The notes below the pieces were generated by a model. The model was not told the origin of the DNA and searched no databases. It saw only the letters and a list, made by a program, of their open reading frames with translations. 64,000 nt of DNA, taken from NCBI RefSeq assembly GCF_035581365.1, contig NZ_CP141590.1, forward strand, positions 1,550,001 to 1,614,000, written 5' to 3'. A program made the position numbers and the translations under genes. The stretch is from Tsuneonella sp. CC-YZS046. GTDB lineage: Bacteria; Pseudomonadota; Alphaproteobacteria; Sphingomonadales; Sphingomonadaceae. Shown in pieces: positions 1 through 64,000 of this stretch. Every line of letters begins with the position of its first letter. Position 1 is the first letter of the stretch.

Positions 1-926
<926 letters not shown>

Positions 927-985
927 GTTGCGCCGCATGAGCGCGCCTGATAGGCGGCGCGCGATTCCCACAGCCGGAGCTTTCC

Positions 986-2215
986 ATGTCCGAAATCCAG
1001 CGCTCAGAGATCAAGCGTGTCGTCCTCGCCTATTCCGGTGGCCTCGACACCAGCGTGATCCTCAAATGGCTGCAGGTCACCTACAATTGCGAGGTCGTGA
1101 CCTTCACCGCCGATCTCGGCCAGGGCGAGGAGCTGGAGCCGGCGCGCGCCAAGGCGCGGCTGATGGGCGTGCCCGATCAGCATATCTATATCGACGACCT
1201 GCGCGAGGAATTCGTGCGGGACTTCGTGTTCCCGATGATGCGCGCCAATGCGCGCTATGAAGGGGACTATCTGCTGGGCACCTCGATCGCCCGCCCGCTG
1301 ATTTCCAAGCGCCTGATCGAGATCGCGCGGGAAACCGGGGCGGATGCGATCGCCCATGGCGCGACCGGCAAGGGCAACGATCAGGTTCGCTTCGAATTGT
1401 CCGCCTATGCGCTCGATCCCGATATCCGCGTGATCGCGCCCTGGCGCGAATGGGAGCTGACGTCGCGCACCGCGCTGATCGCCTGGGCGGAGCAGCACCA
1501 GATTCCGGTGCCCAAGGACAAGCGCGGGGAAAGCCCGTTCTCTACCGACGCGAACCTTCTCCACACCTCGTCCGAAGGCAAGGTGCTGGAAGATCCGTGG
1601 GAAGAGACGCCGGACTACGTCTATTCGCGCACGGTCAATCCGGAAGACGCGCCCGACCAGCCGGAATATATCACGATCGACTTCGAAAAAGGCGACGGGG
1701 TTGCGCTGAACGGCAAGGCACTCAGCCCGGCCTCCCTGCTGACCGAACTGAACGAACTCGGCCGCAGGCACGGCATTGGCCGCCTCGATCTGGTGGAAAA
1801 CCGCTTCGTCGGCATGAAGAGCCGCGGGATGTATGAAACGCCGGGCGGCACGATCTATGCCGCCGCCCATCGCGGGATCGAGCAGATCACGCTGGATCGG
1901 GGCGCAGCGCATCTCAAGGACGAGCTGATGCCGCGCTATGCCGAGCTGATCTACAACGGCTTCTGGTTCGCGCCGGAGCGGGAGATGCTGCAGACCGCGA
2001 TCGACCACAGCCAGCAGAAGGTTTCCGGCACGGTCCGGCTGAAGCTCTACAAGGGCTCGGCCAGCGTGGTGGGCCGCAAGAGTGCGAACAGCCTCTATTC
2101 GGAACGGCACGTCACCTTCGAGGACGATGCCGGCGCATATGACCAGAAGGACGCCGAAGGCTTCATCAAGCTGAATGCATTGCGGCTGAAATTGCTGGCG
2201 CGGCGCGACCGATAA
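986..2215 (+). CDS. argG: Argininosuccinate synthase
   Basis: Condenses citrulline and aspartate with ATP to argininosuccinate, the penultimate step of arginine synthesis, in the cytoplasm. The 409-residue length is normal. The ATP pyrophosphatase P-loop AYSGGLDTS is at residues 15-23; further conserved stretches are [33 protein letters not shown] and [16 protein letters not shown]. The ATG at 986 starts the protein directly before the conserved beta strand and follows a purine-rich AGCTTTCC spacer; no earlier in-frame start is needed. argH is not adjacent, so arginine genes are dispersed here. A run of T residues follows about 80 bp downstream. Confidence 0.98.
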
Positions 2216-2947
2216 GTCACCCGGAAGCGCGGCGAACCGCGCCCTTTGACGGACTTATCCACCTTTGTCCACCGCCAAAATGGAAGCTGTGGATAAGTTT
2301 TGCATTTTTTCCTTGCCACGACTCGGAGTCCGGGCGCAGCATCCACTTGTCGAAACGAGAAACCAACCCGCTCTGGACAAGCCCAAAGCTTTGAAAGAGC
2401 ACGGAAAAGTTTAACGGATCGATACAGGCGGCAAGATTTGCGCGCCCTCGGAAAACACGCCTCTCTGACGCTCTAGGGCTGAGGTAGTGGCGAACCGCAG
2501 AGGTCGCGATCTGATCGGTCGCCAGGTCGAGGAACGAATCGACGGTGATGGAAACGAACGGCTTCGCGCGGTTCGGAACCAGATGAAGCGAAGAAACGAA
2601 CTTCGACCGCGGAACCGCCAGGCGGAAGGTGCCATCCCCGTGATGGATACCGCCCCGCCTGACGGGACTGGATGCCGGCGCGAGCGCCGCGCGACAGAGC
2701 CCTTTGGGGTGAGCCGCCGGTGCGAAAGCCGGTGAGAGTGGGGTCGGCAGGAATGTCGGCCCCATTACTCTATTTCCCTCTGTCTCCCCTTCGCATCTTC
2801 TTGCGCTACCTTCCGCATCCCCTCTCGCTACCCCCGGTTTCTCCGGCCCTATTGTTCTTTAGGCGACAGACAGGCCGATGCGCCGTCCGGGGCCGATCCG
2901 CCATCCCGGCGCGAACCGGCCCTCACCCCGTTTTTTCCGAACCCCGA
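2216..2947. other. Long intergenic region without a convincing gene
   Basis: About 730 bp between argG and the CHRD gene. Open frames exist on both strands (for example minus 2217-2765) but their products are rich in S/R/P and resemble no family I know. The argG-proximal end carries a perfect DnaA-box match on the minus strand at 2288-2296 and near matches at 2255-2263 and 2265-2273, next to a T-rich tract. The stretch 2480-2770 contains several short complementary segments (for example around 2720-2735) and could encode a structured RNA, but I recognise no known class: no tmRNA tag, RNase P or SRP core was found. Confidence 0.5.
2255..2296. promoter_or_regulatory. DnaA-box cluster
   Basis: TTATCCACC (2255-2263), TTGTCCACC (2265-2273) on the plus strand and TGTGGATAA (2288-2296, exact complement of TTATCCACA) lie within 42 bp beside an AT-rich tract. 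This is directly visible. One exact and two one- or two-mismatch boxes is few for oriC; a DnaA-titration or regulatory site is an alternative. Confidence 0.45.
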
Positions 2948-3379
2948 TCAGTCCTTCTTCGCAAGCTGCCCCCGGATCGCCCCCTTCGGGAAATCGGCGG
3001 TATGGACGTTCACGTAATAGCCCGCGGGATTGGTCACGATCGCCTTGGCCACCTCGCGCTGCAGGGCGACGCATTCATCGCCGCCTTTGCCGGTCACGCT
3101 GATCGTCGCCACCGGATCGCCATCGGCGCCGGCCGCCCCGAGATGGATGTGCGCGGCTGTCGGCGGAGCGATCTTGTCCACCGCCAGCGTGTAGCAGAGA
3201 TCGCCGGACCCGGCGTCGATCTCCGCCGCGAAGGTCCCGGTTCCGTCGGTGTCGCCGCCGCCGGTCTGTTCGGCGCCGGCCAGCGTGGCGCCGAGCTGAA
3301 CCATATCGTCGGCCAGCGCCGGAGTGGAACAGATCGCCATGCCCAGCAGGGCGTGAGCCAAAAGCAAGGATTTCTTCAT
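2948..3379 (-). CDS. Secreted CHRD-domain protein
   Basis: A 143-residue protein with a typical signal peptide (residues 1-23, cleavage after PALA) followed by a single CHRD domain: the conserved AHIHLGAAG segment, a central VATISV strand and the closing YYVNVHTADFPKGAIRGQL motif are all present. CHRD domains occur in chordin and in many bacterial exported proteins; the biochemical role is unknown. Two Cys residues (DLCYTL and ECVAL) could pair in the periplasm. The gene stands alone, convergent with argG across a long noncoding gap. Start ATG follows AGGAGAGATGCG, a good ribosome-binding site. Confidence 0.88.
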   Translation of the reverse strand: MKKSLLLAHALLGMAICSTPALADDMVQLGATLAGAEQTGGGDTDGTGTFAAEIDAGSGDLCYTLAVDKIAPPTAAHIHLGAAGADGDPVATISVTGKGGDECVALQREVAKAIVTNPAGYYVNVHTADFPKGAIRGQLAKKD

Positions 3380-3523
3380 CGCATCTCTCCTCGAGCAGCC
3401 CCGGACTCGATCCGGCCTGGCGCCCGGAAAGGATGATTACGCCGCTTCATGCCCGCCGGAAACAGTATTCCGCCTGACCTGCCCCTTCCCGGCGCAGCCG
3501 CTCAAACCTCAAGCGCGCGGGCC

Positions 3524-4024
3524 TCAGCCGCCCAGCGGGTGCCTGCCGTCCAGCCGCAGCCGCGTCACCCGGCTTTCCGCGATCAGCCAGCGGTCCCCCG
3601 CCCGGCGATAGCGTTCGTGATAATGGCCGTAGCCCTTCAGCGAATTGCCCGCGCGGTTGTCGATATAGTCGAACAGCGGCCAGATCGCCGTGGCGCTGTC
3701 CTCGTCCAGAATGTCGATCACCGGCGCATGGCCGTGATGGACGGTGACCAGCGGCTCGATCACATGGACGATCCAGTCCGCGATGACCGCCCCGCCCGGT
3801 CCCACCACCGCCGGATCGCCGGGATCGAGCGGCTCATCCAGCGGGAACGGCGGCGGCAACACCTTCGCCTGCGCGAACGCCGCGTCCTGCCGCACGTCCA
3901 GCAGGGCATCCTCGGTGAACAGACTGGCGAGCAGCGCCCGGTCCTTCGTGTCCACGGCATACCAATATTGCGCCTTGGTCCGGCGAACGCCTTCTATCGC
4001 CAGCAAGCGTGCGAGATCCTCCAT
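3524..4024 (-). CDS. SnoaL-like / NTF2-fold protein
   Basis: A cytoplasmic 166-residue protein of the SnoaL_4 type (NTF2-like alpha+beta cone). It begins MEDLARLLAIEGVRR and has the hallmark segments QYWYAVDTKDRALLASLFTED, a central VTVHHGHAPVIDIL strand, WPLFDYIDN and a closing RYRRAGDRWLIAESRVTRLRL pair of strands. Members include dehydratases, isomerases and ring-hydroxylating dioxygenase beta-like subunits, so a catalytic function cannot be named. The neighbours give no pathway clue. A GGGGATTGAGGCCTGATG upstream gives a plausible ribosome-binding site. Confidence 0.85.
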   Translation of the reverse strand: MEDLARLLAIEGVRRTKAQYWYAVDTKDRALLASLFTEDALLDVRQDAAFAQAKVLPPPFPLDEPLDPGDPAVVGPGGAVIADWIVHVIEPLVTVHHGHAPVIDILDEDSATAIWPLFDYIDNRAGNSLKGYGHYHERYRRAGDRWLIAESRVTRLRLDGRHPLGG

Positions 4025-4236
4025 CAGGCCTCAATCCCCCTCTGTTTCTTTTGAAGAGGCAGCGTAGCAAGTTGATCCGTCCGCCACCATAGGGCTTGGA
4101 CGGCGGCGCCCGGACGGTGCCTGACCCAGTAAGAGATGGATGCGTGAGGGAGGGACGCGCGGAAGGCGGGGACTTGTGGTTCATGCCTGCACGGCCGCGC
4201 GCGAAAGGCGTATTGCAGCCCGCACACGCCATGCCT

Positions 4237-5379
4237 TCACAAGCCCCCGCCCGGCGGGCGCGGACCATCCGCCTTGTCGCGCCTCGCCTTGGGAAAGTGG
4301 GTCGCCATACCCATGCTGCCCTCGTTCCTTGGCGGATCGGCCGGCGCCGGACGGGATTTTGTCGAGGGAGGGGTTTCGACGCCGGCCTTACCCGAAAGAA
4401 TGGCATCCCCCCGCCCGCGTTCCCCCGCGCGCGACGGACCGGGGCGGGCAAGCGAGCAATCGCGCGGGCGGCGGGCGGCCCGTTGCGATGCGGCGGCAGG
4501 GCGAACGCACGCCGGTTCCGGCAGGGGGTGACAGGGTTGACACTGTTCAGGAGAAAAATTCTCCGCTGCGCGGGAATCCCCTGCCCCGGCCTGCGTCTCC
4601 TCCCCCATCGCATCCACGAAGGCGCAGGCTTCGGCATGATGCGCGTCCCATTCGGCCCCGGCTTCCTCCCGGGCGGCCTCGCCGGCCTCCGCCGCCAGCT
4701 CGAACGCCTGCTCCTCACCCAGCCCTTCCTCCAGCAGCGCCGCTTCCTCGTCCAGCTCGGTCCAGCGCCCGCGGTAATCCACCCATGCCTCGCGCGGAGT
4801 GGCAAGGCCCGGCACATGGCCATCCTCCGCGCCGGGCGCACGCTCCATCATGCCGGGATCGGGCGGATGGCCGCCCAGCATGGCCAGCAGCTCGTCGAAG
4901 CGCGCGGCGGCATCCTCCACCTCCGGCCGATCGCACAGCCGGTCGAGCCGCCCGAGATGGGCGAGGAGCAGGCGGCCGTCATAGCGGCGGCGGCGCGCCA
5001 CTTCCTCGCCGTGATAGAACACCGGCTCATCCACCCCGTTCAGCGCATGATCGGCCAGCACCGCCTCGGCATGGTCGCGGGCGAGCGCCAGCGCCGCATC
5101 CCAGGCGAGCGCGAAGGCCGCATCGCGCCGCCGCGCCTTGTAGGCGGTCTGCGGGGAGATCCGCGCCGCCTTGCAGGCGAGGCGGACATTGCCGCTGGCG
5201 GCAAGCCGGTCGCAAAACAGCAGGCGGCGGTCCGGGGTGAATTCACCCGCCCCTCCAGCAAAAGTGGGAACCGGTTTTGCGCCCGGGAGGGGCGGCAGAG
5301 ACTCCCCTCCAGCAAAAGTGGGAACGTCCCCCTCCAACGAAGCAGCGGAAACACGATGTATCGGGAATGGATCGAACAT
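4237..5379 (-). CDS. HTH-domain protein with repeat-derived N-terminus
   Basis: Unrecognised 380-residue protein. Residues about 50-105 form a helix-turn-helix region (LFCDRLAASGNVRLACKAAR, ISPQTAYKARRR, FALAWDAAL) like the DNA-binding part of phage terminase small subunits. A second HTH protein of the same style lies at 57018-57494. The N-terminus contains PTFAGG twice, encoded by a 22-bp DNA repeat. After an acidic Glu/Ala middle section the reading frame continues about 110 residues in proline/arginine-rich sequence that looks less protein-like, so the functional protein may effectively end near FSPEQCQPCHP. No start before 5379 is supported. Function unknown; domesticated phage packaging or DNA-binding origin is inference. 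Confidence 0.6.
   Translation of the reverse strand: MFDPFPIHRVSAASLEGDVPTFAGGESLPPLPGAKPVPTFAGGAGEFTPDRRLLFCDRLAASGNVRLACKAARISPQTAYKARRRDAAFALAWDAALALARDHAEAVLADHALNGVDEPVFYHGEEVARRRRYDGRLLLAHLGRLDRLCDRPEVEDAAARFDELLAMLGGHPPDPGMMERAPGAEDGHVPGLATPREAWVDYRGRWTELDEEAALLEEGLGEEQAFELAAEAGEAAREEAGAEWDAHHAEACAFVDAMGEETQAGAGDSRAAENFSPEQCQPCHPLPEPACVRPAAASQRAARRPRDCSLARPGPSRAGERGRGDAILSGKAGVETPPSTKSRPAPADPPRNEGSMGMATHFPKARRDKADGPRPPGGGL
4533..4553. repeat. Short direct repeat TGACA-GGGT-TGACA
   Basis: TGACAGGGTTGACACTG contains TGACA twice, 9 bp apart. On the minus strand it encodes EQCQPCHP in the HTH protein above. Similar short DNA motifs could be a preserved protein or DNA site; seen once in this window. 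Confidence 0.35.
5250..5325. repeat. Pair of identical 22-bp repeats with palindromic core
   Basis: CCCCTCCAGCAAAAGTGGGAAC occurs at 5250-5271 and again at 5304-5325, exactly 54 bp apart, so it stays in frame and encodes PTFAGG twice on the minus strand. The first copy continues into a short inverted repeat, GCAAAA (5258-5263) with TTTTGC (5275-5280). A third degenerate copy starts near 5329. It resembles the small intergenic palindromes common in alphaproteobacteria that end in ...CCGGTTCCCACTTTTGC. Confidence 0.75.
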
Positions 5380-5523
5380 GATTCACCTCCAGCCGAAAAT
5401 GGCGGCAAGATAGGTGCTGGGCACCGAGGGGAATCAAGGCATCTAGGTCAGGCGAGGGCCTGTAGGAAAATGATTACTGAATTAGGCCCAACTGATTTCC
5501 TGCTCTAACTTTGGGAGAAAGAT

Positions 5524-5841
5524 ATGGCCGGACGTATTCGTGAGCGCGATCTTGTAATTCCAGCACTACGCGCAGCCGTTAAGATGGGCGGTGAAATTCA
5601 CATGACCAAGTTGATTGATATGATGATTGATGAATTTGAGCCAGAAGGTGAAGATGCCCAAATTATTGAACATCGCAATGATAGCAAATTTAGCCAGAAG
5701 GTACGCAATCTAGTCTCTCATAGAGAGAACAGTACTAGCATATTCTCCCGGGGATATGCCATTTATATAGCTCAATCGGAATCTATTCGCATTACCGATT
5801 TAGGGCGGAAATTTCTCGATCAAGTTCCCGCAGATGAGTAG
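5524..5841 (+). CDS. Small winged-helix protein, Mrr N-terminal-like
   Basis: A 105-residue protein beginning MAGRIRERDLVIPALRAAV. The layout, HMTKLIDMMIDEF, then SKFSQKVRNLVSHRE, then FSRGYAIYI and the closing ITDLGRKFLDQV, matches the winged-helix N-terminal domain of Mrr-type restriction endonucleases (compare ITxxGRxxL). The nuclease domain is absent, so it would be a stand-alone DNA-binding or adaptor domain. Base composition is clearly more AT-rich than the neighbours, which suggests acquisition. TGGGAGAAAGAT gives a ribosome-binding site before the ATG. Its 3' end overlaps the convergent methyltransferase gene by 22 bp. Family assignment is by eye and moderate. Confidence 0.6.
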   Translation: MAGRIRERDLVIPALRAAVKMGGEIHMTKLIDMMIDEFEPEGEDAQIIEHRNDSKFSQKVRNLVSHRENSTSIFSRGYAIYIAQSESIRITDLGRKFLDQVPADE

Positions 5842-6425
5842 AGCGCCTTATAACCCGGCTTGAACCATTTCAGTTCTGTTCCGCTGGTCGCATCTTTATC
5901 CCAAACGAACCAAGCATAGGCGGTAGTGCCTGTACCCTTCTGTACAGCGCCTGCCGGATAGAATGTGATCCGCTCACTAAAAACCCATACACGCGACGGC
6001 GGCGCTTCCGAAAATATAGTGCGCTGCCGGTTTGCACCTTCAAGGAAGGCCAACCGCAAAAGTAACGCGAACTTTTTATCGGCTTTCTTTAAGCCGGCCT
6101 GCACGAAACCTTCTGCTGCATTATAAGGTGGATTAGTAATAATATTCGATGCCTTGCGCCAACTCTCAAGAAAATCGTGATCACCATCGCCATAGCCTCG
6201 ATCAACGAGATCCGAGCTAATGACTCTATTGCCAGTGGCTTCCAGCACCTCTGACATGGCTCCATCACCGCAAGCACACTCCCAAATATCACCGACGAAC
6301 TTCTCGTTATCGATGAGCGCGTAGGTTGCCCATGCGGGTGTAGGAAAGAAATCAGGACCGTCTAAATCAGCAAACCGCTTCATAGTCGGCTTGAACCCGC
6401 CGTTAAGGTGATATGTAGCATCCAT
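5820..6425 (-). CDS. Orphan DNA adenine methyltransferase-like protein
   Basis: A 201-residue class I SAM methyltransferase-like protein. The start of the fold is FFPTPAWATYAL; motif I is WECACGDGAMSEVL (about 48-61), the acidic strand end is VISSDLVDRGYG, and the catalytic motif IV NPPY is at residues 98-101, typical of N6-adenine or N4-cytosine DNA methyltransferases. No target recognition domain or restriction enzyme is visible. This compact form is common in phages and integrative elements. Codon and base use are AT-rich like the convergent neighbour. The ATG at 6425 lacks a clear ribosome-binding site; the ATG at 6383 is an alternative start. The sequence specificity cannot be read from sequence. 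Confidence 0.75.
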   Translation of the reverse strand: MDATYHLNGGFKPTMKRFADLDGPDFFPTPAWATYALIDNEKFVGDIWECACGDGAMSEVLEATGNRVISSDLVDRGYGDGDHDFLESWRKASNIITNPPYNAAEGFVQAGLKKADKKFALLLRLAFLEGANRQRTIFSEAPPSRVWVFSERITFYPAGAVQKGTGTTAYAWFVWDKDATSGTELKWFKPGYKALYSSAGT

Positions 6426-6508
6426 GATTATTAATTTATCAGAATCAATGGCTTAGTCAATATCATCTAAACGACTCTAACAATTCAATTTTCTGAAAAA
6501 TCTTTCAT

Positions 6509-6595
6509 CTACCGCCTCAGCAGCGGGCCGAGATAGCCGCCGGTAAAGCTGCGCGGGTTGGCCCCCACTTCCTCCGGCGCGCCTTCCGCCATCCC
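6509..6595 (-). pseudogene. Detached, diverged copy of the uvrA 3' end
   Basis: Read on the minus strand this gives [18 protein letters not shown] then LGPLLRR and TAG. The real UvrA ends [18 protein letters not shown] then LAPLLKR and TAA only 28 bp away. The two are clearly homologous at protein level but differ at many bases, so this is not a recent exact duplication. The fragment has no start or upstream coding sequence. It marks the junction with the AT-rich island at 5.4-6.5 kb. Confidence 0.8.
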
Positions 6596-6623
6596 GCCCG
6601 CGCAGGGGCAGGCTATCATTGCC

Positions 6624-9605
6624 TTAACGCTTGAGCAGGGGGGCGAGATAACCGCCCGTGAAGGAGCGTGGCTCTGCGGCGACATCTTCGGGAGTTCCCT
6701 CGGCAATGATCTCCCCGCCGCGCACGCCGCCTTCGGGGCCGAGGTCGATAATCCAGTCCGCCGTCTTGATGACGTCCAGATTGTGCTCGATCACCACCAC
6801 GGAATTGCCCTGATCGACCAGCCGCTGCAGCACTTCCAGCAGCTTGCGCACATCCTCGAAGTGAAGGCCGGTGGTCGGCTCGTCGAGGATATAGAGCGTC
6901 TGCCCGGTGGAGCGGCGGCTGAGTTCCTTGGCGAGCTTCACCCGCTGCGCTTCGCCCCCTGACAGGGTGGTGGCCTGCTGGCCGACCTTGACATAGCCGA
7001 GGCCGACTTCGTTCAGCATATGCATCTTGTCGCGGATCGGCGGCACCGCCTTGAAGAATTCCTCCGCGTCCTCGATCGTCATGTCGAGCACGTCGGCGAT
7101 GCTCATGCCCTTGAACTTCACTTCCAGCGTCTCGCGGTTGTAGCGCTTGCCGTGGCATTCCTCGCAGGTGACGTAGACATCGGGCAGGAAGTGCATCTCG
7201 ATCTTGATCAGCCCGTCGCCCTGGCAGGCCTCGCACCGCCCACCCTTCACATTGAAGCTGAACCGCCCCGGCTTGTAGCCGCGCGCCTCGCTCTCCGGCA
7301 GGGCGGCGAACCAGTCGCGGATATTGGTGAAGGCGCCGGTATAGGTGGCCGGGTTGCTGCGCGGGGTGCGGCCGATCGGCGACTGGTCGATCTCGATCAC
7401 CTTGTCGCAATATTCGAGGCCGGTGATCCGGTCATGCGCGCCGGCGATCACCCGCGCGCCGTTGAGCACGCGGGCGGCCCCGGCGTGCAGCGTGTCGATG
7501 GTGAAGCTGGACTTGCCGCTGCCCGAGACGCCGGTGACGCAGCAGAAGGTGCCGAGCGGGATGGCGGCGGTGACGTTGCGCAGATTGTTGGCGCGGGCGC
7601 CGTGGACGGTGATGTGGTGGCCGTTGCCCTTGCGCCGCTGCTTCGGCACTTCGATCTCGCGCGTGCCGTTGAGATAGGCGGCGGTCAGGCTGTCCCTGCT
7701 CTTGAGGATCTGCGCCAGCGTGCCCTGCGCCACCACCTGCCCGCCATGCACCCCCGCGCCCGGCCCCAGGTCCACGATATGGTCGGCGGCGCGGATCGCA
7801 TCCTCGTCATGCTCCACCACGATCACCGTGTTGCCGAGGTCGCGCAGGCGCTTGAGCGTTTCCAGCAGCCGGTCGTTGTCGCGCTGGTGGAGGCCGATGC
7901 TCGGCTCGTCCAGCACATAGAGCACGCCCGACAGCCCGCTGCCGATCTGGCTGGCAAGGCGGATGCGCTGGCTTTCCCCGCCCGACAGCGTGCCGCTGGT
8001 CCGGTCGAGATTGAGGTAGTCCAGCCCGACATTGTTGAGGAAGCCCAGCCGCTCGTTGATTTCCTTGAGGATGGCGCGGGCGATCTGGTTCTGCTGCTCG
8101 GTCAGCCTGCCGTCCAGCGTGGCGAAGAACGCCAGCGCGTCGGCCACCGACAGCTTGGTCGGCCCGGCGATGTCCTGCCCCGCCACCTTCACCGCCAGCG
8201 CCTTCTCGTTGAGGCGCTTGCCGCCGCAAGTCTCGCAGGGCTGCGCGGTCTGGTAGCGGGACAGCTCCTCCCGCATCCAGGCGCTGTCGGTCTGCAGCAT
8301 GCGGCGGTTGAGATTGCCGATCACGCCCTCGAACGGCTTCTGGACCGTGTAGCTCTTGCGCCCGTCCTTGAAGGTCAGTTCCACCGGCAGGCCGCCGGTG
8401 CCGTGCAGGATGATGGCACGCTGGTCCGGTTCCAGCGCGTTCCACGGCGTGGTCAGGTCGAAGCCATAGGCGCGGGCCAGGCTTTCCAGCACCTGCATGT
8501 AATAGGGCGACGGCGGGTTGGACTTGGCCCACGGCACCACCGCGCCCTGCTTGAGCGTCAGGTTCTCGTTCGGGACGACCAGCTGCGGGTCGAACAGCAG
8601 CTTCTCCCCCAGCCCGTCGCAGGCCGGGCAAGCGCCCTGCGGCGCGTTGAAGCTGAACAGGCGCGGCTCGATCTCCTCGATGGTGAAGCCGGAGACCGGG
8701 CAGGCGAACTTCTCGCTGAACACGATGCGGTTGGCGGGAATGCCGGCGCCTTTCATGGAACCGAGGGATTCCCCTTTTCCCGTTCGGGCTGAGCTTGTCG
8801 AAGCCCCGTCCTGCCCGTCCGAAGAAGAGGGCTGCCCTTCGACAGGCTCAGGGCGAGCGGAAGCAAGAGCCTCCGCCACAGTCCCATCCGCCAGATCGAC
8901 ATAGGCCAGCCCTTCCGCCAGCCTCAGCGCCTGCTCGAAGGAATCCGCCAGCCGCGTCTCGATCCCTTCGCGCACGGCGAGGCGATCGACCACCACTTCG
9001 ATGTCGTGCTTGTATTTCTTGTCGAGCGCGGGCGCTTCCTCGATCGGGTAGATTTCCCCGTCGATCCGCACGCGGGTGAAGCCGGCCTTCTGCCATTCCG
9101 CCAGCTCCTTGCGGTATTCGCCCTTGCGGCCGCGCACCACCGGGGCGAGCAGGTAGAGCCGCGTCCCTTCCGGCAGGGCCATCACCCGGTCCACCATCTG
9201 GCTGACCGTCTGCGCCGCGATCGGCAGGCCGGTGGCGGGCGAATAAGGCACGCCCACCCGCGCCCACAGCAGGCGCATGTAGTCGTAGATCTCCGTCACC
9301 GTCGCCACGGTGGAACGCGGATTGCGGCTGGTCGTCTTCTGTTCGATGGAAATGGCGGGGCTGAGGCCGTCGATATGCTCGACATCCGGCTTCTGCATCA
9401 TCTCCAGGAACTGACGCGCATAGGCCGAAAGCGATTCCACATAGCGCCGCTGCCCCTCCGCATAGATGGTGTCGAAGGCGAGGCTGGACTTGCCCGAGCC
9501 GCTCAGGCCGGTGATGACGATCAGCGCATCGCGCGGCAGGTCTATGTCGATGCCCTTGAGATTGTGCTCCCGGGCGCCGCGGACGGAAATGGTGGTGAGG
9601 GACAT
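6624..9605 (-). CDS. uvrA: Excinuclease ABC subunit A
   Basis: The damage-recognition ATPase of nucleotide excision repair; a dimer loads UvrB on lesions. Both ABC modules are present: Walker [13 protein letters not shown] near the N-terminus and [13 protein letters not shown] in the second half, signatures [11 protein letters not shown] and [11 protein letters not shown], and Walker [10 protein letters not shown] and ILDEPTTGL. Zinc-binding CETCGGKRL and the CEACQGDG...CEECHGKRY finger are intact; the first pair FACPVSG lacks the second Cys. The start is placed at the ATG giving [15 protein letters not shown] (993 aa); longer frames add non-conserved residues. Residues about 248-276 (ARPEPVEG ... 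STSSARTG) are an in-frame insertion of a palindromic repeat. Confidence 0.97.
8780..8860. repeat. REP-like palindromic element inside uvrA
   Basis: Arms CCGTTCGGGCTGAGCTTGTC (continuing GAAG to 8803) and CTTCGACAGGCTCAGGGCGA (8837-8856, continuing GCGG) are near-perfect inverted repeats separated by 33 bp. The sequence matches the style of the dispersed TTCGACAGGCTCAG / CTGAGCTTGTCGAA palindromes found in many sphingomonad and other proteobacterial genomes. It is translated in frame within UvrA without stop codons. Confidence 0.88.
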
Positions 9606-9772
9606 GGGCGGGATGTGGAGGCTCGTGTGGCGAGAGTCCAGAGGCGCCCTCATGGCGCGCCCTGGATCGCCATTTGTTCCTTAAATGTTCGCAATGGTCA
9701 AGTGGGCACGGCGATCTTTTCGTCACCCCCGGCTTGGTATAGCTTCCGATATTCCAACAGGAGGATTCCGCC

Positions 9773-10276
9773 ATGCTCATTGCCCGCCCCCTTGCCCTGC
9801 TCGCGCTGCTTGCCGCTGCGCCGGCGCTCGCGCTCGAAGTGCCGCCGTCGGACCAGGCGCCGCTGTCCCCGCAGGATGAATCGGCCGCCTTCCGCGCCGC
9901 CGGGTTCGAGCAGGCGGGCGGCGAATGGCGCGGCTGCGGCGATCCGGGCACGGCGGGCTACACCCCCGGCGAAATCTCGCAGGTGCTGGACCTGAACAAC
10001 GATGGCCTGCCGGAAGCGGTGATTACCGAAGGCAGCGCATTCTGCTTCGGCATGACCGGGCTGGGCTATTCCCTGGTCAGCAAGCAGGCCGACGAGAGCT
10101 GGCGCCTGCTCGATGGCCGGGGCGGCATCCCCACTTTCCTCGGAACGCGGGGAGCGGACGGCTGGCCGGACATCGAGGTCGGCGGCCCCGGCTTCTGCTT
10201 CCCGGTGCTGCGCTGGGACGGGAAGGAATACAAGCTCGACCGGCATCAGTATGACGGCAAGCCCTGCCAGGGCTGA
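9773..10276 (+). CDS. Secreted hypothetical protein with FG-GAP-like calcium loop
   Basis: A 167-residue protein with a clear signal peptide (residues 1-20, ending ALALA) and presumed periplasmic location. The segment LDLNNDGLPEAVITEG resembles the DxNxDG calcium-binding loop of VCBS/FG-GAP repeats, and a second WPDIEVGGPGFCFPVLRW segment gives another possible strand pair. Four Cys could form two disulfides. A CAGGAGGATTCCGCC ribosome-binding site precedes the ATG. The gene is divergent from uvrA and precedes the hdeD-like gene on the same strand. Function unknown. Confidence 0.75.
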   Translation: MLIARPLALLALLAAAPALALEVPPSDQAPLSPQDESAAFRAAGFEQAGGEWRGCGDPGTAGYTPGEISQVLDLNNDGLPEAVITEGSAFCFGMTGLGYSLVSKQADESWRLLDGRGGIPTFLGTRGADGWPDIEVGGPGFCFPVLRWDGKEYKLDRHQYDGKPCQG

Positions 10277-10335
10277 GACGAAGGCTTTGGCCAACCCCCG
10301 GTCCTTCTAAGAAAAACAAGACAACGGAGGCAGGA

Positions 10336-10974
10336 ATGACGGAAACGACCGAAAGCCCATCCGGGCAGTCCGGGCAGCATGATCGGCAATCGCCGTCCGC
10401 CGGCTTTGTCGTGATCGGCATGGCGCGGCATAATTGGGGCTGGTTCGCCTTGCGCGGGGTGCTGGCGATCCTGCTCGGGATAGCGGCCTTCCTGGCGCCC
10501 GGCCTCACCCTGTTCGCCTTCACGCTGGTCTTCGCCGCCTTCTGCTTCGCCGACGGGATCGCCATGCTCATCACCGGCATTCGCCGCGCCGGTTCCGGCC
10601 ATGCGCCGTGGTGGACCATGATCCTGCCCGGCCTCGCGGGAATAGCGGTGGGCGTGATCTTCCTGTTCTGGCCCCTGCTCTCCACCCTGGCCTATGCGAT
10701 TGCCACGGTCCTGCTGGTGGCGGGCTGGGCCATCGTCACCGGGGCCTTGCAGATCGCCGCCGCCATCCGGCTGCGCGAGGAGATCGAGGGCGAATGGATT
10801 CTGGGGCTGGCGGGGCTGTTCGGCGTGGTGCTCGGCCTTGCCCTCATCACGCTGACGGCGCTGCAGCCCACCCTCTCCATCCTCTCCGTGGCCTGGCTGA
10901 TCGGCTTCTACGCCATCATGACCGGCGTGATGCTGCTGATGCTGGGGCTTCGCCTGCGCAAGCGGGCAGGCTGA
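10336..10974 (+). CDS. HdeD-family inner-membrane protein
   Basis: A 212-residue protein with a hydrophilic N-terminal 35 residues and then six hydrophobic helices: FALRGVLAILLGIAAFLAP, LFAFTLVFAAFCFADG, TMILPGLAGIAVGVIFLF, LAYAIATVLLVAGWAIV, GLAGLFGVVLGLALITL and WLIGFYAIMTGVMLLMLGL. The pattern and the W..L.G...I..G motif match the DUF308/HdeD family, linked in enterobacteria to acid resistance; here the role is unproven. CGGAGGCAGGA gives a strong ribosome-binding site. The end is 36 bp before the predicted thpR start, so the two may be cotranscribed. Confidence 0.87.
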   Translation: MTETTESPSGQSGQHDRQSPSAGFVVIGMARHNWGWFALRGVLAILLGIAAFLAPGLTLFAFTLVFAAFCFADGIAMLITGIRRAGSGHAPWWTMILPGLAGIAVGVIFLFWPLLSTLAYAIATVLLVAGWAIVTGALQIAAAIRLREEIEGEWILGLAGLFGVVLGLALITLTALQPTLSILSVAWLIGFYAIMTGVMLLMLGLRLRKRAG

Positions 10975-11010
10975 AGGCCCGGCCGCCGCACGGATCGCGG
11001 GAGCAGCATC

Positions 11011-11547
11011 ATATCGCATCGCCTGTTCATCGCCATCGCCCTGCCGGAGCCGATCCGCGACCTGCTGGTGGATTGCATGGAAGGGATCGAGGGCGCGCGC
11101 TGGCAAGGCGAGGAGCAATTGCACCTCACCCTGCGCTTCGCGGGCGAGGTCGACACGCCGCTGGCCAACGATCTGGCGGACCGGCTCGGCACGCTGACCT
11201 GCCCACCCTTCCCGCTCGCGATCCGGGGCGTGGGCCATTTCGAGCGCAAGGGCCACCCCCGCGCGGTCTGGGCCGGGATCGCGCCTTCGCCGGAACTGGA
11301 GGTGCTGCAGCGCAAGGTCGAGCGCGCCTGCCAGGAGGTTGGGCTGGAGCCGGAGCACCGCCGCTTCACCCCGCATGTCACCCTGGCCCGGCTGAACAGC
11401 GCAAGCGGCCCGATTGCCCCGTTCCTGCTAGCACGCTCAGGCCTCGCCAGCGCGCCCTTCACGGTGGACGGCTTCACCCTCTACGAAAGCCACCTCGGAG
11501 AAACCGGCTCCATCTACGAGCCGGTGGTGCGCTATCCGCTGCGGTGA
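11011..11547 (+). CDS. thpR: RNA 2',3'-cyclic phosphodiesterase with apparent ATA start
   Basis: A 2H phosphoesterase family protein (formerly 2'-5' RNA ligase). Both catalytic HxTx motifs are present: HLTL (in EEQLHLTLRFAGEV) and HVTL (in FTPHVTLARL). The first ATG in frame (11068) would remove the conserved first strand SHRLFIAIALPEP. Extending upstream in frame reaches ATA at 11011 followed by TCG CAT CGC CTG TTC, exactly where M-SHRLF normally starts, with GGGAG seven bases before it. ATA-initiated length is 178 residues, normal for the family. The upstream ATC at 11008 is a less well spaced alternative; a sequencing or recent start mutation is also possible. Confidence 0.85.
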   Translation: MSHRLFIAIALPEPIRDLLVDCMEGIEGARWQGEEQLHLTLRFAGEVDTPLANDLADRLGTLTCPPFPLAIRGVGHFERKGHPRAVWAGIAPSPELEVLQRKVERACQEVGLEPEHRRFTPHVTLARLNSASGPIAPFLLARSGLASAPFTVDGFTLYESHLGETGSIYEPVVRYPLR

Positions 11548-11569
11548 GGCGCGGCGGCGGGAAGCGGGA

Positions 11570-12289
11570 TCACTCCTTCTTGTCGAAGGAAAGCTCGTGC
11601 CGCGAAGCCGGCTGGGGCAGGACGCCCAGCTGGATCGCCACGTCGCGATAGTTCCAGTAGCTGTATTCCTGCGTGATCTTCCCATTCCTGTAGAGGTGGT
11701 GAGTCACGCCCCGGGTATGGGTCGTCTTGCCCTTGGCCGGCATGCCGAGGAAATCGGCATTGTGCTGCACCTTCCATAGCCAGTGCATGATGGACCATTC
11801 ATCATAATCTATAGTGGCGCCCGCCCGGGCGTCGCGCGTCTTCTCGTCCCAATAGGCGGCGTCGTAACCCTGAGGCGTGCCGACCTGAAATTCGTCGGCC
11901 TGGTTATTCCGCACCCCGCCATTGTAGCGGATGATGTCGAACTGATGCACGCCGAGCGGCGAATCCGGGCCGTAATTGTCGAACGGCTCGAACGCGCGGA
12001 GCAGGTCGTCCTTGGTGTTTATCATCTGGCCCAGGATGATGTCCTCGAACACGAACTCGTCGGCATAGTAAGCCGCCACCCCCTGCGCGCCTTCATGGAA
12101 GAAGGCGTCGATCCATTTCTGCCCCGTGGCAAGGCTGCGGGTTCCGGCCCCGGAAGGGGCGCCGGTCGCGGCCGAAGCGGCGCCGGTCAACCCGGCGGCG
12201 GCAAGGCACCCTGCCCCCAATATTCCGCCGCGCAGCATGGTCCGCCGGTCAAGCGGCGATCTTTCCTGATCGAGATATGCGAGATGCAT
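11570..12289 (-). CDS. Tat-exported SnoaL-like (NTF2-fold) protein
   Basis: Begins MHLAYLDQERSPLDRRTMLR; the DRRTMLRGG followed by a hydrophobic Ala-rich stretch is a twin-arginine signal, so the folded protein is probably exported. The mature part carries the NTF2-like/ester-cyclase pattern: KWIDAFFHEGAQGVAAYYAD, FVFEDIILGQ, a WSIMHWLWKVQHNADFLGMP strand and a GVTHHLYRNGKITQEYSYWN closing strand. Such proteins are often polyketide-cyclase or hydratase-like; the substrate is unknown. The chosen ATG follows GAGAGGAATCAGG. A longer frame starting at 12481 gives non-conserved residues. About 239 aa. Confidence 0.8.
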   Translation of the reverse strand: MHLAYLDQERSPLDRRTMLRGGILGAGCLAAAGLTGAASAATGAPSGAGTRSLATGQKWIDAFFHEGAQGVAAYYADEFVFEDIILGQMINTKDDLLRAFEPFDNYGPDSPLGVHQFDIIRYNGGVRNNQADEFQVGTPQGYDAAYWDEKTRDARAGATIDYDEWSIMHWLWKVQHNADFLGMPAKGKTTHTRGVTHHLYRNGKITQEYSYWNYRDVAIQLGVLPQPASRHELSFDKKE

Positions 12290-12510
12290 CCTGATTCCTC
12301 TCCCACTTTTATCCATCGAATATTTATCAACGCATTCGTTAACACACGGCGAGGCAGGCCGTCCATGGAAACCTGCCAAGCCATCCCTTGCCAGACACGG
12401 GATTTGGCTCCATTTTCGAGGGATAAGCAGGCGAATGCGCCAGGCCAAACAGCCCTGTTCAACCGGCCCCGGATCGGGCAAAGCCGAAACAGAAAGTTAC
12501 AGGAGTGTAA

Positions 12511-14697
12511 GTGACCGTGACTGTCGCCCGTCTGTTTCTCGCCGTATCCCCCGCCGCACTGCTCGCAGGTTGCACGACCATGAACCAAGCCGCCCAGATC
12601 GAACCCGCACCCGCCACCCCGGCCGTCGCCATTCCGCAGGGAACCGGCATTTTCGCGGAAACCTCGCCCCTGCCGTTCGAGGCCCCCGATTTCTCGAAGA
12701 TAACCGATGCCGATTACCTTCCGGCCATCGAGCAGGGCATGGCGATCCAGCGGGCGGAAATCGAAGCCATCGCCAGCAATCCCGCCACACCGACGATAGA
12801 GAACACGCTGGCGGCGATGGAACGGTCGGGCCAGATGCTCACCCGGGCGCTGGCCGCCTTCTATGCCGTGGTCGGGGCCAACACCAACGACGCGCTCGAT
12901 GCGATCGAGAAGACGGTGTCGCCCAGGCTGGCCGCCCATGGCGATGCGATCGTGCTGGATTCCCGCCTGTTCGCGCGGATCAAGGCGCTGCATGACAATC
13001 GCGCCGCGCTGCCCCCTGGCGGGGAAGACGCCCGGCTGCTGGAAGTGACTTACGAGCGCTTCGTCAATGCCGGCGCGCAATTGAACGATGCCGACAAGGA
13101 AAAGCTCAAATCCATCAACGAGCAGCTTTCAACGCTCGGCACGGAATTTTCCCAGAAGCTGACCGAGGCGAGCAAGCGGGCGGCGCTGGTCGTCAACACC
13201 AAGGCCGAGCTGGCCGGGCTTTCCGATGGAGAGATAGAGGCCGCCGCCAAGGAGGCGCAGGAGCGCGGGTTGAAGGGCAAATACGTCCTCTCGCTCATCA
13301 ACACCACCCAGCAGCCCGCGCTGGCCAAGCTGACCAATCGTGAAACGCGGCGCAAGCTCTATGAGGCCAGCGTGACACGAACCTCACGCGGCGATGCGAA
13401 CGATACCCGCGCCATCACCGTCAGGATCGCGGAGCTTCGCGCGGAGAAGGCCGCCCTGCTCGGCTATCCGGACTATGCCAGCTATGCGATGTTCGACCGG
13501 ATGGTGAAGAAGCCGGGGGAAGCAATTGATTTCATGGAAGGGATGGTTCCAGCCCTGGCCGCCAAGCAAACCGAGGAGGCCAGCGAGCTGAACGCCGCGA
13601 TCAAGGCCGCCGGCGGCAAGTTCACCGTCCAGCCGTGGGATTGGGATTTCTATGCGGAGAAAGTCCGCAAGGCGAAATACGATCTCGATGACAGCGCGGT
13701 GAAGCCCTATTTCGAGATGACCCGGGTGCTGGAGGACGGCGTGTTCCATGCCGCAAACCAGATCTACGGCATCCGCTTCGTCAAGCGCACCGATCTGCCG
13801 GTCTATCAGGCCGATGTGAGCACCTACACCGTGTTCGACAAGGACGGCTCGGAGCTTGGGCTGTTCTATTTCGATCCCTTCGCCCGGCCCAACAAGCAGG
13901 GCGGCGCATGGATGGGCAATTTCGTGGAGCAATCGGGGCTGATGGGCACCAGGCCCGTGGTCTATAATGTGCTCAACATCGCCAAGGCTCCCGCCGGGGA
14001 ACCGCAACTGGTGAGCTGGGACGATGTCATCACCATGTTCCACGAAATGGGCCATGGCCTGCACGGCCTGTTCGCCGCCCAGAAATATCCCTCGATCTCC
14101 GGCACCAACACGGCGCGGGACTTCGTGGAGTTCCCCAGCCAGTTCAACGAGCATTTCGCCACCCAGCCGCAGATCCTCGCCAATTATGCCCGGCATTACA
14201 AAACCGGCGAGCCGATCCCGGCCGAATTGATGGCGAAGATCGACCGGGCCAGGAAGTTCAATCAGGGCTATGCGCTGGGCGAAGTGATGGCGGCCGCCCT
14301 GCTCGACATGAAATGGCACGCCTTCAAGCCGGGGGAAGTGCCGCGCGATGGGGACGCATTCGAGAAATCCGCGCTGGGCAGCCTGGGGCTGCGCGTCGAT
14401 GTCGTCCCGCCGCGCTATCACAGCCCCTATTTCCGGCATATCTGGGACCATGGCTATGCGGCGGGCTATTACTCCTACATCTGGACCGAGATGATCGCGC
14501 ATGACGCGTTCGATCATATGAAGGACAGCCCGGAGGGCGTGTCCCGCGCCGGTGGAGAGCTGTTCCGCGAGAAGATCCTCTCGCGCGGCAATACGGTCGA
14601 TTATGCCACGATGTATCAGGATTATGCCGGACGTCAGCCGAGCATAGAGCCGATGCTGGAAGAACGCGGCCTTTCAGGCGAGGACAAGCAGCCGTAA
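12511..14697 (+). CDS. dcp: M3-family peptidyl-dipeptidase lipoprotein
   Basis: A zinc metallopeptidase of the oligopeptidase A/Dcp family (728 aa). The thermolysin-like motif FHEMGHGLHGLF places zinc ligands His511 and His515, with the third ligand Glu in the following FVEFPSQFNEHF helix. The N-terminus MTVTVARLFLAVSPAALLAGC is a lipoprotein signal with an LAGC lipobox, implying an outer- or periplasm-facing lipoprotein that trims dipeptides from peptide C-termini. Start is GTG with CAGGAG 7 bp upstream. The usual long helical prolyl-channel region (residues about 40-480) is intact. It stands alone, divergent from the Tat-signal gene. Confidence 0.93.
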   Translation: MTVTVARLFLAVSPAALLAGCTTMNQAAQIEPAPATPAVAIPQGTGIFAETSPLPFEAPDFSKITDADYLPAIEQGMAIQRAEIEAIASNPATPTIENTLAAMERSGQMLTRALAAFYAVVGANTNDALDAIEKTVSPRLAAHGDAIVLDSRLFARIKALHDNRAALPPGGEDARLLEVTYERFVNAGAQLNDADKEKLKSINEQLSTLGTEFSQKLTEASKRAALVVNTKAELAGLSDGEIEAAAKEAQERGLKGKYVLSLINTTQQPALAKLTNRETRRKLYEASVTRTSRGDANDTRAITVRIAELRAEKAALLGYPDYASYAMFDRMVKKPGEAIDFMEGMVPALAAKQTEEASELNAAIKAAGGKFTVQPWDWDFYAEKVRKAKYDLDDSAVKPYFEMTRVLEDGVFHAANQIYGIRFVKRTDLPVYQADVSTYTVFDKDGSELGLFYFDPFARPNKQGGAWMGNFVEQSGLMGTRPVVYNVLNIAKAPAGEPQLVSWDDVITMFHEMGHGLHGLFAAQKYPSISGTNTARDFVEFPSQFNEHFATQPQILANYARHYKTGEPIPAELMAKIDRARKFNQGYALGEVMAAALLDMKWHAFKPGEVPRDGDAFEKSALGSLGLRVDVVPPRYHSPYFRHIWDHGYAAGYYSYIWTEMIAHDAFDHMKDSPEGVSRAGGELFREKILSRGNTVDYATMYQDYAGRQPSIEPMLEERGLSGEDKQP

Positions 14698-14739
14698 CCG
14701 GCTGAACGGCGTGCCACCCAACCGGCGGCGCGCTTTTCG

Positions 14740-15486
14740 TCAGCGGGTCGACAAAGCGCGCGCGCCCGGCTCGCCCAGCCATTGGGCGTCGACGTTCCAG
14801 ACCTCGCGGATGGCGGAGCGGGACAAGGCCCGTTCCGGCGGCCCGTCCTGATCGAGCGTCCCTTCCGACAGCACCAGCACCCGGTCGGCATGGTTCATCG
14901 CCAGCGTCAGGTCATGGAGCACCAGCACCACCCCCGCGCCGAGCCGGGCCGCTTCCCGCAACCGGGCCAGCATGGCAAGCTGATGCGCGAGATCAAGCGC
15001 CGCCAGCGGCTCGTCCGCGAGGATCCAGTGCGGCTCGCCCGCCAGCACCCGTCCGAACAATGCCCGGGCGCGTTCGCCACCCGACAGCGCCGATACGGGG
15101 CGATCAGCGAGGGCGGCGAGATCCAGCGCGGCAAGCGTGCGCTCCACCACCTCTGCCCCGCCCGCTGCCGCGTCGCCATGGGGCAGGCGTCCGAGCGCGA
15201 CCAGATTGCGCACTGACAGATCCCAGGCAATCGCCCCGTGCTGCGGGAGATAGCCGATGGCCTGCGCCCGGCTCTTGATGGCCATGCCAATCAAGGCGGA
15301 ACCATCGAGCGTGACGGTACCCGTATCCGGCTTCAGCAAACCCGCGAGGCACGACAGCAAGGTCGATTTTCCCGCCCCATTGGGCCCGCAGATTGCGGTG
15401 ATCTCGCCACGGCGCAGTTCCGTCGCGACATCATGCAATGCCGGCGTCGTGCCCAGCCGGAGCGAAAGGCCATGCGCCGCCAGCAT
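14740..15486 (-). CDS. btuD: Cobalamin ABC transporter ATPase
   Basis: ATP-binding subunit of the B12 importer, at the cytoplasmic face. Walker A GPNGAGKST, Q-loop YLPQHGAIAW, signature LSGGERARA, Walker B ILADEPLAALD and the H-loop VVLVLHDLTLAMNHADR are all present in 248 residues, normal for FecCD-type ATPases. The gene starts MLAAHGLSLRL; its ATG overlaps the permease stop codon (TGATG), so translation is probably coupled. The preceding riboswitch and receptor make cobalamin the likely substrate rather than heme or siderophore; the substrate is inferred from context. Confidence 0.92.
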   Translation of the reverse strand: MLAAHGLSLRLGTTPALHDVATELRRGEITAICGPNGAGKSTLLSCLAGLLKPDTGTVTLDGSALIGMAIKSRAQAIGYLPQHGAIAWDLSVRNLVALGRLPHGDAAAGGAEVVERTLAALDLAALADRPVSALSGGERARALFGRVLAGEPHWILADEPLAALDLAHQLAMLARLREAARLGAGVVLVLHDLTLAMNHADRVLVLSEGTLDQDGPPERALSRSAIREVWNVDAQWLGEPGARALSTR

Positions 15487-16439
15487 CAGGCGATCCCCCG
15501 GCGCATGCGCAGCAGCAGGAACAGGAAGAAGGGCGAGCCGAGCAAGCTGAGGGCGATGCCGAGCCGCAGTTCGGTGACGAGCGGCAGGATGCGGCAGAGG
15601 CTGTCCGCCACCAGCACCAGCAAGGCCCCGGCCAGCGCGCTGGGCAGGATGAGGCTGGACGGGCGCCTGTCGGTCAGCGGACGAACCAGATGCGGGACGA
15701 TCAGGCCGACGAAGCCGATGATCCCCGCCACCGCCACGCCCGCCCCCACCGTCAGCGCCACCCCCGCGATGAGCCAGGCCTGCAACCGCGGCAGATCGAT
15801 CCCGAGGGAGCGCGCCGCCGCCTCGCCCAGGGTCAATGCGTCCAGCCCCCTGCCCGCCGCCGCCAGGCAGGCGATGCCCGCTACGGTCAGCGGCGCGGCC
15901 AGCCATACTTCCTGCCAGCCCCGGTCCGTCAGCGCCCCCATCAGCCAGGTCACGATCTCGCTCATCGCGAAGGCATTGGGCGCGAAGCTGATGATGAGCG
16001 ACGTCAAGGTGCCGGAAAGGCTCGCGATCATCAGTCCGGCAAGCGTGAACAGGGCGATGCCGCCCGTGCGCCCGGCAATCGCCGCCAGCAGCGCCATCGC
16101 GCCCGCAGCCCCCGCCAGAGCGAAGAGCGGCAAGGCCCAGGGATGGATCGCCAGCCCCAGCGCCAAGCTGACAACCGCGCCCAGCGCCGCGCCGGGGCCG
16201 ATGCCGAACAGGCCCGGATCGGCCAGCGGATTGCGCAGATAGCCCTGCATCGCGGCGCCGGCCGCGCCCAGTCCGGCCCCCACCGCGATCGCGAGGAGCC
16301 CGCGCGGCATGCGCAATTCGAGCAGAATGACGGCGGCATTGGGCGTATCCGCCGGATCGAGCCAGATCCGCCCGGCCAGCAGGGAAAGCGGCAGCACGGC
16401 GGCCAGCAGCAGCGCGAGGATCAGGCTGAGCCGGTTCAT
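15486..16439 (-). CDS. btuC: Cobalamin ABC transporter permease
   Basis: FecCD-family inner-membrane permease of 317 aa with about ten hydrophobic segments. Conserved text includes LRMPRGLLAIAVGAGLGAAG, MQGYLRNPLADPGLFGIGPG (the family motif NPLAxPxxxGIxxGA), GIIGFVGLIVPHLVRPLTD and the C-terminal ELRLGIALSLLGSPFFLFLLL. It passes B12 across the inner membrane with BtuD and the binding protein. Start at MNRLSLILA overlaps the end of the binding-protein gene by ATGA. A longer frame upstream runs through the binding-protein gene and is a shadow. Confidence 0.93.
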   Translation of the reverse strand: MNRLSLILALLLAAVLPLSLLAGRIWLDPADTPNAAVILLELRMPRGLLAIAVGAGLGAAGAAMQGYLRNPLADPGLFGIGPGAALGAVVSLALGLAIHPWALPLFALAGAAGAMALLAAIAGRTGGIALFTLAGLMIASLSGTLTSLIISFAPNAFAMSEIVTWLMGALTDRGWQEVWLAAPLTVAGIACLAAAGRGLDALTLGEAAARSLGIDLPRLQAWLIAGVALTVGAGVAVAGIIGFVGLIVPHLVRPLTDRRPSSLILPSALAGALLVLVADSLCRILPLVTELRLGIALSLLGSPFFLFLLLRMRRGIA

Positions 16440-17296
16440 CCCGCGACCTCCGCCTGAGTCCCACCTGTGGCCATCGCCTGTCTTATCTCGCGCAGCCGTT
16501 CGGCGGCGCGGATGATGGTCGGCCCGCCGCAGAAGATGAGGCTGGGATCGAGCACATGGCGGCGCGTATCCGCCAGGCTTTCCAGCGCGGGATGTTGCAG
16601 CATCCTGTCCTCGCCGGTGCTGGAATCCCCCGCCGCCAGGATGAGGCGGGGCGGATCGGCCAGCATCTCCTCCAGCGGAAGGTAGTCGGCCTGGCGCAGC
16701 CCGCGCGCGGCGCTGTGGCTGGAAAAACCGGTCCGGCGCATGATGTCGGAAATCAGCGCGTCGGGACCGGGCACGATCCCGCCGGACTGCCATACCACCG
16801 CGGGAATGGCGGGCGAGCTTGCCGCTGGCGCCGCCCGGGCCAGCGCCCGCTCGATCCCTTGGACCAGCCGTTCTCCCCTTTCCGGATGGCCGGTGAGGCG
16901 CGCCAGCCCCCTGATCTGCTCGATGCTTTCCGGGACATCGTGCTCGATGGCGAAGCTCTCCACCCGGATGCCGAAGCGCTCCAGCGCGATCCGGGTCGCC
17001 GACGGCATGAAGGTGCCCGCCACCACCACATCGGGCTTGAGCGCGAGGATTTCCTCCACCGTGCCGCCCGTGGCCGGGAAGCGGCGGGCAACGCGCAGAT
17101 CAATCGAGCTGGAGCGCGGATCATGGCTGTAATGCGAAATGGCAAGGATCTGCGATGGGTCCACCACATCCGCCAGGATCGCGTCGCTGCACGGGTTGAG
17201 CGAGACGATAGTGGGGTGCTCCCGCGGCTGCTCCGCCGGCCCGGGGCCAGTGCAGCCCGCCAGGGCGGCCAGCGCCGCCGCGAGAAGCGCCCGCAT
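16436..17296 (-). CDS. btuF: Cobalamin-binding periplasmic lipoprotein (BtuF-like)
   Basis: Class III periplasmic binding protein, 286 aa. A short lipoprotein signal ends in ALAGC, so the protein is membrane-anchored rather than free. The fold is visible as TIVSLNPCSDAILADVVDP, the long RFPATGGTVEEILALKPDVVVAGTF segment (typical TroA/BtuF 'ETILALKPDLVV' pattern), a connecting helix and the second lobe IPAVVWQSGGIV ... DYLPLEEMLADPPRLILAAG. It starts 2 bp after the receptor stop codon and overlaps the permease start, so it is the second gene of a four-gene transport operon. Heme-binding homologues are similar; the riboswitch favours B12. Confidence 0.88.
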   Translation of the reverse strand: MRALLAAALAALAGCTGPGPAEQPREHPTIVSLNPCSDAILADVVDPSQILAISHYSHDPRSSSIDLRVARRFPATGGTVEEILALKPDVVVAGTFMPSATRIALERFGIRVESFAIEHDVPESIEQIRGLARLTGHPERGERLVQGIERALARAAPAASSPAIPAVVWQSGGIVPGPDALISDIMRRTGFSSHSAARGLRQADYLPLEEMLADPPRLILAAGDSSTGEDRMLQHPALESLADTRRHVLDPSLIFCGGPTIIRAAERLREIRQAMATGGTQAEVAG

Positions 17297-17298
17297 CG

Positions 17299-19176
17299 TC
17301 ACATCTTCAGCCGCGCCCCGATATAGGCCGCACGCCCCTCGGTGTTGTAGCCGGATGCGATCACATAGCGTTCGTTCCAGACGTTCTCGACCCGGCCGAA
17401 CAGCTCGACATTCTCGCTGACCGCGAAACTGGCCCGCACATCGCCAAGGGCATGGCTTTTCAGCCGGACGGTGTTCGCGGCATTGTCCCATGCCTTGCCC
17501 ACGATCCGGATGTCGGCGCCGAGCGAAAGGCCGAAACCGCTCGTCCAGTCGATCGAGCCGGTGGCCATGTGCTTGGGCCTGCGCGCAAACTCATTGCCCT
17601 CGTTGATGTCGCCCGGCGTGCGGTTCTTCGTATCGGTGTAGCTGTAGACCAGCCCCGCGTAGAGGCCGGGAGCAATGGCAACGCCGCCCTCGACCTCGAA
17701 GCCTTCGGCCCGCGCCTTCGCCTGGTTGAAATAGAAGCCGAACGGCCGGGTATCGCAAAGCGGATCGGTGCCGGAGAAGCAGCTGAAGAAGTCGATCAGG
17801 TTGCGGGAATCCCGGCGGAACCCGGAGAGCGAGAAATACAGCGGATCGCCGCGCTGGCCGTAGGAGATGCCGGCGTCATAGCCCTTGCTCCGTTCCGGGG
17901 CGAGGCCCGGATTGCCGTATTGCGACAGCAGCTGATACAGCGTGGGGGCCTTGAAGCCTTCGCCATAGGAAGCGCGAATGCGCCAGTCCGGGGCAAATTC
18001 CAGCACGCCATTGGCCCCGAAGGTCCATTCGTCGCCGAATTCGGAATGATCGTCATAACGGACGCCCGCGGTCAGCGTCAGGGCCTGCCCGTAATAGCCG
18101 ATCAGCGCATGGCCGCTGCTGGTTTCCGCCTTGCCGCTGTCGGGCGCGTTGGAAAAGCGGGTCCACTCGTGGTCGGCGCCGAAATCCAGCGCGAAATTGC
18201 CGGGCAGTTCCACCCGGCCCAGCAATTCGACCCGTTCGGAGCGGCCGTCGATGCTGTAGGGAAAGGACGGATCGTCCCCATCGCGCTGCGTGTCGGATAG
18301 GGCGAAACCCGCGTTCAGGGTCAGCCCGCCGGCCTGATAGAGCGCGCCGACCCGGCCGGACCAGACCCGCAGCTTCTCGGTCGCGTCGGTATCGGCGAAG
18401 GTATAATCCGGCGGCGGGAAGCCATCGAGATCGACCTTCCCTTCGACATAGCGGGCGCTGCCGGTCAAGGCGAGGGCGTCGGTGAGCTGATAGCTGGCCC
18501 GGCCCGCGATATTGTATTGGCGGTATCCATCGTCCTCGGCGCCGCCGGCCGCCGTGGAGAAACCCTGGGAATCGATGAAGCTGGCGGAAATCCCGGCCTC
18601 CAGCCGATCGTTCACCACCCCGGCGGCGGCAGTGGCCGTCACCTGCTCCTCCCCGCCATATTCGATGCTGGCGGAAACCCCGTTCTCCAGCCGGGTGGCG
18701 ATGTTCATCACGCCGCCCATGGCCTGCGAGCCCCATACCACCGAGTTGGGGCCGCGCAGCAGTTCGATGCTCTCCACCGTCCCCGCCGCAAGCTGCGACA
18801 CGTCGAATTCGCCATTGGCATTGGCCGGATCGTTGAGCCGCACCCCGTCCACCAGCACCAGGGTCTGCCCGGCGGATGCCCCGCGCACGCCCACCAGGGT
18901 GAGGCTGCCAAGCCCGCCATTGCGGGTGAAGGTGGTGCCGGGAAGACGGCGCAGGATACGGGTTATATCCGCACCCTGGACGGAAGCGATCTCATCCCTG
19001 CCGATGATCGTCACCGGCTGCCCGGTATGGTCGATCGACTGGGGCAGGCCGGTGGCCGTCACCGTGATATCGGGGCGGGAGGAAGTATCCGGAACGGCAT
19101 CCGAGGGATGGTCCTGCGCCCATGCGGGCTGGGCCATGGAAAGGAATGTCCCGAGAAAATAGAGTGACTTGCGCAT
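17299..19176 (-). CDS. btuB: TonB-dependent vitamin B12 receptor
   Basis: Outer-membrane receptor of 625 aa. A signal peptide (MRKSLYFLG ... AWAQ) is followed by the TonB-box region PDITVTATG, the plug with VTIIGRDEIASVQGADITRILRRLPG and VLVDGVRLNDP and ELLRGPNSVVWGSQAMGGVMNI, then a beta-barrel ending WNERYVIASGYNTEGRAAYIGARL. The barrel text GYDAGISYGQRG and the plug style match BtuB rather than siderophore receptors. AGGAGGTTCA precedes the ATG. It is the first gene after a cobalamin riboswitch, which strongly supports B12 as ligand. The last residue is Met rather than the usual aromatic. Confidence 0.94.
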   Translation of the reverse strand: MRKSLYFLGTFLSMAQPAWAQDHPSDAVPDTSSRPDITVTATGLPQSIDHTGQPVTIIGRDEIASVQGADITRILRRLPGTTFTRNGGLGSLTLVGVRGASAGQTLVLVDGVRLNDPANANGEFDVSQLAAGTVESIELLRGPNSVVWGSQAMGGVMNIATRLENGVSASIEYGGEEQVTATAAAGVVNDRLEAGISASFIDSQGFSTAAGGAEDDGYRQYNIAGRASYQLTDALALTGSARYVEGKVDLDGFPPPDYTFADTDATEKLRVWSGRVGALYQAGGLTLNAGFALSDTQRDGDDPSFPYSIDGRSERVELLGRVELPGNFALDFGADHEWTRFSNAPDSGKAETSSGHALIGYYGQALTLTAGVRYDDHSEFGDEWTFGANGVLEFAPDWRIRASYGEGFKAPTLYQLLSQYGNPGLAPERSKGYDAGISYGQRGDPLYFSLSGFRRDSRNLIDFFSCFSGTDPLCDTRPFGFYFNQAKARAEGFEVEGGVAIAPGLYAGLVYSYTDTKNRTPGDINEGNEFARRPKHMATGSIDWTSGFGLSLGADIRIVGKAWDNAANTVRLKSHALGDVRASFAVSENVELFGRVENVWNERYVIASGYNTEGRAAYIGARLKM

Positions 19177-19287
19177 TGAACCTCCTGCCTTGAACGAAAC
19201 GTCGTTCCTGGCGAGAGGCTGGCGCATGTCAGACGCCATCCCGGATCGCTGCCATCGGTACACCCCGCCCGGCGGCTTGAACGACCA

Positions 19288-19455
19288 TCGACGGGCAGGT
19301 CTCCTGGCTCCCGGATCATCGCGCCGAGACAGCCTTCCCAACCCTGAGGCCAGTGGCATTGGAGGCAAGGCGCTCCCCGGTCACAGTTGCGGGGGCAGCG
19401 CAGGAATCAGGCCTGCTTCCCTCTTAGGCCCGCCGAAGCGGACACCCGTGACATG
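19288..19455 (-). promoter_or_regulatory. Cobalamin riboswitch
   Basis: On the minus strand, upstream of btuB, the canonical core CTGCCCCCGCAACTGTGACC is followed by TGCCACTGGCC, GGGAAGGC and GAGCCAGGAGACCTGCC, and preceded by GGGTGTCC and AGAGGGAAGCAGG. These are the conserved elements of the adenosylcobalamin riboswitch. The distal end lies about 110 bp before the btuB start. High B12 would be expected to shut off the operon. Confidence 0.95.
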
Positions 19456-19625
19456 CCCCGGCCCATATGCGCGCCGGGCAGCCGGTGCAAGAGCCGCATC
19501 ATTAAGGCTTTTCGAGAGAGCTGTGCCGCTTCGGCACGGATCGAAATTACGGAGTGCTTCCGCTTCCGTCCCGGATTACGCGCCGAGGCGCGCCGTTCAG
19601 CGCAGATATGTATCCAGGGAATCGC

Positions 19626-20732
19626 GTGACAATTTCTGCTTCCATCCAAGACGAACGCCCCGGGGAATTTCGTGCCCGCTTCTCGCGGCGCGCGCGCCCT
19701 GCGGCCGCGCGCCAGCGGGTGAAGCATCGCGGCCGGCGTCTTGTCGCGCTGGCCGTGGCGGTGGCCGTCCCGGCCTTCGCCGCGCCGGGCGACTGGGCAT
19801 TGCTGCAGGACGAAACCACCGCGGCGGCTGCCGCGATGCCCTTTGAAAAAGCCGGTGAAAGTTTCCCCGGCTCCGCCTTCTATTATCTGGCGGAAGATTC
19901 CCAGGCCCCGCTTCCGCAATTGCGCGATCCGCTGGCGCCCGGCGCGCATTGGGACAATGAAAATATCGACGCGCGCAGCCAGCAGGCAATCGCCGGCCCG
20001 GCCGCCATGCCGCTCGTCCCGCGCGGCACCGCCACCGATCAGGAGCGCGCCCTGCACTGCCTGACGCAGGCGATCTATTACGAAGCCGCCAGCGAATCCG
20101 ACCCCGGGCAAAGAGCGGTGGCGCAGGTGGTGCTGAACCGCGTGGCCCATCCCGCCTATCCCGACACGGTCTGCGGCGTGGTGTATCAGGGCTCCACCCG
20201 CAAGACCGGCTGCCAGTTCACCTTCACCTGCGACGGCGCCCTGGCGCGGACTCCTTCCCGCTTCGGCTGGGATCGCGCGCGGGCCGTCGCGCAAGCCGCC
20301 CTTTCCGGTTCGGTCTATGCGCCGATCGGGCTGGCGACCCATTACCACACCATCGCCGTCCATCCCTACTGGGCCGACAGCCTGACCCAGGTGGGCATCA
20401 TCGGGGCGCATATCTTCTACCGCTTCGGCGGCGCGGCGGGCCGGCCCGCCGCATTCCGCAACGTCTATTTCGGCGCCGAACCCGCGGCATCCGCATTGCT
20501 GCGCCCTGACGCTGCCGATGTGCCCGCTCCCGATCCGGCCGCATTTGCGCAGGCCGCATCCACCGCCGTCGTATCCAGGGAAAGCATTTCCAATCAATCC
20601 ATTGCGCCGGACTATACAGAAGCAGTCCGAAGCCGTGGCGGCGAGAATCTCTACGCCGGATCGAACCTGCCCACTGCCGGAAGCGTCCGGCCCGAATATG
20701 CGCGCAGCGGCGAATGGATCGTAAAGCCGTGA
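19626..20732 (+). CDS. SleB-type cell wall hydrolase
   Basis: Hydrolase_2 family, which in other bacteria cleaves the peptidoglycan cortex or muropeptides. The catalytic domain is residues about 140-270: DQERALHCLTQAIYYEAASESD with the catalytic Glu, QRAVAQVVLNRV, HPAYPDTVCGVVYQGS, CQFTFTCDG, and ATHYHTIAVHPYWA. An N-terminal hydrophobic segment LVALAVAVAVPAFAAPG could be a signal or anchor after a basic RRARPAAARQR tail. Start GTG at 19626 is preceded by AGGGAA and gives 368 aa; upstream ATGs at 19554 and 19608 are possible but less well supported. The C-terminal 90 residues are low-complexity. Confidence 0.85.
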   Translation: MTISASIQDERPGEFRARFSRRARPAAARQRVKHRGRRLVALAVAVAVPAFAAPGDWALLQDETTAAAAAMPFEKAGESFPGSAFYYLAEDSQAPLPQLRDPLAPGAHWDNENIDARSQQAIAGPAAMPLVPRGTATDQERALHCLTQAIYYEAASESDPGQRAVAQVVLNRVAHPAYPDTVCGVVYQGSTRKTGCQFTFTCDGALARTPSRFGWDRARAVAQAALSGSVYAPIGLATHYHTIAVHPYWADSLTQVGIIGAHIFYRFGGAAGRPAAFRNVYFGAEPAASALLRPDAADVPAPDPAAFAQAASTAVVSRESISNQSIAPDYTEAVRSRGGENLYAGSNLPTAGSVRPEYARSGEWIVKP

Positions 20733-20869
20733 ATCACTGGGTGCCGGAGCTGCTCGCGGGAACAGGGTTAACGCCAGAGGCGGTTTTCGAAACCAAGACT
20801 CCAAAGAAAGGATTAGCCAAGCCCCGCTACACTGGCGCTCCCCACGGTATACCCGAAAACGGAGCCCCA

Positions 20870-21202
20870 ATGACGATTCATTTCGCCGCGGCGCGGAACA
20901 GCAGGTTCATGCCCTCCACCCGGTTCGCCGCCAGAGCGGCGTTCTCGATTGCGGCGAATGACAATCATCCGGATGAGAACGCCGAGCAGCTGCTGCACAC
21001 CGCCTTGCGCTATTTCGCGCGGCACGGGCTCGGCGCGGCCAAGCAGGCGCGGGACGAAGCGAAGGAAGCCTTCTTTTCCAACGATCGCCAATCCTATGAC
21101 CGCTGGATGTCGATCTGCCGGACCCTGGACAAATGCGTTGCCCGCCAGCTGGCCCGGGAAGTGATCGAAGGCGGCCTGGGCGACGGCAACGGCCGGGGCT
21201 GA
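20870..21202 (+). CDS. Small conserved hypothetical protein
   Basis: Unrecognised 110-residue protein starting at an ATG with GGAG five bases upstream; a longer frame from 20714 adds unsupported residues and overlaps the hydrolase. The first 30 residues are basic and Ala-rich; the rest is a helical domain, AEQLLHTALRYFARHG, GAAKQARDEAKEAFFSN, DRWMSICRTLDKCVARQLAR. No TM segment. The gene lies between the SleB-type gene and the GGDEF-EAL gene, both on the same strand. No function is suggested. Confidence 0.6.
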   Translation: MTIHFAAARNSRFMPSTRFAARAAFSIAANDNHPDENAEQLLHTALRYFARHGLGAAKQARDEAKEAFFSNDRQSYDRWMSICRTLDKCVARQLAREVIEGGLGDGNGRG

Positions 21203-21301
21203 ACGGCATCGCATTCGCCGGCCTCGGGCCCATCCAGTCCGGCATATCACCATCGTCGCCGTTAGCGCGCTCTTAACCAATCGGTGACGCTTTCCCGGTA
21301 A

Positions 21302-23278
21302 ATGCTCCCTGGGAACTCTCTCAGGAGCAGACCTATTCAAAGGTTGCGGCGCATATTCAATGGCCTGAACGGCACGGACGCGATCGACGATCGGGTCCGG
21401 CGCCTGATGGTGGATACGCTCTATTCGCAGCCGCGCAGCCTCGTGATCGGCGCGATCTGCGGGATTTCGACCAGCGGCATCGGCGCCTATGTCAGCAACG
21501 ATCCCTGGCTCATCTACGGCTGCGTCGCGCTCACGATCATCGCGATCGCGCGCGTCACCAACGCGCTCTGGCTGGCGCGCAACCGCAACGAACAGAATGC
21601 CAGGCGGCTCGAACAGCTCTACGAAGTGGGCGCGTTCAGCTACGCCCTCACCGTCGGCGTGCTCGCGGCGTTCGCGATCGCGCGGCATGTCGAAGTCGAG
21701 ATCCTGATCCTGCTGGTGGCGAACGCGATCATCTATGGCGTGGGCATTTCCGCGCGCAATGCGGGCCGGCCCTTCATCGCCATCGGGCAATTGTTCCTTT
21801 CGCTGATTCCGCTGATCTCGCTCGCCAGCTTCAATGCCCTGATCGACCTCAACCTCGCCTATCTGGCCCTCGCCGTGGCGCTGGTACTGGTGCTGCCGGC
21901 AATGATGGAGATCACCGCGAATGTGAACGACGCGCTGAGGAAGTCCGTGGCCGAGGCGGAAACCAGCGCGCGGCTCGCCGAGCGAATGCAGGTCCTTGCC
22001 CGGACCGACATCGTCACGGGGCTGGCCAACCGGGCCGGCCTCAATTACGAGCTAGCCGAGAAATTCATGACTCTGCCCGACGATCACCGGCTGGCGCTGC
22101 TGTGGATCGACCTCGACCGCTTCAAGGAAGTCAACGACACCCTCGGCCATCCCGTGGGCGACAAGCTGCTGGCGGAGGTCGCCAGGCGGCTTCGCAACTC
22201 GGTTCCGCAGGACGCGACCGTCGCGCGCTTCGGCGGCGACGAATTCATCGTCGCCTGCGACCTGAATACCAGGCTGGAGTGCGAGGAACTGGCCGGACGG
22301 ATTCTCGACGAGATCACGCGCCCCTTCCGGATCGATGGAGATCGCCTGGAGATCGGCGCATCCATGGGCATCGCCGTGCTGCCCGAAGACGGCGCCGACG
22401 TAGATACATTGATGCAGAGCGCCGACCTGGCGCTGTATCACGCCAAGGTCAGCGGCAGGCGGCAGGCCAGCTTCTTCACGGCATCCATGACTCGCGACCT
22501 GGTTCGCCGCCGCGAGATCGAGGCGGAGCTGCGCGGCGCGATCCAGCGCAACGAATTGTCGGTCTTCTTCCAGCCGATCGTCGATCTGGAAACCGGCCGC
22601 ATTCGGACCTTCGAGGCGCTGGTGCGCTGGTTCCACCCGGAAAAGGGAGAGCTTCGCCCGGACGAATTCATTCCGGTGGCGGAGGAAACCGGCCTCATCA
22701 TCACGCTGGGCAACTGGATCACCGGCCAGGCGGCGCGCGCCTGCGCGCAGTGGCCCGAGGACGTCACGGTGGCCGTCAATCTTTCGCCGCTGCAGATCAA
22801 GGCGCCCGGCGCGGCCCTGGGCATCCTCAATGCGCTCAAGGATGCGCGGCTCGACCCGAGGCGGCTGGAGCTGGAAGTCACCGAAAGTCTGTTCCTGGAC
22901 GACGACAGCCACACGACCCAGTTCATGGAAGAGCTGTCCTCGATCGGCATCCGCTTCGCGCTGGACGATTTCGGCACCGGCTTCTCGTCTCTGGGCTATA
23001 TCAACAAGCTGCCCTTCAAGAAGATCAAGGTCGACCGCAGCTTCGTGTCCGGCGCCAATGTCGGGCGCAAGAGCGACGCCATCCTCCGGGCCGTCGCCGG
23101 GATGGGCTCCACCCTCGAACTCGACATCGTCGCCGAGGGGCTCGAGACGATCGAGCAGGTCCGCGCGGTCCGCAATGCGGGATGCACCCTCGGCCAGGGC
23201 TATTACTTCAGCCGCGCCGTTCCGGACTACCTTGCCTCGATGCTGCTGGTGAAGGAGCGGGAGAAGGACGCCGCGTGA
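21302..23278 (+). CDS. Membrane-bound GGDEF-EAL protein
   Basis: Cyclic di-GMP turnover protein, 658 aa. The N-terminal 220 residues hold about six hydrophobic helices (LVIGAICGISTSGIGAYV, LIYGCVALTIIAIARVT, ILLVANAIIYGVGIS and others) resembling MASE-type sensors. A GGDEF domain follows, signature RFGGDEF at residues 309-315, and then an EAL domain with FEALVRW (EAL 438-440), VAVNLSPLQIK, LELEVTES, LDDFGTGFSS and VAEGLET. Both catalytic signatures look intact, so synthase and phosphodiesterase activities are both possible. A short basic stretch precedes helix one. The gene stands alone and ends before a 300-bp promoter-rich gap. Confidence 0.93.
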   Translation: MLPGNSLRSRPIQRLRRIFNGLNGTDAIDDRVRRLMVDTLYSQPRSLVIGAICGISTSGIGAYVSNDPWLIYGCVALTIIAIARVTNALWLARNRNEQNARRLEQLYEVGAFSYALTVGVLAAFAIARHVEVEILILLVANAIIYGVGISARNAGRPFIAIGQLFLSLIPLISLASFNALIDLNLAYLALAVALVLVLPAMMEITANVNDALRKSVAEAETSARLAERMQVLARTDIVTGLANRAGLNYELAEKFMTLPDDHRLALLWIDLDRFKEVNDTLGHPVGDKLLAEVARRLRNSVPQDATVARFGGDEFIVACDLNTRLECEELAGRILDEITRPFRIDGDRLEIGASMGIAVLPEDGADVDTLMQSADLALYHAKVSGRRQASFFTASMTRDLVRRREIEAELRGAIQRNELSVFFQPIVDLETGRIRTFEALVRWFHPEKGELRPDEFIPVAEETGLIITLGNWITGQAARACAQWPEDVTVAVNLSPLQIKAPGAALGILNALKDARLDPRRLELEVTESLFLDDDSHTTQFMEELSSIGIRFALDDFGTGFSSLGYINKLPFKKIKVDRSFVSGANVGRKSDAILRAVAGMGSTLELDIVAEGLETIEQVRAVRNAGCTLGQGYYFSRAVPDYLASMLLVKEREKDAA

Positions 23279-24550
<1,272 letters not shown>

Positions 24551-24573
24551 TCCCCCCGTCCCAGGAGTTTTCC

Positions 24574-25464
<891 letters not shown>

Positions 25465-25548
25465 CCGGGCATGGCCGGCGCTCCGCAAGGGCGCCGGCCG
25501 CCGGTCGGGAATGGGAATGCGAATAGCCGGTGATTGAAGGTGACCCCG

Positions 25549-28389
25549 ATGGGTAACGAATTGCACGATTTTCTTCCCGACCAGGCACAGGACGGCCCGC
25601 AACCCGGCCCAAGCTGGCAGAACCCGCGCTGGCCGCTGAGCGAAACCTCCGCGGGCGACGACCTCACCCCCGCGCTCGACCCCACCGCAATCGCCGCCAC
25701 CATCCGCAAGGCATCGGCCAAGGCCGGCGCGCCGCTGGATGATGCCGCGATCGAGACGGCGGCCGCGGATTCGATCCGCGCCATGATGCTGATCCGGACC
25801 TATCGGGTGCGGGGCCATCTGGCCGCGGATCTCGATCCGCTGGGCCTCAGCCATCGCGAACTGCCCGCCGACCTGACCCCTGAATATAACGGATTTTCAG
25901 ACGAGGCGCTCGACCGCAAGGTCTATCTCGGCGGAAGCCTGGGCCTGCAATGGACCACCGTGCGCGAGCTGGTCGAAATCCTGCGCGCGAATTATTGCGG
26001 CAAGGTCGGCCTGGAATACATGCACATCTCGGATGTGGACGAACGGCGCTTCCTGCAGGACCGCATGGAAGGCGCGGACAAGTCGATCGACTTCACCGCC
26101 ATCGGCAAGAAGGCGATCCTGTCCGCCGTGATCCGTGGCGAGGAATATGAGAAATTCCTCGGCAAGAAATATGTCGGCACCAAGCGCTTCGGCCTGGACG
26201 GCGGCGAATCCATGATTCCCGCGCTGGAAGCCGTCATCAAATACGGCGGCCAGTATGGAGTGCGCGAGATCGTCTACGGCATGGCCCATCGCGGCCGCCT
26301 CAACGTGCTCGCCAATGTGATGGCCAAGCCCTACCGGGTCATCTTCCACGAATTTTCGGGCGGCTCCGCCAATCCGGACGATGTCGGCGGCTCGGGCGAC
26401 GTGAAGTATCACCTCGGCACCAGCACCGACCGCGAGTTCGACGGCATCAAGGTGCATATGAGCCTGGTGCCCAACCCCTCCCACCTCGAAACGGTGGACC
26501 CGGTGGTGCTGGGCAAGGTGCGCGCGCAGCAGGCGTTCCGCGAGGATCTGGGCAAGCACGAGCAGGTGCTGCCCGTGCTCATCCATGGCGACGCGGCCTT
26601 CGCCGGCCAGGGCATCGTCTGGGAATGCCTCGGCTTCTCGGGCGTGCGCGGCTACAATACCGGCGGCTGCATCCACTTCGTCATCAACAACCAGATCGGC
26701 TTCACCACCAGCCCGCAATTCGCGCGCTCATCCCCCTATCCATCCGACGTCGCCAAGGGCATTCAGGCCCCGATCCTGCACGTCAATGGCGATGATCCGG
26801 AAGCCGTTACCTTCGCCTGCAAGCTGGCGATCGACTATCGCCAGACCTTCCGCCGCGACATCGTGATCGACATGTGGTGCTACCGCCGCTTCGGCCACAA
26901 TGAAGGCGACGAGCCGAGCTTCACCCAGCCGCTGATGTATGAGCGAATCCGCCAGCATCCCCGGGTCAGCGAGATCTACGGGAACAGGCTGCTTGCCCAA
27001 GGCGTGATCGAGCCGGATTTCGCCGAAGCCTCCCGCGCGGAGTTCAACGATCTTCTCGAACAGGAGTTCGAGGCGGCCAAGAGCTACAAGCCCAATGCGG
27101 TGGACTGGTTCGCCGGGCGCTGGAGCGGGCTGCACAAGCCCGCCGATCCGGAAACGGCGCGGCGCAACGTCCACACCGGCATCGAGGAAAAGCTGTTCGA
27201 GAGCCTGGGCCGCACCTTGACCACGGTTCCCGAAGATCTCGAGATCCACAGGACATTGCGCCGCGTCATCGACGCCAAGCGCGCGATGTTCGAGAACGGC
27301 AAGGATTTCGACTGGGCGACGGCGGAAGCGCTGGCGTTCGGCTCGCTGCTGTCGGAAGGCTACAATGTCCGCCTGTCGGGGCAGGATTCCGGGCGCGGCA
27401 CCTTCAGCCAGCGCCATGCCGTGTGGATCGACCAGAAGGACGAGCGCAAGTTCATCCCGCTGTGCACGCTCCCGCACGGCCGGTTCGAAGTCTACGACAG
27501 CCCGCTTTCGGAATATGGCGTGCTGGGCTTCGAATATGGCTATGCGCTGGCGGACCCGAAATCGCTGGTATGCTGGGAAGCGCAATTCGGCGACTTCGCC
27601 AATGGCGCGCAGATCGTGATCGACCAGTATATCGCGGCCGGCGAGGCCAAATGGCTGCGCGCCAACGGCCTCGTGCTGCTGCTGCCGCATGGCTACGAAG
27701 GCCAGGGGCCAGAACATAGCTCGGCTCGCCTGGAGCGCTTCCTGCAGCTTTGCGCGAACGACAATATCCAGGTCTGCAACATCACTCTTCCGGCCAACTA
27801 CTTCCACGTTCTGCGCCGGCAGATGCTTCGCCCGTTCCGCAAGCCGCTGGTCATCATGACGCCGAAATCCCTTCTGCGTCACCCCATGGCCCGGTCGGAA
27901 ACGCAGGAATTCCTGGGCGAAAGCCACTTCCGCCGGATCGTGTCCGATACGAGGGAGATCGACGACCGGGATGTCCGGCGCCTTGTGCTGTGTTCGGGCA
28001 AGGTCGCCTACGATCTTATCGAAGCGCGCGACAATGCCGATCTCAAGGATATTTCGATCATCCGGCTGGAGCAGCTCTACCCGTTCCCGGGTGAACCGCT
28101 TGCCCAGCGCCTCGCGCGGATGACCAATCTGGAAGAAGTGGTATGGTGCCAGGAGGAACCGCGCAACAACGGCGCCTGGTTCTTCGTGGAAAGCCAGATC
28201 GAGCAGGCGCTGGCCGTTGCGAACGGCAAGGTGGCGCGCCCTCGCTATTCGGGACGCGCGCCATCGGCTTCGCCGGCCACCGGCTTCGCGACCCGTCATG
28301 CCCACGAACAGGCGGCCCTGGTCGCCGATGCCCTCGGCCTTTCCGTGCGCGGTGAAATCCGCCGCAAGGAAGCCAAGAACAAGCGCTGA
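25549..28389 (+). CDS. sucA: 2-oxoglutarate dehydrogenase E1 component
   Basis: Thiamine-diphosphate-dependent decarboxylase of the 2-oxoglutarate dehydrogenase complex, 946 aa. Present are MLIRTYRVRGHLAADLDPLG, GMAHRGRLNVLANVMAKP, the thiamine-binding GDAAFAGQGI ... NNQIGFTT (GDG-like plus NN), the QRHAVW and HGYEGQGPEHSSARLERFLQ segments and the C-terminal EEVVWCQEEPRNNGAW. The ATG at 25549 with GAAGG eight bases upstream is preferred over the TTG at 25534. It starts 84 bp after sucD, and sucB follows after 19 bp. Confidence 0.97.
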   Translation: MGNELHDFLPDQAQDGPQPGPSWQNPRWPLSETSAGDDLTPALDPTAIAATIRKASAKAGAPLDDAAIETAAADSIRAMMLIRTYRVRGHLAADLDPLGLSHRELPADLTPEYNGFSDEALDRKVYLGGSLGLQWTTVRELVEILRANYCGKVGLEYMHISDVDERRFLQDRMEGADKSIDFTAIGKKAILSAVIRGEEYEKFLGKKYVGTKRFGLDGGESMIPALEAVIKYGGQYGVREIVYGMAHRGRLNVLANVMAKPYRVIFHEFSGGSANPDDVGGSGDVKYHLGTSTDREFDGIKVHMSLVPNPSHLETVDPVVLGKVRAQQAFREDLGKHEQVLPVLIHGDAAFAGQGIVWECLGFSGVRGYNTGGCIHFVINNQIGFTTSPQFARSSPYPSDVAKGIQAPILHVNGDDPEAVTFACKLAIDYRQTFRRDIVIDMWCYRRFGHNEGDEPSFTQPLMYERIRQHPRVSEIYGNRLLAQGVIEPDFAEASRAEFNDLLEQEFEAAKSYKPNAVDWFAGRWSGLHKPADPETARRNVHTGIEEKLFESLGRTLTTVPEDLEIHRTLRRVIDAKRAMFENGKDFDWATAEALAFGSLLSEGYNVRLSGQDSGRGTFSQRHAVWIDQKDERKFIPLCTLPHGRFEVYDSPLSEYGVLGFEYGYALADPKSLVCWEAQFGDFANGAQIVIDQYIAAGEAKWLRANGLVLLLPHGYEGQGPEHSSARLERFLQLCANDNIQVCNITLPANYFHVLRRQMLRPFRKPLVIMTPKSLLRHPMARSETQEFLGESHFRRIVSDTREIDDRDVRRLVLCSGKVAYDLIEARDNADLKDISIIRLEQLYPFPGEPLAQRLARMTNLEEVVWCQEEPRNNGAWFFVESQIEQALAVANGKVARPRYSGRAPSASPATGFATRHAHEQAALVADALGLSVRGEIRRKEAKNKR

Positions 28390-28408
28390 TCCTCAAAGGT
28401 AATCGCAA

Positions 28409-29638
28409 ATGTCCAGCGAAGTAAAAGTCCCCACGCTCGGTGAATCGGTCACAGAGGCCACGATCGGCGAATGGCTCAAGAAGCCAGGCGAGGCAGTCGC
28501 TCTCGACGAGCCTGTCGCCAGCCTGGAAACGGACAAGGTGGCGGTGGAAGTTCCCGCTCCGGTCGCCGGGGTCATGGGCGAATACAGGTTCGCGGTGGGC
28601 GACACCGTGGAAGTGGGCACGATCATCGCCATGATCGAGGATGGGATTCCCGCCGCCGGCGCGGAGCCGGTGACGGAGCGGACCCAGCCGCCGATCGAAC
28701 CCGCTTCCCGCTCGATGCCCCCGGCCGCTGCCGAAGCATCGGATTCCGCCACCACCCTCTCCCCCGCGGTTCGCCGCGCCGTGCTGGAGCATGGCATCGA
28801 TCCTTCGGTCGTGAAGGGAACGGGCAAGGATGGCCGCCTGACCAAGGAAGACGTGCTGGCCGCCGCCCAGGCCAAGAAATCGGACGACGCGCCGGCAACC
28901 GTCGCGGCTGAAAGCCCGGCTGCGGCCCAGGGCAGCGGACGGGGCGAGGAACGGGTCAAGATGACCCGGCTGCGGCAGACCATCGCCAAGCGGCTCAAGA
29001 GCGCGCAGGATACCGCCGCGCTGCTGACCACCTTCAACGATGTCGACATGTCGGCGGTGATCGCCGCCCGCAATCAGTACAAGGACCTGTTCGAGAAGAA
29101 GCATGGGGTGAGGCTGGGCTTCATGGGCTTCTTCGCCAAGGCGGCCTGCCTCGCCTTGAAGGACATCCCCGCCGTCAATGCCCAGATCGACGGCGAAGAG
29201 ATTGTCTATCACAACTATGTGGACATCTCCGTCGCCGTTTCGGCGCCCAACGGCCTGGTCGTTCCGGTGGTGCGGGATGCGGACAAGCTGTCTTTCGCGG
29301 GCATCGAGAAGGCGATCGCCGAATATGGCGCCAAGGCCCGCGAGGGAACCCTGACGATGGAAGACATGAAGGGCGGCACCTTCACCATCTCCAATGGCGG
29401 GGTGTTCGGTTCGCTGATGTCCACGCCGATCATCAACCCGCCGCAATCCGCCGTGCTCGGCCTTCACCGTATCGAGGACCGCCCGGTGGTGGTGGGTGGA
29501 GAGATCGTCATCCGGCCGATGATGTATCTCGCGCTCAGCTATGACCATCGCCTGATCGACGGCCGCGAGGCGGTCACCGCGCTGAAGATCATCAAGGATG
29601 CGATCGAGGATCCGACGCGCCTGCTGATCGATCTCTGA
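28409..29638 (+). CDS. sucB: Dihydrolipoyl succinyltransferase (E2)
   Basis: Core acyltransferase of the 2-oxoglutarate dehydrogenase complex, 409 aa. The N-terminal lipoyl domain carries [14 protein letters not shown] with the lipoylated Lys43. A proline/alanine linker follows, then the peripheral subunit-binding domain ([35 protein letters not shown]) and the catalytic domain with [26 protein letters not shown] and the active-site [11 protein letters not shown]. One lipoyl domain only, as usual for SucB. GGTAATCGCAA separates it from sucA. It works with SucA and the following lipoamide dehydrogenase. Confidence 0.97.
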
Positions 29639-29648
29639 GGAGTTGGGA

Positions 29649-31052
29649 ATGGCTGACTACGATTACGACGTCCTCGTCATCGGCGCCGGTCCGGGCGGCT
29701 ATGTCGCGGCGATCCGCGCGGCGCAGCTTGGGCTGAAGACGGCCTGCGCGGAAAGCCGCGAGACTTTGGGCGGCACCTGCCTCAACGTCGGCTGCATTCC
29801 CTCGAAAGCCCTGCTGCATGGCTCCGAATTGTTCGAGGAAGCGGCCCATGGCACGCTGGCCAAGTTCGGCGTCAGGACAGGCAAGGTCGAGCTGGATCTC
29901 GGCACGCTCCAGGGCGAGAAGGCGACCGCGGTCAAGGAACTGACCGGCGGCATCGAATATCTGTTCAAGAAGAACAAGGTCACCTGGCTCAAGGGCAAGG
30001 CCGCGTTCAAGGACGCGCATAGCGTGGATGTGGCGGGCGAAACGGTGACGGCGAAGAATATCGTCATCGCCACCGGCTCTTCCGTCACTCCCCTGCCGGG
30101 CGTGGAAGTGGACAACGCCAAGGGGATCGTCGTCGATTCCACCGGCGCGCTGGCTCTGGACCGGGTGCCGAACCATCTCGTCGTCATCGGCGGCGGGGTG
30201 ATCGGCCTGGAACTCGGCTCGGTCTGGCGCAGGCTCGGCGCGAAGGTCACGGTGGTCGAATACCTCGACCAGCTCCTGCCCGGGATGGACGGCGAAATCC
30301 GCAAGGAAGCAGGCAAGCTGTTCAAGAAGCAGGGCCTGGAACTCAGGCTTTCGACCAAGGTCACCGGCGCAGCCGTGAAGGGCAAGATAGCCACGCTGAC
30401 CATCGAACCGGCTGCCGGCGGCGACGCGGAAACGCTGGAAGCCGATTGCGTGCTGGTGGCGATCGGCCGCCGTCCGAACACCGAAGGGCTGGGCCTGGAA
30501 GCGATCGGACTGGAAACCAATCAGCGCGGCCAGATCGAAACCGATCATGATTTCCGCACGCGGGTGGATGGCGTGTGGGCCATCGGCGACGTGATTCCCG
30601 GCCCGATGCTGGCGCACAAGGCGGAAGACGAAGGCATCGCCGTGGCCGAGAATATCGCCGGCCAGCACGGCATCGTGAACCATGCCGTGATCCCCAGCGT
30701 GGTCTATACCATGCCGGAGATCGCCGGTGTCGGCCTGACCGAGGAAGCCGCGAAGGAAGCCGGCCACGCAATCAAGGTCGGCAAGTTCCCGATGGCGGCC
30801 AACAGCCGCGCCAAGACCAATCGCGATACCGAAGGATTGGTGAAGGTGATCGCCGATGCCGAAACCGACCGCGTGCTGGGCGTGTGGTGCATCGCCTCCC
30901 TTGCGGGAACGATGATCGCCCAGGCGGCCCAGGCGATGGAATTCGGCGCCCTGTCCGAAGACATCGCCTATACCTGCCATGCCCATCCGACGCATTCCGA
31001 AGCGATCAAGGAAGCGGCGATGGCGGTGCGGGGCAAGCCCATCCATATCTGA
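29649..31052 (+). CDS. lpdA: Dihydrolipoyl dehydrogenase (E3)
   Basis: FAD-dependent oxidoreductase that reoxidises the lipoyl groups of SucB with NAD. The 467-residue protein has IGAGPGGYVAAIRAAQLG for FAD, the redox pair GGTCLNVGCIPSK (Cys44 and Cys49), the NAD-binding VIGGGVIGLELGSVW, and the C-terminal dimer interface HAHPTHSEAIKEA with the catalytic His-Glu. The ATG at 29649, with GAGGAGT upstream, is preferred over the TTG at 29643. It ends the mdh-sucD-sucA-sucB-lpdA run. Pyruvate dehydrogenase could share this subunit. Confidence 0.97.
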   Translation: MADYDYDVLVIGAGPGGYVAAIRAAQLGLKTACAESRETLGGTCLNVGCIPSKALLHGSELFEEAAHGTLAKFGVRTGKVELDLGTLQGEKATAVKELTGGIEYLFKKNKVTWLKGKAAFKDAHSVDVAGETVTAKNIVIATGSSVTPLPGVEVDNAKGIVVDSTGALALDRVPNHLVVIGGGVIGLELGSVWRRLGAKVTVVEYLDQLLPGMDGEIRKEAGKLFKKQGLELRLSTKVTGAAVKGKIATLTIEPAAGGDAETLEADCVLVAIGRRPNTEGLGLEAIGLETNQRGQIETDHDFRTRVDGVWAIGDVIPGPMLAHKAEDEGIAVAENIAGQHGIVNHAVIPSVVYTMPEIAGVGLTEEAAKEAGHAIKVGKFPMAANSRAKTNRDTEGLVKVIADAETDRVLGVWCIASLAGTMIAQAAQAMEFGALSEDIAYTCHAHPTHSEAIKEAAMAVRGKPIHI

Positions 31053-31064
31053 GGGATCGGGCCG

Positions 31065-31673
31065 GTGGCTCCGACCGTTCTTCCACCCGTTCTCGATCTC
31101 GCCGGCACAGCGGTGTTCGCACTGTCGGGCGCCTTGCTGGCGGCGCGCCTGCGCCAGAGCTTCGTGACGATGAGCTTCTTCGCGCTCTCCTCGGGCGTGG
31201 GCGGCGGCTCGGTGCGCGATGCCATGATCGGCGTGCCCGTCTTCTGGCTGCACGATCCTTACATCGCGCCGGTGATCTTCGCGGTGGTGCTGGTGGCCTG
31301 GTTCACGCCGCATCGCTGGTGGGAAGGCCGTTTGCTCGAATGGGCGGACGCCGCCGGAATGGCGGCCTTTTCCGTGCTCGGCACGGCCAAGGCGCTCGCC
31401 TATGGAGTGGCCCCCTTCCCCGCCATCATCATGGGCGTGTTCACCGGCTGCATCGGCGGGGTCATCCGCGATGTGCTGGCGGGACTGCCATCGATCATCA
31501 TGCGCCCGGAACTCTACGTCACAGCCGCCGCCCTTGCTGCAGCCCTGTGCGCGACCGGCACCCTGCTCGCATTGCCGGACGGCATCGTCTGGTCGGTGGC
31601 CGCCGCCGCCGGCTTTGCCTTGCGCGGGGCGGCGCTGATCTGGAAGATCGAGCTGCCGCCCTATTCGCGCTGA
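31065..31673 (+). CDS. TRIC-type (UPF0126) channel protein
   Basis: A 202-residue inner-membrane protein made of two copies of a three-helix unit: LDLAGTAVFALSGALLAARL with SSGVGGGSVRDAMIG in the first half, and ADAAGMAAFSVLGTAKALAY with FTGCIGGVIRDVLAG in the second. The repeated G(V/I)GGxxRD motif is the signature of the UPF0126/YadS family, related to eukaryotic TRIC cation channels. Start is GTG 12 bp after lpdA, so it may be a passenger of the TCA operon. Ion selectivity cannot be read from the sequence. CCCTATTCGCGCTGA closes it. Confidence 0.92.
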   Translation: MAPTVLPPVLDLAGTAVFALSGALLAARLRQSFVTMSFFALSSGVGGGSVRDAMIGVPVFWLHDPYIAPVIFAVVLVAWFTPHRWWEGRLLEWADAAGMAAFSVLGTAKALAYGVAPFPAIIMGVFTGCIGGVIRDVLAGLPSIIMRPELYVTAAALAAALCATGTLLALPDGIVWSVAAAAGFALRGAALIWKIELPPYSR

Positions 31674-31685
31674 GTTTTCGCGGAC

Positions 31686-32429
31686 TTAAACCCCGCCGTC
31701 GAAATCCGGAACATCGGCCGTGCGGTATCGTCCGTCATCGCCGTTTCGAGCGGAGCCTTGCTCCCGCGCGCGGGCATAATCCCCGTCCCGCCACTGGCGA
31801 TCGTCGGAACCGGCTCCCGCAATGCTCCTATCGAGCCGGACGTCGCCTATCCGGCCATCGTTGCCGATCTCGCAGCTGAATTCCCGTCCGTTGCGCAAGG
31901 TGCCCTCCACCCGCCAGCCATCAGCGGTGCGGGCGACATTATCGACATCATCGACCTGCTCGCGCCGCTCGACTTCGCGGACGCACATATCGGCGGCGCG
32001 ATCCATGCCGCGCCCATCGGAATACCCGCCCCGATCATCCCGATCCCCGCGATAATCGTATGGGCGATCGCGCGAGGGATAGTCCTCCGCGCGATAATCG
32101 CGGTCCGGATAGTCGGGGTAGCGCTCGGTCTCGCGCTGCCGCTTGCTGTTGCTGGCGGCGCTGGCGATGGCCGCGATGCCGCCCAGGATCAGCACGCCGG
32201 CGATGACATCGCCCGTATCGATACCGCCGCCGCGATGCCTGCCCCAGCGGCGATAATCGCGATAATTGTTGGCGGTTTCATGCCGAACGTCCCAGCCCTG
32301 CGCAGCGACGGGGCTTGGCAATCCGCCTTGGGCTGCCGGAAGCGGAGCGGCGGAAGCCGGCGCAGCCGCCATCGAGAAGGCTGAGATCAGGGCTGTTGCG
32401 GAAGCGAAGCGGGAAAGAAGACGCGCCAT
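31686..32429 (-). CDS. Secreted Asp/Arg/Tyr-rich protein, paralogue 1
   Basis: A 247-residue exported protein: signal peptide to about residue 28 (SAA), a Gly/Ala hydrophobic hairpin GGIDTGDVIAGVLILGGIAAIASAASN (about 68-94), then a Tyr/Asp/Arg-rich linker with DYRAEDYPSRDRPYDYRGD and a C-terminal compact domain CVREVERREQVDDVDNVARTADGWRVEGTL and FSCEIGNDGRIGDVRL. The next gene on the same strand encodes a protein with the same plan. The hydrophobic segment may insert in the membrane. Function unknown; the pair may be cell-envelope or stress proteins (inference). Confidence 0.75.
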   Translation of the reverse strand: MARLLSRFASATALISAFSMAAAPASAAPLPAAQGGLPSPVAAQGWDVRHETANNYRDYRRWGRHRGGGIDTGDVIAGVLILGGIAAIASAASNSKRQRETERYPDYPDRDYRAEDYPSRDRPYDYRGDRDDRGGYSDGRGMDRAADMCVREVERREQVDDVDNVARTADGWRVEGTLRNGREFSCEIGNDGRIGDVRLDRSIAGAGSDDRQWRDGDYARAREQGSARNGDDGRYRTADVPDFDGGV

Positions 32430-32544
32430 ATGGGCAGTCCTTCAAATGGAGCGCGGCAGGATACCGCGCTCTGGGGTGGAAAATAGGCGGCCCAGGCTTG
32501 CTTGAGCCTGAACCGCCTGGATCTTTGCAAGATCGCGCAGCCTG

Positions 32545-33102
32545 TCAGAGACCACGGATATTCTTGAAGTCCACGTCTACAACGCGTCCATAACGAACCT
32601 TGCAGGTGAAGCTGCCGGCATCGTAACCGCGATAGTTGGCGTTCCATCCACGGTAATCATTGTTCCAGCCGCGGCCATACTGGCGATCGCCGCTGCGCCA
32701 CGCGCGGCCCATATTGTTCACCGCGATCCGGCCCTTCACGTCATAGCCATCGCGCTTGCGGTTGATCTGGCGAACGTCGGTCACCTTGGCGCGGCCATAG
32801 CTGTAGCGGCTCGCCTGATTTTCGGCGGTGCGGACGCACATATCGACGGCCTGGCGCGAGTTGTCGCGCCGCCCGTAACGATCATTGTAGTTGTAGCGGT
32901 TGCCGCCATAATCATAACGGTCCCGATCGTTCTTGGAGGCGGAAGCCGCGACCGCGGCAATGCCGCCGATAATCAGGGCGCCCGCGATAATCTCGCCCGC
33001 GCCGATGCCGTCGCCGCTGCGGGCATAGGCGGGGGAGAGCGAAGTCATCGCCATCGCGCCAGCCGCGACGGTTCCGACCAGGGCTTTGGAAATGGTCTTC
33101 AT
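32545..33102 (-). CDS. Secreted Tyr/Arg/Asn-rich protein, paralogue 2
   Basis: Same architecture as the neighbour: signal peptide (MKTISKALVG ... AYAR), then GIGAGEIIAGALIIGGIAAVAASASK matching the partner's GGIDTGDVIAGVLILGGIAA, then an Arg/Tyr/Asp/Asn linker (DRYDYGGNRYNYNDRYGRR), a CVRTAE start of the C-terminal domain, and FTCKVRYGRVVDVDF at the end, aligning with the partner's FSCEIGNDGRIGDVRL. 185 aa. The genes are 115 bp apart, same strand, so a tandem duplication followed by divergence is likely. No enzymatic motif is seen. Confidence 0.75.
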   Translation of the reverse strand: MKTISKALVGTVAAGAMAMTSLSPAYARSGDGIGAGEIIAGALIIGGIAAVAASASKNDRDRYDYGGNRYNYNDRYGRRDNSRQAVDMCVRTAENQASRYSYGRAKVTDVRQINRKRDGYDVKGRIAVNNMGRAWRSGDRQYGRGWNNDYRGWNANYRGYDAGSFTCKVRYGRVVDVDFKNIRGL

Positions 33103-33229
33103 GGCATCATCCTCTTCAATCGGAGCGGAACTGCTCCGGATGAGGATGGTCTATCGAATCGTCACTGAGATCGGACTGAACCTCGCTGACAGCCAATGTT
33201 CATAAAAAGCGTTTCTTTTATGAACACCC

Positions 33230-35401
33230 TTATTGCTCCGTTGCCGGCAAGGCCAATCCCGTCCACTCCGCAAGGAACGCCAGAATATCGGCCCCCTCGC
33301 CGATCACCTTGTCGGTCGGCTTGCCGGAACCATGCCCGGCCCCAGTCTCGATGCGGATGATATGCGGCTTGCCGCCAATATCGGCTGCCTGGAGAGCCGC
33401 CGCATATTTGAAGCTATGCCCCGGCACCACGCGGTCGTCGGTGTCGGCGGTGCTGACGATTACCGCCGGATAGTCCACCCCATTGCGAATATTGTGATAG
33501 GGCGAATAGGCGCGCAGGACATGGAAATCCCGCTCTTTTGACGGATAGCCATAGTCATCGACCCAATAGCGCCCGGCGGTCCACCGATCGAACCGCAGCA
33601 TATCCATCACTCCCACGGACGCATGCGCGGCATCGAACAGATCAGGGCGCTGATTGACGACCGCGCCCACCAGCAGGCCGCCATTGGACCGGCCTTCGAT
33701 GGCAAGCCCATGCGGCGAGGCGATGCCTTCCTGCTTGAGATATTCGCCGGCGGCGATGAAATCGTCGAACACGTTCTGCTTGTTGCCAAGCCGGCCGGCA
33801 TCATGCCAGGCCCGGCCATATTCCCCGCCGCCCCGGATATTGGCCATCGCGAAGGCGCCGCCCGCCTCCAGCCAGGCCATGCGCAAGGGCGAGAAACCGG
33901 GCGTCAGGGCGATGTCGAACCCGCCATAGCCGTAAAGCATGGTCGGCACCGGAATGCCCGCCGCCGCCACGGACTTCTTGCGCACCAGGAACATCGGCAC
34001 CTTTGTACCATCCTTCGAGGTGTAGAAACGCTGCTCGACCGCGTATTCCTCGGGATCGAAAGTCAGCTTCGGCTCCGCAAACGCGCTCGTTTTGCCGGTG
34101 GTGAGGTCCATCCGGTAGATCCCGGCAGGCCGATTGAAGCTGGCGAAGCTGAAGAATGTCTCCGGATCGCCGGGCTTGCCCTTGAAGCCGCTCGCCGTTC
34201 CGAGGCCATTCAGGCGGATTTCGTCGACACCCTTCCCGCCGAAATTGAAGATGAGCGCGCGCGATGCCGCATCCTTGAGATAGGACACCACCAGGCGATC
34301 CCCCACCAGCGACGCACCGACGATCGTTTCTTCCAGCTGCGGGATGACCTGCGTCCATTCGGGCTTCTTCGCATCGAGATTTATCACCATCACCCGATAG
34401 CGCGGCGCATCCTGATTGGTGACGAACCACAAGGCCCCGCCCACGCCGTCGATCAAATTCCAGGCATTGTCGAAACCGTTCACCAGCGTGCGCGCCGCCC
34501 AGCCCGATTTCCCGCGCTGCGCCAGATCGATGACATGCACTTCGTAGCGCGCGTCCGTGCCCAAAGAGCTTGTAATCACCGCCCATCGGCCATCATGCGT
34601 GACCTCGGCCTGATGGCTGCGCTCGGGATGATCGGGAGTGGCGAAGACCAGCTCATCCTGATCCTGCGAGGTTCCGAGGCGATGGAACCAGATTGCCTGA
34701 TTGTAGTTCCGGCTCTGGAAATCCTGCCCTTCTTCCGGCTTCGGAAAGCGCGAATAGAAGAAGCCTTCCTTCCCGGCCCAGGCAAGATTGGTGAACTTGG
34801 CCCAGCGCAGCTCCTCGGGAAGATCCTGGCCGCTTTTCACATCCATGATTTTCAGGCGGCGCCAGTCGCTGCCGTCTTCCTGAATGCTGTAAACCAGATA
34901 GCGCCCATCGGGGGACGCCTTCCACGCATCGAGCGCGGTGGTGCCGTCCGCCGACCATTCGTTCGGATCGAGCAGAAGGCGCGGTTCGGCTTTCAGGCCG
35001 TTGCGGACATAAAGCTGCGACTGCTTCTGCAGTCCGGAATTGCGGGTGTAGAAATAGCGCTTTCCCGCCTTCTCCGGGATGGAGAACCGCTCGTAATCCA
35101 GCAAGGACGCGATCTTCGCCTTGAACCAGCTTCTCGCGGGGAGCTTGTCCAGATAGGCATATGTTACCGCGTTCTCGCGCGCCACCCAGTCCGCCACTTC
35201 CGGGGTGCTGCGCACATCCCCTTCCAGCCAGCGGTAGGGATCGGCGATCTTCTCCCCGAATATGGTTTCCACGATCTCGTCGCGGCGGGTTTCGGGATAG
35301 GACAGCGTGCTCACGGTTTCCTGCTCTGTTTCCATGGCGTTCGAAGAGGCACAGAAGAGAACCGAAACGGCCCCCAAAGCGAGGCTCGCGCAACGAAACA
35401 T
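33230..35401 (-). CDS. Prolyl oligopeptidase, S9 family
   Basis: Serine peptidase of 723 aa that cleaves short proline-containing peptides. An N-terminal signal (MFRCASLALGAVSVLFCASSNA) suggests the periplasm. A beta-propeller precedes the alpha/beta hydrolase domain, which contains YGGFDIALTPGFSP, ANIRGGGEYGRAWH, the nucleophile EGRSNGGLLVG, the Asp loop VSTADTDDRVVPGHSFKYAA and the His loop IETGAGHGSGKPT. These are the full catalytic triad elements. It starts just before the terminator of the ribosomal operon, with only about 20 bp for its own promoter, and probably relies on read-through or a short promoter. Confidence 0.95.
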   Translation of the reverse strand: MFRCASLALGAVSVLFCASSNAMETEQETVSTLSYPETRRDEIVETIFGEKIADPYRWLEGDVRSTPEVADWVARENAVTYAYLDKLPARSWFKAKIASLLDYERFSIPEKAGKRYFYTRNSGLQKQSQLYVRNGLKAEPRLLLDPNEWSADGTTALDAWKASPDGRYLVYSIQEDGSDWRRLKIMDVKSGQDLPEELRWAKFTNLAWAGKEGFFYSRFPKPEEGQDFQSRNYNQAIWFHRLGTSQDQDELVFATPDHPERSHQAEVTHDGRWAVITSSLGTDARYEVHVIDLAQRGKSGWAARTLVNGFDNAWNLIDGVGGALWFVTNQDAPRYRVMVINLDAKKPEWTQVIPQLEETIVGASLVGDRLVVSYLKDAASRALIFNFGGKGVDEIRLNGLGTASGFKGKPGDPETFFSFASFNRPAGIYRMDLTTGKTSAFAEPKLTFDPEEYAVEQRFYTSKDGTKVPMFLVRKKSVAAAGIPVPTMLYGYGGFDIALTPGFSPLRMAWLEAGGAFAMANIRGGGEYGRAWHDAGRLGNKQNVFDDFIAAGEYLKQEGIASPHGLAIEGRSNGGLLVGAVVNQRPDLFDAAHASVGVMDMLRFDRWTAGRYWVDDYGYPSKERDFHVLRAYSPYHNIRNGVDYPAVIVSTADTDDRVVPGHSFKYAAALQAADIGGKPHIIRIETGAGHGSGKPTDKVIGEGADILAFLAEWTGLALPATEQ

Positions 35402-35420
35402 AAGGCGGCTCCCAAAGGAA

Positions 35421-35457
35421 AAGGCGGCTGCGAACTTACCATTCGCAACCGCCCTTT
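35421..35457 (-). terminator. Rho-independent terminator of the alpha operon
   Basis: Minus-strand stem GGCGGTTGCGAA / TTCGCAGCCGCC with a 7-base loop, followed by TTTTCC. It lies 32 bp after the rplQ stop codon and before the S9 peptidase start. Confidence 0.8.
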
Positions 35458-35488
35458 CAATAAGCCGGCGGATCGGATCGGCAAGCGA

Positions 35489-35908
35489 TCAGGCCGCCTC
35501 GAATTCCTCTGCGTTCTGGACCGGGCCGCTGTCCTGACCCTTGGCGTCCACATCGCGGTCGACCAGCTCGATGATCGCAACCGAGGCCGCGTCGGAAGCG
35601 CGGATACCGGCCTTGATGATGCGGGTATAACCGCCCTCGCGACCGGCGTAGCGCTCGGCCAGAACTTCGAACAGCTTGCGCTCCTGCGTCTCGTCCATCA
35701 GGCGCGAGTGGGCCAGACGGCGGTTGGAAAGGCCGCCACGCTTCGCCAGCGTAATCAGCTTTTCGACATAGGGCCGCAATTCGCGCGCCTTGGCCGTGGT
35801 GGTCTGGATCTGCTCATGCTTGATGAGCGCGGCGGCAAGGTTCCGCAGAAGAGCGCGGCGGTGGCCGCTCTTGCGCTGGAGCTTACGCCCGGCGAGTTTG
35901 TGACGCAT
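35489..35908 (-). CDS. rplQ: 50S ribosomal protein L17
   Basis: Large-subunit protein at the exit-tunnel side, 139 aa. Starts [20 protein letters not shown], the invariant L17 N-terminus, and contains [20 protein letters not shown]. The C-terminus after residue 115 ([20 protein letters not shown]) is an acidic tail somewhat longer than in E. coli. It is the last gene of the rpsM-rpsK-rpoA-rplQ unit, 81 bp after rpoA. Confidence 0.97.
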
Positions 35909-35989
35909 ATCTCATTCCTTCGTTCGTAAGGGGCCCGTATGAGGTAGCCCGGTCCTGGCGGCCAATGGGGCGGCCGCCGATACCCGTTA

Positions 35990-37045
35990 TCAGCCGAGAA
36001 GCTCCTGCTCGAGCTTCTTGGCCATTTCCTCGATATTCTCGGGCGGCCAGCCCGGAATATCCATGCCGAGGCGCAGCCCCATGCTCGACAGCACTTCCTT
36101 GATCTCGTTCAGGGACTTGCGGCCGAAGTTCGGCGTGCGCAGCATCTCGGCCTCGGTCTTCTGGACCAGATCGCCGATATAGATGATGTTGTCGTTCTTG
36201 AGGCAGTTGGCGGAACGGACCGACAGCTCAAGCTCGTCCACCTTCTTGAGAAGATAGCGGTTGAGCTGATTGGTGTCGCTCTCTTCCGGCTGCGCCGCAA
36301 CGCCGATCAGCGGAGAAGCGCCCTGCGGGATCGCATCCTCGAAGTGGACGAACAGGGCAAGCTGATCCTGCAGGATGCGCGCGGCATAGGCCACGGCGTC
36401 TTCCGGGGTGACGGTGCCATCGGTTTCGACCGTCAGGCTCAGCTTGTCGAAGTCCAGCTCCTGGCCAACTCGGGCATTGTCGACCTTGTAGCTGACCTGG
36501 CGAACCGGCGAATACAGCGAGTCGACCGGGATCAGGCCGATCGGCGCATCGACCGGGCGGTTGGAAACCGCGGGAACGTAACCCTTGCCGGTATCGGCCG
36601 TGAGTTCCATGTTCAGCGTCGCGCCTTCGTCGAGATGGCAGATCACGAGATCCTTGTTCATCACCTCGATATCACCGCTGACCGCGATATCGCCCGCGCG
36701 CACCTCGGCCGGGCCGGTCGCCGAAAGCTGAAGCCGCTTCGGGCCTTCGCCTTCCATCTTGAGCGCGATCTGCTTGACGTTGAGGACGATGTCGGTGACG
36801 TCTTCGCGCACGCCCGCAAGCGAAGAAAACTCGTGCAGCACGTTTTCGATCTTGATCGAAGTGATCGCGGCGCCCTGCAGCGAGGACAGCAGCACGCGCC
36901 GCAGGGCGTTGCCCAGCGTCAGACCGAAGCCACGCTCCAGCGGTTCAGCTACAAAGGTGGCCTTGCGCTTGCCATCGCCAGTGGGCTTGATGTCGAGGCT
37001 GTTGGGCTTCTTCAGTTCCTGCCAGTTCTTGATGTTGACGGACAT
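35990..37045 (-). CDS. rpoA: RNA polymerase alpha subunit
   Basis: 351 aa. The N-terminal dimerisation domain has [20 protein letters not shown] and [19 protein letters not shown]; the C-terminal domain, which contacts UP elements and activators, has [34 protein letters not shown] and [17 protein letters not shown]. Length and both domains are normal. It sits between rpsK and rplQ, as in most bacteria. Confidence 0.98.
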
Positions 37046-37155
37046 GTAATTCCCCTAGGGTTCATTCTGGCGGGAACGGCCATCGGAGCTTCTTGCGTAG
37101 CGCCGCGGCCGATCCGAAGGATGACGGCCTCGTCAGGCCGCCAGACAGGTTCGAC

Positions 37156-37545
37156 TTAAACGCGGCGACGCTTGGAAGGCCGCACCCCGTTATGCGGGAT
37201 CGGCGTAACGTCCCGGATCGAGGTGATGGTGAAACCGACCGCCTGCAGCGCGCGCAACGCGCTTTCACGGCCGGACCCCGGTCCCTTTACTTCGACTTCA
37301 AGAGTGCGGACGCCATGTTCAGCGGCCTTCTTGCCAGCATCGTCGGCCGCGACCTGCGCGGCATAGGGAGTGGACTTGCGGCTGCCCTTGAAGCCCATCA
37401 TCCCCGCCGAGGACCAGCTGATCGCATTGCCCTGGGCGTCGGTGATGGTAATCATGGTATTATTGAAGCTGGCGTTCACATGGGCGACGCCGCTGGTGAT
37501 GTTCTTGCGTTCCCGCCTTTTGATGCGCTGGGGTTCGCGTGCCAT
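37156..37545 (-). CDS. rpsK: 30S ribosomal protein S11
   Basis: 129 aa; begins [20 protein letters not shown] and ends in the conserved [15 protein letters not shown], part of the platform near the mRNA exit. [15 protein letters not shown] and [14 protein letters not shown] are typical. Spaced 110 bp from rpoA and 54 bp from rpsM. Confidence 0.98.
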
Positions 37546-37599
37546 GGTTCGTATCCTGTCGTAAGAATGGAAGAGAAGCGTAAGACCGAAGTCAGCCGC

Positions 37600-37968
37600 T
37601 TACTTCTTCTTGCCGGCGATCGGCTTCGCCTTGCCCTTGCGGGTGCGGGCATTGGTGTGAGTGCGCTGTCCACGAACAGGCAAGCCCTTGCGATGACGCA
37701 GGCCGCGATAGCAGGCCAGGTCCATCAGGCGCTTGATGTTCATCGCGGTTTCACGGCGAAGGTCGCCTTCGACGACATGATCGGCGTCAATGGCTTCACG
37801 GATCTGCAGCACTTCCGCGTCGGACAGATCCTGAACGCGGCGGCTGTGGTCAATGCCCAGCTTGTCCGCGATCTTCTTCGCGGCGGCCGGACCGATTCCA
37901 TGAATATAGGTGAGCGCGACAATCACGCGCTTGTTGGTGGGGATATTTACCCCGGCAATACGAGCCAC
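37600..37968 (-). CDS. rpsM: 30S ribosomal protein S13
   Basis: 122 aa; [26 protein letters not shown] is the invariant start, and [26 protein letters not shown] is the rRNA/tRNA-contacting C-terminal part with a basic KPIAGKKK tail. It is the first gene of the alpha-operon part and is preceded by a 351-bp gap with a promoter candidate. The small genes infA and rpmJ, often nearby in other bacteria, are absent. Confidence 0.98.
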
Positions 37969-38319
37969 TTATTTCTCCTGCTCCACAGAGGCGACGGACA
38001 ATCCCGAAGGAACAGGCCGCGATCTCTATCTCAACGCGCTAGACACACCGATCCGAAAGAGGTGCGCAATGGCAAAAAGTCCGGTTGGCGCATCCAGAAA
38101 TGCCGCCTGCCGGACTACCCCGCTCTTCTCGAATGAAATTGCCAGTTAGAACGATTCGTGCGCCGCGTCAACCGATCAGATCGCATATATGCCGACGCTG
38201 CCGTAAACCAGCGGTCACAGCGTATTTAAGATGGATTCACCATAGCCGATCGATCAGGCGCCGTCAAAGCAGAGTCGACGGAGAATGGGCGCCATGCCCC
38301 GGAACGCCGATACCGAACT
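37969..38319. other. Intergenic region between rpsM and adk
   Basis: 351 bp without a plausible gene in either orientation; short frames here have no recognisable product. It contains the promoter candidate described separately and probably starts the rpsM-rpsK-rpoA-rplQ transcript. Confidence 0.5.
38143..38171 (-). promoter_or_regulatory. Sigma-70-like promoter candidate for rpsM
   Basis: Minus strand TTGACG (38171-38166), 17-bp spacer, TAACTG (38148-38143), about 175 bp before the rpsM start. Sequence match only; alphaproteobacterial -10 elements are weak. Confidence 0.45.
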
Positions 38320-38976
38320 TCAAACAGGAGCCCCGGCGACAATGCTTTCGAGCGACGCCGTCACTGCGTCGATATCGGCCATCCCGTCGATCCGGCGGAC
38401 GATCCCGCGCGCCTCGTAGAAGGGCAGGATCGGCGCGGTCTTGGCACGGTATTCGGCCATGCGGGTGCGGACGGTTTCTTCGTTATCGTCGGGCCGCCGC
38501 TTGAAATCATGCCCGCCGCACTTGTCGCAAGTGCCGGGCTGCGCCGGTTGCTCGAACTTGTCGTGATAGCCCTTGCCGCAGGTCGCACAGCTGAAACGGC
38601 CGGTGATGCGCTCCACCAGCGCATCCTCATCCACATCGAGTTCGACGACGTAGTCGAGCGAGCGGTCGTGACTGGCGAGGATCGCATCGAGCGATTCCGC
38701 CTGCGCCACCGTGCGGGGATAGCCGTCGAAGATCACGCCTGCCGAAGCGCCCAGCGCAGTCAGTTCGGCGTCGATCAGGGCCGAAACGATCTCGTCGGAA
38801 ACGAGTTCGCCCCGCTCCATCACCGCCTTGGCCTGAAGCCCGACCGGAGTCTCCGCCTTGACCGCGGCGCGCAGCATGTCGCCGGTCGACAATTGGCGCA
38901 TACCGTGACGGTCCACCAGACGCTGCGCCTGAGTGCCCTTGCCTGCCCCCGGCGGCCCAAGAAGAATGATATTCAC
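38320..38976 (-). CDS. adk: Adenylate kinase
   Basis: Interconverts 2 ADP and ATP plus AMP. 218 aa with the P-loop GPPGAGKGTQA, the AMP-binding STGDMLRAA, and a LID carrying four Cys in the zinc pattern CATCGKGYHDKFEQ ... CDKCGGHDFKRRPDD, so a metal-bound LID is likely. VIFDGYPRT is the AMP/lid hinge. It lies 26 bp after secY, a placement shared by many bacteria, so expression is tied to ribosome and translocon genes. Confidence 0.97.
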   Translation of the reverse strand: MNIILLGPPGAGKGTQAQRLVDRHGMRQLSTGDMLRAAVKAETPVGLQAKAVMERGELVSDEIVSALIDAELTALGASAGVIFDGYPRTVAQAESLDAILASHDRSLDYVVELDVDEDALVERITGRFSCATCGKGYHDKFEQPAQPGTCDKCGGHDFKRRPDDNEETVRTRMAEYRAKTAPILPFYEARGIVRRIDGMADIDAVTASLESIVAGAPV

Positions 38977-39002
38977 CTCTCGCTCTCCTCCCGGCCCATC
39001 TG

Positions 39003-40367
39003 TCAGCGCAAGCGGCCCTTGAGTTTAGCCTTCTTGATAAGATCACCATATTGATGGGCCAACAGGTGAGACTGGATCTGGGTAATGGTGTCCACAGTCA
39101 CGTTCACGACGATCAGCAGGCTGGTACCGCCCAGGAAGAGCTGCACGCCCGTCTGCGCGATCATATATTCCGGAATGACGCAGACCAGGGTCAGATAGGC
39201 CGCGCCGATCACCGTGATGCGGGTGAGCACGTAGTCCAGATAGTCGGACGTGTTCTTGCCCGGACGGATGCCCGGAACGAACCCGCCGTTCTTCTTCAGA
39301 TTGTCGGCGGTTTCCTCGGGATTGAAGACGACCGCCGTATAGAAGAAGGTGAAGAAGATGATGCCCGCGGCATAGAGCGCCATATAGATCGGCTGGCCAT
39401 GCTGCAGATACTGGTTGAGCAGGACGATGAAGCTGCCCGTCGTGCTGTCCGGGCTGACCGAATTGCCCGCGAACTGGGTGATGGTCAGCGGCAGCAGCAG
39501 CAGCGAGCTGGCGAAGATCGGCGGAATGACGCCCGCGGTGTTGAGCTTGAGCGGCAAGTGGCTCCGATCCGCCTGCATCATGCCGCGCTGGCTCGCTCGC
39601 TTGGGATACTGGATCAGCACCCTGCGCTGCGCCCGCTCCATGAACGCAATGAAAAGGATCAGGCCGACGATCATGAGCACCAGGCCCACGATCACGAAAG
39701 TGCTGATCGAGCCGGAACGGCCGCCTTCGAAAAGATTGGCGATGAATGTCGGGAACTGGGCGACGATGCCGGCCATGATAATCAGCGACACGCCGTTGCC
39801 GATGCCCCGGCTGGTGATCTGCTCACCCAGCCAGAGGAGGAACATGGTGCCGCCGACAAGGCTTATCACCGCGCCGACGCGGAACATGTAGCCCGGCTGG
39901 ACCACGGCCTGCAGCCCGCTCTGCGCGCCATATGCCTCAAGCCCCGACGCCAGGAACCATCCCTGGACGATGGTGAGGAACACCGCGCCGTAGCGGGTAT
40001 ACTGGTTGAGCTTCTTGCGCCCGCTCTCGCCCTCTTTCTTGAGGGCCATCAGCGACGGATGCAGGGACGCCGCCAGCTGCACCACGATGGACGAGGTGAT
40101 ATAGGGCATCACGCCCAGCGCGATGAGGCTCATGCGCTCCAGGCTGCCGCCCGAAAACGCATTGAAGATATCGAGGATGCCGCCCCTGGTCTGGTTGTAG
40201 AGCGATTCCAGCACCAGCGGATTAACGCCAGGCAGCGGCACGAAGCTGAGGAAGCGGAAAATGATGAGCGCGCCCACCGTGAACCAGATGCGCTTCTTGA
40301 GCTCCGTAGCCTTGGAGAAATTGGCGAGACTCAGATTGCTCGCAAGATTGTCCGCGCGTGATGCCAT
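39003..40367 (-). CDS. secY: Protein translocase subunit SecY
   Basis: Core of the Sec channel, 454 aa, ten hydrophobic segments. Begins MASRADNLASNLSLANFSKA, then KRIWFTVGALIIFRFLSFVPLPGVNP for TM1 and plug entry, and has GIGNGVSLIIMAGIVAQFP and the cytoplasmic loop FNPEETADNLKKNGGFVPGIRPGKNTSDYLDYVLTR that touches ribosomes and SecA. It lies 120 bp after rplO, so a separate promoter or attenuator may exist. Confidence 0.98.
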   Translation of the reverse strand: MASRADNLASNLSLANFSKATELKKRIWFTVGALIIFRFLSFVPLPGVNPLVLESLYNQTRGGILDIFNAFSGGSLERMSLIALGVMPYITSSIVVQLAASLHPSLMALKKEGESGRKKLNQYTRYGAVFLTIVQGWFLASGLEAYGAQSGLQAVVQPGYMFRVGAVISLVGGTMFLLWLGEQITSRGIGNGVSLIIMAGIVAQFPTFIANLFEGGRSGSISTFVIVGLVLMIVGLILFIAFMERAQRRVLIQYPKRASQRGMMQADRSHLPLKLNTAGVIPPIFASSLLLLPLTITQFAGNSVSPDSTTGSFIVLLNQYLQHGQPIYMALYAAGIIFFTFFYTAVVFNPEETADNLKKNGGFVPGIRPGKNTSDYLDYVLTRITVIGAAYLTLVCVIPEYMIAQTGVQLFLGGTSLLIVVNVTVDTITQIQSHLLAHQYGDLIKKAKLKGRLR

Positions 40368-40487
40368 GGAAATAAACCAGCCTTGCTGAGGCCCCGACCC
40401 CGTTTGGACTGGCCTCGCCTATAGTGAGGCCTGCCATATAGCGATGGAGCGGGGATTCAAGAACCCCCGCCCGAAAACTCCGGGGAT

Positions 40488-40970
40488 TTATTCTGCCGCT
40501 TCAGCCTTCGCAGGCACAGTGACCTCGACCGAACCGCCAGCCTTCTCGACCGCGGCAACCGCGGACTTGCTGGCCCCGGCCACCTTGAAGCTGGCCTTGG
40601 CCTTCAGTTCACCCTTGGCGAGCAGACGAACGCCGTCCTTGCCGCCACGAGCCAGGCCCGCGGCCTGCAGTGCTTCATGGTCGATCAGCTTGCCGGCATC
40701 GAGCTTGCCCGCGTCGATGAACTTCTGGATCATGCCAAGGTTCACCTCGGCGTAGTCCTTGGCGAACGGATTGTTGAAGCCACGCTTCGGAATCCGCATG
40801 TGCAGCGGCATCTGGCCACCTTCGAAGCCATTGACGCTCACGCCCGAACGGGACTTGGCGCCCTTCTGGCCGCGGCCAGCGGTCTTGCCCTTGCCCGAAC
40901 CGATACCACGGCCCACACGCATGCGGCCCTTCCGGGCACCGGCATTATCCCGCAGATCATTGAGTTTCAT
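40488..40970 (-). CDS. rplO: 50S ribosomal protein L15
   Basis: 160 aa; [20 protein letters not shown] is the signature N-terminus followed by the Gly-rich [17 protein letters not shown]. The C-terminus ([16 protein letters not shown]) has a short acidic tail. Confidence 0.97.
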
Positions 40971-41044
40971 GATGTTGCACTCGCTTTCGCTTTAATTCGC
41001 GCTGAAAAGGAAGTGACGTCCCGTAAAACCGGACGCCACCGAAA

Positions 41045-41221
41045 TCAATCGAGAACCGCCACCATATGCGGCAGCTTCGCGATCGCGCCCCGCACTTCCG
41101 GGGTGTCCTCGACTTCCACGACCCGGTGCATCTTGCCGAGGCCAAGCCCCACCAGAATCTTCTTCTGGCTTTCCGGGCGACGGATCGGAGAGCCGATCTG
41201 CTTGATCTTGATCTTCGCCAT
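41045..41221 (-). CDS. rpmD: 50S ribosomal protein L30
   Basis: 58 aa; starts [20 protein letters not shown] and ends LPHMVAVLD. An upstream GTG at 41230 would add three residues, but it overlaps the rpsE stop and the ATG is the conserved start. Starts 5 bp after rpsE. Confidence 0.96.
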
Positions 41222-41226
41222 CGTAG

Positions 41227-41961
41227 TCACTCCACAATCGCGGCGGCTTCGGCTTCCGCCTCGACCTCGCTGGCGCCGCCACGGCCGAGCAGGTCGGCGA
41301 CCTTCTTGCCGCGCCGCTGCGCCACCGACCTCGGCGAGGTCTGGCTGACCAGCGCGTCGAAGGTGGCGCGGATCATGTTGTAGGGGTTGGAGGTGCCGAC
41401 CGACTTTGTCACCACATCCGCCACGCCCAGGCTTTCGAACACGGCGCGCATCGGGCCGCCCGCGATGATGCCCGTGCCGGCCGGAGCCGAACGGACATTG
41501 ACCTTGCCCGCGCCGAAACGGCCCTTGCCGTCATGATGCAGGGTGCGACCTTCCTTGAGCGGAACGCGAACCATCTTCTTCTTGGCCGAAGCAGTCGCCT
41601 TGGTGATCGCTTCCGGCACTTCGCGGGCCTTGCCATGGCCGAAGCCCACCCGGCCCTTGCCGTCGCCGACCACGACCAGCGCGGCGAAGCCGAAGCGCTT
41701 GCCGCCCTTCACGGTCTTGGAAACGCGGTTGATGTGGACGAGCTTCTCGATCAGCTCCTCGCCACCCTCTTCCTCGTTGCCGCCCCGTCCGCGACGGTCG
41801 TCGCGGCGCCCACGGCCACCGCGCTCGCCACGGTCGTCACGCCGGCCACGGCCGCGACCACGGCCCTCACGGGCCTCTTCCTGGGGAGCGGCGGCAATGC
41901 CAGCGGCTTCCGGAGCTTCGACCGCCGGGGTCTGTTCGATATTGTTTTCGTCAGCCATCAT
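41227..41961 (-). CDS. rpsE: 30S ribosomal protein S5 with RG-rich N-terminal extension
   Basis: Decoding-fidelity protein. The usual S5 core (about 165 aa) begins near [20 protein letters not shown], then [30 protein letters not shown] and [15 protein letters not shown]. About 70 extra residues precede it, including repeats of [12 protein letters not shown] and [12 protein letters not shown], and a short acidic tail [16 protein letters not shown] follows. Total 244 aa. The extension is a feature of Sphingomonadales S5 proteins as I recall; its function is unknown. The ATG overlaps the rplR stop. Confidence 0.97.
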
Positions 41962-42305
41962 CAGAACTCCAGCCCGCCTTCGCGAGCGGCGTCAGCCAGC
42001 GCCTTCACGCGGCCATGGAACAGAAAGCCGCCGCGATCGAACACGACGGTGGTCACGCCCGCCTTCTTGGCAGCCTCGGCAATGTCCTTGCCTACCTGCA
42101 CGGCCGCATCGACATTCGCGCCGGTGGACTTGCCGCCCAGCGTGGACGCAGCGGCAAGGGTCCGCCCCTGCGCATCGTCGATGATCTGCGCATAGATATG
42201 CTTGCCCGAGCGGTGGACGGACAAACGCGGGCGCACACCGCCGCGAGCCTTCAACGCCGTGCGAACACGGCGCCGGCGACGTTCGAAAAGGGAAAGCTTG
42301 GCCAT
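41961..42305 (-). CDS. rplR: 50S ribosomal protein L18
   Basis: 114 aa; [38 protein letters not shown] is the 5S rRNA-binding part, and [31 protein letters not shown] closes it. Its stop shares a base with the S5 start. Confidence 0.97.
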
Positions 42306-42306
42306 C

Positions 42307-42840
42307 TTACTTCTTCTTCCCTTCCTTGCGGAAGATATACTCGCCGCGATACTTGATGCCCTTGCCCTTGTAAGGCTCGGGCTTGCGCCAGCGACGGATT
42401 TCCGCAGCGACCTGACCGACCTTCTGCTTGTCGATCCCGCTGATCTCGACGGTGGTGTTGTCCGGCGTCTTCACCTCAATGCCTTCCGGCACGGGAAAAT
42501 CGACATCATGGCTGTAACCGAGCTGCAGCTTCAGGGTCTTGCCCTGGGCATTGGCGCGATAACCGACGCCGGTGATCTCAAGGACCTTGGTGTAACCGTC
42601 CGTCACGCCCGTCACGAGGTTCTGCACCAGCGTGCGCTGCATGCCCCAGAAGGAGCGGGCGCGCTTGGTGTCGTTGGCGGGCTGCACCGAAATGCTGCCT
42701 TCGCCGATCTCGTAGGTCACGTCATCTGCGAGGCTCAGCGTGAGAGTGCCCTTCGGGCCTTTCACGGTGAGGGTTCCATCCGCGATATCGGCGGTGACGC
42801 CGCTCGGGATGGTAACCGGCTTTTTGCCGATGCGGCTCAT
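42307..42840 (-). CDS. rplF: 50S ribosomal protein L6
   Basis: 177 aa, two L6 domains; [15 protein letters not shown] at the start and [30 protein letters not shown] near the end are diagnostic. It contacts the GTPase-associated site. It overlaps rpsH by one base. Confidence 0.98.
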
Positions 42841-43235
42841 CAGAACACCTCCGCCAGCACTTCGCCGCCGACGTTGTGGGCGCGCGCTTCGGCATCCGAA
42901 AGCACGCCGCGCGGCGTCGACACGATGGTGATGCCCAGGCCGTTGCGCACGATCGGGAGCTCCTTGCTGCCCGAATAGACCCGACGGCCGGGCTTGGAGA
43001 CGCGAGCGACATGCTTGATCGCCGGCTCGCCTTCGAAATACTTCAGTTCGATCCGCAGCGTCTTGTGCTTGCCGGTCAGGTCTTCGCTGTAGCCGCGAAT
43101 GTAACCTTCGCGCTGGAGAACCTCGAGCACGTTGGCACGCAGCTTGGAAGCCGGCGTAAGGACGGAATCCTTCTTCGCCTGCTGGCCGTTGCGGATACGG
43201 GTGAGCATATCACCCAGGGGATCGGTCATCGCCAT
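42840..43235 (-). CDS. rpsH: 30S ribosomal protein S8
   Basis: 131 aa; [21 protein letters not shown] and the C-terminal [20 protein letters not shown] are the conserved 16S rRNA-binding segments. The ATG at 43235 or the one at 43229 (MTDPLGD) could start it. S8 commonly represses its own operon. Confidence 0.97.
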
Positions 43236-43245
43236 GTAGAGATCC

Positions 43246-43551
43246 TTACCAGCTCGACTTGGTCACGCCCGGAATCAAGCCCTTGTTGGCGAGATCCCTA
43301 AGTTCGATACGGCAAAGCCCGAACTTGCGATAATAGGCACGCGGACGGCCGGTGGTGGTGCAGCGATTGCGCACCCGGGTCGGGTTAGCGTTGCGCGGGA
43401 TTTCCGCCAGCTTGAGGCGCGCGATCAGACGCTCGCTTTCATCGAGCGACTTGTCGTCCGCGATCGCCTTGAGCTTCGCGTACTTGCCCGCATACTTCTT
43501 CACAAGCTTCTTGCGACGCTCGTTCTTGTTGATGGAACTCAGTTTCGCCAT
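43246..43551 (-). CDS. rpsN: 30S ribosomal protein S14
   Basis: 101 aa, the long form without zinc fingers: no CxxC pair, and [25 protein letters not shown] in the C-terminal half. Located 10 bp after rpsH on the minus strand. Confidence 0.97.
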
Positions 43552-43578
43552 GGACTTAAGCTCTCTTCCTTCGGCGGC

Positions 43579-44157
43579 TCACGCCGCTTCCTTCTCTTCC
43601 TGCTCGGCAGGGAACGGGAAACCAAACAGGCGCAGCAATTCGCGGGCCTCTTCATCGGTCTTCGCGGTGGTGGTCACAATGATGTCCATCCCGCGAACCT
43701 TCTCGATCTTGTCGTAGCTGATCTCCGGAAAGATGATCTGCTCCTTGATGCCCATCGCATAATTGCCGCGACCGTCGAAGCTCTTCGGGTTCAAACCGCG
43801 GAAGTCGCGGATACGGGGCATGGCAATCGTGACCAGGCGATCGAGAAATTCATACATGCGCTCACGGCGCAGGGTGACCTTGCAGCCGATCGGCATGCCT
43901 TCACGCAGCTTGAACTGCGCGATCGACTTGCGAGCCTTGGTGATTACCGGCTTCTGGCCGGAAATCAGCTCCATTTCCTCGGCTGCGGTCTGGACCTTCT
44001 TCTTGTCCTGGCTGGCCTCGCCCACGCCCATGTTCAGCGTGATCTTTTCCAGCTTCGGAACTTCGAAGCGGTTGTTGTAACCGAACTTCTCGGTCATCGC
44101 CTTGACGATCTCGTCGTCATAGCGATGACGAAGGCGCGGAGTGTATTTGTCAGCCAT
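43579..44157 (-). CDS. rplE: 50S ribosomal protein L5
   Basis: 192 aa; 5S rRNA contact protein with [52 protein letters not shown] and the closing [18 protein letters not shown]. The C-terminus has a short KEAA tail. Overlaps rplX by 8 bp. Confidence 0.98.
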
Positions 44158-44470
44158 CGATCGTCTCCCCGGACTTCACGGCGACACGGGTCTTCCTGCC
44201 GTCCTTCACCTCGAACCGCACGCGGGTGGGCTTGCCGTCCTTGGGATCGGCCAGCGCGACCTTGGAGATCGCGAGCGGAGCGGGCGCGCGGTCGATGCCG
44301 CCCTGTGGATTGAGCTGGCTCGGCTTGCGGTGACGGGCGGCGATGTTCACGCCATCGACCACCACCTTGCCATCCTTGGGCAGCACCTGAACCACCGTCC
44401 CGGTGCGGCCCTTGTCCTTGCCGGACAGGACGACGACGCTGTCACCCTTCCTGATCTTCGCGGCAGCCAT
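44150..44470 (-). CDS. rplX: 50S ribosomal protein L24
   Basis: 106 aa starting [20 protein letters not shown], a KOW motif, with [14 protein letters not shown] after it. An apparent longer frame (to 44857) is antisense-like and is not used. The ATG overlaps the rplN stop. Confidence 0.96.
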
Positions 44471-44838
44471 CACAGCACCTCCGGAGCGAGCGAGATGATC
44501 TTCATGAAGCCCTTGGAACGCAGCTCGCGAACCACCGGGCCGAAGATACGGGTGCCGATCGGCTCCTCGTTCTTGTTGACGAGAACCGCGGCATTGCTGT
44601 CGAAGCGGATGACGCTTCCGTCGGGACGGCGAACGTCCTTGCGGGTGCGCACGATAACCGCGCGGTGAACGTCGCCCTTCTTCACGCGAGCGCGGGGCTG
44701 CGCCTCCTTGACGGAGACGACGATCACGTCGCCGACGCCGGCGGTGCGGCGCTTGGAGCCGCCCAGCACCTTGATGCACTGGACGCGCTTCGCGCCGCTG
44801 TTGTCCGCGACGTCGAGGTTGGATTGCATCTGGATCAT
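44470..44838 (-). CDS. rplN: 50S ribosomal protein L14
   Basis: 122 aa; [27 protein letters not shown] is the invariant start and [33 protein letters not shown] the end. Sits at the subunit interface. Confidence 0.98.
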
Positions 44839-44906
44839 CGATCCGGTTCCTTCTCAATCGGCTTGCCGAAACCAGTCCGGCAGTTCCAAACTACTCGTGG
44901 CTATGC

Positions 44907-45176
44907 TCAGACGTCGGCTTCGACCGCCGTGCCCTTGCCAGCCTGCACGCGATCGATCACCCGCCAGGTCTTGGTCTTCGAAATCGGGCGGGTCTCCTCG
45001 ATCCGCACGGTTTCGCCGGCCTTGTAGGCGTTGTCCTCGTCGTGGGCATGATACTTCTTCGAGCGGCGGATGATCTTCCCGTAGAGCGGGTGCTTCACCT
45101 TCCGTTCGACCTTCACGGTCACGGTCTTGTCGGTCTTGTCGGAGACGACGGTCCCGATCAGGATACGTTTCGGCAT
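44907..45176 (-). CDS. rpsQ: 30S ribosomal protein S17
   Basis: 89 aa; OB-fold protein starting [21 protein letters not shown] with the [32 protein letters not shown] segment. It is 68 bp from rplN and 11 bp from rpmC. Confidence 0.97.
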
Positions 45177-45187
45177 CGTTTCGCTCC

Positions 45188-45391
45188 TTAAGCCTTCGCG
45201 CGGGCGCGCTCGCCCTGCAGGGTCTTGATGCGGGCGATCTCGCGGCGGACCTCACGGATCCGGGCAGGACGCTCAAGCTGGTTGGTCGCGGCCTGGAAGC
45301 GCAGGTTGAACTGTTCCCGCTTCAGCTCGGACAGATCGGCCGTCAGCTGATCGTCGGTCCTGGCGCGCAGGTCTTCAGTGTTGGCCATCAT
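45188..45391 (-). CDS. rpmC: 50S ribosomal protein L29
   Basis: 67 aa helical hairpin; [34 protein letters not shown] and [20 protein letters not shown]. It lies at the tunnel exit next to L23. Overlaps rplP by 4 bp. Confidence 0.96.
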
Positions 45392-45822
45392 TCACCTCCC
45401 AGGTGCGAGGAGTCGCCGAGACGGGCAACCACCTTGGTCTTGATCGGCAGCTTCATCGCGGCGCGCTCGAACGCCACGGCAGCCAGCGGACCAGGCACGC
45501 CATCAAGCTCGAACAGGATGCGGCCCGGCTTCACGCGGGCGGCCCAGTATTCAATCGAGCCCTTGCCCTTGCCCTGACGGACTTCGGCGGGCTTCTTGGA
45601 AACCGGCACGTCCGGGAAAACGCGAATCCACAAGCGACCCTGGCGCTTGATATGGCGGGTGATGGCGCGGCGAGCAGCTTCGATCTGGCGCGCGGTGATG
45701 CGCTCCGGCTCCATCGCCTTCAGCCCATAGGAGCCGAAGTTCAGGCTGGTGCCACCCTTGGCATTGCCATGGATGCGGCCCTTGAAGGCCTTCCGGAACT
45801 TGGTTTTCTTCGGTTGCAGCAT
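45388..45822 (-). CDS. rplP: 50S ribosomal protein L16
   Basis: 144 aa; [30 protein letters not shown] is characteristic, as are [35 protein letters not shown] and [30 protein letters not shown]. Confidence 0.98.
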
Positions 45823-45848
45823 GATGCTTACTCTATCCTAGCCAATCC

Positions 45849-46544
45849 TCAGCGCGCGGGACGCACGCCGGAGGTCTGGGCTTCCATCATCAGGCGATCC
45901 TGAGCCATCGGGTCATGGCCGAGGATTTCGCCCTTGAAGATCCACACCTTGATGCCGATGATGCCATAGGCGGTCAGCGCCTCGGCCTCGGCATAGTCGA
46001 CATTGGCGCGCAGCGTATGCAGCGGCACGCGGCCTTCGCGATACCACTCGACGCGCGCGATTTCCGCGCCGCCCAGACGGCCGCCGCAGGTGATCTTGAT
46101 CCCCTCGGCGCCCAGACGCAGGGCGGATTGCACGGCGCGCTTCATCGCCCGGCGGAACGCCACGCGGCGAATGAGCTGATCGGCCACGCCCTGCGCGACG
46201 AGCTTGGCGTCGATCTCCGGCTTGCGGATCTCGACGATGTTCAGCTTCACCTCGCTCTCCGTCATTCTGGAGAGCTTCTGGCGCAGCTTCTCGATGTCGG
46301 CGCCCTTCTTGCCGATGATGACGCCCGGACGCGCGGCATAGATCGACACGCGGCACAGCTTGGCCGGGCGTTCGATCACCACCTTGGAGATCGCGGCCTG
46401 CGGAAGATTCTCGACGATATACTTGCGGATCTCGATATCTTCCTTGAGCAGCCGGCTGTAGTCGCGCCCTTCGGCGTACCAGCGGCTATCCCAGGTGCGG
46501 TTGATCTGCAGGCGCAGGCCGATCGGATTGCTCTTGTGACCCAT
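45849..46544 (-). CDS. rpsC: 30S ribosomal protein S3
   Basis: 231 aa with the KH domain ([15 protein letters not shown]) and the C-terminal [31 protein letters not shown]. Head protein, mRNA helicase role with S4 and S5. 3 bp from rplV. Confidence 0.98.
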
Positions 46545-46547
46545 CGA

Positions 46548-46925
46548 TCAGGCCTCCTCGACTTCGCGGACCACGATGCGCAGCCGGCTGAAAGGCTTCA
46601 GGATGCGCGTGGACTTGCCACGGCCGCGCGTGTGGAAACGCTTCATGGTGATCGACTTGCCGACACTGGCTTCTGCAACGACCAGCGCATCGACGTCGAG
46701 ATTGTGGTTGTTTTCCGCATTGGCGATCGCGGAGGCGAGAACCTTCTTCGCGTCCTGGGCCATCGCGCGCTTCGAGAAGGTCAGGATGTTCAACGCATCT
46801 TCGGCCTTCTTGCCACGGATCAGGGCAGCGACGAGATTCAGCTTCTGCGCCGAACCACGGATCGTGGTGCCGACCGCAAGCGCCTCGTTATCGGCGACGC
46901 GACGCGGAGCTTTCTGCTTGCTCAT
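46548..46925 (-). CDS. rplV: 50S ribosomal protein L22
   Basis: 125 aa; [40 protein letters not shown] leads to the beta-hairpin region [33 protein letters not shown] that lines the exit tunnel. Overlaps rpsS by one base. Confidence 0.97.
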
Positions 46926-47200
46926 CAGCGCTTACCCTTCTTGTCGGCGGCGTGGCCGGGGAAGTTGCGCGTCGGCGCGAACTCGCCCAGCTTGTGGCCG
47001 ACCATGTCTTCATTGACGGAGACCGGAATGAACTTCTGGCCGTTGTAGACACTGAACGTCAGGCCGACGAACTGCGGCAGGATCGTCGAACGGCGCGACC
47101 AGGTCTTGATCGGCGCGCGGCCACCCAAATCCTGAGCGTCTTCCGCCTTCTTGAGAAGGTGAAGGTCGACGAACGGGCCTTTCCAGACGGAACGAGCCAT
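46925..47200 (-). CDS. rpsS: 30S ribosomal protein S19
   Basis: 91 aa; [46 protein letters not shown] and [24 protein letters not shown] are typical. Head protein near the A-site finger. Confidence 0.98.
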
Positions 47201-47203
47201 GGC

Positions 47204-48040
47204 TTACCTCTTCTTCTTGGCGTGACGCGAACGGATGATCATCTTGTCCGTCTGCTTGTTGTTGCGAGTGCGGGCGCCCTTGGTCGGCTTGCCCCACGGC
47301 GTGACCGGATGGCGACCGCCGGAAGTCCGGCCTTCACCACCGCCATGCGGGTGATCGACCGGGTTCTTGGCGACACCGCGAGTAAGCGGACGACGGCCAA
47401 GCCAGCGATTGCGGCCCGCCTTGGCCAGCGTCTGGTTGGAATTGTCGGGGTTCGACACCGCGCCGACCGTGCCCATGCAATCGCCGCGCAGGTAGCGCTG
47501 CTCGCCCGAGTTCAGGCGAACGATCACCAGACCGCGGTCACGGCCGACGAGCTGGACGTAAGCACCGGCCGAGCGGGCGATCTGGCCGCCCTTGCCCGGC
47601 TTCATCTCGATATTGTGGCAGATCGTGCCGACCGGCATCTGCGACAGCAGCATCGCATTGCCCGGCTTCACGTCGACCTTTTCGCCCGCGACAACGGTGT
47701 CGCCGACGCCGAGGCGCTGCGGAGCCAGGATATAGGCCAGCTCACCGTCTTCATACTTCACCAGCGCGATGAACGCGGTGCGGTTGGGATCGTATTCGAT
47801 CCGCTCGACAGTGGCGGAAACATCCCACTTGCGACGCTTGAAGTCGATGTAGCGATACTTCTGCTTGTGGCCGCCCGCGATGCCGCGCGAGGTCACATGG
47901 CCCTTGTTGTTGCGGCCGCCCGTCTTGCGCTTGCCTTCGGTAAGCGCCTTGACCGGCTTGCCCTTCCAAAGGCCCGACTTGTCGACGAGGACCAGGCCGC
48001 GGCGCGCGGGGCTCGTCGGTTTGTAATTCTTCAGTGCCAT
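47204..48040 (-). CDS. rplB: 50S ribosomal protein L2
   Basis: 278 aa; conserved [20 protein letters not shown] start, [28 protein letters not shown] and the peptidyl-transferase segment [34 protein letters not shown]. Confidence 0.98.
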
Positions 48041-48050
48041 CTTACGCGCC

Positions 48051-48359
48051 TCAGATACCGCTGGTGACGTCGATGGACTGGCCCTCGGCCAGCGTCACGA
48101 TCGCCTTCTTCACATCGCTGCGCTTGTAGGGCTTGCCCTTCCAGCGCTTCGCCTTGCCCTTCTGGACGATGGTGTTCACACCCGTCACCTTGACGTCGAA
48201 CAGCGCTTCCACCGCTTCCTTGATCTGCGGCTTGGTCGCATCGTCGGACACCTTGAACACGACCGCGTTATGCTCGGAGAGCAGGGTCGCCTTCTCGGTG
48301 ATGTGGGGAGCGAGGATCACGTCGTAGTGACGCACGTCCACTTCCTGAGTCTTAGCCAT
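48051..48359 (-). CDS. rplW: 50S ribosomal protein L23
   Basis: 102 aa starting [65 protein letters not shown] is the standard fold. Docking site for trigger factor and SRP. The ATG overlaps the rplD stop codon by 8 bp; the upstream frame extension is not conserved. Confidence 0.96.
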
Positions 48360-48990
48360 TGAACCGCGCCTCCAGTTTTTCGACCGCAGCACGGGTCAGC
48401 ACCAGCGTGTCATGCTTGAGAATGTCGTAGACATTGGCGCCGACGGCCGGGAGCACGTTGATGTTGGGCAGATTGCCCGCCGCCCGGGCGAAACCTTCGT
48501 TCACGCCGTCGCCATCAATGACAAGAACCTTCTTGCCCCAGCCCGCCTTTGCAAGCTGGCCGGCCAGCGCCTTGGTCTTGGCGTCCTTCAGCTCGAGGCT
48601 GTCGACAACCACGAGGCCGTTCCCCGAGGAGTCTTGGGCCTTGGCGGAAAGCGCCATCTTGAGGCCCAGCGCGCGGATCTTCTTGTTGAGCGACTGGCCG
48701 AAATCACGGGCACGCGCACCGTGAGCCTTGCCGCCGCCGATGAAGATCGGCGCCTTGCGGTCACCGTGGCGGGCAGTGCCGCCGCCCTTCTGGCGGCCGA
48801 ACTTCTTGCCGGTGCGGGCAACATCGGAACGCTCGCGGGTCGGACGAGCCGGACCGCGACGGTTTTCGAGCTGCCAGGTGACGACGCGGTGCAGGATGTC
48901 GGTGCGCGGCTCCACGCCGAACACGGCATCCGACAATTCGATGTCGCCGGAGGCCTTACCGCCATCCAGGGTCTGTAGCTTGACCTTCAC
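48352..48990 (-). CDS. rplD: 50S ribosomal protein L4
   Basis: 212 aa; [48 protein letters not shown], with the tunnel loop [27 protein letters not shown]. In many bacteria L4 autoregulates the S10 operon. Confidence 0.97.
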
Positions 48991-48993
48991 GAC

Positions 48994-49830
48994 TTAGCCC
49001 TCCTGGCCTTCATCGCCGGTGGCGGCGGAATTGTTTTCGGGAGCAGCCGCTTCGCCGCCAGCTTCCTGGGCCGGCGCCGCATCGACCGCGGTTTCGGCTT
49101 CGTTCACGACGACATCGGCGGGAGCGGCATCGTTCTCGGGAACACCATTGGCCTTCTCTAGGACCGCGCCGGGGAACGGCACGCCTTCGGGCAACGGCAG
49201 CTTCACGGCATCGCTGACCAGCAGCCAGGCATTCTTGGCGCCGGGAACCGAACCCTTCACGAAGATCAGGCCGCGATCGGCGTCCGTGCGCACGACCTCG
49301 AGGTTCTGCTGGGTGCGCTGGCGGTCACCCATGTGGCCGGCCATCTTCTTGTTCTTGAACACGCGGCCCGGGTCCTGGCGGTTGCCGGTCGAGCCGTGAG
49401 CGCGGTGCGAGATCGAGACACCATGGGTGGCGCGCATGCCGCCGAAGCCCCAGCGCTTCATCGCACCGGCGAAACCCTTGCCCTGGGTGTGGCCGGTGAT
49501 GTCCACCTTCTGGCCCGCCACGAAGTGATCGGCACTGATCGTCGCGCCGACGGGAAGCAGGGCCTCCTCGCTCTCGACGCGGAATTCAGCGACTTTCTGC
49601 TTCAGCGGAACCTGCGCCTTCGCGAAATGCTCGCGCTGCGGCTTGTTCACATTCTTCTGCTTCGCCTCACCCGAACCGACCTGCAGCGCGACATAGCCGT
49701 CACGCTCGGCGGTGCGGTGGGAAACAACCTGGCAATCTTCCAGCGCCAGGACGGTCACGGGAACGTGACGTCCATCCTCCTGGAACAAGCGGGTCATCCC
49801 GACTTTCTTGGCGATCACGCCAGTGCGCAT
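48994..49830 (-). CDS. rplC: 50S ribosomal protein L3 with acidic C-terminal tail
   Basis: 278 aa starting [23 protein letters not shown] at the ATG 49830 (an upstream frame is not conserved). The rRNA-binding core ends near [20 protein letters not shown]. Then an Ala/Glu-rich tail, [20 protein letters not shown] and following, makes it about 60 residues longer than the E. coli protein. [27 protein letters not shown] is the conserved peptidyl-transferase-facing loop. Confidence 0.97.
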
Positions 49831-50112
49831 GATCCAAACTCCTAACAGAGGCCTGACGAGGACCATCCCCGAAAGGCGTGTTCAGCCCAAAATTTGAAGC
49901 GAGCCCCGTCCGGGCTGAACGCTGAAGAACGCAACGCGGCGCCATCAGCAAGACGGGGGACGCTTGCCCGGAAATATTCACCCCGCCACGCGGGAGAACT
50001 GCACCGGAGGTATCCCTATGTCTGCGGGCGGAAGCCTTGAAGCACCCTGCCCTGCCGCAATTGAATCGGGATGCGGAAAACCGTTGGCGGGCCCTTACAG
50101 CCCAACTGGCAT
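49831..50112. other. Intergenic region between rpsJ and rplC
   Basis: 282 bp with no plausible gene, unusually long within the S10 cluster, where these genes normally lie close together. It may hold a separate promoter or a leader for the rplC-led genes; no clear hairpin or attenuator was recognised by eye. Confidence 0.45.
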
Positions 50113-50424
50113 TTAGGCCAGCTTAATTTCTACATTTACGCCAGCGGCCAGATCGAGCTTCATCAGCGCGTCGACGGTCTGGGCATTCGGCTGCACGATA
50201 TCGAGCAGGCGCTTGTAGGTGCGAACCTCGAACTGCTCCCGCGACTTCTTGTCGATGTGCGGGCCGCGGTTGACGGTGAACTTCTCGATACGCGTCGGCA
50301 GCGGAATGGGACCCCGAATGAGCGCACCCGTGCGGCGGGCGGTGTCCGCGATTTCACCAGTTGCCTGGTCAAGCACGCGATGGTCGAACGCCTTGAGGCG
50401 AATGCGGATATTCTGAGCTTCCAT
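50113..50424 (-). CDS. rpsJ: 30S ribosomal protein S10
   Basis: 103 aa; [20 protein letters not shown] start, [42 protein letters not shown] is the family core. A TTG two codons earlier would also be in frame; the ATG is standard. NusE partner in antitermination. Confidence 0.98.
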
Positions 50425-50484
50425 GTCCAATACCGATGCGAAAGAGCCGAAGAAAGCCGAGGCTTCCCTATAAAAGCAAAGAAC

Positions 50485-50529
50485 CGCCCCGCCTCACCGA
50501 TCTTCGAAGGAAGTTTCGGGAAGGGGCGG
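50485..50529 (-). terminator. Candidate terminator between tuf and rpsJ
   Basis: Minus strand CCGCCCC (50529-50523 side) pairs with GGGGCGG (50491-50485 side) across a loop of about 31 bases, followed by TTCTTTGC then TTTTAT. The loop is long, so this is moderate evidence. Confidence 0.5.
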
Positions 50530-50587
50530 CCCTTCAAAAATACCGACTGGCCGAATCCGTCGGGACCCGGCCAGAGCGGCGCCTATA

Positions 50588-51778
<1,191 letters not shown>

Positions 51779-51867
51779 CTTATGTAACCTCTGTTCGCTT
51801 GGATTTGATTACTGCGGGAAAGCGGCACCCGCTGAATCAGGCGCCGCCCCTAGACCGAACCTGCCGG

Positions 51868-53940
<2,073 letters not shown>

Positions 53941-54018
53941 GATAGTTTCCTTCGGGTCATGAGCGAGGCCGGTGCGCGGCCCCCGCCCATAGGTTTAAAT
54001 TCGTGACAGCCGTGTGAC

Positions 54019-54489
54019 TTACCACCGATAGTGGCTGAACGCGCGGTTGGCGTCGGCCATGCGATGGGTATCTTCCCGCTTCTTGACCGCGTTGCCGCGA
54101 TTGTTCGCCGCATCCATCAGCTCGCCCGAAAGGCGGGCGGACATGGTGGTTTCGGCGCGGCCGCGCGCGGCGTTGATCAGCCAGCGGATGGCGAGAGCCT
54201 GGGCGCGCTCGGGGCGAACCTCGACCGGCACCTGATAGGTGGCGCCGCCGACGCGGCGGCTGCGGACCTCGATCTGCGGCTTCACATTGTTCAGCGCATC
54301 GTGGAACAGCTGGATCGGATCGGACTTCGCCCGCGATTCCATGGTTTCCAGCGCGCCGTAGACGATGCGTTCGGCAACGGACTTCTTCCCGTCCAGCATG
54401 AGGTTGTTCATGAACTTGGACAGAACCTGATCTCCGAACTTCGGATCGGGCAGGATTTCCCGCTTTTCGGGACGACGACGACGTGACAT
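54019..54489 (-). CDS. rpsG: 30S ribosomal protein S7
   Basis: 156 aa, start [54 protein letters not shown] is the 16S rRNA-binding region. It follows rpsL after 154 bp that contain a very large hairpin. Confidence 0.98.
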
Positions 54490-54529
54490 TTCCTCGAACT
54501 CCTCTGGAGTTTGGGGCGGTTCCCGCCCT

Positions 54530-54589
54530 CTCCCCCTCCCAGCCACCCGATAGCGCGATCGGGGATCATCGGGTGGCTGGGAGGGGGAG
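54530..54589 (-). repeat. Perfect 22-bp inverted repeat between rpsL and rpsG
   Basis: CTCCCCCTCCCAGCCACCCG plus AT (54530-54551) and its exact complement at 54568-54589, with a 16-base loop. Pairing continues after one mismatch for four more base pairs. In the transcript this would form a stable long stem within the str operon. It does not end in a T run, so it is not a simple terminator. Confidence 0.95.
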
Positions 54590-54643
54590 CGGGCCGGTGC
54601 CGCAAGCCTTCGACGGATGTCGAAGGCGCACCCAACTAAAACC

Positions 54644-55015
54644 TTACTTCGGCCGCTTGGCGCCGTATTTCGAACGGCTCTGCTTGCGATCCTTGACGCC
54701 CTGCGTATCGAGCACGCCGCGCAGCACGTGATAGCGCACGCCCGGAAGGTCGCGCACACGGCCGCCGCGGATCAGCACAACGGAGTGCTCCTGCAGGTTG
54801 TGGCCCTCGCCCGGGATGTAGGAGATGACCTCGCGCTGGTTGGTCAGGCGAACCTTCGCCACCTTGCGCAGAGCGGAGTTCGGCTTCTTCGGCGTCGTGG
54901 TGTAGACGCGAGTGCAAACGCCGCGCTTCTGCGGGTTCTGGTCCATCGCAGGAACCTTGCTCTTGGCCTTCTGCGGTTCGCGGCCCTTGCGGACCAGCTG
55001 GTTGATCGTTGGCAT
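54644..55015 (-). CDS. rpsL: 30S ribosomal protein S12
   Basis: 123 aa, first gene of the str operon. [25 protein letters not shown] start; [60 protein letters not shown] contains wild-type Lys in the streptomycin-sensitive KPNSA loop and the second Lys/Arg loop. A promoter candidate lies about 280 bp upstream. Confidence 0.98.
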
Positions 55016-55083
55016 GAGTTACTCTTCACCATGGTTGATGGCGGCACCTACAGGGTGAAGAGTGAAAGACCGTGCGCCCATCC

Positions 55084-55108
55084 GTCATTCCCGCCACGGC
55101 GGGAATCG
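55084..55108. repeat. Short palindromic element (half copy)
   Basis: CATTCCCGCC pairs with GGCGGGAATC across ACG-like loop bases; resembles one arm of the two 70-bp repeats at 56900 and 57562. Confidence 0.6.
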
Positions 55109-55295
55109 CGGCCGCCGGCAGCGGCCCGGACAGGCGAGTCTGAAACGCTCCACCCGGCCGGAACGCCGGGTTACTTTGACGGCTGCCCAATGGAAAAAGG
55201 GCCTGGCGAAACGCCCGAGGCCCCATGGACAAGACCGGCAATGTTCAGCTCGTATTCCGTCGGCGCCAAGCGGACTCGGCACCGGCTCGGCCGGC

Positions 55296-55324
55296 CCTTT
55301 AGGACAATGTCGGATTCGGGTCAA
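55296..55324 (-). promoter_or_regulatory. Sigma-70-like promoter candidate for rpsL
   Basis: Minus strand TTGACC (55324-55319), 17-bp spacer, TAAAGG (55301-55296). About 280 bp before the rpsL start codon, so the 5' leader would be long. Confidence 0.5.
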
Positions 55325-55464
55325 GAATGTCCGGAAGCATTCGCCCATTCCGCCGCGCGGCCGCGCGGCACGGCAAACGCCGCCTTGCCATCCGCCGCGC
55401 CCGCCTTACTAACGGACGCCATCATAGAGAGGGAAATTCCCGAAAGCAGAGGCATGGCAGGCGT

Positions 55465-56322
55465 ATGAGCGAGATTCTGCAGTTGAACGACGGCTGGGCC
55501 ATGCCGCAGCTGGGCCTTGGCCTGATGCGCTTCGGCGAGGAAGGCCAGACCGCCGCGGTGATCGGCCGGGCCGTCGATGCCGGCTATCGCCTGCTCGACA
55601 CCGCCGCCGTCTACGGCACCGAGCAGCAGACCGGCGATGGCCTGCGGCAGCTTGCCGTGCCCCGCGAGGAGCTGTTCATCACCACCAAGCTGTGGAACGG
55701 CGACCATAGCAGCGGCGGCACCATCCCCGCCTTCAACGACAGCCTCGCCCGGCTCGGGCTGGAATATCTCGATCTCTACCTGATCCACTGGCCGCTGCCG
55801 ATGTTCGACCGCTATGTCGAAGCCTGGCGCGCGCTGATCGAACTGCAACAGGAAGGCCGCGTCCGCTCGATCGGCGTGTCCAATTTCACCGAGGAGCATC
55901 TGGAGCGGATCATCGGCGAAACCGGCGTCGCGCCCGCGGTCAACCAGGTGGAGATGCACCCCTATTTCCAGCAGCGGAGCCTGCGCGCCTTCCATGAGCG
56001 GCACGGCATCGTGACCCAGGCCTGGTCGCCCATCGGCGGCGGCTGGGACGGCGCATCCGACATGCGCGCCGATCCCGTGATCGCCAGCATCGCGGAAAAG
56101 CACGGGCGCACGCCGACCCAGGTGATCCTGCGCTGGCACATCGCCTGCGGCGTGTCGGCGATCCCCAAGGCGACCAGCACCCCTCACCTGGTCGAAAACA
56201 TGGAATCCTTCGGCTTCGAGCTGGATGCGGAGGACATGGCCGCGCTCACCGCGCTGGACCGGGACGACGGCCGCCTGGGCTTCGACCCGCTGACGATGGA
56301 CATCGTGAATCTGGATGCATAG
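55465..56322 (+). CDS. Aldo/keto reductase
   Basis: NADPH-dependent reductase, TIM barrel, 285 aa. The start MSEILQLNDGWAMPQLGLG is used; an upstream frame from 55327 is not conserved. Active-site elements are the Asp/Tyr segment LLDTAAVYGTEQQTGDGL, Lys in FITTKLWNGDH, and His in LYLIHWPLP; the cofactor pocket is GVSNFTEEHLE, AVNQVEMHPYF and SAIPKATSTPHLVEN. Members of this subgroup reduce 2,5-diketo-gluconate or aldehydes; the substrate here is unknown. The gene is divergent from rpsL. Confidence 0.93.
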   Translation: MSEILQLNDGWAMPQLGLGLMRFGEEGQTAAVIGRAVDAGYRLLDTAAVYGTEQQTGDGLRQLAVPREELFITTKLWNGDHSSGGTIPAFNDSLARLGLEYLDLYLIHWPLPMFDRYVEAWRALIELQQEGRVRSIGVSNFTEEHLERIIGETGVAPAVNQVEMHPYFQQRSLRAFHERHGIVTQAWSPIGGGWDGASDMRADPVIASIAEKHGRTPTQVILRWHIACGVSAIPKATSTPHLVENMESFGFELDAEDMAALTALDRDDGRLGFDPLTMDIVNLDA

Positions 56323-56405
56323 CGGATAGGGCCGGGCGGCACATCCTCGGGCTTGCCGGTCATTCGCCTGCGAATGCTTTCCGGCCGATTGCGAATATTC
56401 GCGGC

Positions 56406-56723
56406 TTACGAACTGGTCAGCTTCATCAAGGCAAGGCCGCTTACGATAAGGAGCGCCGCCAGCAGACGCAGCGGGGTGGCCGCTTCGCCAAGCACCAGAA
56501 TCCCGACGGCGAATGCGCCGAGCGCTCCGATCCCCGTCCACACGGTGTAGGCCGTGCCCAGGGGCAGGCTGCGCATCGACCACGAGAGCAGCCCGAAGCT
56601 CACCAGCATGGCGGCTATGGTGACGACGCTGGGCCAGAAGCGCGAAAAGCCATGCGACTGCTTCATGGCGGCGGCCCAGACGATTTCAAACAGACCGGCG
56701 ATAAACAGAACGACCCATGCCAT
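56406..56723 (-). CDS. SMR-family efflux protein, SugE/Gdx-like
   Basis: 105-residue protein with four TM helices, starting [20 protein letters not shown]; the essential Glu in helix 1 (FEIVWA) and the K/H loop [13 protein letters not shown] match SugE/Gdx more than EmrE, suggesting guanidinium or quaternary ammonium export. The ORF could start earlier (MLEAV) but the ATG at 56723 fits the family. GGAGG lies 6 bp upstream. Specificity is family inference. Confidence 0.92.
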
Positions 56724-56815
56724 GACAGCCTCCAGCAAATTGTGCTGCCGGGCCGTCCCGGTCTTGATACCCCAAGCGGGGCGGGAACGTGGTCGCCGCG
56801 AGGGAAGCCTAGATC
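56724..56815 (-). promoter_or_regulatory. Leader of the SMR gene, two small hairpins
   Basis: On the minus strand CCGGGACGGCCCGG is a perfect 5-bp stem with an ACGG loop, and CAGCACAATTTGCTG is a second hairpin, just before the GGAGG. ACGR loops occur in guanidine-II riboswitches, but that class needs two such loops. Only suggestive. Confidence 0.3.
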
Positions 56816-56899
56816 AAGCGGCCCGATATTTCAACGTCCGTCATATCGAGCCAGCCCATCCCCGCTCGTCCCTATTCGTCCTAAGCCTTTTGGCCCTTC

Positions 56900-56969
56900 T
56901 TCGTCATCCCCGTGCAAACGGGGAGCCAGCACAACATTGCCTGGATTCCCGCTTTCGCGGAAATGACGA
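56900..56969. repeat. Palindromic repeat, copy A
   Basis: Begins TTCGTCATCCCCGTGCAAAC and ends GATTCCCGC...GGAAATGACGA; the ends TCGTCAT and ATGACGA are inverted repeats, and internal stems (CCCCGTGCAAACGGGG and CCCGCTTTCGCGG) are present. Length about 70 bp, typical of miniature palindromic elements. Confidence 0.9.
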
Positions 56970-57017
56970 GGGAGTGAGAGAGGGAGGCGGAGTAAGCGTT
57001 CCACCTTTCCTACACGG

Positions 57018-57494
57018 TTGAAATCTGGCTTATCCTGCCGGATGAAACGCAGACGACATCGCACCGCCCGCTGGCCCGCCTACCGGCGGATTCCCTGCTT
57101 CACCCCGGTTCCCGTCCGCGCCCGACGTGACGGCTGGACGCCCGAGCGGCAGGCCCGCTTCCTCGGCTGGCTGGCCCAGACCGGCTGCGTCGCCAAGGCC
57201 GCGGCCAAGCTCGGCATGGCGCGCGAGACTGCCTATCGCCTGCGCCGCCGGGAAGGCGCGGGCAGCTTCGCCCATGCCTGGGATGCGGTGATGACCATCC
57301 GCGGCGGCGGGGAAGCGCCCCGGCGAAAGGTCACACTGGATGAGCGCTGGATGCTCGCCATGGAAGGCGGGTTCGTGGTGCGGATGCGGCGGGGCCGTTT
57401 CCTGGCAGCATGGCGCAAGCCCAGCACTTCCGCGCTGCTCAGCCTGCTGGCTTCCTATGACAGGGCATTGCGGCGGCACGACTTATGGGCATGA
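57018..57494 (+). CDS. HTH protein, paralogue of the 4.2-5.4 kb gene
   Basis: Up to 158 aa; the start at 57042 (MKRRRHRTARWPAYRR) may be more realistic. TPERQARFLGWLAQTGCVAKAAAK then LGMARETAYRLRRREGAGSF and AHAWDAVM align by eye with LACKAARISPQTAYKARRR and ALAWDAAL of the other gene. The helix-turn-helix resembles terminase small-subunit type domains. The C-terminus (LDERWMLAMEGGFVVRMRRGRFLAAWRK) is basic. It is bracketed by two palindromic repeats at 56900 and 57562 and is unlinked to neighbouring genes. Function unknown. Confidence 0.65.
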   Translation: MKSGLSCRMKRRRHRTARWPAYRRIPCFTPVPVRARRDGWTPERQARFLGWLAQTGCVAKAAAKLGMARETAYRLRRREGAGSFAHAWDAVMTIRGGGEAPRRKVTLDERWMLAMEGGFVVRMRRGRFLAAWRKPSTSALLSLLASYDRALRRHDLWA

Positions 57495-57561
57495 GGCCGA
57501 CCGAAATGCAAATGCACATTTCCGGCGTTCTGCGTCAACCGGCACATGCTGTTCCGCATTC

Positions 57562-57634
57562 TTCGTCATCCCCGTGCAAACGGGGAGCCAGTTGCCACGT
57601 CGCTCTGGATTCCCGCTTTCGCGGGAATGACGAA
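57562..57634. repeat. Palindromic repeat, copy B
   Basis: Same sequence type as copy A: TTCGTCATCCCCGTGCAAAC at the left, then GGATTCCCGCTTTCGCGGGA and ATGACGAA at the right. It shares long identical blocks with copy A around different middle bases. Located just after the HTH gene. Confidence 0.92.
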
Positions 57635-57719
57635 CAAGGGTGGCATGGAAAAACCTGCGCTTGGTGGGCGGCGGCGCGATCTGCTATCGCCCGCCCGATC
57701 CGCGCCGTGGGGAGAATGC

Positions 57720-58685
57720 ATGAGCGTCGTCACCGCCTATCTGTATCGCCAGGGCAAGCCGGTGGAGCCGGTTTCGCTGGATAATGCGCCCGTCTTCACC
57801 AGCCCTTCCGATTTCGTGTGGATCGGCCTGTTCGAACCGTCCGACGCGGAACTGCGGGCCGTCCAGCAGCACTATGGGCTGCATCCGCTGGCGGTGGAGG
57901 ATGCGCTGATGGCGCATCAATTGCCGAAGGTCGATGTCTATGGCGACCAGCTTTTCGTGGTGGCCCGCACCGCGCATCTCGAAGGCGACAAGATCCTCTA
58001 TGGCGAAACGGCGATCTTCGTGGGCCAGCACCATATCATCACCGTGCGTCACGGATCGGCGCGCGCGCATACCCAGCTTCGCGCGCAACTCGAGGCCGCC
58101 CCTTCCCTGCTGAATCACGGGGTGGATTACGTGCTGCACGCGATCCTGGACTTCATCGTCGACGGCTATCTCCCGATCGTCGAGACGATCGAGGAAAACG
58201 TGCTGGAGATGGAGCATCGCGCGCTGGACAATTTCCTGGACCGGGCGGAAATCATGCGGATCTTCGGCCTGCGCCGGGAATTGATGCGCTTCCGCCGCGT
58301 GCTGGAGCCGATGTCGGAGATGTGCACCAAGCTGATCCATCTCGAACTGCCTTGCCTCGACGCGGAGGTGCGGCCCTATTTCCAGGACGTGCTGGATCAT
58401 GTCCGCCGGGTGGCGATGCGGGTGGAGAGCCTGCGCGACGTGCTGACCTCCGTGTTCGAGGTCAGCCATCTGCTGGAATCGCAACGCCAGGGCGCGATTA
58501 CCCGCCAGCTCGCCGCCTGGGCCGCGATCCTCGCCGTGCCGACCGCCATCGCCGGCATCTATGGCATGAATTTCCGGCACATGCCCGAACTCGGCACGCG
58601 ATACGGCTATTTCGTCGTGCTGGGAGTGATCGCAATATCGTGCATGGGGCTATATATCCGCTTCAAGCGCGCGAAATGGCTCTAG
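57720..58685 (+). CDS. corA: CorA-type magnesium/cobalt transporter
   Basis: 321 aa, start MSVVTAYLYRQGKPVEPV after GGGGAGAATGC. The cytoplasmic funnel includes DFVWIGLFEPSDAELRAVQ, HPLAVEDALMAHQLPKVDVYGDQLFVV and the long helix region LIHLELPCLDAEVRPYFQDVLDH; the signature pore motif GMNF is in AIAGIYGMNFRHMPELG, followed by TM2 YGYFVVLGVIAISCMGLYI. This matches bacterial CorA in length and motif. The larger frame beginning at 57546 is an upstream non-coding extension. Confidence 0.93.
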   Translation: MSVVTAYLYRQGKPVEPVSLDNAPVFTSPSDFVWIGLFEPSDAELRAVQQHYGLHPLAVEDALMAHQLPKVDVYGDQLFVVARTAHLEGDKILYGETAIFVGQHHIITVRHGSARAHTQLRAQLEAAPSLLNHGVDYVLHAILDFIVDGYLPIVETIEENVLEMEHRALDNFLDRAEIMRIFGLRRELMRFRRVLEPMSEMCTKLIHLELPCLDAEVRPYFQDVLDHVRRVAMRVESLRDVLTSVFEVSHLLESQRQGAITRQLAAWAAILAVPTAIAGIYGMNFRHMPELGTRYGYFVVLGVIAISCMGLYIRFKRAKWL

Positions 58686-58747
58686 ACTCGTTTCGGGTCG
58701 GCCGGAACCGTCGCGCCGGACAGCATCGCAAGAAAGGGACAGGACAG

Positions 58748-59266
58748 ATGAGCAACGATATGGACAAATATACCGGCGCGGCCAACGTCGGGGTGGACGA
58801 ACTCAAGGCCCTGCCCGAGCAGGTGGTGGCGGAGTTGGAAGCGCATAAGCAGCTTTACCTGACCGATCCCGAAAAGGCGCATTACTGGGACCCGGGGGTG
58901 ATCGGCGTGCCCGGCGGTCCGGTCGCATGCCTGCTGCTCGAATATACCGGCCGCAAATCCGGCAAGAAGCTGAGCATGGCGATCCAGTATTACCGCCGGA
59001 ACGGCAAGGTCGCCATCGTCGCCTCCAAGGGCGGGATCGAGGAAAACCCGCAATGGTATCTCAATCTCCAGGCCGACCCGAACTGTTATGTCCGTATCGG
59101 GGCGAAGTCGTCTCCGGCGGTGGCTCGCACCGCGACGGGGGCCGAACGCGCCGAATGGTGGGCACAGATCCGCGAGGAACAGCCGATGCAGAAGACCTAC
59201 GAATCCCGCACCAGCCGCGAGATTCCGGTGGTCATCCTGGAATTCCCCGAAGGCACCGACATCTGA
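58748..59266 (+). CDS. DUF385 / deazaflavin-dependent nitroreductase-like protein
   Basis: 172 aa; the small barrel core is LLLEYTGRKSGKKLSMAIQYYRRNGKVAIVASKGGIEENPQWYLNLQADPNCYVRIGAK. The TGRKSG and KGG-PxWYxNL pattern is the split-barrel F420/quinone reductase-like family. In actinobacteria members use F420; a sphingomonad could use FMN or another cofactor, so the cofactor is unknown. Starts 62 bp after corA with an AGGACAG site. The C-terminus, EGTDI, follows VVILEFP. Confidence 0.83.
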   Translation: MSNDMDKYTGAANVGVDELKALPEQVVAELEAHKQLYLTDPEKAHYWDPGVIGVPGGPVACLLLEYTGRKSGKKLSMAIQYYRRNGKVAIVASKGGIEENPQWYLNLQADPNCYVRIGAKSSPAVARTATGAERAEWWAQIREEQPMQKTYESRTSREIPVVILEFPEGTDI

Positions 59267-59310
59267 GCCGCCATCCGGCTTGATGGGCCGGCTGGATGGG
59301 AAAGAAAAAT

Positions 59311-59350
59311 GGGCGCCTCCGTCGGGGTCTGGGGAGTGACGGAGGCGCCC
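59311..59350 (-). terminator. Rho-independent terminator after the PilZ gene
   Basis: Perfect 13-bp stem GGGCGCCTCCGTC / GACGGAGGCGCCC with a 14-base loop, followed on the minus strand by ATTTTTCTTTCC. Confidence 0.9.
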
Positions 59351-59368
59351 GTCCGGCAGAACCGGACG

Positions 59369-59992
59369 TCAGGAAGCCAGTTTGCCCGTCTGCGGGCTCT
59401 CCGGCTTCGTCTGGTCAGAAAGAAGGGTTATCAGCATTTCCATCCGGATCGGCGTGCCGAACCGCAGCCCTGCCGCCCCATCCGCGCACCAGCGCACTGT
59501 GGTGTTGGGCAGGACCAGCGGCCCAACCTCCACTGTAACCTGTGTCCCGGCGGCGATGTCGAACTCTCCTTCGCAGCGCATGCCGGTCTGCGAGATATTC
59601 GCCACCCGCCCCCGGTGGATAATGTCCCCTTCCCACACCCGGCAGGAAAGATCGGCGGGAATGCGCACGGCGCGCGGCGGATGGCTGGTTTCCCACCCAT
59701 CCACGGGAACGCGGTTCTTCACCCCGACCCGGTCGCCTTCGCGCCAAACCACGTCCGCCTCGATCGGCTCGATACCTTCCCAGCAATAGGAAAGCGTTTC
59801 GCCCATGGAGAGATTCAGCTTCGTCTCGATCTGGGCCCCGCCCGGAGAAATATTGCGTACGATCCCGATATGGACCCTGCCCCCGCTTTCCACCCGGCAC
59901 GCACGAAAGGTCGTGACATGACGCGCTTGCTGGCGGCGGTCTTCCTCTCCTGGCCGGGGGGTGGTGCCCCCGCTTTCCTCAGGACCGGACAT
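59369..59992 (-). CDS. Double PilZ-domain protein
   Basis: 207 aa cytoplasmic protein with two PilZ-like units. The first has RRQQARHVTTFRACRVES and NISPGGAQIETK; the second has RAVRIPADLSCRVWEGDII and NISQTGMRCEGEFDI then VRWCADGAAGLRFG. The N/DxSxxG motif is present twice; the RxxxR motif is weaker in the second unit. PilZ domains bind cyclic di-GMP, so this is a possible effector of the GGDEF-EAL protein at 21-23 kb (inference). Start codon ATG at 59992; a strong terminator follows the gene. Confidence 0.87.
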   Translation of the reverse strand: MSGPEESGGTTPRPGEEDRRQQARHVTTFRACRVESGGRVHIGIVRNISPGGAQIETKLNLSMGETLSYCWEGIEPIEADVVWREGDRVGVKNRVPVDGWETSHPPRAVRIPADLSCRVWEGDIIHRGRVANISQTGMRCEGEFDIAAGTQVTVEVGPLVLPNTTVRWCADGAAGLRFGTPIRMEMLITLLSDQTKPESPQTGKLAS

Positions 59993-60153
59993 TATCGTTC
60001 TCCTGGACCCAATATTCCTGGGGTGGTATCTTTAATCTGGATGTTTTGCCGCCAACCTGCCTCCCGCAGGCTATTCCGGCTAATGCACGTAATGATTTGC
60101 TGAAACGTAAGTTCCCTGATTTTTAACCTGCCCGGCAGTGACAAACCGGGAAT

Positions 60154-60163
60154 GTAACGTTAC
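60154..60163. promoter_or_regulatory. Perfect palindrome GTAACGTTAC
   Basis: 10-bp perfect palindrome in the 270-bp gap between the PilZ gene and the one-component regulator gene, with CCGTTACAG near 60245 resembling a half site. Candidate operator only. Confidence 0.35.
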
Positions 60164-60264
60164 GTAAAGGAAATCGCAGTATTTCGCGCACTTAACGATA
60201 CGGGTCAAAAAGCAGGCGGGACATTTCCTTAAGGGAATTTAACACCGTTACAGCAGGATAATAA

Positions 60265-61998
60265 ATGCCGGAAAGCATGGCCGGGCGGCAGGATTTTGCC
60301 GATCGAATGACAGGCGAGGTGCAACGCATCCTTTCCGATCCGGCGCTCGAGAGGGCGCCGACGCAACGTCGGCTACTCTCTTTCCTAGCCGAGCAGACCC
60401 TGTCCAATCCCGGCAGCCTCACCCAGTTTTCCATCGCGGTCGACGGGCTGGGGCGGCCCGAGGACTACGACCTCACCAGCGACAGCTATCCGCGCGTCCA
60501 GATGTCGAGGCTGCGCCGCAACCTTCTCAGCTATTACTCGCGCAACGCGCCGGGCGATGGCCATTGCGTCTATATCCGGCCGGGCGAATATCGCCTGCGG
60601 CTGGCGCCGCCCGAGACGGCCTATCCCGAACTGTTCAAGCAAGCCCGCCCGATTCTCTCGGCGGAAAGCAAGCAGATCGCCGCGGAAGCGAGCCGCAAGG
60701 AACCGCGCAAGAAATGGGCGGGGCTGGAAAACAGCCAGATGGTGGCCGTTCTCGCGGCAATCGCGCTCTTCCTCTCGATCCTCGCCCTGGCGATCAACGA
60801 ATACCAGAGCCGGGCATTGGTGAAACCGGCGGTCGGCCTGGATATATCGGTGAGCGACGGCTTCGCGAAACATACCGGATGGCATGATTTCGCGCCGGAC
60901 GTCATGCGGGAGGCGGAAAACTACGTCTCCAAATCCTTCATTGCCAGCTACAGCAAGGATGCCGTGGACGTTCCCCAGCCGGATTACGTCATTGCCATGA
61001 ATTTCGGGCTGAATCTGTCGGACGCGCCCGATCTCAAGCTGACGATGCGGAATAGGGATGGACGGATGATCTATTCCAGCACGATCCGCGCCAACCCGCC
61101 GGCGAAGGAATTCTTCATCGACGAGGTCAACGCCAACCTCACCTATCTTCTGTCGCCCACCGGCGCCCTGGCGCACGATCGCATAGCCGATCAGCAATTC
61201 TCCCCGGAAACCGATTATCGCTGCTTCCTGATGATCGAGATCGGCCGGTCCGAAGGCACCAGCGTCCGGGATCTGGTCGAGAAATGCCTCGACCGGTTCG
61301 AGGACAGCGAATATCGCCCCTACTGGTATGCCAGGAAGGCTCTTTCCCAATATGCCCGGGGGTTGAGGCGCGGCGTGCCGATCGAGAAAAATACGCCCGC
61401 CTGGATCTCGTTGCAGGAAGCGATGCAGTTGGATCGCTACAATGCATTCGCCAACTATCTGGCGGCGAAGGTCGAGGCGGCCCGGGGCAATTGCGAACGG
61501 GCGGACATCTTCGCGGATCGCGTCCTGCAACGGAGCACGTCCTACCCCGCCCTGCTGGGCGCCACGCTTACCGAGGCGGCGGCCTGTGGCGGCGGCGGAC
61601 GCACGCGAACCGAATGGGCGAGCCAGATCCGCAGCCTGGCGAGAGCGAATCCGGACCCCGATCCCCTGCTGAAGATGCATCTGATGCTGGCCACGCTCGC
61701 CATTGGCGATACCGGCACCGCCAAGCAGATCGCCGATTCATTGCCGATCGAAGACGCGAAGGGAAACATGGCGATAATCAGCAGGAGCGTCTCCCGCGCG
61801 CTCCATGATCAGCCGTATTTCCAGCAGAACCGCCAAAGGATCGACCGCGAGATCGCGATCTTCATATGGAATGGCGCGGGCCGGAAGCTGATCCTGGACG
61901 AACTGGGCAAGGCCCCTTCGACCGAGGTGGCGCTCTATCCCATGCTCTCTGCCGGAATGGATATATCCACCTCGAGCCCGGCCCGCTCCCAGCGATAG
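60265..61998 (+). CDS. Membrane-anchored one-component regulator-like protein
   Basis: 577 aa. Residues about 15-80 (VQRILSDPALERAPTQRRLLSFLAEQTL, IAVDGLGRPEDYDLTSDSYPRVQMSRLRRNLLSYY) match the winged-helix-like domain found at the start of many TPR/TolB-type signalling proteins. One TM helix (AVLAAIALFLSILALAINEY) follows near residues 160-180, then a periplasmic part with repeated helices (YNAFANYLAAKVEAARGNCERADIFADRVL) like TPRs. So a DNA-binding domain with an outside sensor is plausible. The 3' end overlaps the convergent kinase gene by 64 bp. Function and signal unknown. Confidence 0.7.
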   Translation: MPESMAGRQDFADRMTGEVQRILSDPALERAPTQRRLLSFLAEQTLSNPGSLTQFSIAVDGLGRPEDYDLTSDSYPRVQMSRLRRNLLSYYSRNAPGDGHCVYIRPGEYRLRLAPPETAYPELFKQARPILSAESKQIAAEASRKEPRKKWAGLENSQMVAVLAAIALFLSILALAINEYQSRALVKPAVGLDISVSDGFAKHTGWHDFAPDVMREAENYVSKSFIASYSKDAVDVPQPDYVIAMNFGLNLSDAPDLKLTMRNRDGRMIYSSTIRANPPAKEFFIDEVNANLTYLLSPTGALAHDRIADQQFSPETDYRCFLMIEIGRSEGTSVRDLVEKCLDRFEDSEYRPYWYARKALSQYARGLRRGVPIEKNTPAWISLQEAMQLDRYNAFANYLAAKVEAARGNCERADIFADRVLQRSTSYPALLGATLTEAAACGGGGRTRTEWASQIRSLARANPDPDPLLKMHLMLATLAIGDTGTAKQIADSLPIEDAKGNMAIISRSVSRALHDQPYFQQNRQRIDREIAIFIWNGAGRKLILDELGKAPSTEVALYPMLSAGMDISTSSPARSQR

Positions 61999-62957
61999 AC
62001 GATCTCGCCGCGCAATTGCGCCGTGGCCGCGCGCTGCGCCAGCTTCGTCCCGAAACTGCGCTTTTCGGGTTTTTCGAGAATGGCGGGGCCGCCCCGTTCG
62101 CGCCAGCGTATCATCACTATCCCGCCGCGATTCTCCAGCGCGATCGATATTTGCCCGCCAGCGTTGGAGAAGGCGCCGTATTTCACGGAATTGGTGGCCA
62201 GCTCATGCAACAGCAGCGCCAGCGCCGTGGTCGCGGAAGTCCCTATATCGACATCGTCCCCTTCCACCAGAAGCCGCTGCTCGCTGGAGCCGGAATTCTG
62301 ATAGGGTGCCATGATCACCGCGATCAGGCCCTTGAGATCGCGCGCGCCTGCAATGCCGTTGTCCCCGACATCGGGGCGGAAATGATCGTGGGCACGGGCA
62401 AGCGCGGTGATGCGGGCCATGATGCTTTCGGCCAGCGGACGAAATTCCGAGCGGCGGGGCACCGAAAGGCTGATGATGCTGCCTACCACGGAAAAGATAT
62501 TCTTGATGCGATGGGACAATTCCAGGGAGATCAGGCCCAGCCTCTCCTCCGTGCATTTCTGCTGGTCGACATTGGTGCAGGTGCCGAACCACCGCTCGAT
62601 CGCCCCCTCGCTGTCCCGCAAGGCCACGCCCCGGGCAAGCATCCAGCGATATTCGCCATCGTGATGGCGCATCCTGTATTCGACCTCATAGGGCTGGCCG
62701 CTCGTCACGGATTCGCGCCAGGCGGCGGCGATATGCGGCCGGTCCTCCGGATGGAGCACGTCGATCCAGGCTTCGCCGTCCGTGTCTCCGTGGCTCAACC
62801 CCGTAAATTCATACCATTGCCGATTGAAGAAATCCGCCATGCCCGCCGGCGTCGTCGACCAGACCATTTGCGGCAAAGTGTCGAGAATCCCGCGGATGCG
62901 GCCGTCATCCAGCCCCAGCAAAAAGCGGGAATGATCCTGTTCCCGAGAACTCGGCAC
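61935..62957 (-). CDS. PAS-HWE family histidine kinase
   Basis: Soluble sensor kinase, about 340 aa from the GTG at 62957 (GGGGGAG upstream); a TTG-started longer form adds only a basic leader. A PAS domain (DTLPQMVWSTTPAGMADFFNRQWYEFTG, then VEYRMRHHDGEYRWMLARG) is followed by the HWE-type core: phosphoacceptor LISLELSHRIKNIFSVV, ATP-binding LLHELATNSVKYGAFS and the WRE of IRWRERGGP. HWE kinases in alphaproteobacteria often feed the general stress response (PhyR). No TM helix, no receiver domain, and no adjacent response regulator. Confidence 0.9.
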   Translation of the reverse strand: MPSSREQDHSRFLLGLDDGRIRGILDTLPQMVWSTTPAGMADFFNRQWYEFTGLSHGDTDGEAWIDVLHPEDRPHIAAAWRESVTSGQPYEVEYRMRHHDGEYRWMLARGVALRDSEGAIERWFGTCTNVDQQKCTEERLGLISLELSHRIKNIFSVVGSIISLSVPRRSEFRPLAESIMARITALARAHDHFRPDVGDNGIAGARDLKGLIAVIMAPYQNSGSSEQRLLVEGDDVDIGTSATTALALLLHELATNSVKYGAFSNAGGQISIALENRGGIVMIRWRERGGPAILEKPEKRSFGTKLAQRAATAQLRGEIVYRWERAGLEVDISIPAESMG

Positions 62958-62989
62958 CCGGCTTCTCCCCCTTTTATCAAGCGAAGTCT

Positions 62990-63060
62990 TGTGCAGACTG
63001 CCGCGATGTCTGTGCGGGAGTAAACACAACTATCGCCTACGTCTGCACACTTCTGCACAG
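62990..63060. promoter_or_regulatory. Inverted/direct repeats between kinase and Crp/Fnr genes
   Basis: TGTGCAGAC (about 62990-62998) is the reverse complement of GTCTGCACA (63041-63049), and TCTGCACA recurs about 10 bases later. They lie between two divergent regulator genes and could be operator half-sites for a shared regulator. Confidence 0.45.
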
Positions 63061-63117
63061 AGAACCTTTATGGCCGCGCTGCGTTGTCTTTTTCAAGAAG
63101 GAAAGGCGGCCACTCCC

Positions 63118-63864
63118 ATGAACGTTCCTAACCCATTGGATTTCAACACCAACAATCTTCTCCATTCGCTTCGGGAGAAGGATCTGGAACTGCTTGGCCC
63201 ATATCTCAAGGAAAAGCATTTCGAAGCGGGAACAGTGCTTTACGAACCGGGCGACAATGTCCGGACGGTTTATTTCCCCAAAGGCCCTACGCTGGTTTCC
63301 TTCGTGATCGAACTGGCTGACGGACGGGCGGTGGAAACTGTGCTGGTGGGGCGAGAAGGGGCTGTCGGAGGGATCGTCAGCCAAGGGCACCTTCCCGCCT
63401 ATGCGCGCTGCGTGGTCCAGTTTTCCGGCCCGGCCTTCATGATCGATTCCACCGAACTGGAAGTTGCCAAGCATCAGTCGATGACGTTGCGTCATCTGTT
63501 CTCGCGCTATGCCGATTGCCTGGTGGCGCAGATGTTCCAGTCGATAGCCTGCAATGCCGTGCATACGATCGAGCAGAGGACCGCGAAATGGCTGCTCGCG
63601 GCAATAGACCGCACCGGCAGCCAGGAAGTGCCGCTGACGCAGGAACAGCTCGCCTCCATGCTGGGCGTGGGGCGCAGCTATATCAGCCGGGTCATAGGTG
63701 GAATGCGCACGGATTCGCTGATCGAGACGCGCCGAGGCAAGATCAGGGCCGGAGAGCTGGAACGGCTTCGCTGCCTTTCCTGCGATTGCAACGAACTCGT
63801 CCAGCGCCATTTCGACCGCGTGCTGGAAGGCGTCTATCCCCATGAAACGGAGCTTGCCGTGTAA
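63118..63864 (+). CDS. Crp/Fnr-family transcription regulator
   Basis: 248 aa. The cyclic-nucleotide-binding-like fold is residues about 20-140 (LGPYLKEKHFEAGTVLYEPGDNVRTVYFPKGPTLVSFVIELADGRAVETVLVGREGAVGG) with the HTH near the C-terminus, LTQEQLASMLGVGRSYISRVIGGM. Two Cys occur at the C-terminus (LRCLSCDC), but not the FNR N-terminal cluster. Start at ATG 63118 with AAGGAAAGG upstream; the longer frame from 62989 is not preferred. Divergent from the HWE kinase. The ligand is unknown. Confidence 0.88.
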   Translation: MNVPNPLDFNTNNLLHSLREKDLELLGPYLKEKHFEAGTVLYEPGDNVRTVYFPKGPTLVSFVIELADGRAVETVLVGREGAVGGIVSQGHLPAYARCVVQFSGPAFMIDSTELEVAKHQSMTLRHLFSRYADCLVAQMFQSIACNAVHTIEQRTAKWLLAAIDRTGSQEVPLTQEQLASMLGVGRSYISRVIGGMRTDSLIETRRGKIRAGELERLRCLSCDCNELVQRHFDRVLEGVYPHETELAV

Positions 63865-63880
63865 GGCGGGAAACGGTCCC

Positions 63881-64000
63881 TCAGGGAGACGGGAAGCGCG
63901 CCGCCGGGCGAGGCCCATCGCCGGCCATCCTCTCCCATCGCTCTGCCCTGATGAACTCGACGGGATCGTAAACCCGCGTCTCCCATTGCAGGTCGTCAGG
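63881..64000 (-). CDS. Unrecognised protein, C-terminal fragment
   Basis: A frame open to the window edge gives DDLQWETRVYDPVEFIRAERWERMAG followed by DGPRPAARFPSP and TGA. The mix of charged and aromatic residues is protein-like, so it is probably the real end of a gene that begins outside the window. No family recognised. Confidence 0.5.
   Translation of the reverse strand, partial: PDDLQWETRVYDPVEFIRAERWERMAGDGPRPAARFPSP

Follow-up and report, generated by a model that had tools for sequence, protein, structure and literature searches.

A uvrA-flanked defence hotspot of Sphingomonadaceae whose displaced gene ends may be scars of recombination

The hotspots cDHS1 and cDHS2 of Pseudomonas aeruginosa carry variable anti-phage genes between core genes, have a lower GC content and show no single evident mobilising element, according to the part of the describing paper used here (PMC10250203). 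That part states as open how cassettes are taken up or swapped without an evident mobilising enzyme, and it expects homologous transfer to leave no scars (PMC10250203). In the type VI clusters of Vibrio, sequential displacement with leftover gene ends is explained, in the portion of the work cited here, by homology-facilitated illegitimate recombination: one side is anchored by homology, the other is not, and the former 3' part is retained farther downstream (PMC5361080). Tyrosine-integrase islands at the 3' ends of genes also combine a working gene end with a displaced one of the same orientation, as outlined in the relevant parts of the reports on Islander (PMC4383910) and on SGI1-type islands (PMC8409611).

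The site described here, located between uvrA and an HTH gene, is a core-gene-flanked defence hotspot of Sphingomonadaceae and thus of a known kind. It differs from cDHS1 and cDHS2, as far as the cited part of that paper describes them, in its size (one or a few genes and a median uvrA-to-HTH stretch of 2.7 kb, against a median of 26 kb), in having no tRNA gene in the window analysed, and in the recurrent displaced ends of its border gene (PMC10250203). A tRNA-type attachment site was set aside on the same ground. The Vibrio clusters are reported, in the portion cited, to keep whole orphan immunity genes, whereas the uvrA site keeps the short end of a housekeeping gene, often at a hairpin, beside defence cargo (PMC5361080). 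Unlike the integrase islands as presented in the cited parts of those reports, the uvrA site has no integrase that we could find, its cargo does not lie between the two ends, and its crossover point is not fixed (PMC4383910, PMC8409611). Among the titles and abstract openings covered by our search, which extended to neither preprints nor most subscription papers, there was no report of a uvrA-flanked defence hotspot or of the gene pair described below. The recurrent displaced ends of the border gene are an unusual feature for a core-gene-flanked defence hotspot, and the site also has this conserved gene pair.

The window, i.e. the whole stretch of 64,000 nucleotides analysed (Tsuneonella sp. 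CC-YZS046, NZ_CP141590.1, positions 1,550,001 to 1,614,000), belongs to a one-contig genome of 3.35 Mb. Its features at the site are as follows, numbered from the first letter of the window.

986..2215, plus strand: conserved neighbour gene beyond the HTH gene, an open frame; similar frames lie beyond the HTH gene in several relatives.
4237..5379, minus strand: HTH gene with a terminase-small-like domain (PHROG 4044, E 2.2e-19), 380 aa, GC-rich; right border of the hotspot.
5400..6508, no strand: AT-rich islet, the cargo of the hotspot in the window.
5524..5841, plus strand: winged-helix protein of 105 aa, Mrr_N-like family, convergent partner of the methyltransferase.
5820..6425, minus strand: DNA methyltransferase gene, phage type, 201 aa (PHROG 799 DNA methyltransferase, E 7.9e-60; NPPY motif).
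6509..6592, minus strand: second uvrA 3' end, diverged and in frame, of 27 codons and a TAG stop.
6593..6613, minus strand: degenerate hairpin-like 21-mer that lies 10 bp past the uvrA stop and is followed by the second end; the sole exact copy in the genome.
6624..9653, minus strand: uvrA with its working 3' end, which forms the left border of the hotspot; an open frame of 1009 aa that matches the uvrA of relatives at 68-88% DNA identity.

The gene at 986..2215 is presumably argG-like, a name that we assigned from its sequence.

An earlier note on this DNA had claimed that the uvrA terminus is doubled near the end of the gene, and a search of the window's own flank confirmed this. The second end is in frame and identical to the true end in 20 of 27 residues (74%, E 1.4e-11); it occupies flank positions 32-112, i.e. 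window positions 6592-6512, and has its own TAG at 6511-6509. The note had placed 29 codons at 6509-6595 after a gap of 28 bp, which was essentially right, as we measured 27 codons plus the stop at 6509-6592 and a gap of 31 bp from the true uvrA stop. At the DNA level, the significant match between the two ends was 76.6% over 47 nt. The GC content at third codon positions (GC3) was 0.63 in the working tail, 0.85 in the second copy and 0.89 in the whole gene. The typical GC3 of the copy and the low value of the working tail fit a displaced native copy, although a drop in GC3 is general among uvrA tails (median 0.08), with the window in rank 8 of 107. The second copy may be the displaced native end. 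G001, a 67% complete genome and the only congener of the window among those searched, showed no uvrA match. Separately, an in-frame part of uvrA at about 8740-8900 has inverted repeat-like sequence and a low GC3 (as little as 0.58 in 26-codon windows); it resembles a palindromic repeat inserted in a coding region.

The islet of about 1.1 kb agreed with the earlier description of an AT-richer stretch with two genes (5820-6425 on the minus and 5524-5841 on the plus strand). The GC content of 400-bp windows from 5401 to 6600 was 45.5-50.7%, against 62-74% in the neighbouring windows except for two transitional ones at 56%. Positions 5524-6486 were 74% identical at the DNA level to a stretch of G235 that lies in another chromosomal context, between two other genes. 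These are presumably ispE-like and Sua5-like, judging by their sequences. No uvrA piece was present in the 15.6 kb around the G235 stretch, and in the four closest loci the gene pair occurred without a uvrA end. Because of its base composition and because its closest relatives occupy other chromosomal contexts, the islet is considered to be foreign.

The uvrA flanks of the window and 106 relatives were compared (n = 107). The 106 comprised 26 of the 29 relatives with loci from the uvrA DNA match and the first 80 of 102 places chosen among the matches listed; G011, G021 and G026 were left out for their short contigs, as were places near contig ends and the lower end of the uvrA match list. In 13 of 249 genomes there was no uvrA match at the cut-off, and these were dropped. 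With uvrA on one side of every flank by construction, an HTH homologue followed on the other side in 68 of the 107, always on the strand of uvrA and 634-4487 bp past the uvrA stop; on the opposite strand there was none in any of the 107. The stretch between uvrA and the HTH gene had a median GC content 11 points under that of the uvrA 3' part, and was more than 5 points under it in 61 of the 68. At least one 600-bp tile more than 12 GC points under uvrA was found in 61 of the 68 flanks with the HTH gene versus 13 of 38 without it. The cargo after uvrA differs between related genomes, and the AT-rich cargo is missing in some relatives, e.g. L055. The comparison of uvrA 3' flanks that the earlier note had proposed thus revealed a differing downstream content; the arrangement recurs with different fragments and different cargo, and the base composition does change across it.

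Among 20 selected neighbourhoods of other paralogues of the HTH gene, clearly AT-rich tiles were found nearby in L351, L353, L355 and L356, which may be additional hotspots with a gene of this family as their marker, and weaker ones in L343 and L344. With four clear and two weaker cases among the 20, the paralogues were set aside as general hotspot markers.

The cargo is rich in anti-phage genes. Cargo ORFs were called mechanically (at least 120 aa, less than 60% GC), which gave 102 proteins from 63 of the 67 relatives' flanks with the HTH gene, and 74 frames beyond the HTH gene served as controls. At E <= 1e-10, the cargo ORFs matched 312 PADLOC models, versus 3 models and at most 6 proteins for the controls, a contrast that the model counts overstate because the models are redundant. 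In a random draw of 30 islands from the 55 that had not been scanned singly before, the longest protein matched PADLOC at this threshold in 12 (5, 5 and 2 per batch) and had no PADLOC match in 18. Of the first eight islands scanned, four had a match at the same threshold (L052, L054, L057 and L063). Examples from the random draw are a fused PARIS protein, a DRT reverse transcriptase, a retron RT-Toprim, a Septu-like ATPase, DarG, a bSEFIR protein, dCTPase-type proteins and a type II methyltransferase. Pfam families above their cut-offs were NACHT, KAP, GmrSD with HEPN, Mrr_cat, DUF4062 and a deaminase, while DndB was sub-threshold.

Second uvrA 3' ends recur in the family. On the sense strand, they were detected in 25 of the 107 flanks at E <= 1e-3 with any uvrA of the family as the query, and in 23 with the genome's own uvrA; the same search detected none on the antisense strand. 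L145, with a hairpin and a copy in a short flank, was not counted among the 25. In a matched test with one setting for all genes and four flanks under 1.5 kb excluded, a downstream copy of the gene's own 3' end was present in 23 of 103 uvrA flanks versus 2 of 420 other genes (Fisher p 1.4e-15, a value limited by the relatedness of the genomes, as the copy events are not independent). By HTH gene, copies occurred in 20 of the 68 flanks with a detected one and in 5 of the 39 without. The copy begins 8-74 bp after the uvrA stop in 18 flanks, 218 bp after it in one, and 0.34-2.0 kb after it in six. Its first codon differs between flanks, from about 20 to at least 70 codons before the end (the query was 70 codons long), and in 21 of the 25 copies the alignment ends no more than 8 residues from the query's end. 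Among the control genes, part of the 3' end recurred downstream in two, L213 6267-8004 (E 3e-7) and L210 5946-6492 (E 3e-5).

A restored gene end next to a displaced one, both pointing the same way, is the classic trace of site-specific integration, a general statement that the cited part of the Islander report makes as well (PMC4383910). The second ends could accordingly be remnants of an integrative element that entered the uvrA 3' end, supplied a new end and later lost its integrase and most of its body, and the 0.34-2.0 kb between the ends in six flanks, with small genes in L074, look as if part of such an element remained. The arrangement speaks against this explanation, which we judge unlikely. 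The cargo lies outside both ends, the gap is at most 74 bp in 18 of the 25 flanks (31 bp in the window) and too short for a gene, and the copies start at many codons rather than at one crossover point; across species, variable crossovers without a recombinase are already seen in part. The gene pair, moreover, moves without uvrA. The earlier note had found no integrase, and we likewise found none among the window ORFs as read or the five window proteins scanned; neither an integrase nor a transposase was among the 25 commonest of the 50 Pfam families from the 102 cargo proteins. The note's integrative element, at least of the usual kind, was thus not upheld.

L074 carries small genes in the gap that separates the uvrA stop from the displaced end, with HEPN and GmrSD cargo after that end, a layout that stacking would predict. 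As a separate observation, the gap between the uvrA stop and the second end contains a frame for a similar small protein in both L074 and L160, possibly a second, stacked cassette. The L074 gap also has a frame that we take to be DUF433-like.

A hairpin is present at many of the junctions. The 21-mer of the window matches the 24-bp hairpins of relatives in place and sequence, and is too degenerate for a strict hairpin finder. A palindrome motif no more than 100 bp past the stop was found in 16 of the 19 flanks whose copy lies no farther than 260 bp away versus 13 of the 82 without a copy, a count that leans towards the claim because the motif list was drawn up after the junctions had been inspected. 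No motif was found near the copy in L057, L099, L120, L128, L144, L160 and L163; in L054 the hairpin lies inside the copy, and the motif screen near the copy did not detect it.

Perfect-stem, CCTG-led hairpins numbered 16 in 15 flanks, and uvrA sequence directly follows 11 of the 16. The hairpin core is a dispersed low-copy repeat, with 1-38 matches per genome at no more than one mismatch in 12 relatives, and in G207 it occurs only at uvrA. Both findings would be expected if a mobile palindromic repeat of REP-like kind had been inserted after uvrA and had driven the duplication, with the defence cargo incidental. We consider this distinctly improbable. Some copies have no such motif, and the full form of the hairpin (1-11 matches per genome in the 13 genomes searched, many of them not palindromic) stands at the uvrA junction in eight of 12 relatives, all with a copy, and is otherwise rare. 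In the window genome, the exact core is absent (there are three one-mismatch matches), the hairpin 23-mer is absent at up to 3 mismatches, and no Y1_Tnp transposase, the REP-associated kind, was found. With the 21-mer unique in addition, a genome-wide repeat family in the window genome was set aside.

Comparison with congeners suggested which of the two ends is native in a few genomes. The extra end of G231 was 78-83% identical to the working ends of three congeners, against 64-68% for its own working end, and the latter was 91% identical to the working end of G079, which belongs to another genus. G079 showed a pattern like that of G231, and G104 points in the same direction. Judged by these identities, the extra end of G231 and G079 appears to be of the native type and the working end a newcomer. 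The earlier idea that an incoming element supplies or displaces an end of uvrA holds in these two genomes for this reason. The direction was not uniform. The extra end of G135 is native-like relative to one of two congeners; the working end is nearer to congeners in G191 and G214 and, relative to some congeners, in G015 and G241; and several other genomes tie.

These assignments also bear on an old tandem duplication of the uvrA end in the family ancestor, with copies eroded to differing lengths and the turnover of cargo unrelated. L096, L116 and L123, from three genera, have an identical short spacer, hairpin and copy start, L145 from a fourth genus has the same hairpin and copy start, and in some genomes the copy and the genome's own end are alike (L074 0.94, L110 0.89, L160 0.87), all of which an ancestral duplication would explain. 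Several copies, however, are open to the stop and well conserved (that of L134 has 91% protein identity to a congener's end), which is unlikely for ancient junk. The newcomer end is common to G231 and G079 across genera, and copies are commoner in AT-rich flanks than in the others (23 of 74 versus 2 of 32). An ancestral duplication is hence a poor candidate in our estimation.

We therefore lean, with somewhat more belief than doubt, towards a uvrA-HTH defence hotspot that is refreshed by recombination anchored in uvrA, the displaced gene ends being its scars. The cassettes, short and mostly AT-rich, would contain one or a few genes each, many of these being anti-phage genes, and would replace or join one another at the site. 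Incoming DNA would undergo homologous recombination inside uvrA on one side, and the other side would be joined without long homology, often at the hairpin after the incoming uvrA stop. The working uvrA would then carry the newcomer's codons at its end, and the old, cut-off uvrA end would stay behind, followed by the resident cargo. Phage selection would favour the exchange of cargo. The one-sided recombination is itself deduced from the resulting arrangements; neither a donor molecule nor a single event was observed. Such one-sided displacement at uvrA resembles the one proposed for the Vibrio effector loci (PMC5361080) and would supply scars of a kind not anticipated in the cited part of the paper on the P. 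aeruginosa hotspots (PMC10250203). Since the scars lie in the border gene itself in about a quarter of the sampled genomes, the sequence could tell in which order and direction the cassettes arrived. The uvrA site is also a place to seek undescribed anti-phage genes, first of all the methyltransferase/Mrr_N-like pair.

The methyltransferase gene and the 105-aa gene are arranged tail to tail with an overlap of 22 nt. Against Pfam Dam, the methyltransferase scored only E 0.004, below the family cut-off. The 105-aa protein itself had no Mrr_N match, whereas 19 of 32 members of its family matched the domain at E <= 0.1 in the same profile search (best 4.6e-11). AlphaFold2 modelled it as a confident winged helix (pLDDT 90.6). 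In a fold search against solved structures, winged-helix proteins ranked high, none at E <= 0.001. The 105-aa protein has one winged-helix fold and no match to a nuclease family, and neither islet protein of the window matched PADLOC.

The pair is conserved well beyond the window. Of 84 loci, 80 from the genome collection and four from the window's family, 80 have the small gene within 400 bp past the end of the methyltransferase gene and always convergent with it. L078 and L079 duplicate L171 and L172, which leaves 78 of 82 distinct loci. Three of the remaining four loci have no partner (L199 ends at the methyltransferase), and one has its partner 3 kb off. On viral contigs, the pair was present in 7 of the 80 kept, and among the matches listed most of the others had more distant methyltransferases. 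Like restriction-modification and Mrr-type systems, the pair sets an adenine-type DNA methyltransferase beside an Mrr_N-like winged-helix protein, but it differs from them in the 105-aa partner showing no nuclease domain, in the convergent order and in matching nothing in PADLOC. The pair is a candidate for an undescribed defence system, and the neighbouring cargo of the hotspot suggests that the window cassette may serve in defence.

A broader proposal, which we put forward tentatively and with much more doubt than belief, is that the uvrA tail and hairpin form a reusable, recombinase-free docking site, that the displaced ends are a readable record of arrivals, and that the window pair, with its nuclease-free Mrr_N-like partner and convergent order, is an undescribed anti-phage system. 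If each arriving cassette had its anchor in uvrA and its breakpoint at the hairpin, the displaced ends would record past arrivals.

Two further observations concern the partner gene. In L172, L175, L178 and L181, the partners are only 22-24% identical to that of the window, while the methyltransferases there are 80-88% identical; the partner varies or is swapped far faster than the methyltransferase, as a recognition part might. A longer Mrr_N-like partner of 219-252 aa, with an extra N-terminal region, occurs in L080, L081, L180, L186, L191, L192, L193, L200, L240 and L242.
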